From Planktothricoides sp. SR001 (GTDB lineage Bacteria; Cyanobacteriota; Cyanobacteriia; Cyanobacteriales; Laspinemataceae), in the NCBI RefSeq assembly GCF_001276715.1, contig NZ_LIUQ01000010.1:1-64000 (forward strand): a DNA stretch of 64,000 nucleotides, given 5' to 3'. Position 1 is the first letter of the stretch, and each line of letters opens with the position of its first letter. The notes beneath the pieces were generated by a model. The model worked only from the letters and a program-made list of their open reading frames with translations. It was not told where the DNA came from and searched no databases. This document shows, in pieces, positions 1-64,000 of this stretch. The translations under genes and the position numbers were made by a program.

Positions 1-335
1 TAAGTAGGTGAACATAATTAATTGCACTTTTCGTTCCCCGCCGATAGGCTTTGGATTCCCGCATATAGGAAGGAGAGAGAATAGAGAAGAGAGAAAAGAG
101 TGAATAGTGAATAGTGAATAGTGATATTTATTTTCACTTTTCACTTTTCACTTTCCTCTTTCCTCTTTCCTCTTTCCTCTTTCCTCTTTCCTCTTTCCTC
201 TTTCCTCTTTCCTCTTTCCTCTTTCCTCTTTCCTCTTTCCTCTTTCCTCTTTCCTCTTTCCTCTTTCCTCTTTCCTCTTTCCTCTTTCCTCTTTTCTTCT
301 GATATGGTCTGTGGTTATTTCTGTCCACCTACTTA
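1..335 (+). mobile_element. MITE family A, copy 1, with internal heptamer expansion
   Basis: The ends form terminal inverted repeats: TAAGTAGGTGAACA at 1-14 and its near-exact complement TGTCCACCTACTTA at 322-335 (13 of 14 match). The left 60 bases and the right 40 bases align with the same parts of two other copies at 27001-27128 and 61195-61323, which are only about 128 bp. Here the middle of the element, where the other copies carry a GCGGGAAT hairpin, is replaced by a long TTTCCTC array. There is no transposase inside, so any movement would need one in trans. The element may extend left of the window start. Confidence 0.75.
151..293. repeat. Tandem heptamer array (TTTCCTC)n, about 20 units
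   Basis: An uninterrupted 7-base unit TTTCCTC is repeated about 20 times inside the first MITE. A 7-base period keeps frames open (poly-FLFPLSS on one strand, poly-GKRKEER on the other), so ORFs called here are artefacts. The same CTTTCCTC motif occurs in short runs at 6290-6310 inside cyaC. Confidence 0.95.
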
Positions 336-413
336 GATGCGAAAAAATCCAATAAATTAAAAGCGATATAATTATATTAATTTTAATTTAAATAAGAGAT
401 TTAATTTCTGTAT

Positions 414-441
414 GTAGGGGCGAATGGCCATTCGCCCCTAC
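414..441. repeat. Perfect 28-bp palindrome of the GTAGGGGCGAA family
   Basis: GTAGGGGCGAATGG is followed immediately by its exact reverse complement. Looser relatives of this family occur at 19100-19128, 24787-24864, 27190-27240, 40281-40350 and 52690-52770. The AT-rich flank (365-395) also matches the flank of the copy near 19130. Confidence 0.85.
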
Positions 442-480
442 AGCATTAGATCAAGCAGAATTGAAATAACTATAAATAAC

Positions 481-532
481 AAATACCCCCTGGGAATAGA
501 GAAAACGGACTTTCTCCAGCCAGGGGGTATTT
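481..532. terminator. Long hairpin, terminator-like
   Basis: Perfect 13-base arms AAATACCCCCTGG and CCAGGGGGTATTT are separated by 26 bases. The A-rich start and T-rich end fit a bidirectional intrinsic terminator, but it lies 300 bases past the 3' end of the dprA-like gene, so its client is unclear. It could equally be a dispersed palindromic repeat. Confidence 0.5.
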
Positions 533-828
533 GATTGGTAGTGGGCATGAAGTGAAATGATATGAATTAGAAATTTTCTCCTATGTAGGTGGGAACCATG
601 TTTTTATGGGATAAGAATTCAGCGATCGCAAATTATTTGCCAGAACGCGATCAGCCAATGGATCGGCGATCGCCTTCAATGGGACGATCTCTGAATACTT
701 AGCCCAGTGAGAAAATAGAAAATGCCTCACTACTTCGGTGCTGTCATAGAAGCGGTCATGGAAATTGAGGGAAATTCTTTGCCTTAATTTCAAATAGCAA
801 AGAAAGCACAAGGTTCGAGAACCCGGTC

Positions 829-1332
829 TTAATCAAAATAAAACAACGTAACCAGACGGCGTTGTTCCTCAGCTTCTTGGCAAGTTTGCAGCAGGGTTTG
901 GCTGTCGTGAAAAGCAAAGCAGATGAGTTGCTGACAGCGAGAAATAATCTGTCGATTACATAACGTGCTTGCTTCCCCCAGAGATAAGTGATCGTTGCTG
1001 GAATTTTCCACCAAATGGATCACGCGGGAAAGCTGTTCGCGGGATTCACGGGGTTGCCGCTCCAGGGTTTGCGGTAAAATAACCGTCAGCATATTGGGAT
1101 CGGCTCGCATGGCTCCTTTGATCGCCGCTGCATTGGTGCCAGTGGATCCCGATGTCATCACCCGATTTCCGCCCAAAACTAGGGCATAACTCATTAACTC
1201 AATTAAGTTTTGATGAGTAATCGGCACATGACGCGATCCTAAGATAGCAATTCGTTTAGATCCAGTTTGTTGGATCGCTGCAAGCTCTTGTGCAAGAGTA
1301 TCTATACTGGATATTTCTATGGATTGAGTCAA
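829..1332 (-). CDS. DNA recombination-mediator protein A (DprA/LOG-like Rossmann protein)
   Basis: A protein of 167 residues. It has the SMF/DprA-LOG type Rossmann features: an ILGSR start to the nucleotide-binding fold at about residues 28-33, then a VMTSGSTGTNAAAIKGAM segment around 57-75 that corresponds to the glycine-rich loop of DprA. Cyanobacteria commonly annotate this short form as DNA recombination-mediator protein A. The family links to single-stranded DNA handling in natural transformation, but this protein is much shorter than a full DprA of about 360 residues and lacks SAM and winged-helix domains. Its role in recombination is therefore an inference from family name. It is transcribed away from the carotenoid oxygenase gene. 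Confidence 0.75.
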   Translation of the reverse strand: MTQSIEISSIDTLAQELAAIQQTGSKRIAILGSRHVPITHQNLIELMSYALVLGGNRVMTSGSTGTNAAAIKGAMRADPNMLTVILPQTLERQPRESREQLSRVIHLVENSSNDHLSLGEASTLCNRQIISRCQQLICFAFHDSQTLLQTCQEAEEQRRLVTLFYFD

Positions 1333-1502
1333 AGACTAAATGAATCTAAGTAATACAACGACTGTTATTTTAGCAAAGTTATTTTGGCAAAAACCAGTGA
1401 GCGGAGAAAAGAACTCTATATCTAATCTGAAACCAGTGGACTCCCTTGGTTAACTGACCGAATGGCATGATAACAATTAAATAATTAAGTTGTCAGGAAA
1501 TT

Positions 1503-2951
1503 GTGAGGTTGAATCCGTTGCCGACATTAAAAAGCTGGTCAAAAGCCCTGGAACGACCCGCCACGGAATTTACGGCGGTGACGTTGCCAGTGATTTTTGG
1601 GGAGTTGCCCCCTGGGTTACGCGGGTCTTTGTATAGAAATGGGCCAGCCCGTTTAGAACGAAACGGGGTGAAAGTAGGCCATTGGTTTGATGGGGATGGA
1701 GCGGTGTTGGCGGTACATTTTACCGATGCTGGCGCGATCGCCTCTTACCGATATGTGCAAACTGCCGGTTATCAGGAAGAAGAAGCCGCTGGAGAGTTTT
1801 TGTTTGCTGGTTATGGCATGATGCCGCCCGGTTCTATCTGGGATCGCTTTACCAAGAGTGTCAAAAATGCCGCCAATACCTCGGTTTTAGCCCTGCCGGA
1901 TAAATTGTTAGCCCTCTGGGAAGGAGGATATCCCTACGCTTTGGATTTACAAACCCTGGAAACCTGGGGAACGGATAACTTAGAAGGGCTAAAAAACGGT
2001 TGGACTTTTTCCGCGCACCCGAAGCGCGATCCCTTGACGGGAAATATTTATAATTTTGGGGTGACACCGGGCAAAAATTCCCTATTACATCTTTATGTAT
2101 GCGATCGCGCTGGCAAAATCCAAAAACATTCCACCGTGGAAATCGATGGAGTGCCCTTAATTCACGACTTTGTACTCGCGGGTGAATATTTGGTCTTTTT
2201 CATTTCCCCAGTCCGGTTGCAACTATTCTCCGCCCTGTTTCACTTAAAAAGCTTTAGTGATTCCCTAATGTGGCGACCTGAATTGGGAACCCAAATTTTA
2301 ATCATCAACCGGGATACCTTGGAAGTGGTCAGCGGCAATGAAACCGATCCTTGGTTTCAATGGCATTTTAGCAATGGATATCAGGATGAACAGGGGAATT
2401 TAATCGTGGATTTGGTCAAATATGCAGACTTTTCCACCAATCAATATCTCAAAGAAGTTGCCACGGGTCAGGCGCAAACGATAGCCAAAGGCACCCTCTG
2501 GCGGATTTATTTAGACCCAAAAACTGCGGTGGTGCAAGACCAAGAACCTCTGGTAGAAAGGGGTTGCGAATTTCCCTCGGTGGCACCGGCAGCGGTGGGA
2601 CAACCGGCCCGGTTTACCTATTTATCCTTGCATCGAGAAGATGTGAATATTGGGGAGGAACTTTTAGGCGCGATCGCCCGCTATGACCATCAGACCCAAA
2701 CCCTCACCGCAGCGGACTTAGGGGCTAATCGCTATCCCACAGAACCACTGTATATATCTAATCCCGAAAATCCGCAACAGGGCTGGCTGATCGCCGTCGT
2801 CTTTGATGGCAATGATGATGGCAACGATGATGGCAAAAGTGAGGTCTGGATTTTTGACAGCGATCGCCTGGATGAAAACCCAGTCTGTCGTTTAGCCCTA
2901 CCAGAAATAGTGCCGATGGGATTTCATGGCACCTGGCACCCAGAAGTTTAA
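1503..2951 (+). CDS. Carotenoid oxygenase (apocarotenoid cleavage dioxygenase family)
   Basis: A protein of 482 residues starting at GTG 1503, close to the length of Synechocystis Diox1 (about 490). The family is a seven-bladed propeller that holds a ferrous iron with four histidines and cleaves carotenoids or apocarotenoids. All four candidate ligands are visible in the expected order and spacing: H172 in SAHPKRDP, H221 in LIHDF, H288 in QWHFSNGY and H475 in GFHGTWHP. The likely product class is retinal or another apocarotenal; substrate cannot be read from sequence. There is a repetitive insertion near the C-terminus (DGNDDGNDDGKSE, residues about 436-448). It stands alone, with GC-rich repeats directly downstream. 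Confidence 0.9.
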   Translation: MRLNPLPTLKSWSKALERPATEFTAVTLPVIFGELPPGLRGSLYRNGPARLERNGVKVGHWFDGDGAVLAVHFTDAGAIASYRYVQTAGYQEEEAAGEFLFAGYGMMPPGSIWDRFTKSVKNAANTSVLALPDKLLALWEGGYPYALDLQTLETWGTDNLEGLKNGWTFSAHPKRDPLTGNIYNFGVTPGKNSLLHLYVCDRAGKIQKHSTVEIDGVPLIHDFVLAGEYLVFFISPVRLQLFSALFHLKSFSDSLMWRPELGTQILIINRDTLEVVSGNETDPWFQWHFSNGYQDEQGNLIVDLVKYADFSTNQYLKEVATGQAQTIAKGTLWRIYLDPKTAVVQDQEPLVERGCEFPSVAPAAVGQPARFTYLSLHREDVNIGEELLGAIARYDHQTQTLTAADLGANRYPTEPLYISNPENPQQGWLIAVVFDGNDDGNDDGKSEVWIFDSDRLDENPVCRLALPEIVPMGFHGTWHPEV

Positions 2952-3311
2952 TTAGCGGGGGTGCGGGGGGGCGGGGGTGCGGGGGAGCGGGGGGGCGGAG
3001 GAGCGGGGGTGCAGAGGAGGACAGAGGTAGGGGCTTTTCCGTGGCGGTGGTTGCCCCGGAGCAGAGGAGCTTCCGGAGCGGGGAAGCATAAGGGCGCTTG
3101 GACGTAGCGCCCCTACATCTCATCCCCTCATCCGACGGCGGACCCCCCTGCCCCCTGCTCCGTAAGCCCCGAAAGTCCCTCCGCTTCAGAAACCGGGTTT
3201 CTTGTAGGCTGCTAAACGATATGCCTCCGGCACGCTGCGCGATCGCCCCGGTAGGAACCCAGAAACCCGGTTTCTCCTGCGAGAAAGATCACGCCCCTAC
3301 AATAAATCTAA
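2952..3311. repeat. G-rich tract and dispersed repeats between convergent genes
   Basis: Positions 2955-3020 are an almost pure purine run of GGGGGTGC, GGGGGGCG and GGGGAGCG words, suitable for G-quadruplex formation on the plus strand. It is followed by GTAGCGCCCCTAC-type and two AAACCGGGTTTC-type repeats (about 3190 and 3262). No gene is supported here. Confidence 0.7.
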
Positions 3312-6300
3312 TCAATTCTTCACCAAAAATGTTAAAACCGTTTCATCAATCCCTTTGAGTTTTAAGGGCTGATACTTGATAATTTCATCATCATTCAAAT
3401 AGTCCGCGACAGCGGCAGAAACTAAAATTCGATTCGGTTCAGAGGCTTCTTGGAGTCGGGCGGCAATATTCACACTCGGCCCGATCGCCGTATAGTCAGA
3501 CCGTTCCGCATTACCAAACATTCCCACCACCGCCGTTCCTTGATGAATGCCACAGCGAAACTTGACCTCTGGGAGTCCTTGGGCTTGCCATTTTTTATTA
3601 AGTTGAATCAGCGATCGCTGCATTTTTCTAGCAGCGGCTAAAGCATTGGTCACTTGTTCATTGGGGGTGCATTCTTCTGGTGCGCCAAAAATCGCAATAA
3701 TCGCATCCCCCACGAATTTATCCACAGTTCCCGAATGCTCAAAAACTGCCTGAGTCATGGCATCTAAATATTCATTTAATATTTCCGCCACTCGGCGCGA
3801 TCGCAAATTATTCGACATTTGAGTAAAGCCGACAATATCACTAAACAAAATCGTAATTAACCGAGGTTCTGGCGTTAAATCTAACTGCAATTCTCCCCTC
3901 GCGGCTTTTTGTACCATCCCTGGAGGTAAAAACCGTTTTAACACCGACTCAGTTAAATAACTATTCAACTCTTTTACTCGTCGTTCATTTTCTTTCAACG
4001 CCAAAAGATTCCGCACCAATGCCAACAATTCTCGGTCATTAAATGGCTTGCCCAAATAAGCATCTGCCCCTTGTTCTACCCCTTCGACCCGAGTATCTTC
4101 ATTCACTTTAGCCGTTAATAAAATCACCGGAATTCCCTTTAAATTTTCGGAATCGCGCACCATTCTAATCAGATCCAATCCCGATACTAAAGGCATCATT
4201 AAATCCGCCACAATTAAATCTGGTTGATATTTTTGCGCCATTTGAAATCCTTCGGCGCCATTGCGAGCTAAAATAGTGAGATACTGTTGTTCTTTGAGAA
4301 TTCCTGCCACATAATGCCGCAAGTCTGAATTATCATCCACCATTAAAATCAAAGGATGAGGTTTTACCAGTGAATCAGTCAAGAGTTTGGTTTCCCCATT
4401 CCTCAGATTTGCGGATGCGTTATTAGCGGCTTCGGCGCTAATAATTTCTGCGGCTAATCTTCTTAAATCTTCTTCGGAATTGTCGATTTCTGTTTCCACT
4501 TCTAAATCTGCTAATTCCACATCCACTCGACTGGGCATCACTCCCGTAGGCACTTCAATAATTTGCTCTGGGGGCAAATGAGAGCAACCAATAGGCAGCC
4601 AAACCGTAAAGGTACTGCCTTTTTCATACACGGATTCAACGGTAATTTGACCTCCATGAAGTTGGACTAATTCTTTGGCTAATGCTAATCCTAATCCACT
4701 GCCTTCATAAGACCGACTGACCGAACCTTCTGCTTGGCGAAAGCGTTCAAATAAATGGGGGATTTGGTCATTTCTAATCCCAATCCCCGTATCTTTAATC
4801 CGTAACATACAATAATTGCCACTTTGTTCCACGGAAACGGTAATGCTACCCGGTGGAGTGGTAAATTTCATGGCATTGGAGAGCAAGTTATACAAAACTT
4901 TATCAAACTTTTCTAAGTCCAAATAAAGGGGTGGACAATAACTAATTCTAGTTTCTAAATAAAGTCCTTTTCGCTCACAGTAATGGCGAAAAGTATCCAC
5001 AGTTTGTTCAACAAATTCAATGAAATTACAGGGGCGAAACGTCGGCTGCATCCGACCGGCATCGAGGCGCTGTAAGTTGAGCAGTTGATTGACTAATCGC
5101 AGTAAGCGGCGACAATTTCTCAGGGCAATTTCTGCCTGTTCTAAGGGTAAATCTTTCTGATGTTGAACGGCGGACTCTAATGGCCCAATGGTGAGGGTTA
5201 AGGGGGTTCTAAATTCATGGGAAATATTCTGAAAAAATTCGGTTTTGAGGCGATCAAGTTCCAGAAGTCTTTCCGCTTGTTGTCGGGTGGTTTGATAAAG
5301 CCGAGACTGCTGCACCGCGATCGCGGCTTGGGCGGCCACTGCTTGAGCCAAATCAATCTCGGAAGGCAGCCAGCGACGAGGGGTGTGATGATGGCGCAGG
5401 GAAATGCTGCCGATAATTTTGCCATCAGAAAGCAATGGCACCACCAACAGAGCTCTAGACGGGGAGAGAAATTGCTCTTGGGTGTGATCCATGCCTACAG
5501 GAATATCCAGCATTTCCAGTTCGGGCATATCCTGTAGATCCTTAATCACCACAGGTTCTTGGGTGGCGAGGAGTTGCTGATGCACCGGATTTCCCGATAT
5601 CGGCACTACAGACCGGGGCAGCGATCGCCCGATCGCCGTTGAATCCATACGAGGGATTTCTCCCTGGTCGAGAATGGCATTCGGGGGATGATCCCCTTCT
5701 CCTCGGACCACCGAAGAACCGCCTTTTTCGTACAAGCCCACACATTGGACATACTCATCATTTTCCGTCCAAAGAGACAAGGCACAACCATCCACCTGCA
5801 ACGCTTCTCCCAGTTGCTGGGTAATCGCCGCAAAAATATCTTTCGGGTTGAGACTAGAGCGAATGGATGTGGTAATCGTGTTAATCAGAGCTTCGCGTTT
5901 AGCTAAAGCTTGGACTTGTTCATAAGCTCGCACTTGGGACAACGAGAGAGAAGCTTGATCCGCGACCATAAACCCCAGTTGCACTTCATCATCTTTCCAG
6001 ACCCGAGGCTGACCGCATTGATGCAAGGCTAAAACCGCCAGCAGATCCAGGCGGAACATTAAAGGCACAATCAAACTAGAACGAATATTGGCAGCGGCGT
6101 AGGTTTGTCGCCGTTGAGCGATTTCTGGGGTGTTTTCTTGAAAGCGCTCGTCGGTTTCTACGTCATTAATCACCAGTATATCCGTGGTTTCCCATAAAGT
6201 TTGAGCCAGCAGACTGTCGGAAATTTCCCAGTGGGAGGACTGAGGTGACTGAGGTGACTGAGGTGAAATAGGTTCAGTTTCTCTGGCTTTTTCCTCTTTC

Positions 6301-6935
6301 CTCTTCCCTCTCACCTCTATGGGTCTATCTTTTTTGTTTTGATAGAGAAACCATTCATCCGCCAACCGTCCATCGTGCAATGGCCGCAAAATGCAGTAAC
6401 TCACGTCAAAAATTTGACCCACGGTTTCCACAATGGTCTGAAGGATTTCCGCTTCACTGGTGCGGGATCGAATGGTGTTAATCACCGCATTCAACAGGGA
6501 CTCTTGGCGCAACGTGCGGCAGAGTTCGGTAGTGCGAGCTTTCAGCACATTGTGAGTATCCACCGCTTGGCTGACCAAGGTTCGCAGTTCGTCGGTTTTC
6601 CAAGGTTTGGTGACATATTTAAACACCTTGCCAGAGTTAATCGCATCCACCAAATCTTCTACGTCCGTATAAGCAGTCAAAATAATCCGAATAATATCCG
6701 GGTACTGGGTCGCTGTCACGCTGAGGAGTTCGGTTCCACTCATTAACGGCATCCGCTGATCGGAGACAATGACGGCAATCTCCTGATCTTGGGCTAAAAT
6801 CTCTAAAGCTTGCAGACCATTACTCGCTTGAAATACCTCATAATCTCGATATAACGTGCGATAAAGTAGCTCGAGATTTGAGGCTTCATCATCCACAAGC
6901 AAAATTTTCGGCTTATTTTTAGCTTTCGCACTCAT
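3312..6935 (-). CDS. cyaC: CyaC-like multidomain adenylate cyclase (REC-GAF-GAF-HK-REC-cyclase)
   Basis: A protein of 1207 residues that combines two-component signalling with cAMP synthesis in one cytoplasmic chain. The order is receiver 1 (10-125, phospho-acceptor D59 in IVSDQRMP), two GAF domains (about 165-345 and 365-560), a HisKA helix with H573 in ISHEFRTPLT, a HATPase domain (about 690-800, GSGLGLAL), receiver 2 (about 875-990, D911 in VADLMMP) and a class III cyclase (about 1025-1190). In the cyclase both metal aspartates are present (D1033 in FSDIVGFT, D1077 in KFVGDAI), and K1073 specifies adenine. The same architecture defines CyaC of Anabaena and Arthrospira. GAF1 contains a low-complexity insertion of about 35 residues made of repeat DNA (6238-6310). 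Confidence 0.88.
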   Translation of the reverse strand: MSAKAKNKPKILLVDDEASNLELLYRTLYRDYEVFQASNGLQALEILAQDQEIAVIVSDQRMPLMSGTELLSVTATQYPDIIRIILTAYTDVEDLVDAINSGKVFKYVTKPWKTDELRTLVSQAVDTHNVLKARTTELCRTLRQESLLNAVINTIRSRTSEAEILQTIVETVGQIFDVSYCILRPLHDGRLADEWFLYQNKKDRPIEVRGKRKEEKARETEPISPQSPQSPQSSHWEISDSLLAQTLWETTDILVINDVETDERFQENTPEIAQRRQTYAAANIRSSLIVPLMFRLDLLAVLALHQCGQPRVWKDDEVQLGFMVADQASLSLSQVRAYEQVQALAKREALINTITTSIRSSLNPKDIFAAITQQLGEALQVDGCALSLWTENDEYVQCVGLYEKGGSSVVRGEGDHPPNAILDQGEIPRMDSTAIGRSLPRSVVPISGNPVHQQLLATQEPVVIKDLQDMPELEMLDIPVGMDHTQEQFLSPSRALLVVPLLSDGKIIGSISLRHHHTPRRWLPSEIDLAQAVAAQAAIAVQQSRLYQTTRQQAERLLELDRLKTEFFQNISHEFRTPLTLTIGPLESAVQHQKDLPLEQAEIALRNCRRLLRLVNQLLNLQRLDAGRMQPTFRPCNFIEFVEQTVDTFRHYCERKGLYLETRISYCPPLYLDLEKFDKVLYNLLSNAMKFTTPPGSITVSVEQSGNYCMLRIKDTGIGIRNDQIPHLFERFRQAEGSVSRSYEGSGLGLALAKELVQLHGGQITVESVYEKGSTFTVWLPIGCSHLPPEQIIEVPTGVMPSRVDVELADLEVETEIDNSEEDLRRLAAEIISAEAANNASANLRNGETKLLTDSLVKPHPLILMVDDNSDLRHYVAGILKEQQYLTILARNGAEGFQMAQKYQPDLIVADLMMPLVSGLDLIRMVRDSENLKGIPVILLTAKVNEDTRVEGVEQGADAYLGKPFNDRELLALVRNLLALKENERRVKELNSYLTESVLKRFLPPGMVQKAARGELQLDLTPEPRLITILFSDIVGFTQMSNNLRSRRVAEILNEYLDAMTQAVFEHSGTVDKFVGDAIIAIFGAPEECTPNEQVTNALAAARKMQRSLIQLNKKWQAQGLPEVKFRCGIHQGTAVVGMFGNAERSDYTAIGPSVNIAARLQEASEPNRILVSAAVADYLNDDEIIKYQPLKLKGIDETVLTFLVKN

Positions 6936-7415
6936 GCACCGCTCTCCTGCTGCAAGGGGAGTTTGACTCCGGGTAACCAGTTATTTAGCTGCCAGTCACA
7001 ATTAATTCGGCAATTGTAGATTTTTGTGATTAGTCGTCTGCTGTTTACCGCTGGATATTTTAGCCCTAACACATCAAGGTTCATCAAGGTTAATCAAAGG
7101 TCAGTCGATAGTTACAATACATCGGCAGGCTAATCTACGAAGCCTTTCGGCGCACCCTTTGTTTAGGATCTTTGATCCGCGATCGCTTTTCAGTCCTTGA
7201 TTTACTGTTTAGCCTGGGCAATGCCTTGGTTATACAGCCTTGAGCAAGCTGAAAAGTCTTGTTTGCCGATACTGTTCATTATCATAATGCCCTGGAAGCC
7301 AATCATGGTTAAAACCGCTTGTTGCTGTCATGCAATGATGAATCAGAGGATGTTTCTGGGGGCGGGGGAGCGGGGGGATGACTCGGCTTCGGGGAATTAT
7401 GGCAAATCCGGCAAA
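6936..7415. other. Upstream region of cyaC, no gene
   Basis: The region contains AT-rich DNA directly upstream of cyaC that presumably includes its promoter, then simple GC-rich words near 7350-7380 (GGGGGCGGGGGAGCGG). Open frames at 7197-7493 on both strands carry no recognisable motif and overlap the duplicated leader, so they were not accepted. Confidence 0.5.
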
Positions 7416-7608
7416 GAGGTATTTTCCTTGACAGAGGTTGACTCCCCTCGGCAGCGAGTAGCTGAAACCCTTGTCTAGCGAAGAATCCAGCATTTACACA
7501 ACTCAGCGAAACCAATAAAATACAAAAAACATTTACAGACGTATTGCAAATGTTTTTAAATTCATGTATAGTTCGATTTACAGATTGACAAGCACCTTGT
7601 CGCCCCAA
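7416..7608 (+). promoter_or_regulatory. Duplicated promoter-leader, copy 1 (upstream of rhodanese)
   Basis: This block of about 190 bp is repeated at 10242-10429 with roughly 80 percent identity. It contains a good sigma-70 type promoter conserved in both copies: -35 TTGCAA at 7544-7549, a 17-base spacer and -10 TATAGT at 7567-7572. Upstream of it are conserved words TTGACAGAGGTTGAC, GCGAGTAGCTGAAACCC and TTACACAACTC, which are candidates for an activator site. Both copies precede sulfur genes, so coordinated control by the nearby Crp/Fnr regulator is plausible. An alternative is that the block is a dispersed repeat that happens to carry a promoter. Confidence 0.6.
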
Positions 7609-7820
7609 TGTACTGTCTAGAAACTGGAGGCCATCACCCTGAGCAAGGGGCGGCTGCTGGAGGTGATTTCGGTGGCGAATATGCGGCGATCGCAGCAAGA
7701 TTCCCTGTACATCGAAGCTGGTGAAGAGGTAGGGAGTGGCGGGTAGGCAATTAGAAGTGAAAAGAAAAGTTGAAATTCAGTAGATACACACCAGTAGACA
7801 AACACAGGAGTCTCAAGACA

Positions 7821-8771
7821 ATGTTTAAGCAACTGCGGATCTGGAAAATACAGATCGTTTCCTTTATTGTCGCGGCGCTGGCCGTGGTGACGCTGCCCGG
7901 ACTGGTGCATCCCAGTCAGGCGGCCACGACGATTGATTTTGTTACTCCCCAGTGGGTGGCGGAGCATTCCCAGGATGCCAACCTGCGGATTTTGGATGTG
8001 CGGATTAATCCACTGGAATACATCAATGCCCACGTTCCGGGGGCGGTGAACATTGCCGACAATACCTTCCGTGGCCCCAACGGTCGCCTGCCGGTGCAGT
8101 TTTGGGAACAGCAGAAGATTGAATCCCTGTTCCAAGATGCCGGGGTGAACAACAACAGCCATCTGGTGATTTATTCCGACGGCAACAGCATCCTGGGCAG
8201 CACCCAGGTGGCCTACCTGCTGGAGCGGGTTGGTCATTCCGGTCAGGTCTCTATCTTGAATGGCGGATTCAAAGCCTACCGAGATGCCAACCTACCCGTG
8301 ACCAAAGAGTTCCCGCAGTACCAGCGAGGCAACTTTACCCTACGCGACAACTCCGCCATCCGGGTTTCCCTAGACGAAGTGCGATCGATTGTGAATAACC
8401 GTAGCGCCCAAGTCACCTTCATTGATCCTCGTCCTGCCGCCCTGTTTGCCGGAGAAGAGAATCTGTTCATCCGCAATGGCCACATCCCTGGCGCGAAGAA
8501 TATCCCCTGGCCTACCTTCACCTTGGGTGAAGACAACTTCCACCAAATCAAGACCCTGGATGAAATCCGCGCCCTGCTCGCCCGCCGCAATGTTACCCCC
8601 AACGACACGATCATTATGACGTGCAGCACCGGGCGGGAAGCTTCTCTGCAATATGTGGTGCTCAAGCACGTGCTGGGTTATCCCAACGTGCGACTGTATG
8701 AAGGCTCATGGACAGAGTATTCGTCCCAGCCCGATCTGCCCGTGGCCACCGGACGCGATCCTAACGTCTAG
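7821..8771 (+). CDS. Exported rhodanese-type sulfurtransferase
   Basis: A protein of 316 residues counted from ATG 7821, which follows an AGGAGTC ribosome binding site; an upstream in-frame ATG at 7770 has none. An N-terminal signal peptide is clear: basic start MFKQLRIWK, a hydrophobic core and an SQAA cleavage site near residue 32, so the enzyme acts in the periplasm or thylakoid lumen. Two rhodanese domains follow (about 38-150 and 180-310). The second holds the active-site loop CSTGREA with C268, which carries the persulfide. The family moves sulfane sulfur from thiosulfate or mercaptopyruvate to thiols. It is the first gene of the sulfur locus and shares its promoter-leader with cysK. 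Confidence 0.88.
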   Translation: MFKQLRIWKIQIVSFIVAALAVVTLPGLVHPSQAATTIDFVTPQWVAEHSQDANLRILDVRINPLEYINAHVPGAVNIADNTFRGPNGRLPVQFWEQQKIESLFQDAGVNNNSHLVIYSDGNSILGSTQVAYLLERVGHSGQVSILNGGFKAYRDANLPVTKEFPQYQRGNFTLRDNSAIRVSLDEVRSIVNNRSAQVTFIDPRPAALFAGEENLFIRNGHIPGAKNIPWPTFTLGEDNFHQIKTLDEIRALLARRNVTPNDTIIMTCSTGREASLQYVVLKHVLGYPNVRLYEGSWTEYSSQPDLPVATGRDPNV

Positions 8772-9349
8772 GCCAGCTAGACCTTAGAGGGGGTAGGCTG
8801 GTTGACTGACAAAAGTCTATCGCCCTCACCCCCAACATCTCTCCCAGAGGGAAAGGACTTTTGAGGATCTGGCTAACAAGTTTTGCCAGTCAATCCGCCA
8901 ATCGGGTAAGTGAGGTCTGGGTGATGTCAAGGGTTATTCAACAGTTCGCTAAGTGGATACCGTGTTTGACGTTGAAACCTGAAAATCACCTACCCGCTCC
9001 CCATTGAATGCCATATCTCTGTTCCGCTTCCAAAAAAAATGAATAACGAAGATATCATCTAAGCCTTTCTCACTTCCCTGGAACAACAGCAGAACCCTCT
9101 TACCCCAGAAGAGCAAAGCAAAATCAAATAGGCAAAATTTTACAAAAAAACGCCGATTTTGGTTTAGAAAAACTCGACAAATTCGCCCGTAAATCTTCAC
9201 TCCTCCAAACCATCTATATAGCAGTCCGTGCAGGATTTATGAAGCTGCTCCCCTCTTCCATTTTGGGCAGGCGTCGGTTGGGGGTGAGGGTCAATTCCAC
9301 AACTTATATAGGATTGCTATAGTAAGTAGTTATTCTAATACAGAAAAAC
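8772..9349. pseudogene. Gene-free stretch with remnants of a decayed ORF
   Basis: Between the rhodanese and the regulator the plus strand at about 9040-9220 reads as a protein-like text interrupted by stops and a frameshift (pieces such as AFLTSLEQQQNPLTPEEQ and FGLEKLDKFARKSSLLQ). I do not recognise the family. The last 100 bases contain the probable promoter region of the regulator gene. Confidence 0.35.
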
Positions 9350-9952
9350 ATGATTAATTCACCATACAAAATTAACGAAGAAGAAATTAGAAAAATTCCC
9401 AAAAGACCGCCTAGATTTTTAACCAGAAGAGAGTTTTTGTATGAAGATAACAACTTTTTTTGGTTAATCCAAAAAGGAGTTGTTCGTACTATAAGTTATG
9501 CAGATGACAATACAGTTGTCTGCACAGGTATTTGGCTGGTTGATGATATTGTTGGTAAACCTTTATCGCGAATTTCTCCCTATTTAATAGAAGCATTAAC
9601 TCCAGTTCAAATGATGCCAATTCCGAAAATTTATTGGCAACCTTCATCTGAATTAATTTTAAACTACTGGCAAAATACTGAGGATTTACTTATGGCTCGT
9701 GGCAATCACAGCGCTTGGTTTATTTTGCTGAATGTTCTCAACTGGTTATCTCAGCGTTTTGCACATCGTGTCAGTGAGGGATATTTAATTGATGTGTCGT
9801 TGACCCATCAAGATTTAGCCGAATTATGCGGAATGACTCGAGTGACAGTTACTCGTTTACTCAAACAATTTGAATCGGAAGGATTAATTTCTAGAAATTC
9901 TAAAAGAATTGTCCTCAAAGAGGACTACAGCACTTGGTACTATCAAATTTGA
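9350..9952 (+). CDS. Crp/Fnr-family transcriptional regulator, CysR-like
   Basis: A protein of 200 residues. The N-terminal part fits a cyclic-nucleotide-binding-type beta barrel without the phosphate-binding cassette of true cAMP receptors, and the C-terminus (about 145-195) is a Crp-type winged helix with the recognition segment LTHQDLAELCGMTRVTVTRL. In Synechococcus elongatus the Crp-family regulator CysR controls sulfur-responsive genes including the srp genes, and here the gene sits between a rhodanese and cysK-cysE-srpI. A regulator of this sulfur locus is therefore the best assignment; NtcA-type function is unlikely given the divergent helix. A MITE begins right after its stop codon. 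Confidence 0.75.
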   Translation: MINSPYKINEEEIRKIPKRPPRFLTRREFLYEDNNFFWLIQKGVVRTISYADDNTVVCTGIWLVDDIVGKPLSRISPYLIEALTPVQMMPIPKIYWQPSSELILNYWQNTEDLLMARGNHSAWFILLNVLNWLSQRFAHRVSEGYLIDVSLTHQDLAELCGMTRVTVTRLLKQFESEGLISRNSKRIVLKEDYSTWYYQI

Positions 9953-9957
9953 TTGGT

Positions 9958-10055
9958 ATATAGCAATTGTCATAGTTATGAAGTACAAAAAAACCTGTCA
10001 TTCCCGCCTTCGCGGGAATCCAGAAAACCTCTGTAATTCCGACAATAACCGCTAT
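9958..10055 (+). mobile_element. MITE family B, copy 1
   Basis: An element of about 98 bp starting ATAGCAATTGTCATA and ending GACAATAACCGCTAT, with a central CATTCCCGCCTTCGCGGGAAT hairpin. It is the reverse complement of the element at 12499-12605. The ends are imperfect inverted repeats (ATAGCAATTGTC against ATAGCGGTTATTGTC). Confidence 0.75.
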
Positions 10056-10070
10056 AACCTCAAGTTTTTA

Positions 10071-10155
10071 GGACTTACGCAACGAATCTATATCTGGGGT
10101 ATTGGTGCGTTACCGCTCGGAACAACACCCTACCAATAGCGTTTTGCGTAAGTTC
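10071..10155. mobile_element. Short MITE-like element with GGACTTACGCAA ends
   Basis: GGACTTACGCAA at 10071-10082 is mirrored by TTGCGTAAGTTC at 10144-10155 (11 of 12 match). The 85-bp element lies between MITE B and the duplicated leader. GGACTTACGCA ends occur in cyanobacterial non-autonomous elements; only one copy is in this window. Confidence 0.5.
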
Positions 10156-10241
10156 TGGTTTTGTTGAATATTTGAGCGGAGCGCTTTTGGGTCAGGAAGA
10201 AGCGTTTTTGGTGTCACCGGCCCGACAAATTCTCGGAGAGG

Positions 10242-10429
10242 GAGGTATTTTCCTTGACAGAGGTTGACTTTCCACAGCAGCGAGTAGCTGAAACCCTTGT
10301 ATAGCAAAGAATATAGCGGTTACACAACTCGAAAAACACAAAATACTAAAAAAAACATGAATGTATTGCAAATGTTTTTTAATTCGTGTATAGTACATTT
10401 ACAGATTGAAAAGCACGTTGTCGCCCTAA
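10242..10429 (+). promoter_or_regulatory. Duplicated promoter-leader, copy 2 (upstream of cysK)
   Basis: Second copy of the block at 7416-7608. The promoter core is kept: -35 TTGCAA at 10366-10371, 17-base spacer, -10 TATAGT at 10389-10394, giving a 5' leader of about 80 nt before the cysK start. The inverted words ACATGAAT and ATTCGTGT flank the -35 region in this copy and could form a regulator half-site pair. The upstream words TTGACAGAGGTTGAC and TTACACAACTC are also conserved. Confidence 0.6.
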
Positions 10430-10482
10430 TTTTAGACCTGGCGCAACATCAGTCCCGAAATCCATAATCAGGAGTCTTGAAT

Positions 10483-11460
10483 ATGGTGAAATGGTTTTTA
10501 GACAACAGTCTCGCCATCGGTAGAACTCCCCTAGTCCTTTTAAACCGTGTAATCGGTGATAGTAGGGCGACTGTTCTGGCTAAAATTGAAGGCCGTAACC
10601 CAGCCTATTCGGTTAAATGCCGCATTGGTGCGTCGATGATTTGGGATGCAGAACGACGAGGCTTATTAGGACCAGGTAAAGAAATAGTTGAACCCACCAG
10701 TGGTAATACAGGAATTGCCTTAGCTTTTGTGGCTGCGGCTAAAAAAATTCCCATTACCTTAACAATGCCTGAAACGATGAGTTTGGAACGACGGAAATTG
10801 CTGCGAGCTTATGGAGCAAATCTAATTTTAACCGAAGGCTCAAAAGGCATGGTGGGGGCAGTAGAAAAAGCTGAGGAAATTGCCGCTTCTAATCCCGATC
10901 GCTATGTTTTATTGCAACAGTTTCGTAACCCAGCAAATCCCCGGATCCATGAGCAGACCACGGGGCCAGAAATCTGGGAAGAAACCGCAGGAGCGATCGA
11001 TATTCTGGTTTCAGGAGTAGGTACAGGGGGAACAATTACCGGCGTATCCCGATATATTAAACACACTCAAGGTAAGCCCATATTATCCGTAGCAGTAGAA
11101 CCCGAAGCCAGCCCAGTTATATCCCAAACCCTTGCCGGAATTCCAGTTAAACCAGGCCCGCATAAAATCCAGGGCATTGGTGCAGGTTTTGTCCCAGAAG
11201 TGCTGGATTTATCAATAATTGATGCCGTAGAAACTGTGACGAATGAAGAAGCAATTCTCTACGCTCAACGGTTAGCTAGAGAAGAAGGAATTTTATCAGG
11301 TATTTCCTGCGGAGCAGCGACAGCAGTGGCAGCCAGACTTGCTAAAAGACCAGAAAATCAGGACAAAACTATTGTGGTTATTTTGCCTGACTCTGGTGAA
11401 CGTTATCTCAGTACCCCCCTGTTCCAAGGAGTATTTAACGAGGAAGGTTTAGCAGTCTGA
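10483..11460 (+). CDS. cysK: Cysteine synthase (O-acetylserine sulfhydrylase), SrpG/CysK type
   Basis: A PLP enzyme of 325 residues that makes cysteine from O-acetylserine and sulfide. ATG 10483 is chosen over the upstream TTG 10477 because AGGAGT lies 8 bases before it. The PLP lysine is K45 in AYSVKCRIG, and the substrate loop PTSGNTG, the phosphate loop GVGTGGT and the SGISCGAA motif are all present. Length is normal. It forms a pair with the serine acetyltransferase 51 bases downstream, as srpG-srpH do on the sulfur-regulated plasmid of Synechococcus elongatus. Expression probably comes from the promoter in the duplicated leader. Confidence 0.92.
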
Positions 11461-11511
11461 TTTGCTTTCAGATATCCCAAGATTTACCCCAGTCGTCGCT
11501 GAGAAGAAACA

Positions 11512-12471
11512 ATGACCAATGATAGCTATATTGCCCTAACTTATAGCCCCATTAGCAAAACCGCATGGGATATTGATCCGGTGATTACAGCCTTATCCCA
11601 GCCTCGAAAGCAGGCTTTTCAGACTTGTTCACAAGAGCGAAATTACGTTCCTTTGCCATCCCGAAAAATCTTATTTCGGATGGTCGATAAACTCAGGGCG
11701 GCTTTATTTCCCTTCCACTTTGGCAATCCCGATCTCCGAGAAACTTCTATTCGTTATTTTATCGGTCATACTCTCAATGAAGCTTTGCAATTACTCGAAC
11801 ATCAAATCCACCGCGAGCAGTGGTTAATTGCTTCAGAAAATCAGGTAGAAGAATCTAAAATTCGGGTCAAAGCTAGGTCAATAGTTCAGGCTTTTGCCGA
11901 GCAAATAACAGAAATAAAAACACTGTTAGAAACTGATGTTGTTGCTGCTTATGATGGCGATCCAGCGGCGAAAAATTTAGACGAAGTGCTGTTTTGCTAT
12001 CCTGGGATTACGGCAATTACTTATCATAGAATCGCTCATGCTTTGTATCGTCTTGAATCGCCTTTATTAGCGAGAATTATTGCTGAAATAGGTCATTCAG
12101 AAACGGGAATAGATATTCATCCTGGGGCTACTATTGGCAATAGTTTCTTTATCGATCACGGTACAGGAGTAGTAATTGGTGAAACGACTATAATTGGCGA
12201 TCGCGTCAGGATTTATCAAGCCGTTACTTTGGGGGCAAAAAGTTTTCCTCGCGACGAATCTGGCAGTTTAATCAAAGGCAATCCCCGTCATCCAATTATC
12301 GAAGACGATGTAGTGATTTATTCCGGGGCAACAATTCTCGGTCGAGTCACCATAGGTCAAGGAGCAACCATAGGCGGCAATGTTTGGCTAACCCGTAGTG
12401 TACCAGCCGGAGCGTTTGTCTCCCAAGCTCAATTACGGGAGGAAATTTTTGCGGCAGGGGCAGGCATTTAA
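11512..12471 (+). CDS. cysE: Serine O-acetyltransferase, SrpH/EpsC type
   Basis: A protein of 319 residues that acetylates serine with acetyl-CoA to feed the adjacent cysteine synthase. The first 150 residues are the long helical N-terminal region typical of SrpH-type enzymes, longer than in plain CysE. From about residue 190 the left-handed beta-helix hexapeptides are visible (TGIDIHPGATIG, IDHGTGVVIGETTIIG), with the catalytic DHGTG histidine. The C-terminal tail may dock into cysteine synthase as in the CysEK complex, though its final residue (AAGAGI) does end in isoleucine as that requires. A MITE of family B begins 28 bases after the stop. Confidence 0.9.
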   Translation: MTNDSYIALTYSPISKTAWDIDPVITALSQPRKQAFQTCSQERNYVPLPSRKILFRMVDKLRAALFPFHFGNPDLRETSIRYFIGHTLNEALQLLEHQIHREQWLIASENQVEESKIRVKARSIVQAFAEQITEIKTLLETDVVAAYDGDPAAKNLDEVLFCYPGITAITYHRIAHALYRLESPLLARIIAEIGHSETGIDIHPGATIGNSFFIDHGTGVVIGETTIIGDRVRIYQAVTLGAKSFPRDESGSLIKGNPRHPIIEDDVVIYSGATILGRVTIGQGATIGGNVWLTRSVPAGAFVSQAQLREEIFAAGAGI

Positions 12472-12498
12472 CTCCCCTCTCAAGTTACCCGCCAAATC

Positions 12499-12605
12499 AT
12501 ATAGCGGTTATTGTCCCTTCGGAAGTACAGAGGTTTTCTGGATTCCCGCCTGCGCGGGAATGACAGGTTTTTTTGTACTTCATAAGTATGACAATTGCTA
12601 TATAG
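12499..12605 (-). mobile_element. MITE family B, copy 2 (inverted)
   Basis: An element of about 107 bp, the reverse complement of 9958-10055 with the same ends and the same GCGGGAAT hairpin. Together the two copies bracket the leader, cysK and cysE in inverted orientation. Downstream, to 12849, are two AAACC(C/T)GGTTTC palindromes and a short leader before srpI. Confidence 0.75.
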
Positions 12606-12849
12606 CTATAAAGAGGAAATCTATAAAGAGGAAATAAGATATCCCCGCCTATAAACCCTCGTGAAATCACTGCAAAACCCTGCGAAATCTTCAGGTTTTT
12701 ATTTAGACCCGAAATAACCAGAAGAAACCTGGTTTCTTTGTTGCTTCCCACAGATGCACTGTGATATCGACAGCAGAAACCCGGTTTCTAGAGAGTGATT
12801 TGAGCGAGAGATTTAACCTCATTCATTTAATCAATCGGAGTTACAATCG

Positions 12850-13773
12850 ATGACTAGCACCAATAACCCTGAACTGCAATTAGCGGTTAATGATGTCGCA
12901 GCGCGTCAGTTGGCTAATGCCACAAAAACAGTTCCTCAATTAGACACAATTAGTCCCCGTTGGTTTGTGCGTCTGCTGCACTGGACTCCTGTTGAAGCCG
13001 GGATCTATCGTCTGAACAAAGTCAAAAATCCTTCTCAAGTCGAAGTGGCTTGCTCAGAACGAGATGAGCGAGAGTTGCCTGAAACCTTTGTGAATTATCA
13101 AGAACAGCCGCGAGAATATTTTCTCAGCGCTGTTAATACGGTTGTCGATGTTCACACTCGTGTTTCTAACCTTTATAGCAGTCCCCACGATCAGATCCAT
13201 GAACAGTTGCGCTTGACGATTGAAATTTTGAAAGAACGTCAAGAAAATGAACTGATTAATAATGCTGAATACGGGTTGCTCAATAACATTGTTGACAGTC
13301 AAAAAGTACAGCCCCGAGGTCTAGCCCCTACTCCAGACGATCTTGATGAGTTATTGGTGAAAGTGTGGAAAGAACCCGCCTTTTTCCTGGCTCATCCTAA
13401 AGCGATCGCTGCCTTTGGTCGGGAAGCTACCCGCCGTGGCGTTCCCCCCGCTACCGTTTCTTTATTTGGTTCTCAATTCATCACCTGGCGCGGAGTGCCC
13501 TTAATTCCTTCCGATAAACTCGCGGTGAATAATGAGGGCAAAACCAATATTTTACTGCTGCGGGTCGGCGAAAGTCGTCAAGGAGTGGTTGGCTTGTATC
13601 AACCGAATTTGCCCGGTCAACAGGGACCCGGACTGTCCGTGCGCTTTATGGGAATTAGCCGCAAAGCGATCGCCTCTTATCTCGTCTCCCTGTACTGCTC
13701 TTTAGCCGTCCTGACCGACGATGCGGCTGCCGTTCTTCAGAACGTTGATGTCAACCAGTACCACACCTACTAA
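12850..13773 (+). CDS. srpI: Family 2A encapsulin shell protein SrpI
   Basis: A protein of 307 residues that matches the SrpI family: N-terminal arm with LDTISPRWFVRLLHWTPVEAG, then the HK97-type shell fold with segments such as FLAHPKAIAAFGREATRRG and VSLFGSQFITWRGVPLIPSDK, which I recognise from the conserved family 2A core. The family assembles into a 60-subunit protein nanocompartment expressed under sulfur limitation. No cyclic-nucleotide-binding insertion, which marks family 2B, is seen. The stop codon overlaps the start of the cysteine desulfurase gene by one base (TAATG), so shell and cargo are translationally coupled, as expected for stoichiometric co-production. Confidence 0.93.
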   Translation: MTSTNNPELQLAVNDVAARQLANATKTVPQLDTISPRWFVRLLHWTPVEAGIYRLNKVKNPSQVEVACSERDERELPETFVNYQEQPREYFLSAVNTVVDVHTRVSNLYSSPHDQIHEQLRLTIEILKERQENELINNAEYGLLNNIVDSQKVQPRGLAPTPDDLDELLVKVWKEPAFFLAHPKAIAAFGREATRRGVPPATVSLFGSQFITWRGVPLIPSDKLAVNNEGKTNILLLRVGESRQGVVGLYQPNLPGQQGPGLSVRFMGISRKAIASYLVSLYCSLAVLTDDAAAVLQNVDVNQYHTY

Positions 13774-15650
13774 TGACTACCCCCAATCTTTACCCGGAAA
13801 ATTCCCTGACAGAAGGGCCTGCGAAACCCAACCCTAGTCCTTCTGTCGCTAATGTTGGGGGAGATGGCATCAACCCCTTATTTAAAGCGGACACTTTTGA
13901 GCAACTGGCGAATGCTTTTATTCAAGAAGTGAAGCGCAGCGGCATTGATGTGCAATTACCCGACGCCCTAAATATCCCTCAATCGGTTCAGGATGTTAGT
14001 GGTCTGGGCTCCAATATTCATCAACAAAATCTCGATGGGAAATTACCGTCAGTATCCACACCTCACTTACCTGTTGGGGAGCCGCAATTCTATTTTAGCG
14101 ATCCCGGTGTTGATCTGCCCCACCCCCCCCATTCCGTAGAGGAAGTACGCGCTGCTGCATCCCATATTCCCAAAAAAATTCCCCAGGCGATCGCAACTCC
14201 CGCAACTCCTACAGTTCCGAATCTATCCTTAGCATCGGTTCCCACACCATCTATCCCAACTGTCACCCCCAACTTCTATTTTTTAGAACATTTAAGTCAA
14301 GGGGTAGAAAGACAAAAACCGGATCAGAACATCCCTAAAACTGTTGAGGATTATTCCCCACAGAATTACCGGCAAAATTCACCGATTGACCCATTTTTTG
14401 TGCCTCTGGCGGCGGTGACAAAACAGGATATTTTCGATGTCGAAACCATCCGCCGTGATTTTCCCATTTTGCAAGAAAAAGTCAACGGTAAACCCCTGAT
14501 CTGGTTTGATAATGCGGCAACGACTCAAAAACCTCAAGTCGTCATCGATCGCCTAGTTCATTATTACTCCCATGAAAACTCCAACATTCACCGCGCCGCC
14601 CATGAATTAGCAGCCCGGTCAACAGATGCCTACGAAGCCTCTAGGGAGACAGTGCGCCATTTTATCAATGCCTCCTCGGTCAACGAAATTATCTTTGTAC
14701 GAGGAACCACAGAAGCCATAAACTTGGTGGCGAAAAGTTGGGGAGAACAAAACATCAAAGCTGGGGATGAAATTGTTCTAAGTCATTTAGAACACCATGC
14801 TAATATTGTGCCTTGGCAACAGTTAGCAACTCGGACCGGAGCCAAGTTGCGTATTGCACCCGTAGACGATCGCGGACAAATTTTGTTGGAAGAGTATCAA
14901 CAACTGCTCAATCCTCGCACAAAATTGGTAGCTTTTTCCCAAGTTTCTAATGCTTTGGGAACCATTACTCCGGCGGCAAAAATGATTGCCCTGGCTCACC
15001 AAGTTGGTGCCAAAGTGTTATTAGATGGCGCTCAGTCCGTCTCTCATATTCCCATTGACGTGCAACAACTCGGTTGCGACTGGTTTGTTTTTTCCGGTCA
15101 TAAAATCTTCGGACCCACTGGCATTGGGGTGGTTTATGGTCACGAAGACTTATTAAACGCCAGTCCCCCCTGGCAGAGTGGCGGCAACATGATTGTTGAT
15201 GTCACTTTCGAGCGCACTGTTTATCAAAATAGTCCAGCCCGATTTGAAGCTGGGACGGGGAATATTGCTGATGCGGTGGGATTAGCCACAGCCCTTGATT
15301 ATGTTCAACAGATTGGTTTACCAAATATTGCCCGTTATGAGCATGAATTGCTCGAATATGCGACCACGGGTTTAAATACTATTCCCGGTCTGCATTTAAT
15401 TGGTACTGCCCCAGAAAAAGCTGCTGTCCTTTCCTTTGTTTTGGATGGGTTCTCTGCCGAAACTGTAGGACAAGCACTCAACCAAGAAGGCATCGCGGTG
15501 CGTGCGGGTCATCATTGCGCCCAACCAATTTTGCGACGGTTTGGTTTAGAGGCAACTGTGCGTCCGTCCTTGGCTTTTTATAATACTAAATCTGAGGTAG
15601 ATGCGCTGGTTCATGCTTTGGAACGAATCCGACAAAAACAATTAGGCTAA
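13773..15650 (+). CDS. Encapsulated cysteine desulfurase (SufS-like) with disordered targeting domain
   Basis: A protein of 625 residues in two parts. Residues 1-220 are proline/asparagine-rich and predicted disordered; in family 2A systems this extension targets the enzyme into the SrpI shell. Residues 221-625 are a class II (SufS-like) desulfurase starting FDVETIRRDFPILQEKVNGK. The PLP lysine is K444 in FSGHKIFGPTG and the persulfide cysteine is C582 in RAGHHCAQP. The enzyme converts cysteine to alanine plus enzyme-bound persulfide. The gene starts inside the srpI stop codon, and there is no SufE-like partner nearby, so the sulfur acceptor in the shell is unknown. A hairpin terminator follows at 15663. 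Confidence 0.93.
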   Translation: MTTPNLYPENSLTEGPAKPNPSPSVANVGGDGINPLFKADTFEQLANAFIQEVKRSGIDVQLPDALNIPQSVQDVSGLGSNIHQQNLDGKLPSVSTPHLPVGEPQFYFSDPGVDLPHPPHSVEEVRAAASHIPKKIPQAIATPATPTVPNLSLASVPTPSIPTVTPNFYFLEHLSQGVERQKPDQNIPKTVEDYSPQNYRQNSPIDPFFVPLAAVTKQDIFDVETIRRDFPILQEKVNGKPLIWFDNAATTQKPQVVIDRLVHYYSHENSNIHRAAHELAARSTDAYEASRETVRHFINASSVNEIIFVRGTTEAINLVAKSWGEQNIKAGDEIVLSHLEHHANIVPWQQLATRTGAKLRIAPVDDRGQILLEEYQQLLNPRTKLVAFSQVSNALGTITPAAKMIALAHQVGAKVLLDGAQSVSHIPIDVQQLGCDWFVFSGHKIFGPTGIGVVYGHEDLLNASPPWQSGGNMIVDVTFERTVYQNSPARFEAGTGNIADAVGLATALDYVQQIGLPNIARYEHELLEYATTGLNTIPGLHLIGTAPEKAAVLSFVLDGFSAETVGQALNQEGIAVRAGHHCAQPILRRFGLEATVRPSLAFYNTKSEVDALVHALERIRQKQLG

Positions 15651-15662
15651 TTAGCAAAGATC

Positions 15663-15712
15663 CCAGGTTTCTTCATTAGTCAATTTTTTTGATAGAAACC
15701 TGGTTTCTTTTC
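15663..15712 (+). terminator. Terminator hairpin after the encapsulin operon
   Basis: CCAGGTTTCT at 15663-15672 pairs with AGAAACCTGG at 15694-15703, followed by TTTCTTTT. It is built from a variant of the AGAAACCCGGTTTCT repeat and lies 12 bases after the desulfurase stop codon. Confidence 0.65.
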
Positions 15713-15778
15713 TCCGGTTTTTTTGAAGCTGCTTAAATTACATCAAGTCCGTGGATTTTTTGATGATCCACACAGCGC

Positions 15779-15804
15779 TGTCATTCCCGCGAAAGCGGGA
15801 ATCC
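15779..15804. repeat. Solitary GCGGGAAT hairpin
   Basis: CATTCCCGCGAAAGCGGGAATCC forms a stem identical to the core of MITE families A and B but has neither family's ends. It may be an older remnant or the ancestral small repeat that both MITEs picked up. Confidence 0.6.
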
Positions 15805-15888
15805 ATCTTAACGAGATAGGATTGTTTTTATAACCGATCGCAGGGACTTGATATCAGAAAATAATTTGCTTTAAACAGGGGGATCAAT

Positions 15889-17301
15889 ATGATTTCAGAT
15901 GCTTCTCTTACCGTGGCTATTGTCGGCGCGGGATTTAGTGGAACAATGGTGGCTGTCCACTTGTTAAAAAATACTGATAGACCTCTGACAATAAAGCTAA
16001 TAGATTCTAACGATATTGGCAAAGGAGTTGCTTATAGTACCACAAGCAATAGCCATTTACTCAATGTTCCGGCAGCAGGAATGAGTGCTTTTCCTGATGA
16101 TTCAAGTCATCTACTCCGTTGGCTCAAGTTTAATTATCATACCCTAAAAGATTCGCTGCCAACTCCACCGAATCCGAGTCTTTTTATTCCTCGTCGAGTT
16201 TATGGACTATATATTCAGTCGGTTTTAGAAGAAGCCGAAGCCACCGCCTCAAGTTATGTCAAACTCGAACGGATTATTGATGAAGTTGTCGGGATACAGC
16301 CTCAAAATAGGGGAGCAATTGTTTACCTCAAAAATCAAGATAATTTTGCCGCTGATAAAATAGTTTTAGCGATCGGTAATGGGGCAACTCCTCGTCCTTT
16401 TTCTTTAGGTAAGTTTCAGCCTGATGCAACCAATATTTCACTACAACCACCCTATATACGCAATGCTTGGTCAAAGGATGCGTTAACCGGGCTAGAGGTG
16501 GATGATTCTGTATTATTGATTGGTACAGGATTAACAATGGTGGATATGGTGATGTCTCTGCGCGATCGCCATCACCAAAGTAAAATTTATGCCGTTTCCC
16601 GTCATGGTTTATTGCCTTTGTCTCATCAGCCTAGCCAACCCTACCCGACTTTTTTAACTAGAAATACGGCACCCAAAACAATTAGGGGTTTATTAAAGTG
16701 TATTCGTTCTGAGATTAAAACAGCCACAGAAATAGGTTATAATTGGCACTCTGTCATCGATTCGCTTCGTCCGGTGACTCAGGAATTGTGGCAACAATTA
16801 CCAACCGTTGAAAAGCAAAGATTTTTGCGTCATGTCACCCGTTACTGGGATATTCATCGCCATCGATTTTCTTCGGAAATTGGCGAAATTATTGAAAATT
16901 TAATTACGAAAAAAAAACTAATTTTAAAAACTGGAAAAATTTGTGATTGTCGCGAGACAATTAACGGTATATATGTGACTATTTCTCGGCAACAGCATAA
17001 GTCAATCATAGAGGTTAAAAGATTAATTAATTGTACAGGAATACAAGTAGATTATTCAGCCGCAAAACAACCCTTGATTGCTCATTTAAGAAGTCAAGGA
17101 TTAATCTGTCCTAATCCTCTGGGGGGACTATATACTTTACCTAATGGGGCTATATTAGATGCCCAAGGTCAAGGTTCTAGTTTACTTTATACCCTTGGAC
17201 CTCCCCGGAAAGGAGATTTATGGGAAACTACAGCTATCAGGGAAATACGGCAACAAGCCCAATTATTAGCAACAACTATATTAAATTCTCTACCTTTATA
17301 G
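15889..17301 (+). CDS. FAD/NAD(P)-binding oxidoreductase-like protein
   Basis: A protein of 470 residues. The FAD-binding Rossmann motif AIVGAGFSGTM lies at residues 10-20, and a second dinucleotide motif VLLIGTGLTMVD at about 206-217. The segment GKGVAYSTTSNSHLLNVPA is typical of the FAD-NAD(P)-binding family PF13454. The substrate of these proteins is not established. It follows the encapsulin operon in the same direction after a terminator and a hairpin, so a link with sulfur metabolism is possible but only by position. The codon use and AT content resemble the decayed kinase downstream more than the sulfur genes upstream. Confidence 0.75.
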   Translation: MISDASLTVAIVGAGFSGTMVAVHLLKNTDRPLTIKLIDSNDIGKGVAYSTTSNSHLLNVPAAGMSAFPDDSSHLLRWLKFNYHTLKDSLPTPPNPSLFIPRRVYGLYIQSVLEEAEATASSYVKLERIIDEVVGIQPQNRGAIVYLKNQDNFAADKIVLAIGNGATPRPFSLGKFQPDATNISLQPPYIRNAWSKDALTGLEVDDSVLLIGTGLTMVDMVMSLRDRHHQSKIYAVSRHGLLPLSHQPSQPYPTFLTRNTAPKTIRGLLKCIRSEIKTATEIGYNWHSVIDSLRPVTQELWQQLPTVEKQRFLRHVTRYWDIHRHRFSSEIGEIIENLITKKKLILKTGKICDCRETINGIYVTISRQQHKSIIEVKRLINCTGIQVDYSAAKQPLIAHLRSQGLICPNPLGGLYTLPNGAILDAQGQGSSLLYTLGPPRKGDLWETTAIREIRQQAQLLATTILNSLPL

Positions 17302-17371
17302 ATGCGGATTGGCGCGAATTTATCTACATCTAATCAGAAAAAAAATACCAGTAAATTAACTTGATTTAATT

Positions 17372-18662
17372 GCGGCGTTGCACAATTATCGAATCCGTGG
17401 GGTCAATTTCCACAGATATCAGCGCTCTTAAACAAGCAGAAATTGCCTTAAAAGAAGCGAAAGAAGCCGCCGAAAGTGCTAACCGGGCAAAAAGTGAATT
17501 TTTGGCCAATATCAGTGACTAAATTCGCACTCCTCTGAATGCTATTCTGGGATTTACGGACTTACTGCAAAGAAAAATAACCGGATCAGAATATCGCAAT
17601 TATTTAAACAGTATTACTAGCCGCGGCAAAATGTTGCTGGCGTTAATTAATGATATTCTAGACTTGGTCAAAATTGAAGCAAATCAACTATAAATTTAGC
17701 CATAATTCTTGGATATCCGCCAATTAATCCAAGAAATTCAGCAGATATTTAAACCCATCGCTGAACAAAAAAACGTTTTTATGTGGAGATTGCCGAGTCA
17801 GTTCCTCTAGGTATTTTATTTGATGAAGTGCGGCTGCGGCAAATTCTGTTTAATGTAGTAGGTAATGGGTTGAAATTTACTGACGGGCGATCGCTATGCG
17901 AGTAAACGCTAAAAACCTGGTAAATCCGGGTAATTATCTGAATCAAATTACTTTAGAAATCCAGATAGCAGATACGGGAATTGGTATCGCCCTAGATCAG
18001 CAAGAGCGAATTTTTGAAGCTTTCATTCAAAGTGATGGTCAAAGCACCCGAAAATATGGCGGCACAGGCTTAGGTTTAGCCATTACCAAACCCCTGACCC
18101 ATCTATTAGGCGACAGGGCAGCATTCACCTCACCAGTGAATTAGGCAAAGGCAGCACATTTTCTTTCTGTTTTCCCCAAGTCACCGTGTTGAGTAATTCA
18201 CGGGATATCTTGCCAGTTAAAGTAATCAAGCCAGTAATCAAGCCAGTAATCAAGCCAGTAATCAAGCCATAAATTAAGCCAGATTTAGATCGGTTAGATC
18301 CGTTAGATCCGTTTCACAAAGCAAAAGTTTTAGTCCTCGATGATAGCCAGTCTAATCTAAAATCAATTGCCAGATATTTTAGGGACACTAAACATTAACT
18401 TATTTTGGTCACCAATGGCCAAGAAGCTATTCATCAAGTTAACTTAAACCCTCCGGATCTAATTTTATTAGACCTGTGGATGCCAGACATGAACGGGCTA
18501 GAAGTTGCAGGGGTGATAAGAAATTATCCCGGATGTCAGCATATTCCGATTATTTTTATCACTGAGTATTATACTCAACCAGATGAATTATTAATCGACC
18601 AAAAAACTTATGGGTTGATTCGCCAACCCGTCAGCATTGAGCAATTAATCCTAAATTTTTAG
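17372..18662 (+). pseudogene. Decayed hybrid histidine kinase (HisKA-HATPase-REC)
   Basis: Reading across frames restores a kinase: coiled coil with [10 protein letters not shown], HisKA remnant, an N box near 17820-17880, GTGLGLAIT at 18064-18090 and a receiver (VLVLDDSQ, LILLDLWMPDMNGLE near 18330-18500). The HisKA box reads ISD-stop-IRTPLNA where ISHEIRTPLN is expected, so both the phospho-histidine and the following glutamate are lost. Further stops lie at about 17690, 18143 and 18397, and frameshifts separate the pieces. A 12-base repeat (AATCAAGCCAGT) occurs four times at 18224-18270. Remnants of a C-terminal extension can be traced to about 18900. Confidence 0.85.
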
Positions 18663-19347
18663 ATATTTTGGCAGTCGGATAATTATGCTGAATTTATTCC
18701 CGAAGCCAGCGACGAAGAAACCGGGTAATCGCCGGTTAATTATGTATTAAGTGAATCTTCATATGCTACCGAAAAACCTTGAATGGATGTTTCAGAATTA
18801 CTCGAAACTATCAAAAGTATGGGAAATTTTTTTGGCCATAACTCTGCCGTAATCAAAAGAAACGAGATATTAAAGCTAAAGTTTTTGTGTCTAATTTATA
18901 ATATTTAGCCAAAAATCATAAAAAAAAATAAATAATTTAGCCAATAAATTAGCAAAAAAACGCTAAAATTGCCTGAAAATAACTGCATAAAACTTGCATA
19001 AAAATTTAAATAAGCTCAAGTAAAAATAATTAAAAAAACTTTTATGAAAATATAAAAATAGTAATTTTAACGCAAGATAATACATTTAATTTCTGGTAGT
19101 AGGGGCTGTTCGCTTTAACGCCCCTATATAATTGTATTAATTTTAATTTAAATAACGAATAGTATATATTTTTGCTTCTACTTTAGCAGTTAATAATATA
19201 GATTTTAAAATATTTTTTGCTCTTTTTTTGCCAAAGCATATCGGCAAAATATCGGTAATTAAAACCATAGAAAAAAAATCAAGATGCAACAATACGCGAG
19301 TTGAGCAACGTTTTTTAATTTTATCGGTGGCAACATTTTAGGCCGGT
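18663..19347. other. AT-rich gene-poor stretch
   Basis: Very AT-rich DNA with faint continuation of the kinase remnant to about 18900, then a GTAGGGGC-type hairpin at about 19100-19128 whose flank is shared with 365-395. No intact gene is supported. Confidence 0.55.
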
Positions 19348-19706
19348 GTGTCGATTCTGATTTATACCGAAATATCCGACCCGGGCTGGCAGTTTTTTCG
19401 GTTTTATCTGGGGGATGTGGTGGCGGTGATGTTTTTATTTTTTCTGCTGAGGGTTTTTTTGGGGCGGATCAATGGTTCTCCGAGGGACGATTGTGGGCGC
19501 GATTCCCTCCCCTCGCCTGAGCTTTCGCCCGATCGCACTGTTGATCGAATTCGCCCAATTATTTGGGCTAACTCCGCAAAATCAGCATTGGATCGCCCAA
19601 ATTGCCTTGGGGTCGCCCGCTCGAACTCTGGGACTTGGTGGCTTATGTGGTGGGATTAGCTGTGGCTATGGCGATCGAGTGGCAGATACTCAAATATCAT
19701 CCGTAA
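19348..19706 (+). pseudogene. DUF2809-family membrane protein, frameshifted
   Basis: The pieces FRFYLGDVVAVMFLFFLLRVF (frame 1), RPIALLIEFAQLFGL (frame 2) and WDLVAYVVGLAVAMAIEW (frame 3) follow in the order of a DUF2809 protein, a short four-helix membrane protein of unknown function. At least two frameshifts separate them, near 19470 and 19620, and each open frame alone is a truncated product. The gene is therefore read as inactive. The following 350 bases to the next gene contain no supported feature. Confidence 0.75.
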
Positions 19707-20054
19707 ATTTTGCCAAAATATTTGCCAAAATATTTGCCAGGATAAAACCCGATACGGCGATCGCCATCAAGCGGGAAAAGGGTAAGATGAATTATCAGAC
19801 AAAATATCAGGAGGTGCGATCGATACAAAACCTTACGGTTTAGGCACAGCTTAAAATATCTGGTAAACTAGAAATTACTACACTTGTGAGCAAAAATGCG
19901 CGACTATGACGGCGATTCATCGTGATGAAATTTATATGCCATAAAATGCAGCCTAAAGCACTAATGAAACCATCATGGAACCCGCCAAATCCCTCCAAAT
20001 AAACTGTCTTTGACTGCCGACTAAGCCCCCAAAAGAGAAGGAACCCACAGAACC

Positions 20055-21092
20055 ATGATCAATTTGTATCGCCACTCGGCCACCATTGAAGCCCCGAACT
20101 TGCCTGTTTCTTATGGAGATGTGCAAGACGCCGCCCGTTATTTAATGGTGCAAGCAAAGCACACTCCGGTAATGATCTCACGCACGGTCAATAAGATGAC
20201 TCAAAGTGAGGTGTTTTTTAAGTGTGAAAACTTCCAACGGACTGGATCGTTTAAGTTTCGCGGCGCTTATAATGCCCTAGTGCAGCTATCTTATGAGCAA
20301 AAGCATCGGGGAGTGTTGACCTATTCTTCGGGGAATCATGCCCAAGCGTTGGCTTTGGCAGGGCAGTTGTTAGGCATTCGCCCCGTGATTGTGATGCCAG
20401 AGGATGCCCCAGATGTGAAAAAAATGGCTACCCAAGGATATGGGGCTGAGGTGATTTTCTATAATCCACAGAAAACGACTCGCGAAGAGTTTGCCCAAGA
20501 AATTGCCGAAGCCCGAGGTTTGACGATTATTCCTCCTTATGATGATAAAGCGGTGATTGCGGGTCAGGGGACGGTGGCCAAAGAGTTGATCGAACAAGTC
20601 GGTCAGTTAGATATTTTATTAGTGTGCTGTGGCGGTGGGGGGCTACTTTCCGGCTGCGCGATCGCCGCCCATACCCTCTCCCCTTCTTGCCGAGTGATTG
20701 GCGTAGAACCGGCAAAAGCTGATGATGCTACCCGGTCGTTTTATAGCAAAACATTGCAGACGGTACGCAACCCAGAGACGATAGCCGATGGCGCCCGGAC
20801 TCCCTCTTTGGGCAAGCTGACGTTTCCCTTGGTTCAGCATTATGTCGATGAAATGATTACGGTTTCTGAATCCGCGATCGCCCGGGCAATGTTTTTCCTC
20901 TGGGAACGGATGAAGTTAGTGGTAGAACCTACCGGGGCGATCGCCACTGCGGCTTTATTAGAGGGAATGATTTCTTCCCCTGAAGAACGCATTGGGGTGA
21001 TTATCAGTGGCGGCAATGTGGACTTAGCCAAAATTCAGTCATACCGTCAACTGATCGATGAACCAGATCCTTTCCTGGGCGATTTCATCTAA
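20055..21092 (+). CDS. PLP-dependent threonine/serine dehydratase or hydroxyaspartate ammonia-lyase
   Basis: A fold-type II PLP protein of 345 residues. The PLP lysine is K67 in TGSFKFRGA, the substrate loop is SSGNHAQALA and the phosphate loop is CGGGGLLSG. It has only the catalytic domain and lacks the C-terminal ACT regulatory domains of biosynthetic IlvA, so it fits catabolic threonine ammonia-lyase, serine racemase or threo-3-hydroxyaspartate ammonia-lyase. These cannot be told apart reliably by eye. A clear terminator hairpin lies 50 bases after its stop codon. The gene stands alone. Confidence 0.85.
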   Translation: MINLYRHSATIEAPNLPVSYGDVQDAARYLMVQAKHTPVMISRTVNKMTQSEVFFKCENFQRTGSFKFRGAYNALVQLSYEQKHRGVLTYSSGNHAQALALAGQLLGIRPVIVMPEDAPDVKKMATQGYGAEVIFYNPQKTTREEFAQEIAEARGLTIIPPYDDKAVIAGQGTVAKELIEQVGQLDILLVCCGGGGLLSGCAIAAHTLSPSCRVIGVEPAKADDATRSFYSKTLQTVRNPETIADGARTPSLGKLTFPLVQHYVDEMITVSESAIARAMFFLWERMKLVVEPTGAIATAALLEGMISSPEERIGVIISGGNVDLAKIQSYRQLIDEPDPFLGDFI

Positions 21093-21141
21093 AAAACTTC
21101 TCAAAAATTACTTAGCAGCCTCACATAGCCGAAAAAATAAA

Positions 21142-21168
21142 ATCCCTCCAGGGGATGAATGGAGGGAT
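21142..21168 (+). terminator. Intrinsic-type hairpin after the PLP lyase
   Basis: ATCCCTCCA at 21142-21150 pairs with TGGAGGGAT at 21160-21168 with a 9-base loop, 50 bases after the stop codon. No strong T run follows. Confidence 0.6.
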
Positions 21169-21299
21169 CGGGGCTAGAAGATGTCAAACACTTTCAGTCT
21201 ACTTTTATTCTCTTTGATATTTGATTTTTTTGCTAGAGGGCAATTACACATGAGGGGTCTAACCCCTCACTTGTCCCCAACTAAACTAAGATAGACAAA

Positions 21300-21375
21300 A
21301 CCCAAACAAAAAACCGGGTTGCGGCGATTCTTTTGGCTTCGGCGGCCAAGATTTTCTCCAGAAACCCGGTTTCTG
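21300..21375. repeat. Pair of AAACCCGGTTTC dispersed repeats
   Basis: An imperfect copy (AAAAACCGGGTTGCGG, about 21310) and a perfect one (AGAAACCCGGTTTCTG, about 21360) occur before the Anbu gene. The rest of 21169-21434 holds its presumed promoter. Confidence 0.6.
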
Positions 21376-21434
21376 TACCATCTCGGTAGATATGGCTATA
21401 AACTTTGAATGGTTTGTCAATTAGTTTAGTTTTT

Positions 21435-22199
21435 ATGACTTATTGCTTAGGTATCATCACTCGTGCTGGATTGGTCATCGCGTCTGACTCTCGCACCAAT
21501 GCGGGAGTAGACTATATTTCTACTTATCAGAAATTGTTTGATTTTTCTGTCCCTGGGGAACGAGTATTGATTTTGTGTTCTTCCGGGAATCTGTCGATTA
21601 CTCAGGGGATCATCACGATTTTGGAAAAAGACATTCAGGGAAACGAGGCGAACAATCTCCACAATATTCCCACGATGTACGAAGTGGCTCGATATATTGG
21701 CAGTAAATTGAGAGAAATTCAAAATGAAGACCGCCCTTGGTTAGAAAAAGATCGAATTGATTTTAGTTGCTCGCTCTTATTAGGGGGGCAAATTAAAGGA
21801 CAACCACCAGAACTCTATTTAATTTATAGTCAAGGGAATTGTATTCACGCCACGCGAGATACGACATTTCTGCAAATTGGGGAAACAAAATACGGCAAAC
21901 CGATTCTCGATCGCACCCTGACCTTTGAGACGGATTTAGCAGCGGCAGCCAAATGTGCCTTATTGTCCATTGATTCTACGATGAAATCTAATATTTCTGT
22001 GGGGCCGCCCATTGATTTAATCATGTATCAAACGGATTCATTTGTGATTAAACATCAGTTACGATTAGCATTAGGAGATCCCTATTTAGCTAAAATTCGC
22101 AAGTTATGGGAAAACTCGGTCAAAGAAGCCTTCGATCGGATGCCCGATATTGAATGGCAATATAAACGGGAGAGTGACGAAAATATTTTGATAGATTAA
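21435..22199 (+). CDS. Anbu-type bacterial proteasome homologue (BPH)
   Basis: A protein of 254 residues from ATG 21435. This start is chosen because it yields MTYCLGI: after removal of Met the N-terminal threonine is the Ntn-hydrolase nucleophile, exactly as in Anbu. The following segment LVIASDSRTNAGVDYIST is the conserved Anbu core, with the aspartate and arginine of the active site. Anbu forms open-ring dodecamers or helices rather than closed proteasomes, and its substrates are unknown. In many bacteria it sits with an ATP-grasp, an alpha-E and a transglutaminase-like gene; none of these neighbours is present here. Confidence 0.87.
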   Translation: MTYCLGIITRAGLVIASDSRTNAGVDYISTYQKLFDFSVPGERVLILCSSGNLSITQGIITILEKDIQGNEANNLHNIPTMYEVARYIGSKLREIQNEDRPWLEKDRIDFSCSLLLGGQIKGQPPELYLIYSQGNCIHATRDTTFLQIGETKYGKPILDRTLTFETDLAAAAKCALLSIDSTMKSNISVGPPIDLIMYQTDSFVIKHQLRLALGDPYLAKIRKLWENSVKEAFDRMPDIEWQYKRESDENILID

Positions 22200-22452
22200 A
22201 CTTGCTAAAGCGGAAATAATTAGGCAGAGGCGATCGCTTTTATTCAGGGTGGGCATTGCCCACCACCAACCATCGGTTAATGGGATCTCATACTTCAAAG
22301 CAGGGCATTACCCATCCTAATTTTTTTATAACTAATATCAATTACGGCAAAATACTCCTGAATCATCAGATAGAATCACCTAAGAATTTTTTTAGGGCTT
22401 TTAGGTTTATTTTTGCTTGGGGTTGAATATGTTCAATATCCAGTCCGCCTAA

Positions 22453-23433
22453 TCAATCATAAACTTGAGGATTGACACAATTGGGCAAGCGATCGCCTTG
22501 GAGTCCGGCGATTAAATTTGCAGCGGCCATCATCGCCATTTTCTCTCTGGTGGGACGGGATGCACTGCCAATATGGGGCGTAATAATTAAATTATCCAAA
22601 GTTAATAATGGACTATCGTTCGGAATCGGCTCTGGTTCCGTCACATCGATCGCCGCCCCAGCAATTGTCCCCTGAACCAAGGCGCGATAAAGAGCATCAG
22701 AATCGACAATCTGCCCGCGAGCAGTATTAATTAAAATTGCCGATGATTTCATTAATTGAAATTGGCGATCGCTCAATAAATGATAAGTTTGGTCAGACAA
22801 AGAAGTATGCAAGCTGACAAAATCTGAAGCTTGCAACAAGTCTTCTAACTCCACAAATTCCACCCCGAGAGATCGCTCCAACTCTGGGTCTTGGCGATGG
22901 CGACTAGAATACAAAATTCGCATCTCAAAGCCCTTGGCTCGCCGCGCCATTGCTTGACCAATGCGTCCTAAACCAATAATCCCCAAGGTCGCCCCAGAGA
23001 CATCAGGGCCAAGTAATAACTGAGGTTCCCAAGTTTGCCAACCCCCCGACCGAGTAAAGCGATCGCCCTCCACCACTCTTCGGGCAGCGGCCATCAATAA
23101 CGCCCAAGCAAAATCAGCGGTGGCATCGGTCAACACCCCTGGGGTATAGCCCACGGGAATTTTTCGCGCCGTCGCGGTGGGAATATGGATATTGTCGTAA
23201 CCCACTGCCATGAGACTAATCACTTTTAGCATAAGACCGGCATCGATCAGGGGTTGATCGATGCGATCGGTCAGCAAACATAGAAGCCCATCAACTTGGG
23301 GAATTTTGGCTTGTAACACCGAATAAGAAGGAGGCAGAGTTTCTGGCCAAACCTCCAAATCAGCGATCGCCTCCAATGGGGGGAGAGCAACTTTAGGAAT
23401 GCGGCGAGTCACAAAAACTTTGAATTTTGGCAT
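22453..23433 (-). CDS. D-isomer-specific 2-hydroxyacid dehydrogenase (glyoxylate/hydroxypyruvate reductase type)
   Basis: A cytosolic NAD(P)H enzyme of 326 residues, normal length. The Rossmann motif LGIIGLGRIGQAMA lies at about 148-161; the catalytic arginine is in NTARGQIVD (about 236-244), the glutamate in VTEPEPI and the histidine in ITPHIGSAS (about 287-295). The sequence is closest in appearance to D-glycerate dehydrogenase/hydroxypyruvate reductase, which would serve photorespiratory glycolate metabolism in a cyanobacterium; glyoxylate reductase is the alternative. The arginine after the Rossmann strand (SSRHRQ) suggests NADPH preference. Confidence 0.85.
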   Translation of the reverse strand: MPKFKVFVTRRIPKVALPPLEAIADLEVWPETLPPSYSVLQAKIPQVDGLLCLLTDRIDQPLIDAGLMLKVISLMAVGYDNIHIPTATARKIPVGYTPGVLTDATADFAWALLMAAARRVVEGDRFTRSGGWQTWEPQLLLGPDVSGATLGIIGLGRIGQAMARRAKGFEMRILYSSRHRQDPELERSLGVEFVELEDLLQASDFVSLHTSLSDQTYHLLSDRQFQLMKSSAILINTARGQIVDSDALYRALVQGTIAGAAIDVTEPEPIPNDSPLLTLDNLIITPHIGSASRPTREKMAMMAAANLIAGLQGDRLPNCVNPQVYD

Positions 23434-23460
23434 AGTTAGTCAAGACTCATCAAGGGATTC

Positions 23461-23754
23461 TTAGGGATTATTCGGGAAATTCTCCTCAGTAAAATCTTTC
23501 AGATTTTCCTGAAAATCGTTATGATTTAAAATTTCCCTCAATTCTAACGCAGCTTTTTGAATCACTCCTAAATATTTAAGCTTTTTCTCATCAGACCATT
23601 GTTGATATGACAACTCCATCAACTCCGCACAAGACAGAATTTTAGTTAACGGGGTGCGTAACTCATGGGATACCTGAGACATAAAGCGCTTTTGCAGTGC
23701 CTGAATATCTTGGAATTGCTGGTTTCCACACTGACTATTTTTACCGCTGCACAT
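23461..23754 (-). CDS. Isolated histidine-kinase dimerisation (HisKA) domain, 97 residues
   Basis: The only domain is a HisKA helix pair with a complete phosphorylation box, MSQVSHELRTPLTKIL, at about residues 27-42. There is no ATPase domain, no receiver and no sensor, and the flanks show no obvious continuation. It may be a remnant of a larger kinase or a small phosphotransfer or dimerisation partner. It ends 27 bases before the start of the dehydrogenase gene, so the two could be co-transcribed. Confidence 0.6.
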   Translation of the reverse strand: MCSGKNSQCGNQQFQDIQALQKRFMSQVSHELRTPLTKILSCAELMELSYQQWSDEKKLKYLGVIQKAALELREILNHNDFQENLKDFTEENFPNNP

Positions 23755-23857
23755 AACCTAAAGTTCCTTACTGAAAGTTCCTTCATCATCCTCACTTCGA
23801 TCGTAAGAGACTCCTCTGGATAAAGCAGTGAGGTTCGTCTTGCGGAATCGTGAATAT

Positions 23858-24226
23858 GATCGATCTTCAGGGTGACGGGGTGGCAAGCGATTGGGTGAGG
23901 TAACCGGACTAAATTCTGTGACTGATGTCACGGTTTCACCCAGGTATTTGTACGGAACACTCGATTAAATAGACTGGGTAAACTCCCAACGGCAGCATCC
24001 CCAGCATGGTCATCTTCGGGATGATATAGTCCCAAATTCTTCTATGGTCTAGGTTGTAGAGGGGTGAGGATGGCAAACTGTGTCGGGAAAAATCAGCTTT
24101 TAGATTCAGGAGATAACCTCCTGGAGGCAGCTATACCCATCAGGGATGCGATCGATCTTCAGGGTGACGGGGTAGCAACCCACTAAGTGAGGGCAGCAGA
24201 CGAAATCTTGTGATTGATATCACAGG
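23858..24226. repeat. Duplicated 75-bp element of unknown function
   Basis: A block beginning GATCGATCTTCAGGGTGACG at 23858 recurs at 24150. Both copies continue with GGGGT(G/A)GCAA, a variable middle and a palindromic TGTGA-TGAT-TCAC or TTGTGATTGATATCACA segment (about 23918-23932 and 24208-24224). The spacing is 292 bases. The region 23755-24182 has no gene. The matched tails TGTGACTGATGTCACG and TGTGATTGATATCACA have the form of Crp-type binding sites (TGTGA N6 TCACA). Confidence 0.6.
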
Positions 24227-24485
24227 CATAATGGCAAAATCGGGATGCGCCCCCAGGCATTCGCAATAAACTCAGATCCGTAGACATAAACAAAAAGAGA
24301 AGAGAACATAAGTTCTCTTCTCTGGATTTTGAGCTTGATTTTGATTGGGGGGTTTCCCCCTGCAACTTTTTCCGAAGCATTTGCCGTTGTTTTTTCAGTT
24401 GCCGCTGCCGGGCACTACCGCCTTTACCTTTGGAGTTTCTCCCTTGATAGCGAGGAGACTCCCAACTTTTTAGCCTTTGAGCCAT
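24183..24485 (-). CDS. Small basic hypothetical protein
   Basis: An open frame of 100 residues. The first 45 are strongly basic (MAQRLKSWESPRYQGRNSKG, then KKQRQMLRKK) and look like a nucleic-acid-binding small protein. I do not recognise the family. A terminator-type hairpin with a T-rich tail for this strand lies inside the frame (24296-24323), so the true C-terminus may originally have been near residue 50-58, with the present reading frame running on into non-coding DNA. Confidence 0.4.
   Translation of the reverse strand: MAQRLKSWESPRYQGRNSKGKGGSARQRQLKKQRQMLRKKLQGETPQSKSSSKSREENLCSLLFLFMSTDLSLLRMPGGASRFCHYACDINHKISSAALT
24296..24323 (-). terminator. Perfect hairpin with T tail on the minus strand
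   Basis: AGAGAAGAGAAC and GTTCTCTTCTCT are exact 12-base arms around a 4-base loop. On the minus strand the stem is followed by TTTTTGTTT, the classic intrinsic terminator pattern. It lies within the 3' half of the small basic ORF. Confidence 0.75.
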
Positions 24486-25017
24486 GTTTCACCTCTCACC
24501 TATTAGAATATTGGGTTTATGTATTTTATATATATTTATTTATATATATTGATTAATATTGATCAATTAAATATTATCAATTAAATATATTTAAATATAT
24601 ATTAAATAGCCCTAGATAATTAACCAACTAATTAGCCAACTAATTTAATCTATAACTAACCTATAAACAATAATAAACCGTCTATTGCTTATTTGTCAAG
24701 GAATTACCCAGGTGTTTGAGGTTTCTTTTTAGTTTTGCCTCCGGGAGAAACTTTGCTGGAGACGTTGCCAGAACCAGAGATATCTATGTAGGGGCGGCGT
24801 TGCATTCCGGCAGTTACTTATGGTGAAAAGCAAAAACCTATTACCGGAATGCAACGCCCCTACAAAAAATATCAATTGCCCATCCATTAACCGATCCGTT
24901 GCCCCATCCGCTGCCCATCCATTAACCCATCCGTTGCCCATCCATTAACCCATCCGTTGCCCCATCCGTTGCCACATCCATTAACCCATTATCGGTGCGT
25001 TACGACTACTATTAAAA
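24486..25017. repeat. Gene-free region with hairpin and CCATCCGTTGCC tandem repeats
   Basis: AT-rich DNA is followed by a 21-base inverted repeat (TGTAGGGGCG... at 24787-24810, mirrored at 24844-24864). At 24880-24990 the words CCATCCATTAACC and CCATCCGTTGCCC alternate about eight times. The reverse complement, GGCAACGGATGGG, is the same unit that encodes the linker of the two kinase-FGE proteins at 25900-25990 and 29870-29895. Confidence 0.75.
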
Positions 25018-26910
25018 CTAACTAAAACGAGAAACCGCAATGCGGAAACCTCTAACCGGGCTGCGATAGCCCGGACTGAGATAAAGTCGTAGTGCAGAGC
25101 GACAATATCCGGGAGAACTGTACCAAAATCCACCGCGCAATACCTTAGAATTCTTATGTGTCAGAATTTTTTTCAGCCAAGCTAACCAACCATTAGCTGA
25201 ATTGTAATTATCGCCGTCATTTAGCCACGGTCGGCCATCATTTGGGGCACCATTGTAGCTATCATGCCAGTCATCTAGGCACCATTCCCAGACATTTCCG
25301 TGCATATCGTATAAACCCCAGGAATTTGCCACATTTAAACTGCCCACCGCCGTAGTTTCTCCGCGATAAACTCCGGTTTTTCCTTGACCGTAAATATAAT
25401 TGCCGTCATAATTAGCCAATTCTGAAGAAATAGTTTCACCAAAATGGAACGGGGTAGTAGTTCCAGCCCGACAAGCATATTCCCATTCCGCTTCACTAGG
25501 GAGACGGTAATGTTTCCCGGTTTTTTCGCTTAACCGGGCACAAAATTCGATGCATTCATACCAACTGACTCGTTCTACTGGGCGGCGATCGCCTTTGAAT
25601 TGTGACGGTTCGGGGTCGAGATTGAGGGTGATTTTCGGCAACATGGCTACTGCCCGCCATTGGGCCTGGGTGACTTGGGTTCGTCCCATGAAAAACTCTG
25701 GAACGCTGACAAAATGTTGGGGCTTTTCATATTTAGAATGTTCCGGTTCGTTGTCTGGGGAACCCATCAGAAAACTCCCCGAAGGAATGTTCACCATTGG
25801 CAATTCTATGCCATTAATAGGTTCAATATAACCTCGATTGCTGGCACTGTTGCGGCTGCTGATATTGCCGTGGCGATCGAGATCGACAACTTTGTAATAA
25901 AAGGTTTCGGCAGCGGATTTGGCAACGGATTTGGCAGCGGATTTGGCAACGGATGGGACAACGAATGGGGCAACGGATGGTTTGAGGGCTTGGAGAACTT
26001 CGGTAGCGGATTGATAGCGATCGCCTACTCGATAAGAAAGCATTCGATCCAAAACATTGGCTAACTCATCGCTAACGGTGACTTTCTCCCGCCAAACCCA
26101 TTCCATTTGCATCGGATTAAATAACTCGTCAGTATTTCCAGAAACTAACAGATTGGGGGGGATTTCTTGCGATCCGAGAGTAATCTGAGAAATCGGACTT
26201 CTCACGGGCAAACAACCCGTTAATAGTCGAATACAAGTAACCGCCAAACTATACAAATCGCTGGCAGGAAACACTTTTCCCTGCATTTGTTCTGGGGCGG
26301 CATAGCCCGGAGAACCTGTCACCGTACCCAAGCGATTGACAATCGTAGCGGTTAATTGCTTGGATACGCCAAAATCAATTAGCACTAAAGTGCCGTTTTT
26401 AGCCCGAATAATATTCTCCGGTTTAATATCCCGGTGAATCACATTTTGTCCGTGGCAAAAGTCTAATACCGGCAGTAAATCATTAAGTAATTGTTTAATT
26501 TTTTTCTCGCTAAACTTGCCTTTTTGTTGCAATTCTTTGAGCAAATCTTGGCCGTCAATAAACTGCTGAACGAGATAAAAACGTCCATCTTGTTGTTCAA
26601 AAGACAATAGTTCGGGGATTTGGGGATGGGAACCCAAATCCCGCAATCTCTCAGCTTCTTGTTTGAATAATTTCTCGGCTTTTTTAATCGCCGAATTGTT
26701 TTGTTGTTGCGGTAAAAATTGTTTGATTACACAAACGGTATCCAGCCGCTTTTCATCGATCGCTTTGAAAGTCCGACCAAAACCACCCTGACCAATATAA
26801 TTAATCGCCCGATAGCGATCGCCAATTAAAAGTTTACTGCCACATTTTTGGCAAAACTTGCTATTAGCTGGATTGGAGTGTAAACAATTCGGGTTAAAAC
26901 ATTGACTCAT
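25018..26910 (-). CDS. Zn-ribbon/Ser-Thr kinase/FGE-domain protein 1 with variable C-terminus
   Basis: A protein of 630 residues. Domains: a zinc ribbon (CFNPNCLHSNPANSKFCQKCG, residues 3-23), a serine/threonine kinase (about 35-310; IGQGGFGRTF, HRDIKPENI, IDFGVSK), a low-complexity Ser/Ala/Lys linker and a formylglycine-generating-enzyme (SUMF1) domain (about 370-628; VNIPSGSFLMGS, LPSEAEWEYACRAGTT, DMHGNVWEW). The last 40 residues (LRGGFWYSSPGYCRSALR and following) match the position and form of the variable region of cyanobacterial DGR target proteins. No reverse transcriptase is in the window. The kinase presumably reports ligand binding by the C-terminal lectin-like fold. Confidence 0.88.
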   Translation of the reverse strand: MSQCFNPNCLHSNPANSKFCQKCGSKLLIGDRYRAINYIGQGGFGRTFKAIDEKRLDTVCVIKQFLPQQQNNSAIKKAEKLFKQEAERLRDLGSHPQIPELLSFEQQDGRFYLVQQFIDGQDLLKELQQKGKFSEKKIKQLLNDLLPVLDFCHGQNVIHRDIKPENIIRAKNGTLVLIDFGVSKQLTATIVNRLGTVTGSPGYAAPEQMQGKVFPASDLYSLAVTCIRLLTGCLPVRSPISQITLGSQEIPPNLLVSGNTDELFNPMQMEWVWREKVTVSDELANVLDRMLSYRVGDRYQSATEVLQALKPSVAPFVVPSVAKSAAKSVAKSAAETFYYKVVDLDRHGNISSRNSASNRGYIEPINGIELPMVNIPSGSFLMGSPDNEPEHSKYEKPQHFVSVPEFFMGRTQVTQAQWRAVAMLPKITLNLDPEPSQFKGDRRPVERVSWYECIEFCARLSEKTGKHYRLPSEAEWEYACRAGTTTPFHFGETISSELANYDGNYIYGQGKTGVYRGETTAVGSLNVANSWGLYDMHGNVWEWCLDDWHDSYNGAPNDGRPWLNDGDNYNSANGWLAWLKKILTHKNSKVLRGGFWYSSPGYCRSALRLYLSPGYRSPVRGFRIAVSRFS

Positions 26911-27000
26911 CGGTAAAATCTCTTAACCTTGAGAGGGTTAAACGCAACACAAGAAACCGGGTTTCTGGTTCACTTTCCTATGTTAACGGCGATCGCCACA
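26911..27000. repeat. Upstream region of kinase-FGE gene 1
   Basis: Contains one AGAAACCGGGTTTCTGG palindrome at about 26950 and a HIP1 site. It presumably holds the promoter of the kinase gene on the minus strand. Confidence 0.4.
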
Positions 27001-27128
27001 TAAGTAGACAGGCAGAAATAAATGCACCACATACCATATCAGAAAAAAACTGTCATTCCCGCGAAGGCGGGAATCCACAGCCTATCGGCGGGGAACGAAA
27101 AGTGCAATTAATTATGTTCACCTACTTA
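27001..27128 (-). mobile_element. MITE family A, copy 2
   Basis: Starts TAAGTAGACAGG and ends GTTCACCTACTTA, a 128-bp element in the opposite orientation to copies 1 and 3. It carries the CATTCCCGCGAAGGCGGGAAT hairpin and the segment AACGAAAAGTGCAATTAATT shared by all three copies. Confidence 0.8.
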
Positions 27129-27167
27129 CATAAACCCGGTTTATGGGGTTTTCTGGGGCAAGAAGCA

Positions 27168-27584
27168 GCGATCGCGATAAAAACCTGTAGGGGCGAAGCA
27201 TAAAGCCTGACGGCATAGCTTCGCTTACCGGGCGATGGATTTCGGGGAAAAACGGATAATTTATTCCCAATCATGCGAAAGCCCTAGCTTGAGATAAAAG
27301 AAACCGGGTTTCTGTGGTGGATATCCCCAGTTATCTGTTTTCAGCGAAAAAGAAACCCGGTTTCTGGGGGTGGGAAGCGATCGCGATAAAAACCTGTAGG
27401 GGCAAAGCATAAAGCCTGACGGCATAGCTTCGCTTACCGAGCGATTAATTCTGGGGAAAAACGGATAATTTATGACCCGAATGCGAAAGCCCTAGCTTGA
27501 GATAAAAGAAACCGGGTTTCTGTGGTGGATATCCCCAGTTATCTGTTTTCAGCGAAAAAGAAACCCGGTTTCTGGGGGTGGGAA
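27168..27584. repeat. Two tandem copies of a 209-bp unit
   Basis: Units 27168-27376 and 27377-27584 are nearly identical. Each starts GCGATCGCGATAAAAACCTG and includes a GTAGGGGC(G/A)AAGCATAAAGC hairpin and two AAACCCGGTTTC palindromes in opposite orientation. No open frame runs through them. A third, partial start is seen at 27585. Confidence 0.9.
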
Positions 27585-27702
27585 GCGATCGCCCCAGGTT
27601 TCGGAATTCCTACTAACCGGGGCGATCGCTCTTGTAATATTTAGTTTTTATTTTTTGGTTCAGAAAGTCCTGAAGAGATGATTTCGCTGACTTTTATAGA
27701 TT

Positions 27703-28203
27703 TCAAATTTCCTCATCAGCAATTTGTAGTATCGACCGATACAATTGAGGACTAACACGGAAGTCAGCTTCTTGAATTAACCGATCTATCAATGGTTTCA
27801 CTGCCGCAATTAAATTTTGATTCTTAGCTTGCAGCAGAATACCTAGTAAACCAACGACATTTAACCCCAATTCTTGAGCGAATGCTCGTCCTCGCCGTTC
27901 ATCCATTAGCAGTAAATCAGCCTTGATTTCTAATGCCAATGCGATCGCTTCTGCTTCACCTAAATCAATATTTTCTCGACTTGACTGAAGCATGACAACC
28001 TGCTGCATATCTGCAACAGCCTGAGTTTGAATCCAAGATAAAGTTTGGACTTCTTCTGTTCCCGGCACAATTTTCCCGATCCCGACCATTTCGTTGTGTA
28101 CGGCAACAGGAATAATTACAACATTATACAAGCGACGCAGGAGGTCTAGTTGACCGATCGCCGCTAGGTTAGTAATCGGTGATGTATCGCTAATAATAAT
28201 CAC
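27703..28203 (-). CDS. DUF3368 PIN-like toxin of a UPF0175/DUF3368 pair
   Basis: A protein of 166 residues starting at GTG 28203. The N-terminus IIISDTSPITNLAAIGQLDLL is the DUF3368 PIN-fold signature with the first catalytic aspartate (D6); further acidic residues lie in GEAEAIALA (about 82-90) and LLMDERRGR (about 97-105). The family is the ribonuclease-type partner of UPF0175 antitoxins. It overlaps its upstream partner by four bases (GTGA), indicating translational coupling. All PIN acidic positions appear to be present, so it is the one module of this kind in the window that looks intact. Confidence 0.82.
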   Translation of the reverse strand: MIIISDTSPITNLAAIGQLDLLRRLYNVVIIPVAVHNEMVGIGKIVPGTEEVQTLSWIQTQAVADMQQVVMLQSSRENIDLGEAEAIALALEIKADLLLMDERRGRAFAQELGLNVVGLLGILLQAKNQNLIAAVKPLIDRLIQEADFRVSPQLYRSILQIADEEI

Positions 28204-28478
28204 AATAACCCGAGCGATCGCAACGTTTTGATGTCTGATTGAAAATCCTCAACATCGTAGTTGAGAAAGATATCCCGCTTCGCCAGTTCATGCTGAAATT
28301 CAATGACAGTTAAACCTGTCCATGCACGGACTTTTCCACTGCTAATTTTTTTTTGCTTATAAAGCAGCAGCGCAAGTTCTAGTTTTAATTCATCCTCTGT
28401 CATTTGACTGGCTTTGAGGATATCGTCAGGAATGACTACACTCATAAGTGACTCACGAATTGCCAACAGTGATTTCAT
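28200..28478 (-). CDS. UPF0175-family antitoxin
   Basis: The conserved part starts at MSVVIPDDILKASQMTEDEL (ATG 28445); an in-frame ATG at 28478 gives an 11-residue longer form, and a still longer frame to 28544 runs into repeat DNA and is unlikely. The sequence has the UPF0175 helix-turn-helix with KKISSGKVRAWTGLTVIEFQ. It is the antitoxin to the DUF3368 protein and shares a GTGA overlap with it. Antitoxins of this kind usually bind their own promoter; no operator could be seen because the upstream region is filled with palindromes. Confidence 0.78.
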   Translation of the reverse strand: MKSLLAIRESLMSVVIPDDILKASQMTEDELKLELALLLYKQKKISSGKVRAWTGLTVIEFQHELAKRDIFLNYDVEDFQSDIKTLRSLGLL

Positions 28479-28499
28479 TATCGCAGAGATTTCCCAAAT

Positions 28500-28810
28500 T
28501 GCGATCGCCCACCCAGAAACCCGGTTTCTTTTCGGAAATCCCACAGCTATCTCTATAATCCACCTCAGAAACCGGGTTTCTTTTCCCTCATCGAAAATGT
28601 TGTGCGATCGCCCACCCAGAAACCCGGTTTCTTTTCGGGGATACCACAGCTATCTCTATAATCCACCTCAGAAACCGGGTTTCTTATTCCTAACCGATAC
28701 GCCGAAAAGAAACCCGGTTTCTAAACTCTGGGTTCGGCGAAAAGAAACCGGGTTTCTTGTTCGCTTTCCTCAGTTAACTTTGATAGCCACAAAAGAAACC
28801 CGGTTTCTGG
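28500..28810. repeat. Dense array of AGAAACCCGGTTTCT palindromes
   Basis: Seven AAACC(C)GGGTTTC palindromes occur within 300 bases (about 28517, 28567, 28617, 28670, 28708, 28746, 28795), alternating in strand orientation. Part of the block is duplicated: about 80 bases starting GCGATCGCCCACCCAG at 28501 recur at 28605. There is no spacer regularity or leader as in a CRISPR array. Confidence 0.9.
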
Positions 28811-28864
28811 TTTCTGACTCGAAGCGCCGAGAAAAGGGAAAGAGGGAAAAAGAGTAAAGGGAAA

Positions 28865-30769
28865 TTAAGTTCTCGGCAGGGAGATCCCAAAACGGAAGCC
28901 AATAGCGTAGAACCGAACGCCAGGATCGGCGTAGTTACGATGCGCCGAACGGCAATACCTGGGATAGTTGCACCAGCTTCCGCCACGCAACAGCTTATTA
29001 TTTTTATGGGTGAAAATTTTTTTCAGCCAAGGGATCCAATTACGCTCAAAACGATAATCATTATCATAATCATTCAGCCACGCCAACCCATTAGTCGGGG
29101 CGCCAGTATAGCTGTCGTGCCAATCATCTAAACACCACTCCCAGAGATTGCCATGCATATCGTACAAGCCCCAGGCATTAGCAGCCTTGAGGCTACCTAC
29201 GGGAATAGTTTGACCGCGATATTCTCCTTTCTTGCCGCTACCGTAAACATAATTGCCGTGGTAGTTAGCCACCTCTGGAGAAATAGTTTCCCCAAAGTGA
29301 AAGGGGGTAGTAGTGCCAGCACGACAGGCATATTCCCATTCCGCTTCACTGGGTAGGCGGTAATTTTTCCCAGTCTTTTGGCTTAACCGGGCACAGAACT
29401 CGATGCAGTCGTACCAACTGACCTGTTCTACGGGGTGGTTTTTACCTTTAAAATATGATGGGTCAGGCGGAAGATCCTGGACAATTTTCGGCAATTTGGA
29501 GACTTCCCACCATAGTTCTTGGGTAACTTGAGTCCGTCCCATGAAAAACTCTGGAACGTCAACCCAGTGTTGGGGACTTTCGTTGTCTTGGCGTTCCGCT
29601 TCTCTGGTCGGAGAACCCATGGCAAATTTGCCCGCAGGAATATTGACCATTTCAAATTCGATGTTGCCGATTCGTTCTGTGTAGCCTCGATTGCTGCCTT
29701 TTTCTCGGCTGCTGATGTTGCCGTTGCGGTCCAGTTTAACCACTTCATAATGGAATGTTTTGGCAGCGGATGGGTGGTTTGCTGGGGCAGGGGAGGGAGC
29801 AACGGATAGTATGGTGGGGGTTGCTGAAATAACCGTTGATGGAACTGATGGTTGGGTCGGTTTGGCAACGGATGGGGTGGCAACGGATGGGCTGAGGGCT
29901 TGGAGAACAGCGGTAGCAGATTGATAGCGATCGCCCACTCGGAACGAAAGCATTTTATCCAAAACCTGTGCTAACTCATTGCTAACCGTGGCTTTCTGAC
30001 GCCAGACCCATTCCATTTGCATGGGGTTAAATAACTCATCAGTAATCATGCCATTGCTTTCGGTGAGCAAACATCCGGTTAACAATCGAATACAAGTAAC
30101 CGCCAAACTATATAGATCGCTGGCAGGAAAGACTTGCCCCTGCATTTGTTCCGGCGCCGCATAACCGGGAGAACCTGTCACCGTACCGATACGACTGAGT
30201 ACCGAGGCGGTTAATTGCTTGGACACCCCAAAGTCAATCAGCACTAGCTTGCCGTTTCGATCGCGAATAATATTATCCGGTTTAATATCCCGGTGAATCA
30301 CTTGTCGCTGATGGCAAAAATCCAACACCGGCAGCAGGTCATTCAGCAGTTGCCGAATTTGCGCCTCGTTAAATTTGCCTCGTTGCTGCAATTCTTTGAA
30401 TAAATCTTGCCCGTCGATGAACTGCTGCACTAAATAGAAACGTGCATCTTGTTCTTCAAAGGATAATAAATCGGGAATTTGCGGATGGTTCCCCAAGTCC
30501 CGCAGTCTCACCGCTTCCTGTTTAAATAATTCCTCAGCTTTATTCAAGGCTGGGCTTCCTTGTTGTTGGGGCAAAAATTGCTTAATCACACAGGGAGTAT
30601 CCAGCCGTTTTTCATCGATCGCCCGAAAAGTGCGACCAAACCCACCCTCACCGATATAATTAATTGCCCGATAGCGATCGCCCAGCAGCAGTTTATTGCC
30701 ACATTTTTGGCAAAACTTGGGACTTGCGGGGTTGCGGTGCAAACAATTGGGGTTAAAACATTGACTCAT
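28865..30769 (-). CDS. Zn-ribbon/Ser-Thr kinase/FGE-domain protein 2 with variable C-terminus
   Basis: A protein of 634 residues from the ATG at 30769, which gives the same MSQCFNPNCLH start as its paralogue; the frame runs 32 codons further upstream without support. The zinc ribbon, kinase (HRDIKPDNI, IDFGVSK), linker and FGE domain follow the same order as protein 1, with high identity outside the linker and the last 40 residues. In the C-terminal window after LRGGSW the codons at all hypervariable positions end in T or C (TGC, AAC, TAT, CAT, GCC, GAT and others), as adenine mutagenesis of AAC/AAT codons would leave them. This marks it as the stronger DGR-target candidate. Confidence 0.88.
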   Translation of the reverse strand: MSQCFNPNCLHRNPASPKFCQKCGNKLLLGDRYRAINYIGEGGFGRTFRAIDEKRLDTPCVIKQFLPQQQGSPALNKAEELFKQEAVRLRDLGNHPQIPDLLSFEEQDARFYLVQQFIDGQDLFKELQQRGKFNEAQIRQLLNDLLPVLDFCHQRQVIHRDIKPDNIIRDRNGKLVLIDFGVSKQLTASVLSRIGTVTGSPGYAAPEQMQGQVFPASDLYSLAVTCIRLLTGCLLTESNGMITDELFNPMQMEWVWRQKATVSNELAQVLDKMLSFRVGDRYQSATAVLQALSPSVATPSVAKPTQPSVPSTVISATPTILSVAPSPAPANHPSAAKTFHYEVVKLDRNGNISSREKGSNRGYTERIGNIEFEMVNIPAGKFAMGSPTREAERQDNESPQHWVDVPEFFMGRTQVTQELWWEVSKLPKIVQDLPPDPSYFKGKNHPVEQVSWYDCIEFCARLSQKTGKNYRLPSEAEWEYACRAGTTTPFHFGETISPEVANYHGNYVYGSGKKGEYRGQTIPVGSLKAANAWGLYDMHGNLWEWCLDDWHDSYTGAPTNGLAWLNDYDNDYRFERNWIPWLKKIFTHKNNKLLRGGSWCNYPRYCRSAHRNYADPGVRFYAIGFRFGISLPRT

Positions 30770-30888
30770 CGGTTCGACGTTTCTCGCTATGTTCCTGAGA
30801 ACAGTATAAATCCACGAGTAATAGTTGGTAAAAGTATAGTCAAATATAGACAGAATGAATTTCATTGCAGAAATTCCCTTCGCTTTTA

Positions 30889-32160
30889 CTTTGAGAGATT
30901 AATTCTCCTTGGGTGAACTACGCACCTCTCTATCCCATAGCGGTTAAACGCATTTGGGAATGCTTTTCGTAAAATATTGTAGGAACCTATAACATCAGAT
31001 TGAATAAGAAGCCCCCGATCTGTACGATATAAACCTCGTTTAACTCTTTTTCCTAAAAAAACGGGTTTTTCAGTGATATTTCCATAAACTGTGAGAGGGT
31101 CTAAATTCAAAAAATTAGAAGCTGAAGTATAGGATTATTCTTGAAAAAATATCTTAATTCCTACTAATTGACATTTATACATAATCAGGTCAATTAATCG
31201 AGCATGAGGAAGGGTGACAAATTTTTGATTCTTGACTTTTCCTAAGTTCACTTCTTGTTTCCAACCGTCATTTTTCCCAATCACTAAAGTGGCGATTTGT
31301 TTGTCAACTAAAAAATTGACTAAATAACGACTAGCGGGCGTGAAGATAATTATCTATTTTCTGATTACGGCAACGGGTTAAACGGCGAATTCGGTGATAA
31401 CTTTGCTGATGATTTTTTAACAGAGATTGTAACTTAGCTCTTGGTTATAAAATTGATTTAGGCTTTTTAACGGTCTGCCATTAATCAACAAAGGAGTAAA
31501 CTCCGGTTGATTTGAAGTTACAGCCATCAAATTATCTATGCCTAAATCTATCGCTGCTATATGGTCATTTGGGGTTAATAACTGTTCTTTTGTCTTGGTG
31601 CGCGTTCCCTGGCGCCGTGAGACGGCGCGGGGTCGCACCGCTTCTTCATAAATCACCTCGATTACATAACAATCACATTTCGGAACGATTCTCACTTCTG
31701 CTATCCGGTTAGCCACCTGACTTGTCAACGAAATCCTAGTTTCTGATAGCTTGACTAATCCTTTTCTACAAGCTACTTTGCTTATGGCTTGAATCGTGTA
31801 AACCAAGGGATTTCTTCCTTTTTTCGGATCTTTATATCCAGGGACTTTCGGCCTCCCTAAAAATTTATCGGGATGCTTTTTCAACTCAGAATTCGCCGCG
31901 AAAAAAAATTTCCTGTTTCGCTCTAATCCTTTTAAAACTTGCTGCGATTCGCGGGTAAGGCTTTGTATTGCTCTGTTTCTTTCATCAGAGAAGCCATAAG
32001 ATTATAATTTAGATACCCATGACCATAAATAAAGTTTTGACGAATTAGATAGTTAGCTGAGTTGTAAAGATTTTTAGACTGCTAAGACAAGGGATCTATC
32101 TCACTCAGGCCAAAAACGATGTCCTTTTTTGATAATATGTCTTTCCGCTAGTAACATTAT
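30889..32160 (-). pseudogene. tnpB: TnpB (IS607-type, RuvC nuclease) pseudogene
   Basis: Fragments in changing frames reconstruct a TnpB: N-terminal KNLYNSANYLIRQNFIYGHG near 32060, FLGRPKVPGYKDPKKGRN near 31850, the RuvC-I motif AAIDLGIDNLMAVTSN near 31540, GKNDGWKQEVNLGKVKNQKF near 31260 and the C-terminal GLYRTDRGLLIQSDVIGSYN near 31010. Stops and frameshifts at about 31417 and 31120 separate the pieces, so no nuclease can be made. Hairpins GGTGCGTAGTTCACC and AGAGATTAATTCTCC at 30890-30930 could be the old omega-RNA scaffold at the right end. The element ends about 110 bases upstream of kinase-FGE gene 2. Confidence 0.85.
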
Positions 32161-32169
32161 TGTCCGTTT

Positions 32170-32734
32170 GATTTTAACTCGGCTATAATCTTTTCGGTTT
32201 TTCGTTTCGACCTTGTTAATCCATAAATTCTTGAACAAAAGGAAGTAATAATGGCGATTAAGTCTTCCATCAATTCATCTTGTTTATCCTCCCTTTGATT
32301 AACAATCTCAACTTTTTTATCTAATTCTTTTAGGAGAATCTCTATATAATTAGTTCCAAAACTAGCTAGACTATCTTTATGTTATACAATCAAAATATTG
32401 TAGTTTTGGTCAAGATTTTTGCCAATTGTTTTCGATTGTAATTTAAACCACTTTCAATCTCTTTGACAATTTTATAAATTTTGTAGCCTCTGGCAATTGC
32501 ATAATCTTTTAACCGCTCCGCTTGTCGATCTAGATTATCTTTGTTTTGGCCACTGGAGACTCTGGCATAAATACAAGCTATCAAGTCAGGTTTCAAGTTG
32601 TCCGAAATCGCCTCCGAAGTTATAATAATCGTACCAGACGGCAATTGATGACCTATCAAATTTCCTTGTTTCCACCACCTCCAGGCAGTTCGATAACTGA
32701 TTCCTGATTTTTTGGCATAGTCTGATAGTTTCAT
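32170..32734 (-). pseudogene. tnpA: IS607-family serine recombinase TnpA, frameshifted
   Basis: The open part (32390-32734, 114 residues) has the MerR-like helix-turn-helix MKLSDYAKKSGISYRTAWRW and the serine-recombinase start IACIYARVSSGQNKDNLDRQ with the nucleophilic serine. The missing C-terminus is still legible in another frame at about 32170-32380 (FGTNYIEILLKELDKKVEIV, then IITSFCSRIYGLTRSKRKTE). A frameshift with a small deletion near 32385 disrupts it. Together with the tnpB remnant this defines a complete but dead IS607 element. Confidence 0.88.
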
Positions 32735-33391
32735 GTCTATATATTACCATACATGACTATATCTGACTATATTTTTATTAAAACTTTACAATACTCCATT
32801 GCTGGAGAGCCAACGTGGGGTTACTTCGTCCCCAAGAGAAGGTTATTTTGCTTTTAGGCTGTCCATCTATCCGGATACTTTTGGGACTTCGTAACGGATG
32901 AATCAAATATTTCTCCATCTTTTTCCTAGTGAATTCCTAGGATTTCTCCAGTCACTTTTTGTGCGTGGCGTGTCAAGCAGTTTCGCCACTTAGTTATTAG
33001 GAGGGTTCAAGACGATGGTTCCCATAACGCTATCCATGAGCAATTGACTCAGATGCCGACTTTTTTGACCATCTGCTTAGGTCTTATCGGCTTCGGGAGA
33101 GCTCGCTTCACAAGATTGATAGGTATTCCGCTCCGTGGGGCTGATGTCGATGTCGATGACAAAAGTGGATTGCTCCACAGAAGTCTTTGTCTGTGGGACT
33201 GTCCCACACATCTCAAGAGTTATCCTTCTTTCAGACCGCTGAAAGAAAGACCCCGCGCACGTTTTGAATATTATTCTCCACTTTTCGCTCTAACGAATCG
33301 CACATTTAAAATGACTATATTTTATAAAAAATTTTGCTAGTGGGCGATCGCCCACTAGCAAAACAAAACAATATCAACGATATCAACAATA
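32735..33391. other. Gene-free region with structured-RNA-like hairpins
   Basis: No convincing gene. At 33190-33260 there are two strong hairpins: TGTGGGAC-T-GTCCCACA and CTTTCAG-ACCG-CTGAAAG, followed by AAAGACCCCGCGCACG. On the minus strand this is a GC-rich leader followed by two stems. It may be a non-coding RNA or the remnant end of another insertion element. Confidence 0.4.
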
Positions 33392-35251
33392 TCAACGACG
33401 TTGCAGCCATAAACTGAAAGCTGCACCAAATCCAAAGATCGGCAAGAGAATTAAGCTTAACTCGACAAATCGCCGTTCAATGGGCGCCATTACAATCCGT
33501 CGGTTGGTAATGGTTTGGGGACGAATGGAAAGTAATTCTTCTTGTTGTCCAGTTAACCAGTTTACCGAATTGAGAAACACATCTCCATTTAACTGCAATT
33601 CAAATAAGCCATTGATCATAAATTCGGAATTTCCCAATACAACCATTCTGGCTTCGGGTAGGGTTTGATTGGTAGTATTTGGTTGTTGATTGGTTGGCTG
33701 AGTTTCTGTTTCCGCAGGAGTTTCCGTTTCGGTTTCGGTAGTTTCCGTTTCCGCAGGAGTTTCGGCAGTTTCCGTTTCCGTTTCGGGAGTTGCGGTTTCC
33801 GCAGGAGTTTCGGTCTCGGTTTCCGCAGGAGTTTCGGTTTCGGTTTCCGCAGGAGTTTCGGTTTCCGTTTCCGCAGGAGTTGCGGTTTCCGTTTCCGCAG
33901 GAGTTTCGGTTTCCGTTTCGGGAGTTGCGGTTTCGGGAGTTGCCGTGGCAATGGTGCGATTCCGCGAAGCGGATCGCTGCTGCGAATCGCCTCTAACCAA
34001 AGCTACCCCTAAATAGAGTGGTCCTGGACGATCTTTCTGGGGATCGAAGGATAAATTCGGGTTATCCGGTTCACTTTCCGCCCAACTTGGTTGATTAGTA
34101 ATCAGAAATGGGGTGGCTTCAATGCCTTCGATTTCTTTAAATTGAATCGGTCGAGCTAAAGGGTAAAAAGAAAAACCATTGCCAAAGTCTCTAGTAATCG
34201 GATGGTTGCCATAATTGGTAATTAAAGGAGCCGCTTGCCTTAAGCCAAAAGCCTGACCATTTCCCGTGTCATCGATCGCCAATGCTTGGTCTAAGATCAC
34301 GCCCCATTCTTCTAATAGAGAATTGAGTCCAGGATCGGTTTTTGGATCGATCGCGAGTAACAGATGACCACCGCGATTGAGATAGGCTTTAATCTCCTGG
34401 ACTTCTCCGGGAGCCAGGGCGCGTTTTGGCCCGATGATTGCCAGTAAAGTGGCATCTTCGGGTACAGTTTTGCTTTCGATTAAATTAATTGGTGCATTGG
34501 CAATATTTTGGGCTTGTAAGCTATTAATCGCCTGAGAAATACTGCCCCCCCTAGGGTCTAAAGACCGTTCCCCATGACCTTGGAGAAAATAAACTTTGCG
34601 GCGATCGCCTGTTAACCTAAGCAAACCATTGGTTAGCTGTTCTTCCACCAGTGGAGTTCGTTGATTCACCGACTGGACAAACTCCCGCAATTCTCCATCA
34701 CTGGAAGCCACATAAACATCGCCGACATTTCTGACTTCAAACTTATTTGCTAAAGTGGGTTGTTCATAAGGATTGACAAACTCAACCAATAACTTATCAT
34801 TAGAAATTCGGCTATATTTGCCTAATAATTCTCTGGTTTGGGCATCCGGTGTTTGCGTAAACACCAAAACCTTTACCTGTGAAGGCAAATTTTGGACAAC
34901 TTGTTCGGTTTTTGGCGCTAGACTAAACTGTCGATTTTCCGTTAAGTCAATCTGATAAGAATACCGCAGCCCAAAAAAGTTAATTAATCCCAAGATAATT
35001 AAAATCGCGATCGTGGAAATAAAAGCATTGGCACCCGCCTCCGTAGAGCGTTTTCCCCAAAATCCCTCTCCCGACTTATCCTGAAAGATTAGCCATAACA
35101 AAAAACAAACAATCCCCGCAATAATAAAGCCAACTGGAATTGGTCCCCAATCGAGTAAAACATACCCAGAAGATAGACCAATAATCATCAAGCACGGGGC
35201 AGCAAATAATAATGTATATTTCAAATATTTTGCCAAGGTTTTACCCTTCAT
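33392..35251 (-). CDS. GldG-like ABC-type auxiliary membrane protein
   Basis: A protein of 619 residues. Two transmembrane helices lie near the N-terminus (about 12-50) and a third at about 78-98, then a large extracytoplasmic region of the ABC-transporter auxiliary family (ENRQFSLAPKTEQVVQNL, YFLQGHGERSLDP, GGHLLLAIDP), and a final membrane helix near 590-612. Residues about 435-525 are an inserted run of Thr/Glu/Pro/Ala repeats (TETETPAE) encoded by imperfect 18-24-base DNA repeats. It is the last gene of a three-gene operon with an ABC-2 permease and ATPase, the Gld-like set that cyanobacteria carry. Function in cyanobacteria is not established. Confidence 0.8.
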   Translation of the reverse strand: MKGKTLAKYLKYTLLFAAPCLMIIGLSSGYVLLDWGPIPVGFIIAGIVCFLLWLIFQDKSGEGFWGKRSTEAGANAFISTIAILIILGLINFFGLRYSYQIDLTENRQFSLAPKTEQVVQNLPSQVKVLVFTQTPDAQTRELLGKYSRISNDKLLVEFVNPYEQPTLANKFEVRNVGDVYVASSDGELREFVQSVNQRTPLVEEQLTNGLLRLTGDRRKVYFLQGHGERSLDPRGGSISQAINSLQAQNIANAPINLIESKTVPEDATLLAIIGPKRALAPGEVQEIKAYLNRGGHLLLAIDPKTDPGLNSLLEEWGVILDQALAIDDTGNGQAFGLRQAAPLITNYGNHPITRDFGNGFSFYPLARPIQFKEIEGIEATPFLITNQPSWAESEPDNPNLSFDPQKDRPGPLYLGVALVRGDSQQRSASRNRTIATATPETATPETETETPAETETATPAETETETPAETETETPAETETETPAETATPETETETAETPAETETTETETETPAETETQPTNQQPNTTNQTLPEARMVVLGNSEFMINGLFELQLNGDVFLNSVNWLTGQQEELLSIRPQTITNRRIVMAPIERRFVELSLILLPIFGFGAAFSLWLQRR

Positions 35252-35286
35252 AATGTTTACAGATTTTCTCCCACGGTAGCGAATGA

Positions 35287-36144
35287 TTAAGAACGGCCAA
35301 ATCTCAGGGCTTCAATATATTGAGCAGTGAGAAATACTCCTAAAATAATATAACTCACTAACATCATTACACTACTGGTGTCCCAGACCCCTCGAATCAG
35401 ATTGGCGTAATGTTTTTGCACCGATAAATAAGCGAGGACTTCTCCTACTCTCGATAAAATAGATAAATCTAAAGTAGTTAACCAATTTCCCAGAGATTCC
35501 AGGGAAGCCAATAATAGGACTAAAGCAAAGGTGAGAATGGCGGCAAAAATTGTACTCTCACTCAAGCAAGAGATAAACATTCCCAAAGAAAGAATACTGG
35601 CAGCGAGCAGAAGTAAGGCAAAATGAGCTAAGATCGGCACGGCTGGAGCTATTGGCGGCTGTGCGGCATTAAAAGCGATGATTTCGCACAATAATAGCGG
35701 TGCCACCATGACGGTATAAAAGGTAAAAACTCCGAGGAGTTTTCCCAGGGCAACTCCCCAGTTAGTAATCGGTGAAGTGGCTAACAGTTCTAAGGTGCCG
35801 CGCTTGCGTTCTTCGGCATAAAGCCCCATTGAAAGAATGGGTAAAATAAATAACGAAAGGGATGAAATAACCTGCAAAAAAATTTGCAGAAATTCATAAG
35901 GGACATCGATAGAATTGGGAACCGATAGCCCCATTTGGGCGTATTGTTCGCGACATTGAGCCCCACAAGCATCAATCTGTGCGGCTTGGGCGATCGCTCC
36001 CGTGGGGCCGAAAAGGATTAACCAAAATAATAGCCCAGTTAATAACCAAAAGACTCCAGCGATCGCATACGCTAAAGGAGAGACAAAATAGCTCTGTAAC
36101 TCGCGGCGATAAATTGCCCCAAGACTGCCAATAAAAATCCGCAT
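35287..36144 (-). CDS. ABC-2 type permease (GldF-like)
   Basis: A membrane protein of 285 residues with six predicted helices; the first (about 22-45) follows the typical start YRRELQSYFVSPLAYAIAGVFW. A conserved EERKRGTLELLATSPITNW segment (about 110-130) marks the ABC-2 permease family used with GldG-type subunits. The start codon lies one base after the ATPase stop codon, so the genes are tightly coupled. A loop at about 55-85 holds two cysteines (DACGAQCREQY) that could form a disulfide on the outer face. Confidence 0.85.
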   Translation of the reverse strand: MRIFIGSLGAIYRRELQSYFVSPLAYAIAGVFWLLTGLLFWLILFGPTGAIAQAAQIDACGAQCREQYAQMGLSVPNSIDVPYEFLQIFLQVISSLSLFILPILSMGLYAEERKRGTLELLATSPITNWGVALGKLLGVFTFYTVMVAPLLLCEIIAFNAAQPPIAPAVPILAHFALLLLAASILSLGMFISCLSESTIFAAILTFALVLLLASLESLGNWLTTLDLSILSRVGEVLAYLSVQKHYANLIRGVWDTSSVMMLVSYIILGVFLTAQYIEALRFGRS

Positions 36145-37947
36145 CTATTCTTCTCCTAATTCCTTGGGTCGTTCGACCAAATTACTCTCTGATGTTTCCG
36201 CTGTTTCGGATGTTTCCGCTGTTTTCGATGTTTCCGCTGTTTTCGATGTTTCGGATATTTCTGATGTTGCCGCAATATTTTCCGAACTTTCAGCGGTTAT
36301 TTCGGTAATAACTTCTAACTTAGTATCAGAGTTTTCGCTGCTTGTCTCTAACTTAGTATCAGAGTTTTCGCTGCTTGTCTCTAACTTAGTATCAGAGTTT
36401 TCGCTGCTTTGTTCTACTTTATTTTCCTCAAAATATTCGCGAATTTTTGGTAATTTTTCATCTGATTTTTCCCCGATTATTTCTAACTTTTTATCCGCAT
36501 TTTCGCTAGTTTCGCTGATGGTTTGTGTCTCTAATTTTTCCTCTGTTTTTTCGGTTATGGGGGTTAAAATTTGATCCTTGACATATGATTCTGACTCAGC
36601 GGATATCTCTGGTTTTTCCGGGGCGATCGCCTCAGATTTTTCTGACTGAATCTGAGTTTTGGGGGAATTTTTATGAGACGTTTTCTGAGATTTTTTCTCC
36701 GGTAGTTGTTTCCCTTTTGCCACAGGTTGTTTATCAACTGGTTGGCGATCGCCTTTTTTAAACCAGTTCCACAAAAACGCCAGAGGATTTGGTCTTTTTT
36801 TCGGAGAAGATTCTGTTTCTACCGGCGCATCATCCCACCATCCCAGAGAAGAAGGCAACGGGGGATATTTTTCCTCAACTGCCTGTGAATTCACCTGAGA
36901 GAAATCTATCGGAGTGACTGGGTTCTCCGCGATCGGTTCATCCCACCACTCTTGAGAAGAGGGTAAAACGGAAACTTTTTCATCCTGGACATTATTGGCA
37001 GGCATATCTGCTGAGGTCAAGCGTAAAAATACATCTTCTAAACTGGTGCCCAGACGTCGCATTTCATACAATTTCACCTCCACCAAAGACAAAATGTTGG
37101 CAATTTCTGGGGCGATTTCCACGTCTGGTGCCGTCGTCACGCGCCAGCGATAGCGATTGGCTGGCATATGTTCATTAGACAGCAACTCCACCGCCGTGAC
37201 CCCAGAGACATCTTGAATTACCTGTTTAATTAGCTGGGGATTTTTGGCTTCTAATTCCACTTCATATGCGGATTTCGCCTGGGTTTGCTCCATCAGATTT
37301 TCCAGAGAATCACTGGCCACCACAATCCCGCGATTAATAATCGCCACTTGGGAGCAGGTCATGCTGACCTCTGGCAAAATATGGGTGGATAAAATAATCG
37401 TGTGATCTCCCGCAAGGCTTTTAATCAAGTTGCGGACTTCGATAATTTGTCGGGGATCGAGTCCGACGGTGGGTTCATCCAGGATAATCACAGGTGGGTT
37501 GTGGACGATCGCTTGAGCAATACCGACCCGTTGACGAAAACCTTTGGAAAGTTTACGAATCGTGACTTGGCGCTTTTCCTCTAAGCCACAGCGGGCGATC
37601 GCCTGGTTCACCTGGGTGGGGCGATCGCCAGCGGAAACCCGCTTTAACCGCGCCACAAAATTCAAATATCCCTCCACGGTCATCTCTGGATATAACGGCG
37701 GTATTTCCGGCAAATAACCGATTTTTTGCCGCACGGCCATTGAATTCTCATGCACGTCATAACCGGCAATTCTGGCCGTTCCCGTAGTTGCTGGCAAATA
37801 GCCCGTTAAAATTCGCATAGTTGTCGTTTTCCCCGCCCCATTGGGGCCGAGAAACCCCAGAATTTCTCCTGGTTCCACCGCAAAGGAGACATCCTGAATT
37901 GCGGTGGTCGATCCATAAGTTTTACTCAGATGCTCAACTGAAATCAT
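36145..37947 (-). CDS. ABC transporter ATPase (GldA-like) with long repetitive tail
   Basis: A protein of 600 residues, about twice the usual length. Residues 1-310 are a complete ATPase: Walker A GPNGAGKTT (about 35-43), signature LSKGFRQRVG (about 134-143), Walker B VIILDEPTVGLD (about 153-164), and a C-terminal regulatory lobe. Residues 315-600 are a charged, low-complexity tail with the 11-residue unit ENSDTKLETSS repeated three times (36330-36410) and several TAETSE repeats. The tail has no counterpart in standard GldA and may tether a partner or simply be repeat-driven. It heads the operon. Confidence 0.87.
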   Translation of the reverse strand: MISVEHLSKTYGSTTAIQDVSFAVEPGEILGFLGPNGAGKTTTMRILTGYLPATTGTARIAGYDVHENSMAVRQKIGYLPEIPPLYPEMTVEGYLNFVARLKRVSAGDRPTQVNQAIARCGLEEKRQVTIRKLSKGFRQRVGIAQAIVHNPPVIILDEPTVGLDPRQIIEVRNLIKSLAGDHTIILSTHILPEVSMTCSQVAIINRGIVVASDSLENLMEQTQAKSAYEVELEAKNPQLIKQVIQDVSGVTAVELLSNEHMPANRYRWRVTTAPDVEIAPEIANILSLVEVKLYEMRRLGTSLEDVFLRLTSADMPANNVQDEKVSVLPSSQEWWDEPIAENPVTPIDFSQVNSQAVEEKYPPLPSSLGWWDDAPVETESSPKKRPNPLAFLWNWFKKGDRQPVDKQPVAKGKQLPEKKSQKTSHKNSPKTQIQSEKSEAIAPEKPEISAESESYVKDQILTPITEKTEEKLETQTISETSENADKKLEIIGEKSDEKLPKIREYFEENKVEQSSENSDTKLETSSENSDTKLETSSENSDTKLEVITEITAESSENIAATSEISETSKTAETSKTAETSETAETSESNLVERPKELGEE

Positions 37948-38736
37948 GGGCGAAATCTGGTTTATGGTTGATCGATCGGTTGCCAGTATAACCAGCGGAA
38001 AGTGTCACCAGCGAAAATGGAAATCTCCCTGAAATCCAGGGTTCTCCCACTCTCCGATCATTTTTTCTTCAAAGTATAGACCAATTAGTCGTGACTTGAT
38101 CGCTTAGATGACCGATCTGATATTTAGTTGCGACTTGTCCTGCATATTCTTGTCCTGCATAATTTTTTATCGCTTCTATGGCGTGAGTCGGTTTGGGACT
38201 TACAAATCTGCGGAAAACTGCGATCGCGAAGTCTATGGATTACACTCAAAAGATTCTACTTGATTCATCGGTGAAAACAGTGTTTGAGAATTGCTCCTCA
38301 GTGCCATCTAATCGTTGATAGTTATCACCTGACTGCCAGAAATTTTCCCGACTTTAGATATGTCAAAAACCGATTTAACTCAAATCAACCCTCCCGCAAT
38401 TACCGATCGCACCTCAGATAGATAGCATTGATAACATTGACAACATTGATATTTAAACCAGTTACTTAGAAAACACAGATTTTGGATGGTCAAACCATCA
38501 CCTTTTGTTTGTTTAGGGTCGAACTCAAAGGCGATCGCCCGCTCCAGGCATCCGTTAACTTTTGTTAAATCTCTTTTACATTGTGTTTGGTGTATCCACA
38601 ATTATGCTATAATCATCGGTGGTTTATCGATTTCGGTGCCAGATTTTGTTTTCAGTGACAAGCTTTTCGCTAATCGTCTCAACAGGCTGATCTCCGAAAT
38701 CTCCATCTACAAAACCTTGATTTTTGGAGATAACAG
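37948..38736. other. Divergent intergenic region before the RNA-binding protein
   Basis: It separates the ABC operon from rbp. Besides the promoter at 38591-38613 it contains no supported gene; the open frames at 38380-38773 on both strands lack motifs and overlap the rbp promoter or start. Confidence 0.5.
38587..38613 (+). promoter_or_regulatory. Predicted sigma-70 promoter of rbp
   Basis: A perfect -10 TATAAT at 38608-38613 is preceded by TTGGTG at 38587-38592 with a 15-base spacer. The predicted transcript would have a 5' leader of about 117 nt before the rbp start, in line with the long leaders of cold-induced cyanobacterial rbp genes. Confidence 0.55.
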
Positions 38737-39057
38737 ATGTCAATTTATGTCGGCAACTTATCCTACAAAGTAACCTCAGAGGATTTAACTGCCGTATTTG
38801 CCGAATATGGAAAGGTGACACGAGTTCACCTGCCCACAGACCGTGAAACCCGACGTATGCGCGGTTTTGGCTTCGTAGAAATGGAGTCAGACGCCCAAGA
38901 AGCAGCCGCGATCGATGCCCTCGATGGCGCCGAGTGGATGGGTCGTCAGATGAAAGTGAACAAAGCCAAACCTCCTGAAACCGGAGGATCTTATGGCGGT
39001 AGTCGTGGCGGTGGTGGCGGTGGTCGCCGCAAAGACAATTTCTCTCGTCGCAACTAA
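38737..39057 (+). CDS. rbp: RRM-type RNA-binding protein with glycine-rich tail
   Basis: A protein of 106 residues. The single RRM (1-80) has both signatures, RNP2 IYVGNL at 3-8 and RNP1 RGFGFVEM at about 42-49. The tail (about 85-106) is rich in glycine and arginine, as in the cold-induced Rbp proteins of cyanobacteria that bind mRNAs and help target photosystem transcripts to thylakoids. The predicted promoter lies about 125 bases upstream and a terminator hairpin 60 bases downstream, so it is a monocistronic unit. Confidence 0.92.
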   Translation: MSIYVGNLSYKVTSEDLTAVFAEYGKVTRVHLPTDRETRRMRGFGFVEMESDAQEAAAIDALDGAEWMGRQMKVNKAKPPETGGSYGGSRGGGGGGRRKDNFSRRN

Positions 39058-39115
39058 ATACTTCAATTGATCAAATCTTTAAAACAAGAAAATTACTGAT
39101 TGTCAATTAATATTC

Positions 39116-39149
39116 AAAAGGGTTCAATCCGTCATGGTTGAGCCCTTTT
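39116..39149 (+). terminator. Intrinsic terminator of rbp
   Basis: AAAAGGGTTCAA at 39116-39127 pairs with TTGAGCCCTTTT at 39138-39149 and is followed by AATCTT. It lies 59 bases after the stop codon. Confidence 0.8.
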
Positions 39150-39328
39150 AATCTTATTGGTCATTGGTGTGGCCCGTACCCTTCCCGTTGCCCGTTCCCC
39201 TAACCAATAACCAACAACCAATAAATATAAGATTTTTTCTCAGCTTGATCTGGAAAATTCACATTGCCTCGTACAATTAACTTGGCGGATTGCATGAATA
39301 TATTGCATGAATATTAGGAGGCTACTGG

Positions 39329-39634
39329 ATGCCAATTGCCGTTGGAGTGATTCAAACCGATGGGTTTCCCCCTGTTTTGGCCGCCGCCGATGCGATGGTT
39401 AAAGCCGGGCGAGTCACCTTAGTGTATTATGGCCTAGCGGAAAAAGCCCAGTTTCTGGTGGCAATTCGCGGCCCTGTTTCCGAAGTGAAGGTGGCGATGG
39501 ACGCTGGAATTGAAGCCGGGAATAAGGTTGGTCCTGACAAGGTACTGACTCATTATATTGTTCCCAATCCCCCAGAAAATATCGTGTCGGTTTTGCCGAT
39601 TGACTATACGCCTAAGAGTGAACCATTCCGATGA
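39329..39634 (+). CDS. ccmK3: Carboxysome shell protein CcmK3
   Basis: A BMC-domain protein of 101 residues with an AGGAGG ribosome binding site 8 bases before the start. The sequence MPIAVGVIQTDGFPPVLAAA, the DAMVKAGRVTLVYYG core and HYIVPNPPENIVSVLPIDY match CcmK3 rather than CcmK1/2, which have GMIETRGF and a KIGSGR pore. The usual pore triplet is replaced by AEKAQ, as in CcmK3 paralogues. CcmK3 does not form hexamers alone but joins CcmK4 in mixed hexamers, and the ccmK4 gene follows 172 bases downstream, away from the main ccm operon. Confidence 0.9.
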   Translation: MPIAVGVIQTDGFPPVLAAADAMVKAGRVTLVYYGLAEKAQFLVAIRGPVSEVKVAMDAGIEAGNKVGPDKVLTHYIVPNPPENIVSVLPIDYTPKSEPFR

Positions 39635-39806
39635 TGGGGCAAAATTACGATCGCGATCGTCCTCATCATCCTCATCATCCTCATCGGTGATTTCCTAGAA
39701 AATTTTTATCCGTGCGATTGCTACTTCATGTTTTGATAAAAAAAGCAGCGATTAGTTCGTACAATTATTCGTTGGCAACAAGTTCATTGAGTCAGGAGAT
39801 TTAAAA

Positions 39807-40166
39807 ATGTCCCCACAACAAGCAGTTGGCTCCCTTGAAACGAAAGGGTTTCCCGGTGTTTTAGCGGCAGCCGACGCAATGGTAAAAGCAGGGCGTGTAA
39901 CCCTGGTCGGTTATCTGCGTTGCGGTTCCGCTCGTTTTATGGTGGTGATCCGAGGAGATGTCTCCGAAGTGAAAACGGCTATGGATGCGGGAATTGCCGC
40001 CGCAGAAAATACTTTTGGTTCCGCCTTGGAAAGTTGGGTGATTATTCCCCGTCCCCATGAAAACGTGGTGGCAGTTTTACCGATCGACTTTAGTGCGGAT
40101 GTGCAAGTGTTCCGGGATGCGGTGGAAGGCATCACAATTCCAGGAAGACCCAGTAATCGGCCTTAG
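39807..40166 (+). CDS. ccmK4: Carboxysome shell protein CcmK4
   Basis: A BMC-domain protein of 119 residues, with the shell-hexamer core VGSLETKGFPGVLAAADAMV, the pore segment RCGSARFMVVIRGDVSEV and WVIIPRPHENVVAVLPIDF, matching CcmK4. The extra C-terminal 15 residues (EGITIPGRPSNRP) are within the range for this paralogue. It forms a unit with ccmK3 upstream. Together they tune shell permeability under changing pH or CO2 supply; the main shell genes are not in the window. The intergenic gap has its own ribosome binding site (CAGGAG). Confidence 0.92.
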   Translation: MSPQQAVGSLETKGFPGVLAAADAMVKAGRVTLVGYLRCGSARFMVVIRGDVSEVKTAMDAGIAAAENTFGSALESWVIIPRPHENVVAVLPIDFSADVQVFRDAVEGITIPGRPSNRP

Positions 40167-40280
40167 TTTAATTGATTGAGATTACTTTAACTGAGTTAGA
40201 CTGGGGTGCCAGTAATAGAAACAATTAGCTTTCTTTGCAGATTCATGGCATTGGGAGCATTGCGATTATATCAAGATACC

Positions 40281-40350
40281 CGTAGGGGCGAAGCATTCGC
40301 GGATCTATCTCCACTACAAACCTTGCATTTGTCTACGCGAATGCTTCGCC
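40281..40350. repeat. Hairpin of the GTAGGGGCGAAGCATTCGC family
   Basis: GTAGGGGCGAAGCATTCGCGG is mirrored by CGCGAATGCTTCGCCTCTGC across about 25 bases. It lies between ccmK4 and the RDD gene, where it could act as a terminator for both. The interval holds no gene. Confidence 0.7.
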
Positions 40351-40438
40351 TCTGCTCCCAGAGAATTTTGGGATATCGATCCCCAGGGCGGGATCTTGGC
40401 ATCTTTGCCGACAAAGTTAACCGATATTTTTTTGCCAG

Positions 40439-41017
40439 TTAGTCGTTGCGATTTGAGCGACTCTGGGAAATTTGTTCTAGCCACCTTTGACCTAGGCGAT
40501 ACCATCGTTTTACTTTCAGATCCAAGGAGTAACCACGACGAGTGGCGCAGACGAAAGTCCCGGCAATGCGATCGTGGAATGCTTGCTTGGCAAAGGGATC
40601 GGTGTTGACTAGGCTACAGTCGATCGCTAGGGGTAATAAGAGGAATAATCCAATTCCGGATCCGGGGCGAATGTATTCTAAACCGATATAGACTAGAAGC
40701 ACTTCGATGCCCATTAAGCCTTCTCGTTTAAATAAGTCCACCAGTTCTGGGACTCGGCCAAAACGAGTATCGACTACTTTCATGTCCAAAGCCCAGCGAC
40801 CTAAGCTTTGGCCTTGATTCATGGTGACTAGAATGATTCGCATTCCTAGCCAGAGGAGCAAAAATAATAAGGCTTCATCAATACCGACTCCCGGTTCACT
40901 GCTGGAGGTGGCGAGGGAACTGACTAGGGACACCGCCCAGTAGTCAATGAATAAGGCAGCCCCTCGCCGCCATATCTGAACTTTTGGCAAACGGGCGATC
41001 GCTCGGTCATTATCCAT
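40439..41017 (-). CDS. RDD-family membrane protein
   Basis: A protein of 192 residues. The defining R-D-D type pattern is visible as RRGAALFIDYWAVSLVSSLA (about 17-36), with the charged Arg/Asp around the first helix and the conserved QSLGRWALDMKVVD (about 69-82) in the second conserved block. Three membrane segments are expected. The family is of unknown function, proposed in some bacteria to act as Na+/H+ transporters, but no evidence here supports a specific substrate. It is transcribed towards ccmK4. Confidence 0.8.
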   Translation of the reverse strand: MDNDRAIARLPKVQIWRRGAALFIDYWAVSLVSSLATSSSEPGVGIDEALLFLLLWLGMRIILVTMNQGQSLGRWALDMKVVDTRFGRVPELVDLFKREGLMGIEVLLVYIGLEYIRPGSGIGLFLLLPLAIDCSLVNTDPFAKQAFHDRIAGTFVCATRRGYSLDLKVKRWYRLGQRWLEQISQSRSNRND

Positions 41018-41396
41018 AAAATATCCGCTGATCCGGTGAAGGGCGATTGCTAGTCGCTGGGAACCCCAAAAAATTTTTGAACTGAAGTCCGCGACTCAAA
41101 TTCCTATTGTATGACAGGGATTCTGATGAAGCAACCGCTATATTTGACTATATTTTAATTTTAAATTTGTTTACCTTCGCCGATTTATGGGCGGCGGCTG
41201 ATGATTTTTTGTTTTGGACGGAAATCGGTTTTACACTAAGAAGTGGTGAAGGCTAGATCTTTTCCAGGAATTCGTGAGGTGGCGCGATTCTAAGAAGCGG
41301 CTTCTGAAAGGGAATCGAGATTGCGCCCCTCGGCGAAGGAAAAAATAGACTGGTTGAGGTTTCGCCCGATCCATTGATTTCAATACATAGAAAGCC
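41018..41396. other. Divergent promoter region between RDD gene and sdhB
   Basis: An AT-rich segment (41130-41175) that could serve as promoter DNA for both genes. No dispersed repeat, hairpin or gene is recognised. Confidence 0.5.
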
Positions 41397-42440
41397 ATGC
41401 TAGTCCTGTTTAAGGTCATTCGGCAAAATCAAAACTCCGCCCCCAGAGTTCAGAGTTACACTCTCGACGTGCAACCGGGCAATACCATTCTCGACTGTCT
41501 TAATCGGATCAAATGGGAGCAAGATGGCACCCTGGCGTTCCGAAAGAATTGTCGCAATACGATTTGCGGCAGTTGTGGCATGAGGATTAATGGTCGTCCT
41601 GCCCTTGCTTGTAAAGAAAATATTGGCGCTGAACTGGAAAGACTGCAAAATATTGCCATTGCCGAGCAAAGTGCCAGGGAAAATGGAACATCTGTGAGTT
41701 CCCCCAGTATTCCAGAAATTACGATCACACCAATGGGCAATATGCCCGTGATTAAGGATCTGGTGGTGGATATGACCAGTTTCTGGAATAATCTCGAAGC
41801 GGTGGAGCCTTATGTGAGTACGAAGGCGCGTCTGGTGCCAGAACGGGAGTTCCTCCAAACTCCCGAAGAACGCGATCGCCTCAATGATATGGGTAACTGT
41901 ATTCTTTGTGGTGCTTGTTATTCTGACTGCAATGCCAGAGAGGTGAATCCCAATTTTGTTGGGCCCCATGCTTTGGCGAAAGCTTACCGAATGGTGGCGG
42001 ATAACCGGGATGCCAAGACCGAAGAGCGCTTAGAAACTTATGATAATTTAGAAAGCGGGATTTGGGCTTGCACCCGTTGCTTTAATTGCAATTCTGCTTG
42101 TCCAATGGAAGTGTCTCCCCTGGATCAAATTAGCAAAATTAAAGGGGAAATTCTGGCTCGCAAGGATGCCAGCGCCAGTCGGCCCGTGCGTCACCGCAAA
42201 GTGTTGTTAGAACTGGTGAAGCAAGGGGGTTGGGTGGATGAACGGAAGTTTGCGGTGATGGTGATTGGTAACTATTTCCGGGATGTGAAAGGTTTACTGA
42301 GTCTGGGACCCGTGGGGTTACGCATGGTGACAAACCGGAAGTTTCCCTTGACTTTTGAACCGTCCGCAGGCACCGAAGAAGTGCGATCGCTGATTTCATC
42401 AGTCCAAGAATTAGAATCAAAATCCGATCCAAAAGTTTAG
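41397..42440 (+). CDS. sdhB: Succinate dehydrogenase/fumarate reductase iron-sulfur subunit
   Basis: A protein of 347 residues. Ligands for all three clusters are visible: the [2Fe-2S] set in CRNTICGSCGMRINGRPALA plus the following Cys (about 51-71), the [4Fe-4S] set CILCGACYSDC (about 162-172) and the [3Fe-4S]/second set CTRCFNCNSACP (about 223-234). The subunit passes electrons from succinate in the FAD subunit to quinone in the thylakoid or plasma membrane. It carries about 100 more residues than E. coli SdhB, mainly at the C-terminus, as other cyanobacterial SdhB proteins do. sdhA is not adjacent, which is normal in cyanobacteria. Confidence 0.92.
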   Translation: MLVLFKVIRQNQNSAPRVQSYTLDVQPGNTILDCLNRIKWEQDGTLAFRKNCRNTICGSCGMRINGRPALACKENIGAELERLQNIAIAEQSARENGTSVSSPSIPEITITPMGNMPVIKDLVVDMTSFWNNLEAVEPYVSTKARLVPEREFLQTPEERDRLNDMGNCILCGACYSDCNAREVNPNFVGPHALAKAYRMVADNRDAKTEERLETYDNLESGIWACTRCFNCNSACPMEVSPLDQISKIKGEILARKDASASRPVRHRKVLLELVKQGGWVDERKFAVMVIGNYFRDVKGLLSLGPVGLRMVTNRKFPLTFEPSAGTEEVRSLISSVQELESKSDPKV

Positions 42441-42468
42441 GACGCATTAGGAAACATTAGGAAACATT

Positions 42469-42660
42469 ATGAGTTCAGAAAAACCCTCTAAACCAGCGAT
42501 CGAAACTGAAGAGTCGGCGATCGAACCAGATCCTGCCTTTGGTTGGAATCTCTATGCCGAACGCATCAATGGCCGATTTGCCATGATTGGGTTTGTCGCA
42601 CTATTGGTCTTAGAATTCTTCACTCACCAGGATTTCTTTACCTGGGTTGGGTTGCGCTAA
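42469..42660 (+). CDS. hli: High-light-inducible protein (one-helix chlorophyll-binding protein)
   Basis: A protein of 63 residues with the Hli/chlorophyll-binding motif FGWNLYAERINGRFAMIGF at about 29-47, including the Glu-Arg and Asn-Arg residues that bind chlorophyll and pair the helices, followed by one hydrophobic helix. Hli proteins dissipate excess energy and assist photosystem II and chlorophyll synthase assembly in the thylakoid membrane. The N-terminal 25 residues are acidic and hydrophilic. It begins 29 bases after sdhB and may be co-transcribed with it. Confidence 0.93.
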   Translation: MSSEKPSKPAIETEESAIEPDPAFGWNLYAERINGRFAMIGFVALLVLEFFTHQDFFTWVGLR

Positions 42661-42664
42661 TTCC

Positions 42665-42745
42665 GCAGAAAACACCCAGAAACCCGATTTCTTCAAGAAA
42701 CTTCAAAAAACCCGGTTTCTTTAATAAACCGGGTTTCTGAATATT
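42665..42745. repeat. Cluster of three AAACCCGGTTTC-type palindromes
   Basis: Copies at about 42680 (variant AGAAACCCGATTTCTT), 42705 and 42725 form a long imperfect stem between hli and the adenine methyltransferase and may terminate hli transcription. Confidence 0.7.
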
Positions 42746-42785
42746 TTATCTGGTAATCGGTTATAAATTGCTTCAGATTACAATC

Positions 42786-43574
42786 ATGTTTCAACGATAT
42801 GAATCCAGCGGGCAGATCATATATCATGGTGAGGCTACCCAGATATTAGCACAAGAAATTCCCTCAGAATCTATTGACCTAATTTTTATCGATCCTCCTT
42901 ATAATATCGGCAAACAATTTGCTAATTTTGCTGACAAATGGGCATCGGAAGCAGATTATTTAGAATGGGCTTATCAGTGGCTTGATCAATCCATTCGGGT
43001 CTTAAAGCCGAACGGCACTTTATATCTGATGGCAAGTACCCAAGCCATGCCCTATTTTGACCTTTATTTGAGAAAAAAATTAACCATTCTCAGTCGCATC
43101 GTTTGGCATTATGATAGTTCGGGAGTTCAGGCCAAAAAATATTTTGGTTCTATGTATGAACCCATCCTGCATTGCGTGAAAAATAAGCAGGACTATGTTT
43201 TTAATGGGGATGCGATTAAGGTAGAAGCAAAAACCGGGGCAAAACGCAAGTTAATTGACTATAGAAAAGCGATTCCCACTCCTTATAATAGCGAAAAAGT
43301 TCCGGGCAATGTGTGGAATTTTCCTCGCGTCCGCTATCGCATGGCTGAGTATGAAAATCACCCATCCCAAAAGCCAGAATCTTTACTAGAAAGAATTATT
43401 TTAGCCAGCAGCAATGAAGGGGATTTGATTCTCGATCCCTTTGCCGGGACTTTTACCACTGCTGCTGTAGGGAAGCGTTTAGGACGCCGTTCGATTAGTA
43501 TCGAGTCTCAGGAGGAATATTTAAAGATTGGTTTAAGACGGGTTTTCGAGGTAGATACAACCCCGGTTTTTTGA
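42786..43574 (+). CDS. YhdJ-like DNA adenine N6-methyltransferase (probable ATGCAT specificity)
   Basis: A protein of 262 residues from ATG 42786; the frame opens slightly earlier. It is a beta-class methyltransferase with the catalytic DPPYNIGKQF at 36-45 and the SAM motif LDPFAGTFTTAAVGKRLGRR near 216-235 (FxGxx with T in place of the usual serine). It closely resembles E. coli YhdJ, including SRIVWHYDSSGVQAKKYFGS and VPGNVWNFPRVRY, and YhdJ modifies the second A of ATGCAT. No restriction gene is adjacent, so this is an orphan methyltransferase with a probable regulatory or housekeeping role. Specificity is inferred from similarity. Confidence 0.88.
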   Translation: MFQRYESSGQIIYHGEATQILAQEIPSESIDLIFIDPPYNIGKQFANFADKWASEADYLEWAYQWLDQSIRVLKPNGTLYLMASTQAMPYFDLYLRKKLTILSRIVWHYDSSGVQAKKYFGSMYEPILHCVKNKQDYVFNGDAIKVEAKTGAKRKLIDYRKAIPTPYNSEKVPGNVWNFPRVRYRMAEYENHPSQKPESLLERIILASSNEGDLILDPFAGTFTTAAVGKRLGRRSISIESQEEYLKIGLRRVFEVDTTPVF

Positions 43575-43583
43575 AGGAATTAC

Positions 43584-43620
43584 AGAAACCCGGTTTTTTG
43601 AAGAAACCGGTTTCTTTTTC
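43584..43620 (+). terminator. Repeat-derived terminator after the YhdJ-like gene
   Basis: AGAAACCCGGTTTTTTG is followed by AAGAAACCGGTTTCTTTTTC, forming a stem with a T-rich tail 10-45 bases after the stop codon. Confidence 0.6.
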
Positions 43621-43691
43621 AATTTCAGGAGATAGAAAGGGGTCGCGCCGATCCAGTTATTTATTGACAAATTCACACAAGCCAATGTGAG

Positions 43692-44303
43692 TTATTCCGG
43701 TAAAGAGAATCTCCACGGTAATGAGCCTCCTTCGTCGGTTCCATACCACTTGGGAAACATAATTTTTGGGCTTTGCGTGATATCAAAGTAAGTTAAGCCG
43801 TGTACTTTGTTGTGATAATACAGAGTCATCACCATTAAACCCGCTACAGCCTTTAAAGTATGTCTTAAGTTAGCTTTAGCGAAGTTCTTATCCAGATTAT
43901 GCTTAACATCATTGTAAGCATCCCACCAGTCTACTGCTGGAATTTTAGGTTCTATGCTTTATTTTTGCCAATTTTCCCAAGGTTTTAAATTTAATGAATA
44001 TTGTGTAATTTCAATCTCAACCTGTTTAAACAGGGGATACTTTGGCACTATTATTTGATAATAATCATTAATACTTGGGCGCTTCGGAATTGAATGAGAG
44101 CCTGTTGGGAGAAGATTATTTTCAGCTAAATAAGTACAAATTAATTTAGCCACACTATCTATTTCCGCGCAGCTAGTCATCAAAATTTTCGCAAATTCAA
44201 TCGAGTAAGTGGAATAGTTTTGTTGAGACAACTCTACATATCTTGTAGTTTCCCATAATTCACGTTCGATCGCAAAAAAATAGTTCCAGTGCGGATAACT
44301 CAT
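43692..44303 (-). pseudogene. Hypothetical protein interrupted by one in-frame stop
   Basis: The frame from ATG 44303 gives 114 residues to a TAA at 43957-43959 and then stays open in the same frame for another 88 codons to TAA 43692-43694. The text beyond the stop is protein-like (IPAVDWWDAYNDVKHNLDKN, TLKAVAGLMVMTLYYHNK), so the original product had about 203 residues. I do not recognise the family; the composition suggests a soluble helical protein, and the WWDAYNDVKH segment is the most likely conserved core. There is no frameshift, so a recent nonsense mutation or stop readthrough are the two readings. Confidence 0.75.
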
Positions 44304-44420
44304 GGTTCGTGTTCCTATTTATTTTAAGTTGACATTCCAATTTATAATCAGCGATATCTAGGGAATAGATGCTTTACAGAAAAAAACAAAAACACCGCAT
44401 CCCTAGAAAATCATCGGGGG

Positions 44421-46619
44421 CTAATTTTCGTCCTCCTCACCCCGATTTATTTTGAGCTTTCCTTTGTAGGTAAAGGTAAAAGTATCTCCACTCGTGATAA
44501 CTTTTCGCATTTCGTCGTAAAGATCGTAATTGCCAATACCGCTCAAACAAGCCCAACCCCGCGATCGGGTTAAACCAACAAACAACTGATTGCGTAAATT
44601 TGGATCCTGTTCATTTTTGGCCACATTATCTAAGCCAACCACATACACCATATTCGCTTCATTACCTTTGGCTCGGTGAATCCGAGAAATGGTAACTCCT
44701 CCTTCTTGCCAAAAGCGATCGGGGTCATTTTGAGGATACTGTGGCTTGAGTTGGTTAAGTTTGATAGCTGTGGGAATATAGATGTTTATGTCTTCATCCA
44801 TTAAAAAACTAGCTACCTGAGTTTCTAAATCCATTGCTTCAAAAACAGAGCCTAAAACAACCACTAAAATATCCCGGCTAGGCTTCAATCCGTCATAACT
44901 GAGGTTATGCTTGATTTTGGCAGCTAATGCTTCTAATTCTTCGGCACGAGAATCGTAAGTTTCAAACTCTAAAACTGGTTCTTCCCAAAGTTTGGGAATA
45001 GGATTGGGTGAATTTTCTGGAGGGCGATTAAGCGTAACTTTTTGGCCAACTGGATTAAAGCTACCTTGTTTAATTTCATAGCCGATCGCCTGCCAACTTT
45101 CTTTATTGGTAAGTCCTGCCAGCATTCCTTGAGGCCGAAGCAACCCCATCCCAATTGCGTGGGCAGCGGTAAGAATTGGCCCAGGCGTTCGGTAGCAGCG
45201 TTTCATCACTTCGCTTTTTTTAATATCTCCTTTATATCTTCCTGTCACCAGCTTAGTCAGATTATCTCCAAACAGTTCCTTAGCCGTGGGAATTTTCAGA
45301 CTATCTAAACTTTGCGCCTCATCGTAAGCCCAAATTAAACGTCTTTGTTCCTCGTCAGGCTTTTCCGGATCGATGGGGCGCAAAGCCTGGTAAGCCATCC
45401 AGTAAATCGCCTGCTTATATTCCCCATCTTCTTGATATTTCAGATCCTCTTCAGTGACTAAATCTTGCCCTTCATCAATGAGGATGGCATCAAACATGGG
45501 TTGAATTTCTTGATCGTTCAACAATTGTCCACAAATATCTGCGAGTTTTTCATTAGGATTGCCGCGATTGCTGTCTCTAACCCCAAGGGGTGTGATTCCA
45601 TTTGCTTGACAAATTGTTCGATAAAGACCGGCACGGTCTCTAGCACCCCAAGCATGAAGCACTTTTAGTTTTTTTTGTACCGTGGCATCGTAAGAAACAT
45701 CGCCATTGCTAAAACGGCGCAACCATCGATTTACTAAGTCTTCGATTTGGTCGTATAGCGCACGAGTGAAAAAGACTAGGGCAATATCCCAATCGGGATG
45801 TTTCAAGTGCATATGAGCAGCTTTTTGACACAAAAGTACAGTTTTTCCCGATCCAGCAATGCCACGAATTCGTTGCACCCCTGGGGGAATTTGTTTGCCG
45901 ATTTCTTCTTGTTGCAAATCTAATTCATAGAGCCGTTCTTGCAAGGTTGCCACAATACTCGATCGCGTTTTGCCGTTGCTAGAAACGATTGGTCGAGGAG
46001 GCTTACGCAGCACTGGAGTACCACCAATAACGGCTTTAAGAGTTTGCCACTTTTCCTCATCGAGGTCTTCTCCGGCAACCAAGGGAGTTGCCTGTTTAAT
46101 ACGTTCGAGAAGGGTGGATTTTCCTAACTGATTTTGGAAGAGAATCGGCGGACATCCTGGTAATTGATCGAACCCTTTCTGCTGCCACTGTTCTTGAGTA
46201 ATCAACGGCAAGGCAACGATCGCTAGTCCAGTAACTTTGCGAAATAATACCGATTCGCGATCGCAGTATCCTAACAAGGCTTGTAACTGACGATTTCCTC
46301 GTTCCGCTGAACTTCCCGCGATCGAATCCCTGTTGGTCAATTCCCACTGTTCGCCATTAACCGCCACAATTTGATCGATACTCACGCAAGCGATTTCAAT
46401 AATAATCACCCCAATTTCTTGGTCGCCAATGAGAATATCTGGCTCTTTACGCACTTCCCCCACTTTCGCGAACAGAGGATAGCGCCAGTATCCAATACAT
46501 TCGCGATCGGCAAAAGCAGTTTTTACTGCATCCCAAACCTTTTCCTCGCAATTTTTAGCACTTTCTCGAATCGGTTCAGTGTTGATAAACTTTTTTGATT
46601 TTTTGTCATTAACTGGCAT
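44421..46619 (-). CDS. NERD-domain/SF1 helicase-like protein (UvrD/DUF2075 type)
   Basis: A protein of 732 residues. The N-terminus (about 20-170) looks like a nuclease-related NERD domain (EPDILIGDQEIGVIIIEIACVSID, with the D/E-x-E-type acidic strand). The helicase begins with Walker A GIAGSGKTVLLCQKAA at about 249-264; Walker B is AILIDEGQDLV (about 381-391), followed by the SF1 motifs KRCYRTPGPIL and GGVTISRIHRAKGNEANMVY (about 646-665) and QLFVGLTRSRG. It thus resembles superfamily-1 DNA helicases of the UvrD group. Such NERD-helicases occur in defence islands. The gene lies alone, divergent from an HTH protein. Confidence 0.8.
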   Translation of the reverse strand: MPVNDKKSKKFINTEPIRESAKNCEEKVWDAVKTAFADRECIGYWRYPLFAKVGEVRKEPDILIGDQEIGVIIIEIACVSIDQIVAVNGEQWELTNRDSIAGSSAERGNRQLQALLGYCDRESVLFRKVTGLAIVALPLITQEQWQQKGFDQLPGCPPILFQNQLGKSTLLERIKQATPLVAGEDLDEEKWQTLKAVIGGTPVLRKPPRPIVSSNGKTRSSIVATLQERLYELDLQQEEIGKQIPPGVQRIRGIAGSGKTVLLCQKAAHMHLKHPDWDIALVFFTRALYDQIEDLVNRWLRRFSNGDVSYDATVQKKLKVLHAWGARDRAGLYRTICQANGITPLGVRDSNRGNPNEKLADICGQLLNDQEIQPMFDAILIDEGQDLVTEEDLKYQEDGEYKQAIYWMAYQALRPIDPEKPDEEQRRLIWAYDEAQSLDSLKIPTAKELFGDNLTKLVTGRYKGDIKKSEVMKRCYRTPGPILTAAHAIGMGLLRPQGMLAGLTNKESWQAIGYEIKQGSFNPVGQKVTLNRPPENSPNPIPKLWEEPVLEFETYDSRAEELEALAAKIKHNLSYDGLKPSRDILVVVLGSVFEAMDLETQVASFLMDEDINIYIPTAIKLNQLKPQYPQNDPDRFWQEGGVTISRIHRAKGNEANMVYVVGLDNVAKNEQDPNLRNQLFVGLTRSRGWACLSGIGNYDLYDEMRKVITSGDTFTFTYKGKLKINRGEEDEN

Positions 46620-47155
46620 AATAGTTTATTCCTGTTGTACTCTAGAGAATTTCTCATAATCTGAGGGAGGGATATCCAATTAAACCTTCTTACCAATCAA
46701 TTTGAATAAAACTGCAAATCAGCTAATTTAAAGGTTTTTATCAAGGTGAGGTAGAAAGTTTGTGGATTCGGTGCCTGATACGAACATGACAAATGACAGT
46801 GGGATTGTTTTCTGGTCTGCTTGCTTGTTTGTTTTCCAGATATTTTATATCTACAAAGCTTTTTCTGATGGGAATAATACTCACTCCTTTATGACTGATT
46901 TTTGTGCGATCGCGATCTGAGTGGGTTTGATCGCCTTTGAAGATCAACCCAAAAGGTAAGCTTACGTCGCCCACATCAGCCCATGATTAGGAGTCATTTC
47001 AGTGCCAACCAGACTGTTAGCCCCATAGTGTCTGTCACATATTAGTGTTAAAAGGCAACTTTACATAGTTTATACTAATTAGTTACTAAATTTTCCTAAA
47101 ACCAATCAGGAATTGTGTTAGGATTACATCAGGAATTTTAGGAGGGCAGCTACCG
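46620..47155. other. Divergent intergenic region, no gene
   Basis: Between the helicase and the HTH protein. A 77-codon frame at 46741-46974 on the minus strand has a vaguely transposase-like text but no motif that can be named. The region presumably holds both promoters; AGGAGGGCAG (47140-47149) is the ribosome binding site of the HTH gene. Confidence 0.45.
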
Positions 47156-47698
47156 ATGGGATCCAAGCAGGAGCCATTTGCTGAGGCAGCGAAGCACTGG
47201 GATCTGGAAACGCTATACGCAGACCTGGCATCAGTCAAGGGTAAGCGTTTGACCCCCGTAGAGAAATTACATCTGCGGGGGTTGCTTTGTGGTCATAGTC
47301 CGGCGGAAATTGCGGAAAAGTTGGATAAGGATGCGAAGGGGGTGCAAACTGACCTCTGCGCTACCCTCTATAAGTATGTGAAAAGCCTGCTGGATAAATC
47401 TGATTCCAAGTTGGAAAGTTGGAGAAGTGTCACCGACTGGCTGGAACAAGCGGGATATCGCAGCGAATTGTCCCCTCCGTTTTCTGTGAGTGCTTCGGCT
47501 CCAGAAAATACCGTGGTTAATATCACTAATATGAGAATTGATGAGAACAATCAAATAACAATCGGCATTAATCTGCAAATTACGGTGCCGTTACCGTCAG
47601 ATTTATTAAAAGATAACCCATTAAAAGATAACCCATTAAAAGATAACCCATTAAAAGATAACCCAGACCGGAATGGCGATCGCGCAAATCAGACTTAA
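47156..47698 (+). CDS. Cyanobacterial HTH-domain protein with repeated tail
   Basis: A protein of 180 residues. The first 75 residues (KGKRLTPVEKLHLRGLLCGH, SPAEIAEKLDKDAKGVQTDL) match the small HTH domain found at the N-terminus of vWA-MoxR-associated and NACHT-type conflict proteins in cyanobacteria; here it stands alone. A middle part of about 65 residues has SVSASAPENTVVNITNMRID and IGINLQITVPLPSDLL. The end has a 5-residue repeat (LKDNP) encoded by four tandem copies of a 15-base unit TTAAAAGATAACCCA at 47605-47664. The gene ends in a terminator-type repeat shared with the convergent methyltransferase. Confidence 0.65.
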   Translation: MGSKQEPFAEAAKHWDLETLYADLASVKGKRLTPVEKLHLRGLLCGHSPAEIAEKLDKDAKGVQTDLCATLYKYVKSLLDKSDSKLESWRSVTDWLEQAGYRSELSPPFSVSASAPENTVVNITNMRIDENNQITIGINLQITVPLPSDLLKDNPLKDNPLKDNPLKDNPDRNGDRANQT

Positions 47699-47706
47699 TT
47701 CATACC

Positions 47707-47745
47707 AGAAACCCGGTTTCTTAAAGAAACCGGGTTTCTTTTTTC
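47707..47745. terminator. Bidirectional terminator made of two AAACCCGGTTTC repeats
   Basis: AGAAACCCGGTTTCTT and AAGAAACCGGGTTTCTTTTTT are reverse complements back to back. They separate convergent genes and supply the last seven codons (KKETRFL) and the stop codon of the methyltransferase gene. Confidence 0.8.
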
Positions 47746-48941
47746 CCAGCGTGGGCGATCGCGCTAAATTCCTTGACCTTCAACTCCTCTGGAAAACGAT
47801 TATTTTCTAACGGAGCATTTATCCCCACCAATAAACTATACACACAATCGGCAATTTTTGCCGCTAATAAAGGCGGGACTGCATTGCCAATTTGTTTGGC
47901 AATTTCTATTTTGCTACCGCAAAATACAAAGTGGTCTGGAAATGATTGTAATCTCGCTGCTTCACGATGGGTGATCGGTCGATGTTGTTCTGGATGTAAG
48001 TAACGTCCTTTTTCAGGTTTAAAGAATTCAGTTCTGATAGTGACGCTCGGTTTATCCCACCACAAACGACCAAATAAATCAGTCCCACCGGATTTTTTTC
48101 TCAACCAACATTCTGGGGTTAATTCTGGGGCAAGACGTTGTAAGTCAAAGCGGTTCATTCCTTCTTTAGGAATGGCTTGGTAACGGGCTAAACTCAAGGG
48201 AGTTGGGTTTCGGCCAAAGTGCAAATTTAATGGTGGGGGAAATTTGTTAATTTCTGTGCTTTCTGGGGCAGGTAAATCAGCGATCGCATCCCTGACCGTT
48301 TGCCAATATTTCGGTTTACTCACATAGCCATTATCGCAATCAAACAGGGAAAATAAAACTCTTTCTGCTGGATTATAGTGAGTTTTTAGTGGCGGAAAAA
48401 AATGCGCTGGATCTGTAAAACGACAACCAATAATAAAAGCTCTATATCGCAACTGCGGCACTCCAAAATCTGCGGCACATAATTTTTGCCAAGCAAGTTT
48501 AAATCCCCTATCATTTGCCTCACGCATTATTTGTTCGTGTTCCCAAGACCCCAATAATTCCGGCACATTTTCCATGAGAAATGTGTCAGCATTTGCCCGC
48601 TCGACCACTTCCATAAATGGTCGCCATAGTTCTTTTCTTTCGTCAGTTTTGCGCTTTTTATTGAGCAAGCTAAATCCTTGGCAAGGAGGGCCACAGATCA
48701 CTACATCGGCTTTGGGAATCTGCATTTTTGAATGATTCAAGATATCAACGATATCACCTAAGACACAATGGTTGCCAAAGTTAGCGTTATAGGTAGCAAC
48801 GGCACTTTTATTATTGTCATTTGCCCAAACAGGTTGAAACTTATCCCTTAAATTAGGGTTGTGAGTGAACCCCAGGGTAAAGCCTCCTGCCCCGGAAAAT
48901 AGGTCAATGATTCGGTAGCGACAAGTCTGGTTAATTGCCAT
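47721..48941 (-). CDS. DNA (cytosine-5-) methyltransferase
   Basis: A protein of 406 residues with all diagnostic motifs: I DLFSGAGGFTLGF (13-25), IV GPPCQGFSLL with the catalytic C87, VI MENVPELL (about 123-130), VIII GVPQLRYRAF (about 158-167), and X QIGNAVPPLLAAKI (about 355-368). The target-recognition region (about 210-320) does not allow a sequence specificity to be named. No endonuclease is adjacent, so it is an orphan or the remnant of a system. The final residues KKETRFL come from the dispersed repeat at 47707-47745, so the reading frame has been extended by repeat DNA. Confidence 0.9.
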   Translation of the reverse strand: MAINQTCRYRIIDLFSGAGGFTLGFTHNPNLRDKFQPVWANDNNKSAVATYNANFGNHCVLGDIVDILNHSKMQIPKADVVICGPPCQGFSLLNKKRKTDERKELWRPFMEVVERANADTFLMENVPELLGSWEHEQIMREANDRGFKLAWQKLCAADFGVPQLRYRAFIIGCRFTDPAHFFPPLKTHYNPAERVLFSLFDCDNGYVSKPKYWQTVRDAIADLPAPESTEINKFPPPLNLHFGRNPTPLSLARYQAIPKEGMNRFDLQRLAPELTPECWLRKKSGGTDLFGRLWWDKPSVTIRTEFFKPEKGRYLHPEQHRPITHREAARLQSFPDHFVFCGSKIEIAKQIGNAVPPLLAAKIADCVYSLLVGINAPLENNRFPEELKVKEFSAIAHAGKKETRFL

Positions 48942-49042
48942 TAGTTTCAGCGATATAGGTTAATTCGTGATTACATTTTATTTTAGCTTTCCGGCGATTT
49001 TTTTTCAATTTATGTCATAAGATTATCTATATTTATTCGATA

Positions 49043-49090
49043 TGCCTAAAAAAAGAAACCCGGTTTCGTAGGAGTTACCGGGTTTCTAGC
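49043..49090. repeat. Pair of inverted AAACCCGGTTTC repeats
   Basis: AGAAACCCGGTTTCG and TACCGGGTTTCTAG form a stem just after the 3' end of the Rpn-family gene and before the start of the cytosine methyltransferase on the same strand. Confidence 0.7.
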
Positions 49091-49096
49091 GCACAA

Positions 49097-49450
49097 TTAA
49101 TTAGTTTGTTCAGGATTTTCTGCGGCTAATTCAGATAGCTGCTGATGCATAAACTCTTGAAATTCTCCTAAAGAGGCGATCGTAATTGCCCGCTTATGCA
49201 GAATTTTTAGCACTCCCTCATTGTTGATTTGATTAATCGTCTCTACCAAAGACTCTGGCACCGAATCAAATCGAGTTTCCAGAATTTCTATTACAGATTC
49301 TCGACCCTTTTCTAGAATTCCTTCTTGCCGTCCTTCGGCCAATCCTTCTTGGCGTCCTTTTGCGATCGCAAAGCGTTCCAGGGGAGTAATGTAAGGCATT
49401 TTCGTATCCTCCTCATAATTTGTCATTTCTAAGGTGAAAGATTGCTCCAC
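49097..49450 (-). pseudogene. Rpn-family nuclease, 3' fragment of a split gene
   Basis: The 117-residue frame carries the C-terminal part of the cyanobacterial Rpn (PD-(D/E)XK nuclease/transposase-like) family: FTLEMTNYEEDTKMPYITPL, then the glycine-glutamate-rich QEGLAEGRQEG repeat. Its first residues are encoded by the repeat pair that splits the gene. In intact relatives this part follows directly after the LFRLINWMMT segment of the upstream fragment. Expression as a separate protein is possible but has no independent start motif. Confidence 0.75.
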
Positions 49451-49517
49451 AGAAACCGGGTTTTTATCCAGCTAGTCTGTTTCGGCATGAGCATCTATTA
49501 AAAAACCCGGTTTCTTT
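49449..49517. repeat. Inverted AAACCCGGTTTC pair inserted inside the Rpn gene
   Basis: About 69 bases flanked by two opposite AAACCGGGTTT palindromes (about 49452-49466 and 49501-49514). They sit exactly between the codons for WMMT and EQSFTLEM of an otherwise continuous protein family, and introduce a TAA stop. This makes the repeat pair itself the likely inserted unit. Confidence 0.7.
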
Positions 49518-50174
49518 AGTCATCATCCAGTTAATTAGGCGAAATAGTTCTAGGATATCTTGACGGCTATAACCTCTTTGATAAAGGCTTTTTGCTACCG
49601 TCAGTTTCCATTGTAAACGCCCTTCTGGATTTCGGTGAGTCGCTTGAGTTTTTAAATGTGCCATCACCATCACCGCAAAGGGATTGGTACTCGACTCTAG
49701 CATTGACCACTGCGATTCATAATCTAACAATTTCACTACCGGAAACTGTAAGCCCATTTGACTATCCCAGATTTTATACTGATAGGTATTGGGTCGCCAA
49801 GAAGGGCGCTCGTCTGCTAAGATGACTAAGGTAGCAACCGGCAGCCGATAGCGGTCAAAAATCCGATAATTGTAGATGAACATTCTTTCGGCAAAGTCCG
49901 ATTCATATTGACTTTGGATTTCAATATGCACCAAGATTAAGGTTTCTTTGCCGTCTCGCAGCCAAACTTTTACCAGTTGATCTGCCAGACGTTTTCCTAG
50001 TTCCGCATCACGGACTATTTGTTGAAATTCTTTGTCCAGAAATTCATAGCCTTTGTCCCAATCAATGTCTGCGTAAGCTTGAGGAAAAAAGAAGGCAATG
50101 AATTGTTCAAAGTATAAGTCCAACGCTTCTTTCCAAGGACTATCATATTCCGCCGTTGCCAGAGAATTATTCAT
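49464..50174 (-). pseudogene. Rpn-family nuclease, 5' fragment of a split gene
   Basis: The 236-residue frame starts MNNSLATAEYDSPWKEALDL and contains the catalytic PD-(D/E)XK-like part of the family: FFPQAYADIDWDKGYEFLDK, then QIVRDAELGKRLADQLVKVW and LILVHIEIQSQYESDFAERM, where the E-x-Q pair is the family signature. It reads normally to LFRLINWMMT and then into 18 residues of repeat-encoded text (KETGFFNRCSC and so on). The family promotes recombination or defends against DNA, but this copy has lost its C-terminus to the insertion. Confidence 0.8.
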
Positions 50175-50449
50175 AAATATTAAATCGAAAATTGTCTTTG
50201 ATATATTTTATAATATATTGAATCTGTTTCGGGTAAATACAATAGTATTTTTATTTAATTTTTTGATTAAAATATAATTACAAAATCACAAATTTTTTCG
50301 GTTTTTTGTAAAATTTTAAAAAAATTATACAAAGCCACCGTAGGGACACGGCATTGCCGTGTCCTTGCAGCATTGCTATTTTATAAAATAGTTGTTAAAT
50401 TGTATAAATTGTCTCTGGGCTTTGGTTCGTTACACTCCGCTTCGCTGCG
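50175..50449. other. AT-rich spacer with a palindrome
   Basis: It contains the palindrome GGACACGGCATTGCCGTGTCC at about 50344-50364, typical of cyanobacterial dispersed repeats, and a GCTTCGCTGCGTTAACGCA word near 50430. No gene. Confidence 0.6.
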
Positions 50450-53110
50450 TTAACGCACCCTACCAACTGGAATATCTTCTAAGCCAAAAGTCATCATAGC
50501 TTCGCCGGTGAGATGTTCTCGCAACATTCGGCTTTTTTGCCGTTTTACCATTTTTTCATAGAAGTTGCGGACATCTCGACCATTGCCAAAATTATGGCCT
50601 CGATTTTGATACATTTCCATAAATATTTTTTGCAGGGCTTGGGAGACTTCTGGGGGACAAATGCGCTGGGCATTTTCGCAGAAACCGAGAAAGATTTGAT
50701 GCAGTTCTTCGCCATTATAATCAGGGAATTTGATTTGATCAGCCAAACGAGATTCTAGACCAGAATTGGCTTTTAAAAATTGCGCCATTTCGCGAGAGTA
50801 TCCTGCGAGAATGACGACGAGGCGATCGCGCTGATTTTCCATCATTGGTACTAAAGTATCAATGGCTTCTCGACCAAAATCATTGCCAGAATCACAGCGA
50901 GAAAGGGCATAAGCTTCATCAATAAATAACACTCCATCTAAAGCTTTTGCGATCGCCTCTGTGGTTTTTTGGGCAGTTTGTCCCACATAACCTGCGACTA
51001 AATCAGCGCGAGTGACTTCCACAAATTGTCCTTTGCGTAAGATGCCCAAAGCTTTAAAAATTCGCCCCAATAATCGGGCAACGGTAGTTTTTCCCGTCCC
51101 CGGATTGCCGGTAAATAATAAGTGTCTAGTTTCCGGTTCATCATCAACGGTTAAACCTGCTTCTCTTAGCCTTTGATTGGCTAATTCGGTTTCGACAATT
51201 TCCCGAATTACTGCTTTAACAGAGTATAATCCGGTGAGTCGGTCAAGTTCTTGTAATAATTCCTCAATGCTATCTTGATTTTTTTGTCCTTGGCTGGCGA
51301 TTTGTTGATAATTTTCCGGTAAATCTATGGGTTTAAATGGTTCAGTTAAGGGGTCAAGGTTTTGGCTGATGACTCGGACAGACCGCCGTTCATCTATTTG
51401 ATGAAAGAGATTTTCTACTAAGCCCGCATTGCCAAAACTGCGATCGCGATCAAGGTAAAGTTGGGTAAATAGATTATTCAGAGCATTTTCTAACTCTGAA
51501 GCGAGAGAAACTTGCACCCGGTTGACCCGTTGGCGGAAAATTTCTAACAACTCCTGGGGGGTGTAATCTTCAAAGATAATTTCTGTGGCTAACCGTCGCC
51601 TTAAACCAGGATTAGAGTTCAAAAATTCATCCATTTCTTGCGGATATCCCGCTACAATTACCGCAAGGCGATCGCGGTCATCTTCCATGCGTTTGACCAG
51701 GGTATCAATGGCTTCTTGCCCAAAGTCATTGTTTCCCCCTTGGGAGAGGGCATAAGCTTCATCAATAAATAATACTCCATCCATTGCGCGATCGATGATT
51801 TCATTGGTTTGAATATTGGTTTGTCCCACATATCCTGCGACTAAATCTCGTCCCCCAATTTCTATCACATGACCCCGTTGTAATAATCCTAAATCGCGAT
51901 AAATTTCCCCAATTAATCGGGCAACGGTGGTTTTCCCCGTTCCGGGATTACCTTTAAAAATTAGATGCAAGCGTAAGGGTTCGGAGATTTGCCCTTGTTG
52001 GCGGCGTTGTTGCTGAATTTGTAGCGATCGCATTCTGCGTTGAATGGCTGATTTAACTCCAGGCAAACCCACCATTGCTTCTAACCGTTCTAAGGCAGGG
52101 CGATCGCTCACATCCGCACTTAACCAATGGTGTTTTTTAGCAGTTTCTAGGGAAATTTCTTCACAGTCCGAGAAGCGATCGTACCAATAATTTAACGGGC
52201 GATTTTCCGCCGCAATCCAAATAGGTAATTGGGCGCGATCGCCCCAGTTAACTGCCTTGCGGTATTTGAGGCGAAAATAATCTTGTAATGCCCGAATTTC
52301 GGTGGCATTGGGGGCAGCCAACCGGACAATATTAAATACCTGGCTGCCGGTTTGGTTTCTATTTTCAGCATAATTTGCCAAAAATGTCAAGCCTATTTGT
52401 TGACAAAAATACTGTAATTTGCTGCGGGTTTCGTGATGAAAAATTAAGATACAAATATTGCGATTATTGGGGGGTAAACGAGACCATTCAACGAAGCGAC
52501 CAAATAGTTCGCGACGGTTGTCAAAGTGGGCTAAGTCTTCCGCATTAGAAAAGATAATCGCTGAAGGTTGTTTTGTGTCTTGAATAACGCTTTCCAAATA
52601 GGAGATAATTTGGGTATCTTGGAGGCGTGATGCTCCCCCCGTACTCCCCTTAAAAAGGGGGGAGTTATGGGTTACGGTATTTCCTGGGGAGGGCGGCGCT
52701 GCATTCGGGGCGTCAATTATTGGTTTTGAATCAGAGATGGTTTGCCCAAATGCAACGCCCCTACCTTCATTTTTTTTGCCTAAAAGACGGCGTTTTTTGC
52801 CCAGGGGTCCTGGGGTGACTTGCATGGTTTTTTCTGGGTTTTCGGTAGGGGTAGATTTTTGATTGGGGGAAGATGGGATGCGAGTGCGATCGCGGGATTC
52901 CGCATCGAGAAAATAAAGCTTTTTTACCCCAGAATAAAATAGGATACGCTGATAATTTTGGCTTTTAAGATATTGATGGATAACTTGCTCAATATCTTGT
53001 AACAAAAGCTTTGCATTGCAGAATGTGTCGCTAGTGTTGGTTCCGTAAAGCACTAAGAAGCGATCGCCTGCTTTTAAGTTTAATCCTGATGTAACTCTGG
53101 CAACAGTCAT
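50450..53110 (-). CDS. Double CbxX/CfxQ-type AAA+ ATPase
   Basis: A protein of 886 residues. Two complete CbxX-like AAA+ modules are seen: module 1 with Walker A GNPGTGKTT at about 383-391 and Walker B GVLFIDEAY, and module 2 with the same GNPGTGKTT (about 660-668) and GVLFIDEAY. Both have DLVAGYVGQT pore-loop-like segments. The N-terminal 300 residues form another domain of unclear fold (RFLVLYGTNTSDTF, KLYFLDAESR), and it contains an insertion of about 55 residues (PGPLGKKRRLLGKKNEGRG and following) encoded by dispersed repeat DNA at 52626-52800. CbxX relatives remodel other proteins, such as Rubisco; the client here is unknown. Confidence 0.83.
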   Translation of the reverse strand: MTVARVTSGLNLKAGDRFLVLYGTNTSDTFCNAKLLLQDIEQVIHQYLKSQNYQRILFYSGVKKLYFLDAESRDRTRIPSSPNQKSTPTENPEKTMQVTPGPLGKKRRLLGKKNEGRGVAFGQTISDSKPIIDAPNAAPPSPGNTVTHNSPLFKGSTGGASRLQDTQIISYLESVIQDTKQPSAIIFSNAEDLAHFDNRRELFGRFVEWSRLPPNNRNICILIFHHETRSKLQYFCQQIGLTFLANYAENRNQTGSQVFNIVRLAAPNATEIRALQDYFRLKYRKAVNWGDRAQLPIWIAAENRPLNYWYDRFSDCEEISLETAKKHHWLSADVSDRPALERLEAMVGLPGVKSAIQRRMRSLQIQQQRRQQGQISEPLRLHLIFKGNPGTGKTTVARLIGEIYRDLGLLQRGHVIEIGGRDLVAGYVGQTNIQTNEIIDRAMDGVLFIDEAYALSQGGNNDFGQEAIDTLVKRMEDDRDRLAVIVAGYPQEMDEFLNSNPGLRRRLATEIIFEDYTPQELLEIFRQRVNRVQVSLASELENALNNLFTQLYLDRDRSFGNAGLVENLFHQIDERRSVRVISQNLDPLTEPFKPIDLPENYQQIASQGQKNQDSIEELLQELDRLTGLYSVKAVIREIVETELANQRLREAGLTVDDEPETRHLLFTGNPGTGKTTVARLLGRIFKALGILRKGQFVEVTRADLVAGYVGQTAQKTTEAIAKALDGVLFIDEAYALSRCDSGNDFGREAIDTLVPMMENQRDRLVVILAGYSREMAQFLKANSGLESRLADQIKFPDYNGEELHQIFLGFCENAQRICPPEVSQALQKIFMEMYQNRGHNFGNGRDVRNFYEKMVKRQKSRMLREHLTGEAMMTFGLEDIPVGRVR

Positions 53111-53261
53111 TATTCTATATATTGTTTCTAGGTGAGATGTAAATAATCAATACGTTGCGTTACGGATCACGTTCAAATTTCGTGGATATCCGATAAATTT
53201 TGAATGCCTAATAGACCCTAACATAGTCAACAGTCACTATTATGTAGAATCGCACATTAAT

Positions 53262-53651
53262 TTATATTTTACCATAATCGTTAGAATAAGCATCAAAAGC
53301 AGAATCAGCACTCAGAATAGGGATTTCCTCAACCATTGCCTGGGCAATCAGTATGCGATCGAACGGGTCACGATGATGAAAAGGGAGAGTAGCTACCACA
53401 AAACTATGGCGTAGTTGAATATCCAAAATTTCAAAATCGTTGATACTTATTTGCCATAATATAAATATCTCAAATGGCAGATTAAAACTCAGTTTTCCGG
53501 TACTATGCTTAATCCCCATTTCCCAGATAATAGCTATACTGAGTAGCTTTTCGTTTTGATCATCTTCAATTAATTTTTTTTACCTGTGACTAAGTTTTGG
53601 GTTATCAATAACAAACCAAATAAAGGTATGAGTATCTAATAAAAATCTCAT
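53262..53651 (-). pseudogene. PIN-domain toxin with an in-frame stop at codon 24
   Basis: From ATG 53651 the sequence reads MRFLLDTHTFIWFVIDNPKL, a typical PIN-toxin N-terminus with the first catalytic aspartate, then TAA at codon 24, and continues in the same frame for 105 codons (IAIIWEM, HRDPFDRILIAQAM, LSADSAFDAY), which are normal PIN C-terminal motifs. The gene therefore has a single nonsense change. It follows the Phd-type antitoxin, whose stop overlaps its start. A reinitiation product from the ATG at 53519 would lack the first catalytic residue. Confidence 0.82.
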
Positions 53652-54112
53652 TACATATACTCCTGAAAATCTGCGATCTGTTCATCAAAATCATCAGATA
53701 ATGTCACCATACCTTTGGCACTACCCGCTTTAGACCGACGAGGCTCCTTGGGTAACATAGACACTATTTTGATTACAGCAAATTCATTATTTAAAACTAA
53801 AGTTTCTGGTAAAATTATCAACACTTCTTCGCCAGCGATCGCCTGAGCGAATAAGTGAGTTAGCGGATTCATAAAGTTATCACCGTTATTCTCAATAAAA
53901 AAAACGGGTAGCAAAACGATACCTTTAGCATTATCAAACTGAAAATAACCGACAGAATTATGTAAACTATTTGGTAGTATCCGCACCAGTTTTAGCAGAG
54001 GCTGATTATCATGTGTCATCACCACTTCTTCTTCATCTTTACTAACCACTGCTACCAAGTGATTTAACTGATTTAGCGCTTCATTTATCTCGATTAGTAA
54101 CATATTTTTCAC
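53651..54112 (-). CDS. Phd/YefM-type antitoxin with two fused domains
   Basis: A protein of 153 residues. The second half (about 85-153; LTHLFAQAIAGEEVLIILPE, GSAKGMVTLSDDFDEQIADF, ending QEYM) is a canonical Phd-family antitoxin including the toxin-binding tail. The first half (MLLIEINEALNQLNHLVAVV, HDNQPLLKLVRI, FDNAKGIVLLP) is a second, degenerate Phd-like unit, so the protein looks like a tandem duplication fused in one frame. Usual length is about 75-90 residues. It pairs with the broken PIN toxin downstream, with overlapping start and stop, so the antitoxin may now be unopposed. Confidence 0.72.
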   Translation of the reverse strand: MKNMLLIEINEALNQLNHLVAVVSKDEEEVVMTHDNQPLLKLVRILPNSLHNSVGYFQFDNAKGIVLLPVFFIENNGDNFMNPLTHLFAQAIAGEEVLIILPETLVLNNEFAVIKIVSMLPKEPRRSKAGSAKGMVTLSDDFDEQIADFQEYM

Positions 54113-54197
54113 CTCTAAGCTAGGGATTATTTTTTTACATTAAGTGATTAATGCAGGAATAACAGGAAATCCTCATAAACATAATAATTGCTGCATT

Positions 54198-54437
54198 TCA
54201 CTGGCTTTGATTATTACCCAGTTGCTCTTGGATAAAAACCCAAACAACTTGGGGCAATCCCTTAATCTGATCCACCAAAACTTGTGGCCCGATGCCAAAA
54301 CCTAACTGCAACACCAGCACGATCGCCGCAATCAGAATCGCCGTTTTTACCGTAGTTTTGACAATATTGATCAGTAAAGTAAAGACTAACCAAGAAACCA
54401 ATAAAGCTGCAATCAACAAAACAATTTGGACGACCAT
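54198..54437 (-). CDS. Small membrane protein of unknown function
   Basis: A protein of 79 residues, two hydrophobic helices (about 4-28 and 33-55) separated by NIVKTTVKT, then an amphipathic tail DQIKGLPQVVWVFIQEQLG. Proteins of this size and pattern are conserved in cyanobacteria, but I cannot assign a role. It lies between an antitoxin gene and the TPR gene, transcribed in the same direction. Confidence 0.55.
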   Translation of the reverse strand: MVVQIVLLIAALLVSWLVFTLLINIVKTTVKTAILIAAIVLVLQLGFGIGPQVLVDQIKGLPQVVWVFIQEQLGNNQSQ

Positions 54438-54532
54438 TTATTTAACACCTATTGACAAATAATTTTTGATTTTCTATTATCTGTAGAGACGCCAGATTAT
54501 AATATCGCGTCTCCACTTCGGTTAATTATCCG

Positions 54533-55231
54533 TTAATTTCTTTGCATTTGTAGCAATTGTATTCGAGTCATTGCTCGTTGATAAAGTTCAGGATTTTGCT
54601 GTTGCCTAAAGATTTCCGCCGCTTGTTGGAAATCTCGCATCGCATTGGCGCGATCGCCCTGTAATGCGAAAACACTGCCTCGATTATAATAAGCCGCACC
54701 ATTACTAGGGTCACGGCCTAAAGCTTGATTTAAATCATTCAAAGCCCGATTAAAATCTTTTAATGCGGCATAAGCTGCGCTGCGACCAATATAAGCTTGG
54801 ACATAGTTATTATTCAGTTTCAAAGCACGGCTGTAATCATCGATCGCCGCTTCGTGATTTCCTTGGGCTGACTGAGCACTTGCCCGACCAATATAAGCGG
54901 GAACAAAGCCAGCATCGAGGCGTAACGCTTGGCTATAATCGGCGATCGCGGCTTGCTGATTTCCTTGGGCTGACAACAGATTAGCCCTCGCTTGATACCC
55001 TTGCACATAATTAGGATTCAACTGTAGGGCTTGGCTAAAATCTTCAATTGCCCCGCGTACATCTCCTTGACGATATCGTTGTAAACCTCGGTTGACAAAA
55101 TCTGCCTCGTTTCTTTGAGCAATAATTTGGGCAATAATTTGTGGCGTAGATTGGGCTAAAACCACTGCGGGCATCCCCATAAAAGCCGTGGTGAGGCTGA
55201 AAATTGCCACATTCTCCCATATCCGTTTCAT
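54533..55231 (-). CDS. Exported TPR-repeat protein
   Basis: A protein of 232 residues counted from the ATG at 55231; the frame extends 44 codons upstream but only this start gives a proper signal peptide (MKRIWENVAIFSLTTAFMGM with an AVVLAQS cleavage site). At least four TPR repeats follow (for example GDVRGAIEDFSQALQLNPNY, GNQQAAIADYSQALRLDAGF, DFNRALNDLNQALGRDPSNG). It is expected to act in the periplasm as an adaptor. The immediate neighbours give no functional hint. Confidence 0.82.
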   Translation of the reverse strand: MKRIWENVAIFSLTTAFMGMPAVVLAQSTPQIIAQIIAQRNEADFVNRGLQRYRQGDVRGAIEDFSQALQLNPNYVQGYQARANLLSAQGNQQAAIADYSQALRLDAGFVPAYIGRASAQSAQGNHEAAIDDYSRALKLNNNYVQAYIGRSAAYAALKDFNRALNDLNQALGRDPSNGAAYYNRGSVFALQGDRANAMRDFQQAAEIFRQQQNPELYQRAMTRIQLLQMQRN

Positions 55232-55504
55232 CCCTTTACCTCCTGTTTGCACTTCTAGACTTCTATGATAGCGATCGCCTAAACAAACTGCAAGAAGCGG
55301 TTCAACCTGCTGTAAAATAAGTAAAATTAAGTTGAACCCAAGCAATAATCGAAGGTACGGCATAACTTAAAATTAGAGCAGAAATATATATTTTTCCATT
55401 GGGAAGATTATAAACTGCTAAAAGCTGATATTTGTTATTATAATACCCTATATGCCATGATGTTATTTTGTGGATAGCAACTAGATGGTAACGTTAAAAT
55501 ATTA

Positions 55505-55740
55505 TTACTGATTATTATTGGTTGCCGATAATGTTTTAGTAACTAACCCAGTGATATTAATTAATCTTCTATATTTAAATATTTTCACAGGCGATGATTG
55601 ATTATAAGGCATCCAACCTGGGTAGTAAGTGAAATCGCTATTTTCAGTAGTCGCTAAACCTAAATTTGTTTGGGTGGTGGCAACAGTAGTTCCTCCCGTA
55701 CCGCCATTGGCGATCGCAATGATCAACAGTTCCCGATACT
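55505..55740 (-). pseudogene. Remnant resembling a phage tail-fibre or structural repeat protein
   Basis: The frame contains AIANGGTGGTTVATTQTNLG, the same pattern as the GGTGATTAAxARTNLGL repeats of phage tail fibres, then WMPYNQSSPVKIFKYRRLIN. It has no start of its own and is fused in frame to the shadow frame of the chromate-transporter remnant. It is taken as a fragment left by recombination. Confidence 0.4.
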
Positions 55741-56151
55741 TCACTGCTTTTTCCCCAAGCGCCACAATGCGGTAAAAATCACCGCTAAAACTGCCGATTT
55801 GATGCCATATAAAAACTGATAAACTGCGGGTAAGGCGCCAAATTTGACATATCCCTATGCCAAAACTGCCATGATTAATACAGCCGGGAACACAAAACAA
55901 GTTCCGGCGACAATTAATCCTAAACCACCGGCATATATATAGCCAACATGAATCGCCATTTCTGTCGAATTTGATCCAGGAATTAAGTTGGTGGCACCTA
56001 CCAGATCCAGAAATTGTTCTTGGGTTAACCATTGCCGTCGATGAACTACTTCATCTTCCATCATGGCAATATGTGCCGCTGGGCCGCCAAATCCAATAAT
56101 GCCGAGTTTGAGAAATACTTGTGCGAGTTCTAAGAGTTTAGAGAGGTTCAT
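55741..56151 (-). pseudogene. chrA: Chromate transporter (ChrA) fragment
   Basis: The first 98 residues read as a clean ChrA N-terminus (LAQVFLKLGIIGFGGPAAHI, MEDEVVHRRQWLTQEQFLDL, GATNLIPGSNSTEMAIHVGY). A TAG stop at 55855-55857 is followed in the same frame by 37 more codons of ChrA text (GALPAVYQFLYGIKSAVLAV). After that the gene is lost to the unrelated remnant at 55505-55740, so only about one third of the usual 380-400 residues survives. A functional transporter cannot be made. Confidence 0.8.
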
Positions 56152-56165
56152 TTGATTCTTATTTC

Positions 56166-56650
56166 AAGGGCGATCGCCTGTTGTTCTGTAGTCGGCAAAT
56201 CATCTTTTTGAGAAGTTTTTCAGCTAGAGTATTCATTACCAAAAATCAGGTTTTAAGGTCAATTCTAATTTTATTTCAAGTTTGGGACTTGGCGTGGGGT
56301 TCAGAAACCGGGTTTCTAGCAAAATCTCTGATTTGTAGCAGAAACTCTGGCAGAAACTCGGTTTCTTGAATCCTCAAATCTCCTCTAACCAAGTTTCAAT
56401 GGCAGATAATAGATTAGATTGATTCGGCGGAAAACCTTTTAACGAGGCTTCTAGGCTAGTTACCCCAGTTTTTGGCAAAAGGCGATTCTCCTGGGTCAAC
56501 GCTTCGCGATCGCTTCTGGGGTGGGTTGGGTCGGGGTGGAAATTCGCCCCCGAAGAGGATGGCACGGTGGGGGAGGAGGTGGGGCGCGTTTTAGGGTTTT
56601 GAGGTGGCGATCGCATTTCCGGCGGGGTGGCGGGTTCCGGGGGGTTTTCC
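56166..56650 (-). repeat. Segmental duplication, copy 1 (antitoxin and effector-tail fragments)
   Basis: It begins with GCGATCGCCTGTTGTTCTGT at 56170, the same segment as 57119, which in the second copy encodes part of a MazE-type antitoxin, then a shared spacer, then the fragment encoding KGFPPNQSNLLSAIETWLEE (56374-56470) and a GGGGCGCGTTTTAGGG stretch near 56580. The antitoxin part here is broken by small changes. The period to copy 2 is about 950 bases, with the MazF-like toxin between them. Confidence 0.75.
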
Positions 56651-56663
56651 TCTGCGAGAGAGG

Positions 56664-57005
56664 CTATGTTTTGGGTTCAGTATCCGTGCTTTCTAAGCCT
56701 AACCATAAGCGTAAAATTGTTTCAATTTGTGACAACTGCTCTGGATCTAATTCACCTAATTTTTTCAGAAGTTTTGCATGAGGAATGGTAATCAGGTTTT
56801 GTACGTCGAAAACTCCGGGCTTGAGAAACCGGGTTTTCATCTCAACTTCAAAACGTGAACCTCTAGGACTGGTGGTGTGCGGAATCAATGTTGTTAATGC
56901 TCTATCCTGCATGAGGGCAGGAATACTCACCACAAGACAGGGCCTAACCTTGGCGGTGTAACCTAAATCCACAAGCCAGACTTCTCCCCGGTTAGGACTA
57001 CCCAT
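56664..57005 (-). CDS. PemK/MazF-family mRNA endonuclease toxin
   Basis: A protein of 113 residues from ATG 57005 (an alternative start at 57023 adds six). The family motifs are present: NRGEVWLVDLGYTAKVRPCLVVS (about 4-26) with the conserved RP and PCLV, and TTLIPHTTSPRGSRFEVEM in the middle. The toxin cleaves single-stranded RNA. Its start lies inside the last codons of the antitoxin gene, giving an 8-base overlap, so the two are translationally coupled. Nothing in the frame suggests inactivation. Confidence 0.85.
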   Translation of the reverse strand: MGSPNRGEVWLVDLGYTAKVRPCLVVSIPALMQDRALTTLIPHTTSPRGSRFEVEMKTRFLKPGVFDVQNLITIPHAKLLKKLGELDPEQLSQIETILRLWLGLESTDTEPKT

Positions 57006-57189
57006 GATCTGCCTCTTGCTCATCTAAGGCTAAAAACAGTTCTTCTGCATTGAGGACTAAATCCTCATCGGTCAAAGGGGGAACGTCAAAATTGATAACG
57101 CGCTTGAGTATTTCTGCTGCGATCGCCTGTTGTTCTGTAGTCGGCAAATCATCAAAGTTTTTGAGAATTTCTTGAGCTAGGGTATTCAT
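56998..57189 (-). CDS. Antitoxin of the PemK/MazF pair
   Basis: A protein of 63 residues, acidic and short, with LAQEILKNFDDLPTTEQQAI and DEDLVLNAEELFLALDEQEA. It has the form of the small helical antitoxins that precede PemK/MazF toxins in cyanobacteria rather than an AbrB-type MazE. The overlap with the toxin gene supports the assignment. A truncated relative of its coding sequence is found at 56170-56240 in the duplicated segment. Confidence 0.72.
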   Translation of the reverse strand: MNTLAQEILKNFDDLPTTEQQAIAAEILKRVINFDVPPLTDEDLVLNAEELFLALDEQEADHG

Positions 57190-57533
57190 AACAGTTCAGT
57201 CCGCTTCGTTACCCAAAATCAGGTTTTAAGGTCAATTCCAATTTTATCCTAAGTTTCAGGGAGAACCCCAGTTACTTAAATCTCCTCTAACCAGGTTTCG
57301 ATCGCCGATATCAGATTAGGTTGATTCGGCGGAAAGCCTTTTAACGGGGCTTCTAGGGGTGCGTCCGTGAGGAAGGCTACAGCGATTACCCCGGTCAGTT
57401 TTTGGCAAAAGGCGATCGCTTCTGGGGTGGGTTTGGTAGGGGTGGAAATTCGCCCCCGAAGAGGATGGCACCGTGGGGGAGGAGGTGGGGCGCGTTTTAG
57501 GGTTTTGAGGTGGCGATCGCATTTCGGCGGGGT
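57116..57533 (-). repeat. Segmental duplication, copy 2
   Basis: It holds the 5' part of the antitoxin gene (57119-57189), the spacer with GGTTTTAAGGTCAATTC, and the fragment encoding KGFPPNQSNLLSAIETWLEE-like text (about 57280-57380). A third copy of the latter part forms the 3' end of the ORF at 58298-58750. Confidence 0.75.
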
Positions 57534-57643
57534 CTTCCTCGGGACAAGTGATTTCCCAAATCAGGGGGACATTGAGTCAGAAAAATGTTAATATAAGTAA
57601 ATCTGTACGACAATAAATCTGAACATAAAATCAACCACTAGCG

Positions 57644-57856
57644 ATGAAAAAGTCCATCGAACTCAATGAAGAATTGGTGAAAGAAGGATTGCGCTTAACC
57701 AATATTCAGACAGAACAAGAATTAATTAACTTTGCTTTATCCGAATTAGTCAAAAACCGCAAAAAACGAAATTTACTCGATTTGAGCGGACAGATTCAAT
57801 TCTCAACAGATTACGACTATAAAGCCTTACGGTTAAACCGAAATGTTTTTGATTGA
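57644..57856 (+). CDS. VapB-type antitoxin
   Basis: A protein of 70 residues: MKKSIELNEELVKEGLRLTN, then QTEQELINFALSELVKNRKK, a ribbon-helix-helix antitoxin of the VapB/DUF2191 family. The C-terminal tail DLSGQIQFSTDYDYKALRLN binds the toxin. It overlaps the VapC gene by 14 bases. The start follows a short leader, with no obvious palindrome for autoregulation. Confidence 0.85.
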   Translation: MKKSIELNEELVKEGLRLTNIQTEQELINFALSELVKNRKKRNLLDLSGQIQFSTDYDYKALRLNRNVFD

Positions 57857-58250
57857 TACATCAGTTTGGATTGCTGTTTTCCGAGACAAGACGGGTACGG
57901 TTCGTCAATCTTTATCAGAAATTATTAAGGATCAACCCATTTTGTTGAGCCGATCTACTCAAATGGAACTGTTGCAAGGTTGCCGAGATGAACGTGAGTG
58001 GAGGTTATTAGAAACCTATCTGCAAGACCAAGACTATATCGAATCCACTCCTCATACTTGGGTCGCGGCTGCCCGAATTTATTACGATTTACAACGACAG
58101 GGATTAACGGTTAGAAGTAGTATTGATTGTTGTATTGCTCAACTGGCGATCGCACATTAGTTGATCTTAATTCATAATGACCGTGATTTTGAGACAATTG
58201 CAACCGTAACCAGCCTTAATAGGTTACGCTTTCGACCTGACAATAATTAA
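57843..58250 (+). pseudogene. VapC ribonuclease toxin with premature TAG
   Basis: The frame from ATG 57843 reads MFLIDTSVWIAVFRDKTGTV, a normal VapC N-terminus with the first catalytic aspartate (D5), and VRSSIDCCIAQLAIAH at about 91-106. A TAG at 58158-58160 then interrupts it, and the same frame continues for 29 codons (LILIHNDRDFETIATVTSLN) to TAA 58248-58250. The part beyond the stop includes the last catalytic aspartate in NDRDF. Translation to the TAG would give an inactive or weak toxin of 105 residues. Confidence 0.85.
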
Positions 58251-58297
58251 TTATCAAGTCTCCTCTAACCCTATTCTAACCTAAAAAATGCCAGTCC

Positions 58298-58750
58298 TCA
58301 AATCTCCTCTAACCAGGTTTCAATGGCAGATAAAAGATTAGATTGATTCGGCGGAAAGCCTTTTAACGGGGCTTCTAGGGGTGCGTCCGTGAGGAAGGCT
58401 ACGGCTACGGTGTCGGTCAGTTTACGGCAAAAGGCGATGAGTTCTGGGGTGGGATGTTCGCAGTTGGTCAGCAGGATGGCTAGTTTGGGTGGGCTGAGGG
58501 TGAATTTCAGTTCGTCTAGTTCACCGCAGAGGTCAGCAGGGGTGCTGGGTTTGGGATAGGGTTGATTGGGCAGGGCTTGTTTCCAAATCAGTCTGCACAG
58601 GGTTTTGGCGATTTCACTGGGGGCGGTTTCGTCCGCGAGAGGGTGGGCGTTGAGGCAATAAATGGGCAGGTGTTGCAGGGATTCGCAGGTGAGCGTTTTT
58701 GCTATATATAGTCTGTAGATATAAAAGTCGCATCTGGGTAAAGTAACCAT
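58298..58750 (-). CDS. Hypothetical protein; source of the repeated C-terminal fragment
   Basis: A frame of 150 residues: LTCESLQHLPIYCLNAHPLA, CGELDELKFTLSPPKLAILL, HPTPELIAFCRKLTDTVAVA, ending with KGFPPNQSNLLSAIETWLEE. I do not recognise the family, although the style resembles the C-terminal region of vWA-MoxR-associated conflict proteins. The N-terminus seems truncated, since the segment begins abruptly. Its last 25-30 codons occur again in two other places (56374 and 57280), so this is the longest copy of a recombining piece. Confidence 0.45.
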   Translation of the reverse strand: MVTLPRCDFYIYRLYIAKTLTCESLQHLPIYCLNAHPLADETAPSEIAKTLCRLIWKQALPNQPYPKPSTPADLCGELDELKFTLSPPKLAILLTNCEHPTPELIAFCRKLTDTVAVAFLTDAPLEAPLKGFPPNQSNLLSAIETWLEEI

Positions 58751-58788
58751 AAAAGAAACAGCTAAATATAAAATTTCAGCTATCTTGG

Positions 58789-59022
58789 ATGGCCAAGCAA
58801 TTTTCTGGACTTAATCAACTTGTTGCATCAAATTTAAAAAGGCTAAGAAAAAAATTGGGAATCTCCCAAGAAGATTTCGCGGAAAAATGTGGTTTGCATC
58901 GAACTTATATTGGTGCGATCGAAAGAAGTGAACGCAATATTACTTTACAGACTCTGGATAAAATTGCCGAAAGTTTAGGTGTTTCCCCACAGGATTTACT
59001 CAAAGATAACTCAGATGTTTAA
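58789..59022 (+). CDS. Controller (C) protein of the restriction-modification system
   Basis: A protein of 77 residues, an XRE-type helix-turn-helix regulator: LRKKLGISQEDFAEKCGLHR, then TYIGAIERSERNITLQTLDK. Proteins of this size and fold act as C proteins that delay restriction enzyme synthesis. Here the gene runs directly into the endonuclease gene with an 8-base overlap, the usual C-R arrangement. C-boxes are expected in 58751-58788, but no convincing symmetric pair was found by eye. Confidence 0.85.
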   Translation: MAKQFSGLNQLVASNLKRLRKKLGISQEDFAEKCGLHRTYIGAIERSERNITLQTLDKIAESLGVSPQDLLKDNSDV

Positions 59023-59908
59023 TAAATTTAGAAATTCACAATACTCTATTTACAAGAGAGCCAGAAAATACTTTATACAAAACTATAATCAACTGATCGA
59101 TATTGAGAAGTTTGTATCGATAAAATTTTATGAAATAGTTAACAATAATCTTCAACAGATAGTCAGTGATTTCAATGAGGCCAGCAATCTTTATCCGTTT
59201 TGGCAAAACTATCCACCGGACGACAGAGGTAGATCCCCCATAGGCGATCAGTATCCCTGGATAGAAGTTGGTGAACACACTATTGGATACAAATTACCAA
59301 GACTTTTAGAACCTTATTTTCGTATTCGAGATATTGGTTTACCTAGTGGTTCTGATCTGAGGCTAGTTCTTACGCATTCAGAAATTAATAAACTTACAAA
59401 TAGTTTTACAGATACTTGTTGGTTATTTCTGGATATTAAGTCGGTTGGACCTAGAGACGATCAAAACCATGCTGTAATGTCACCAAATCAGATTTCCGGC
59501 AGTGGTAGATGGGATTCTGCGGATAGTGGTGTTGTTAATGATGTGATAGTTGCAAAGGGTAAACGAAAAAGTCAAGCTTTTTATTGTAGCATTCCTCCAA
59601 TTTATATTCTCAGCGATGGAACGATGATCCCAGTTATCATACTGATCGTCAAACCTGTATACAGAATGTTATCCCTTGAAGAAAATTCAAAAGATGGAGG
59701 ACAACCACTGGGGAGAATTAGCTTGGCAACAGTTCCCAATGGACTCCTCTTGCAAGAAAATCCCAACTATTTACAGCAATATCCTAATTTGTTCTTCCCA
59801 GGGAAAGATGATCGAAGCACAAATTATCTAAAAAAGCGTTGTAGAATTAGTTTTGACGTTTTAAAATCTATAGACAATTGGAGATTTAAAGAAATTGTTT
59901 TACCCTAA
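59015..59908 (+). CDS. BglI-like type II restriction endonuclease
   Basis: A protein of 297 residues from ATG 59015; BglI has 299. The match to BglI runs over the whole length: NEASNLYPFWQNYPPDDRGR, YPWIEVGEHTIGYKLPRL, IRDIGLPSGSDLRLVLT, then FLDIKSVGPRDD. The catalytic residues align exactly with those of BglI after a two-residue shift: D114, D140 and K142 (BglI D116, D142, K144). The expected target is therefore GCCNNNNNGGC. It overlaps the C gene upstream by 8 bases and the methyltransferase gene tail-to-tail by 4 bases. Confidence 0.92.
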   Translation: MFNKFRNSQYSIYKRARKYFIQNYNQLIDIEKFVSIKFYEIVNNNLQQIVSDFNEASNLYPFWQNYPPDDRGRSPIGDQYPWIEVGEHTIGYKLPRLLEPYFRIRDIGLPSGSDLRLVLTHSEINKLTNSFTDTCWLFLDIKSVGPRDDQNHAVMSPNQISGSGRWDSADSGVVNDVIVAKGKRKSQAFYCSIPPIYILSDGTMIPVIILIVKPVYRMLSLEENSKDGGQPLGRISLATVPNGLLLQENPNYLQQYPNLFFPGKDDRSTNYLKKRCRISFDVLKSIDNWRFKEIVLP

Positions 59909-60855
59909 GCAAGATTTAGCTGTAGCTGCACAGGTTTTAGCGTTTTTATGCGATCTTCCGCTAACTTAACATACGCAGATTCTTTTTCTATGCCTATGTA
60001 TAAACGATTCGTTTTAATGGCAGCTACAGCAGTGGTGCCACTCCCCATAAATGGATCGATTACCAAATCACCTTCTGAACTGAACAAGCGAATTATGCGT
60101 GTGGCTAATTCCTCTGGAAATTTTGCTTCATGATCGTCATTGTTTCTAACACTATTGATGTGCCAAACTCCCCTTGACCCCCAATCTTTCCACTCTTGTT
60201 CAGAAAGCTTTCTTCTATCAATCACATACTCACCTGGTTTCCAATATATATATATATCTTCATACTCACTGACTGCCTTTAGTGTGTTGTTTGTCCACTG
60301 ACTATTTGCCCATGCGGGATCTTTTAACCAAACTCGTTTGTCATACAAATAAATTCCTACATCTTGAGCATACTTTTCCAGGTAATGACCTACTAGCTTC
60401 ACTCTCGTCTGAGTCTGGTGTTTGCCACCGCGAATATTGTTTCCGTTTAATCTTCTGTCAATGGTTTGTTCACTACAGCCTAGCAAGTTTGCTAACTGAT
60501 AACGATTATAATTAGGATATTTGTTGATAGCTTCTATTACCATATCTCTTGTTACTTGGCATTTTTGTCTAGAAATATTTAGGGCTTGTATTTTAGGCAT
60601 ATTTTCATCTTTAAAACATAAAATATCTGCAATATTTATCACCATAAAACCTCCTGGTTTTAAAATTAAATGATGGTTATATATGACTTTTTTTAGCATA
60701 ATTTGCCAAGATTCAAATGTTTCATTTTTTTCATATTTTTTGCCCACAAAGTATGGAGGAGACCATAAACTAAGAGCGACACTATCAGGCTCAATTTCAA
60801 GCATTTTCTGCTCCGATCTCCCGTAATAAATTGCATTGGGTGTTAGATATTGCAT
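59905..60855 (-). CDS. Modification methyltransferase of the BglI-like system (N4-cytosine type)
   Basis: A protein of 316 residues from ATG 60855, with six extra residues if ATG 60873 is used. It is a beta-class enzyme: catalytic motif IV SPPY at 32-35 (typical of N4-cytosine methyltransferases) near the N-terminus and the SAM motif DPFMGSGTTAVAAI near residue 270-283. Residues 101-140 hold a helix-turn-helix-like segment (VIEAINKYPNYNRYQLANLL, GCSEQTIDRRLNG) between the two motifs, possibly the target recognition domain. It is convergent with the endonuclease and must protect GCCNNNNNGGC sites. Confidence 0.9.
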   Translation of the reverse strand: MQYLTPNAIYYGRSEQKMLEIEPDSVALSLWSPPYFVGKKYEKNETFESWQIMLKKVIYNHHLILKPGGFMVINIADILCFKDENMPKIQALNISRQKCQVTRDMVIEAINKYPNYNRYQLANLLGCSEQTIDRRLNGNNIRGGKHQTQTRVKLVGHYLEKYAQDVGIYLYDKRVWLKDPAWANSQWTNNTLKAVSEYEDIYIYWKPGEYVIDRRKLSEQEWKDWGSRGVWHINSVRNNDDHEAKFPEELATRIIRLFSSEGDLVIDPFMGSGTTAVAAIKTNRLYIGIEKESAYVKLAEDRIKTLKPVQLQLNLA

Positions 60856-60873
60856 ATTTTTATGTCCCGTCAT

Positions 60874-61194
60874 CGCTTAAATGCTATAGAAAATCATTAT
60901 TGTTGTCAAGTTTTTTGTTCGGGTGTGAGTCCGGTCATATCAATAGTTTAAGTCATTTTTAGCTGGGGGCTAGGGTTTGCCGGTATTTTAGCTGAGTCAG
61001 AAACCGGGTTTCTTTTCAAATCTCTGCAAGGCAATCAAAAGAGCCGCATAAACCCCGTTTTTTGGCGGTAACTAAGAAACCGGGTTTTTTAATTTAAGTT
61101 TGGGTTAGTAGCAAAAATTATCGCCGTAACCCGGTTTCTGGTCGGGGAATCGGATATATTACTTAAAATACTTGGTATTCCCATCGATCGCATC
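60874..61194. repeat. Gene-free region with AAACCGGGTTTC repeats
   Basis: Between the methyltransferase and the MITE. It contains three AAACCGGGTTTC-type palindromes (about 61005, 61075 and 61130) and no supported gene. Confidence 0.65.
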
Positions 61195-61323
61195 TAAGTA
61201 GGTGAACATAATTAATTGCACTTTTCGTTCCCCACCGATAGACTGTGGATTCCCGCATTCGCGGGAATGACAGTTTTTCTTCTCATGGGGTCTACGGTGC
61301 ATTTATTTCTGCTCGTAAACTTA
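61195..61323 (+). mobile_element. MITE family A, copy 3
   Basis: A 129-bp copy starting TAAGTAGGTGAACATAATTA and ending CGTAAACTTA, with the GCGGGAAT hairpin in the middle. It lies 33 bases upstream of the accepted start of the phosphorothioation-associated methyltransferase fusion, and two in-frame ATGs (61267, 61285) lie inside it. The right end is more diverged than the left. Confidence 0.8.
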
Positions 61324-61356
61324 TCACAGTCATCTATCACACCCATTCATTGCCCT

Positions 61357-64000
61357 ATGGTTGCCCCAAATTCCTCACCCCTACCTCGTCCTCTGGGTTT
61401 AGCGGTTGCCGGGGGACTGTTGCCCCCAGAAACCCCAATTCTCGATTATGCTACTGCCGAATTACGTCATCCAGCAGATATCGTCTATTTTGGTTATCTG
61501 CTGAATTCCTTAAATTCTGCCGCAAAACGCCAAAAAGCTTTGGTCAATGCGTGGCAATTAACCCAGGATATTTTAATTGTTGCCGCTGAAGTCATGTTAA
61601 AAGAACGCGGGGAAAAATATCTGGCTTACGGTGGGGAAAAACCCCGCGAACTTAACCCAAATTATCATTACTATCAGCCCGTAGAACTGAAACATTATAT
61701 TGAACAAACCCTAGGGGTTGAAGCCACTCCTTTATCCCTAGGAGTTTATGCGGTATTTAGAAATAGCGATCGCCGAGAAATATTCTCCCAGTCTGTTTGG
61801 CGATCGCCTCTCACTCCTCCCAAAATAAAACCGGGAATTTCCGGCTTTAAAGACCATGCAGAAATACTCCAACCCTTAATTGATTTTTACTTAAACCGGG
61901 GACGATTACCCCTCAGCCAAGAATTGCCCACAGAACCAGCCTTAATTAATCAATTTGGCAGTATAACCGATGCTTTTGCCGCTATTTTAGCCGCCACCGA
62001 TGCCTCGGACTGGCAAAAAATTACCAGCCAACGCAGCCAAGACTTATTAATTTATCTGGCCAGCGACTTTCTCATCAAAGAAAAAGCCGATGAAAAAGCC
62101 GATAATCTGCCGATTAAACTGGTGGCAAAACTCACCAATTACCCCAGATTAATCGCTAATGATATTATTACATTTTTTCTCGACTTTGACAAGGCCATAG
62201 CGGAAATTAATCAACTGATTCACGATTTAAAAGAACCGCGATCGCTTATCAATGCTTGCCAAACCAGTGGATTAGGCAAAATAGGCAAAAAATTACCCAC
62301 TGCCTTATATATTCATACTACCGCCCTGCATCAACTTAACCCGATTTTGCGACTTTATGAAGCCCAATTGCGGCGGCAAATTGGCCAAATTGATGGGGCA
62401 ACTTTAATCAAATTTCACTTAGATGAACCGAAAATATCTTACTTATTTTATCCCGACTTTGACACCGACCCGCATCCGCCCTTAAAAGCCAGCTTGCAAG
62501 TAAATTTACCGGATTTTGCTCTAACTTATTTAGATTATCAAGCCATTGAAAACCCGCCCATTTTGCATCGCAAAGAAACCTTTGTCACTCCAGACTATCC
62601 CCTGTATCGAGTATTTGCCCAACTCACCAAACAAGAAGAAAGATTAGGATTACTTAGTAGTCCCAAAATTGGCACCCAAAAAGGTTGGCAGCGGTGCTTA
62701 CAAACTTATGGGGTGAAAATATCCGGTCATCAGGTAATACATTGCCCGGAAATAAAAGATACTTTACCCAGTATTATTCCCAAAATTGAACGGCATCGGG
62801 CGGCTATTGTGCGCCGTGACTTTTCTCGACCGATGCGATTAGCATTAGACGCGGGAATATTCACCCCAAAAACCACATTTTTTGATTATGGTTGTGGTTA
62901 TGGTGGGGATATTGAACGCATCCAAGCGCAAGGCTATTTTAGTCAGGGTTGGGATCCGTATTATCGCCCCGATAATGCTTTTATTTCAGCGGATGTAGTA
63001 AACTTAGGTTATGTAATTAATGTGATTGAAGACCCCGCAGAACGGAGAGAAGCTTTAATCAATGCGTGGCAGTTGACCCAAAAGGTTTTAATTGTTTCTT
63101 CTTTGGTGTTAATTGACGATCGCGAACGGGGTCAGGTGGTCTATGGAGATGGGGTGATTACTCGTCGGAATACTTTCCAAAAATATTATGAGCAAGAAGA
63201 GTTAAAATTTTATATTGAACAAGTGCTAAATGCGGAAGCAATTCCCGCAGCTTTGGGGATTTATTTTGTGTTTCGTGACCCAGAAATGGCGCAACGAATT
63301 CGCGCTTATCGGTTTCGCAGTCGCACCACTACTCCGCGAATTTCTGCCTATTTGCGAAAGTTTGCGGACTATCAAGAAATGTTGCAACCTTTGATGGCTT
63401 TTGTGAGCGATCGCGGTAGGTTGCCAGTCAAAGGAGAGTTGCCAGAAGAAGCAGAAATTCTGGGAGTTTTTGGCACCCTACGGCGGGCATTTCAAATCAT
63501 TATTCAAGCGACCAATTCAGCGGAATGGGATGCGATCGCGGAAAAACGCCGCAAAGATTTATTAACCTATTTAGCGGTAAGTAATTTTGGCAAAACCCAG
63601 AAATTTAATCAGTTTAATCCAGAAATTCAGGATGATATTAAATACTTCTTCGTATCTTATGCCAATGCTAAGGCGATCGCCGAACATATCATCTATAGTT
63701 TAAATGATATCAACCTAGTGCGTCAATGTTGCCAAAATAGTCAACTTGGCTATATTTCGGGCAATGGTTTTTATGTTCATATTAGTGCGATCGAGCAGTT
63801 AGAACCATTGCTGAGAATTTATGAAGGATTAGTCAGTCGGGTAATTGGTCGCATGGATGAAGCAACGGTGGTTAAATTTCATCTACATAGTTCCAAAATA
63901 TCCTACTTATTTTATCCAGACTTTGACGAAAATCCTCATCCTATTTTACACCGACGGATGAAAATTAATTTAAAAAATTTAGAAGTGACTCACTATGATT
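61357..64000 (+). CDS. DNA-phosphorothioation-associated methyltransferase, tandem fusion (3' end outside window)
   Basis: An open frame of at least 881 residues that runs off the window end. Residues about 10-475 are one family member (GLAVAGGLLPPETPILDYAT, NAWQLTQDILIVAAEVML, SYLFYPDFDTDPHPPLKASL, ENPPILHRKETF, IGTQKGWQRCLQTYGVKISG), but its SAM-binding segment is missing: ILDY is followed at once by ATAELRHPADIVYFGYLLN. Residues about 479 to the end are a second, complete copy beginning RHRAAIVRRDFSRPMRLALD, with the SAM motif FFDYGCGYGGD at about 508-518. The family accompanies dnd phosphorothioation clusters; no dnd gene is visible. The MITE directly upstream may have removed the first copy's N-terminus. 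Confidence 0.85.
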   Translation, partial: MVAPNSSPLPRPLGLAVAGGLLPPETPILDYATAELRHPADIVYFGYLLNSLNSAAKRQKALVNAWQLTQDILIVAAEVMLKERGEKYLAYGGEKPRELNPNYHYYQPVELKHYIEQTLGVEATPLSLGVYAVFRNSDRREIFSQSVWRSPLTPPKIKPGISGFKDHAEILQPLIDFYLNRGRLPLSQELPTEPALINQFGSITDAFAAILAATDASDWQKITSQRSQDLLIYLASDFLIKEKADEKADNLPIKLVAKLTNYPRLIANDIITFFLDFDKAIAEINQLIHDLKEPRSLINACQTSGLGKIGKKLPTALYIHTTALHQLNPILRLYEAQLRRQIGQIDGATLIKFHLDEPKISYLFYPDFDTDPHPPLKASLQVNLPDFALTYLDYQAIENPPILHRKETFVTPDYPLYRVFAQLTKQEERLGLLSSPKIGTQKGWQRCLQTYGVKISGHQVIHCPEIKDTLPSIIPKIERHRAAIVRRDFSRPMRLALDAGIFTPKTTFFDYGCGYGGDIERIQAQGYFSQGWDPYYRPDNAFISADVVNLGYVINVIEDPAERREALINAWQLTQKVLIVSSLVLIDDRERGQVVYGDGVITRRNTFQKYYEQEELKFYIEQVLNAEAIPAALGIYFVFRDPEMAQRIRAYRFRSRTTTPRISAYLRKFADYQEMLQPLMAFVSDRGRLPVKGELPEEAEILGVFGTLRRAFQIIIQATNSAEWDAIAEKRRKDLLTYLAVSNFGKTQKFNQFNPEIQDDIKYFFVSYANAKAIAEHIIYSLNDINLVRQCCQNSQLGYISGNGFYVHISAIEQLEPLLRIYEGLVSRVIGRMDEATVVKFHLHSSKISYLFYPDFDENPHPILHRRMKINLKNLEVTHYD

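Follow-up and report, generated by a model that had tools for sequence, protein, structure and literature searches.

A tandemly fused phosphorothioation-associated putative methyltransferase with a dead first copy in Planktothricoides and other cyanobacteria

Near the end of the 64,000-nt stretch of Planktothricoides sp. SR001 DNA analysed here (the window), one open frame carries two consecutive copies of a putative methyltransferase, the first of them without its SAM motif. Why should a gene be joined to a disabled copy of itself, and what has kept the pair together? The window comprises bases 1 to 64000 of a 150,765-base contig (C159) in a 7.07-Mb draft genome of 165 contigs, and the frame runs beyond its end. 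Translation from the ATG at 61357 to the stop at C159:64312-64314 on the + strand, the strand of all features of the gene given below, yields 985 aa, with 61357 to 64000 lying inside the window. An in-frame TTG at 61216 would lengthen the frame but was judged unlikely as a start; in the sister genome G001, what precedes MVAPN is read in a different frame, which indicates that ATG 61357 is the true one.

A profile scan of the fused protein returned TIGR04096 as its sole NCBIfam match, and returned it twice. This model, named DNA phosphorothioation-associated putative methyltransferase (dnd_rel_methyl), has 478 positions and spans a single copy. Residues 33 to 461 correspond to profile positions 63 to 476 and residues 476 to 952 to positions 1 to 478; scanned separately, the two regions score 371 and 665 bits, against a curated cut-off of 150 bits. 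The two copies are 37% identical over 478 columns (2e-107), far above chance, which bears out the first-pass annotation in its reading of one frame with two consecutive family members. It had also quoted the end of copy 1 and the start of copy 2 correctly, but the second does not follow the first directly, as a linker of about 30 residues lies between IGTQKGWQRC and RHRAAIVRR. No further TIGR04096 family copies were found in the window genome.

Two adjacent genes misjoined by an assembly or frame artefact could give the same picture, and the draft state of the genome (165 contigs) and a run of Ns just behind the gene would favour such an error at about 62780. The same junction, however, is present in independent assemblies, among them those of Laspinema isolates and the single-contig chromosome of G003, so that we rejected an artefact and regard its chance as negligible. 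The layout MT1-C1-MT2-C2, hereafter form D, is a real and conserved tandem fusion in which the first methyltransferase is dead.

The damage to the first copy is well delimited. MT1, comprising the degenerate methyltransferase region and a helical part, occupies residues 1 to 288 (61357 to 62220). Alignment of the copies places a net 25-aa deletion at 61447 to 61476, where copy 1 reads DYA..PAD in place of the stretch from motif I to motif II; it lies between DY-A (residues 31-32) and PAD (residues 39-41), and only 8 residues lie between Y31 and A40, compared with 33 between Y511 and A545 in copy 2. Copy 1 thereby lacks motif I (FFDYGCGYGGD) and motif II (GWDPYY) as well as profile positions 1 to 62. 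With this segment gone, normal SAM binding should indeed be impossible for the first copy, as had been proposed. MT2 (residues 476-690; 62782 to 63426) is an intact class I methyltransferase domain with motif I at 62878 to 62910 and motif II at 62947 to 62964. The loss is not confined to the SAM segment, as was first claimed. A second motif, YGDGxITxRNTFQKYY, is invariant in MT2 (YGDGVITRRNTFQKYY, 63142 to 63189), is lost in every MT1, and has become YGGEKPRELNPNYHYY in the first copy of the window gene. A comparison with 67 active copies, at the 68 positions conserved in 95% or more of them, shows several other changes in copy 1 as well.

To establish how far the fusion extends, copy 1 was used as a query against 149 related genomes, 130 of which contain the family. 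Its members take three forms: S (~480 to 540 aa), a methyltransferase with one C domain; M (~610 to 820 aa), with C1, methyltransferase and C2, a trimmed relative of D; and D itself (~900 to 1065 aa as open frames). Seventeen of 150 genomes, from 8 genera and 4 families, have form D (G000-G003, G005-G012, G017, G057, G111, G121, and G127; the G001 gene, counted here, is split across two contig ends), including Laspinema palackyanum, Oscillatoria princeps, Oscillatoria sp. PCC 10802, and Phormidium pseudopriestleyi. Form M is the commonest in cyanobacteria and is also found in Proteobacteria, and S forms are found in Actinobacteria too (Nonomuraea). The fusion had been thought to lack any parallel; this does not hold, as 16 other genomes share the architecture, the trimmed version of it is more frequent in the order than any other form, and the tandem enzyme PRMT7 is already known (PMC12153873). 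Automatic annotation hides all three architectures behind one name.

Is MT1, then, retained for something it does? Its sequence is evidently constrained. For G000 versus G001, omega is 0.33 (95% interval 0.19 to 0.60), and three pairs from the Laspinema group give 0.20 to 0.28; in these four pairs dN reaches or exceeds dS in no more than 0.0005 of bootstraps. The Oscillatoria pair, at 0.59 (0.34 to 1.06), is less clear. Overall, MT1 evolves faster (0.13 to 0.59) than MT2 (0.05 to 0.23). Judged by these substitution rates, MT1 is under relaxed but real purifying constraint, either on a function or merely on not disturbing the chain.

One explanation is that MT1 is a true regulatory pseudo-enzyme which lost catalysis early and was kept for binding the substrate, DndCDE, or the active MT2, in the manner of METTL14 or of the inactive half of PRMT7. 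Besides purifying selection, it can call on an open frame maintained in 8 genera, mostly with the same deletion point, and on a remnant whose fold is predicted with confidence even in the absence of helix A and strand 2 (pLDDT mostly 84 to 96). Yet MT1 is missing from the far commoner M form, it evolves faster than MT2, and additional parts of it have been lost in G002, G057, and G017; a dedicated regulatory role is therefore unlikely. The opposite explanation makes MT1 a passive relic, fused to a C1 that is needed and with no role of its own beyond folding harmlessly. Long MT1 branches, progressive shortening, disappearance from M forms, and the Oscillatoria omega with its interval up to 1.06 all agree with it, but in four of the five pairs omega is distinctly lower than 1 and no stops or frameshifts were seen in the 17 genomes, leaving us somewhat doubtful of it as well. 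The first-pass suggestion of a pseudo-enzyme or recognition module can be refined accordingly: it is C1 that every lineage keeps, while MT1 persists in a few genera and is absent from most.

The C domains offer a way to trace how the forms are related. C1 (residues 298-461; 62248 to 62739) is the part of copy 1 common to D and M forms. It is followed by the inter-copy linker (62740 to 62781), which has low confidence in the Laspinema model described below, while a helical region (63427 to 63711) separates MT2 from C2. C2 (residues 787-950) extends from 63715 to 64000 in the window and ends at contig position 64206. An unrooted tree of 115 C domains was reconstructed. All N-terminal C domains of D and M form one group (bootstrap/SH-aLRT 92/89), all C-terminal ones form another (95/85), and those of the single-copy proteins fall between the two. 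A separate clade for the C1 domains of D is compatible with the data (AU p 0.48). The single C1 group fits one duplication-fusion that would have yielded D, as read from these sequences, and M likely arose from D through loss of MT1, a loss that may well have been repeated. We infer the single-copy form to be the ancestral state, the tree itself having no root.

We then asked which ancestral residues each C domain retains. In 19 single-copy proteins, 56 C-domain positions are invariant, and a position was scored as kept when present in at least 90% of 111 sequences of each kind. By this measure 21 are kept in both domains, 18 in C1 only, 8 in C2 only, and 9 in neither, so that C2 too has lost part of the invariant set. 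The sharpest C1-only cases are K311, A316, Y318, N399, R405, E407, T408, F409, T424, and G439, and the sharpest C2-only cases are S810, R820, G831, L872, and L875. As mean retention is equal (0.84 for C1 versus 0.80 for C2, p 0.41), the loss is reciprocal rather than a one-sided decay. The methyltransferase halves are also unequal, copy 2 having both the SAM motif and the YGDG..NTFQKYY motif and copy 1 neither. Complementary loss between the halves suggests that the working unit is shared and that neither copy could be dropped whole.

These patterns suggest the following course of events. A single-copy gene (MT-C) would have been duplicated in tandem and fused in frame to give MT1-C1-MT2-C2. 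MT1 would then have lost the SAM pocket and the YGDG...NTFQKYY motif, both retained by MT2, while C1 retained one ancestral set (GKxLPxAxY, N399, R405-F409, T424, and G439) and C2 another (R820, G831, L872, and L875). The working unit would thus be split over the copies, the first contributing C1 and the second MT2, with C2 as a diverged partner. A useless MT1 would later have been removed in most lineages to leave C1-MT-C2, and where it stays it may serve as a non-catalytic scaffold. C1 and C2 may together form a covalent asymmetric dimer, whose counterpart in the single-copy forms would be a homodimer interface or an arrangement with two sites.

The tandem fusion is, in our view, probably a stage of permutation by duplication that has survived midway, its roles divided over the two copies. 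It is an in-frame tandem duplicate of a multi-domain gene, and relatives trimmed at one end exist. Trimming from the other end is expected too, and matches nine genomes with short M genes (611 to 637 aa), those read stopping within C2. A completed permutant (C-MT alone) was seen neither in the 149 relatives nor among the matches listed from 390 genomes of the class. The reverse order would make M (C1-MT-C2) ancestral, with single-copy forms having lost C1 and D having gained an extra methyltransferase ahead of an M gene. This order would account for M being the commonest form and for its presence in Proteobacteria next to dndBCDE. Against it, single-copy proteins hold both residue sets and lie outside the C1 and C2 groups, S forms extend to Actinobacteria (Nonomuraea), and MT1 domains lie outside the M methyltransferases; the last point is weak, as the first methyltransferases do form one group (SH-aLRT 86) but on long branches, which attract. 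Family f11 also bears on the order. Its G121 member is a D form, the only one whose copy 1 retains a motif I-like FFDYGGGQGGD, with the NTFQK motif gone, and its G022, G049, and G071 members are M forms in which a piece of the helical region survives ahead of C1, a remnant at odds with M being original. We consider the M-first order improbable. Under the duplication-first order that we favour, the family displays a graded natural series of single copy, full tandem, dead-first tandem, trimmed, and trimmed at both ends, which illustrates protein rearrangement by duplication and complementary loss in a family linked to DNA sulphur modification.

How firm is that link? Whether dnd genes follow the fused gene had been posed as a check. 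Extension past 64000 revealed none as far as contig position 90000, and in this genome dndB-like, dndC, and dndD genes lie on contig C47 and dndE on C112, none near the fused gene. Placement in a dnd cluster is usual for TIGR04096, though its model does not demand it. In cyanobacteria, dnd systems have no DndFGH and are frequently dispersed (PMC8569181). In Laspinema (locus L103), by contrast with the window genome, the D gene comes after dndC, dndD, dndE, and one further gene of unknown kind, all on its own strand, and a dndB-like gene is oriented divergently. This arrangement, together with dnd genes elsewhere in the window genome, upholds the proposed association with phosphorothioation. 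Of the 149 relatives, 121 have both the family and DndC, 9 have the family without DndC, 3 have DndC without the family, and 16 lack both (Fisher 1.3e-12, uncorrected for kinship). When both genes share a contig they lie within 15 kb of each other, by positions read by eye, in 16/18 S, 10/11 D, and 2/23 M cases. In Pseudoalteromonas an M gene immediately precedes dndB-dndC-dndD-dndE. Plasmid-borne M genes at four loci (L058, L063, L188, and L189) adjoin genes for DUF4007, PAPS reductase-like, large ATPase or cysteine desulfurase proteins; these may make up another cassette for sulphur modification, separate from dndBCDE. Near dndB/dndC, both the window genome (L040) and Laspinema (L103) also encode a second DndB-like protein with a DGQHR domain (~533 to 553 aa).

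What the protein does was approached through predicted structures. A predicted model of the Laspinema D protein has a pLDDT of 86.4 and a pTM of 0.52, and its domain placement is unreliable. In it MT2 resembles class I enzymes that methylate small molecules, RNA, and tellurite (7bgg: VIA Z 13.1, 147 residues aligned, rmsd 3.0), and MT1 is without the helix and strand that bear motifs I and II. C1 alone is modelled well (AlphaFold2 pLDDT 91.3, pTM 0.86), yet no solved structure gives a usable match (Foldseek best E 0.5, VIA Z at most 4.0), which does not show that the fold is new; a sequence search likewise found no solved relatives. A viral predicted structure, A0A516LL04_1, does match C1 (E 7e-7, TM 0.48). 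Neither half has an informative match in Pfam, PADLOC, or PHROG, and a PycC match in PADLOC (E 0.003) was rejected as chance-level. Because neither half matches models of amino-type DNA methyltransferases (Pfam N6_N4_Mtase with its D/N-PP-Y motif, and PADLOC), the label "DNA methyltransferase" is not established for this family.

MT2 may methylate a substrate of the phosphorothioation pathway that is held or positioned by the C domains. More specifically, though this is quite doubtful, the C domain could recognise phosphorothioate DNA or the Dnd complex and so recruit the methyltransferase to modified DNA, in which case C1 and C2 would split two binding roles and make the protein a bivalent writer coupling sulphur modification and methylation. 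The C domain, beyond the methyltransferase alone, is marked as a part of interest. It also occurs by itself in an uncultured jumbo phage (LR745208.1, 485 kb; locus L185), where a stand-alone C domain (4944-5516; tblastn 33%, 5e-16) is found two genes from a stand-alone methyltransferase (6111-6635) with a remote resemblance to MT2 (25% over 115 columns, hhalign P 4.9e-7). Having the same modules as separate genes, the phage possibly acts on the same pathway.

Several other features surround the fused gene. It is adjoined by a complete type II restriction-modification system (58789 to 60873), consisting of an HTH controller-like protein, a BglI/SfiI-type endonuclease (58979 to 59908; Pfam 493 bits), and a converging N6/N4 methyltransferase (59905 to 60873). 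Immediately past the gene lie about 230 Ns (C159:64336-64568, approximately 6336-6568 of locus L002), either an assembly gap or a withheld stretch. Just 3' of the gene, on the - strand, is a type II DNA methyltransferase (PADLOC PDLC03306; C159:64631-65932, L002 6631-7932), beside which no endonuclease was recognised. Farther on, at L002 12563-15724, a UvrD/PcrA-type helicase frame contains a lengthy insertion that bears intein/Hint-like motifs (VVGDVDQCQPPGSLVLTTNGYVPIENLDP ... DVEKHELYFTNGLLTHNSIYSF).

The nearest known relative is TIGR04096 itself. Both halves score far above its cut-off, copy 2 has the same motifs, and relatives share the dnd neighbourhood; the model describes one copy, whereas the window protein fuses two, the first short of the initial profile segment. 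No literature was found under this accession, and a single paper under the family name. Events of this kind are known, but the TIGR04096 case, its graded series, and the reciprocal loss in its C domains are undescribed in the literature searched. METTL3-METTL14 likewise pairs an active methyltransferase with a degenerate one, but as two separate chains of an unrelated family acting on RNA m6A. PRMT7, with two PRMT cores in tandem of which one cannot bind AdoMet (PMC12153873), is similar in design, having tandem methyltransferase cores in a single chain with one dead. It too belongs to an unrelated family, its second core is the dead one rather than the first, and the window protein has in addition a duplicated accessory domain with reciprocal loss. 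A likeness in process is the permutation by duplication reviewed for DNA methyltransferases (PMC3320104, citing Jeltsch 1999), in which tandem fusion is followed by trimming of redundant ends through working intermediates. Here the end product, C-MT, was not found in the genomes covered, and what is rearranged is a methyltransferase domain relative to a distinct C domain.
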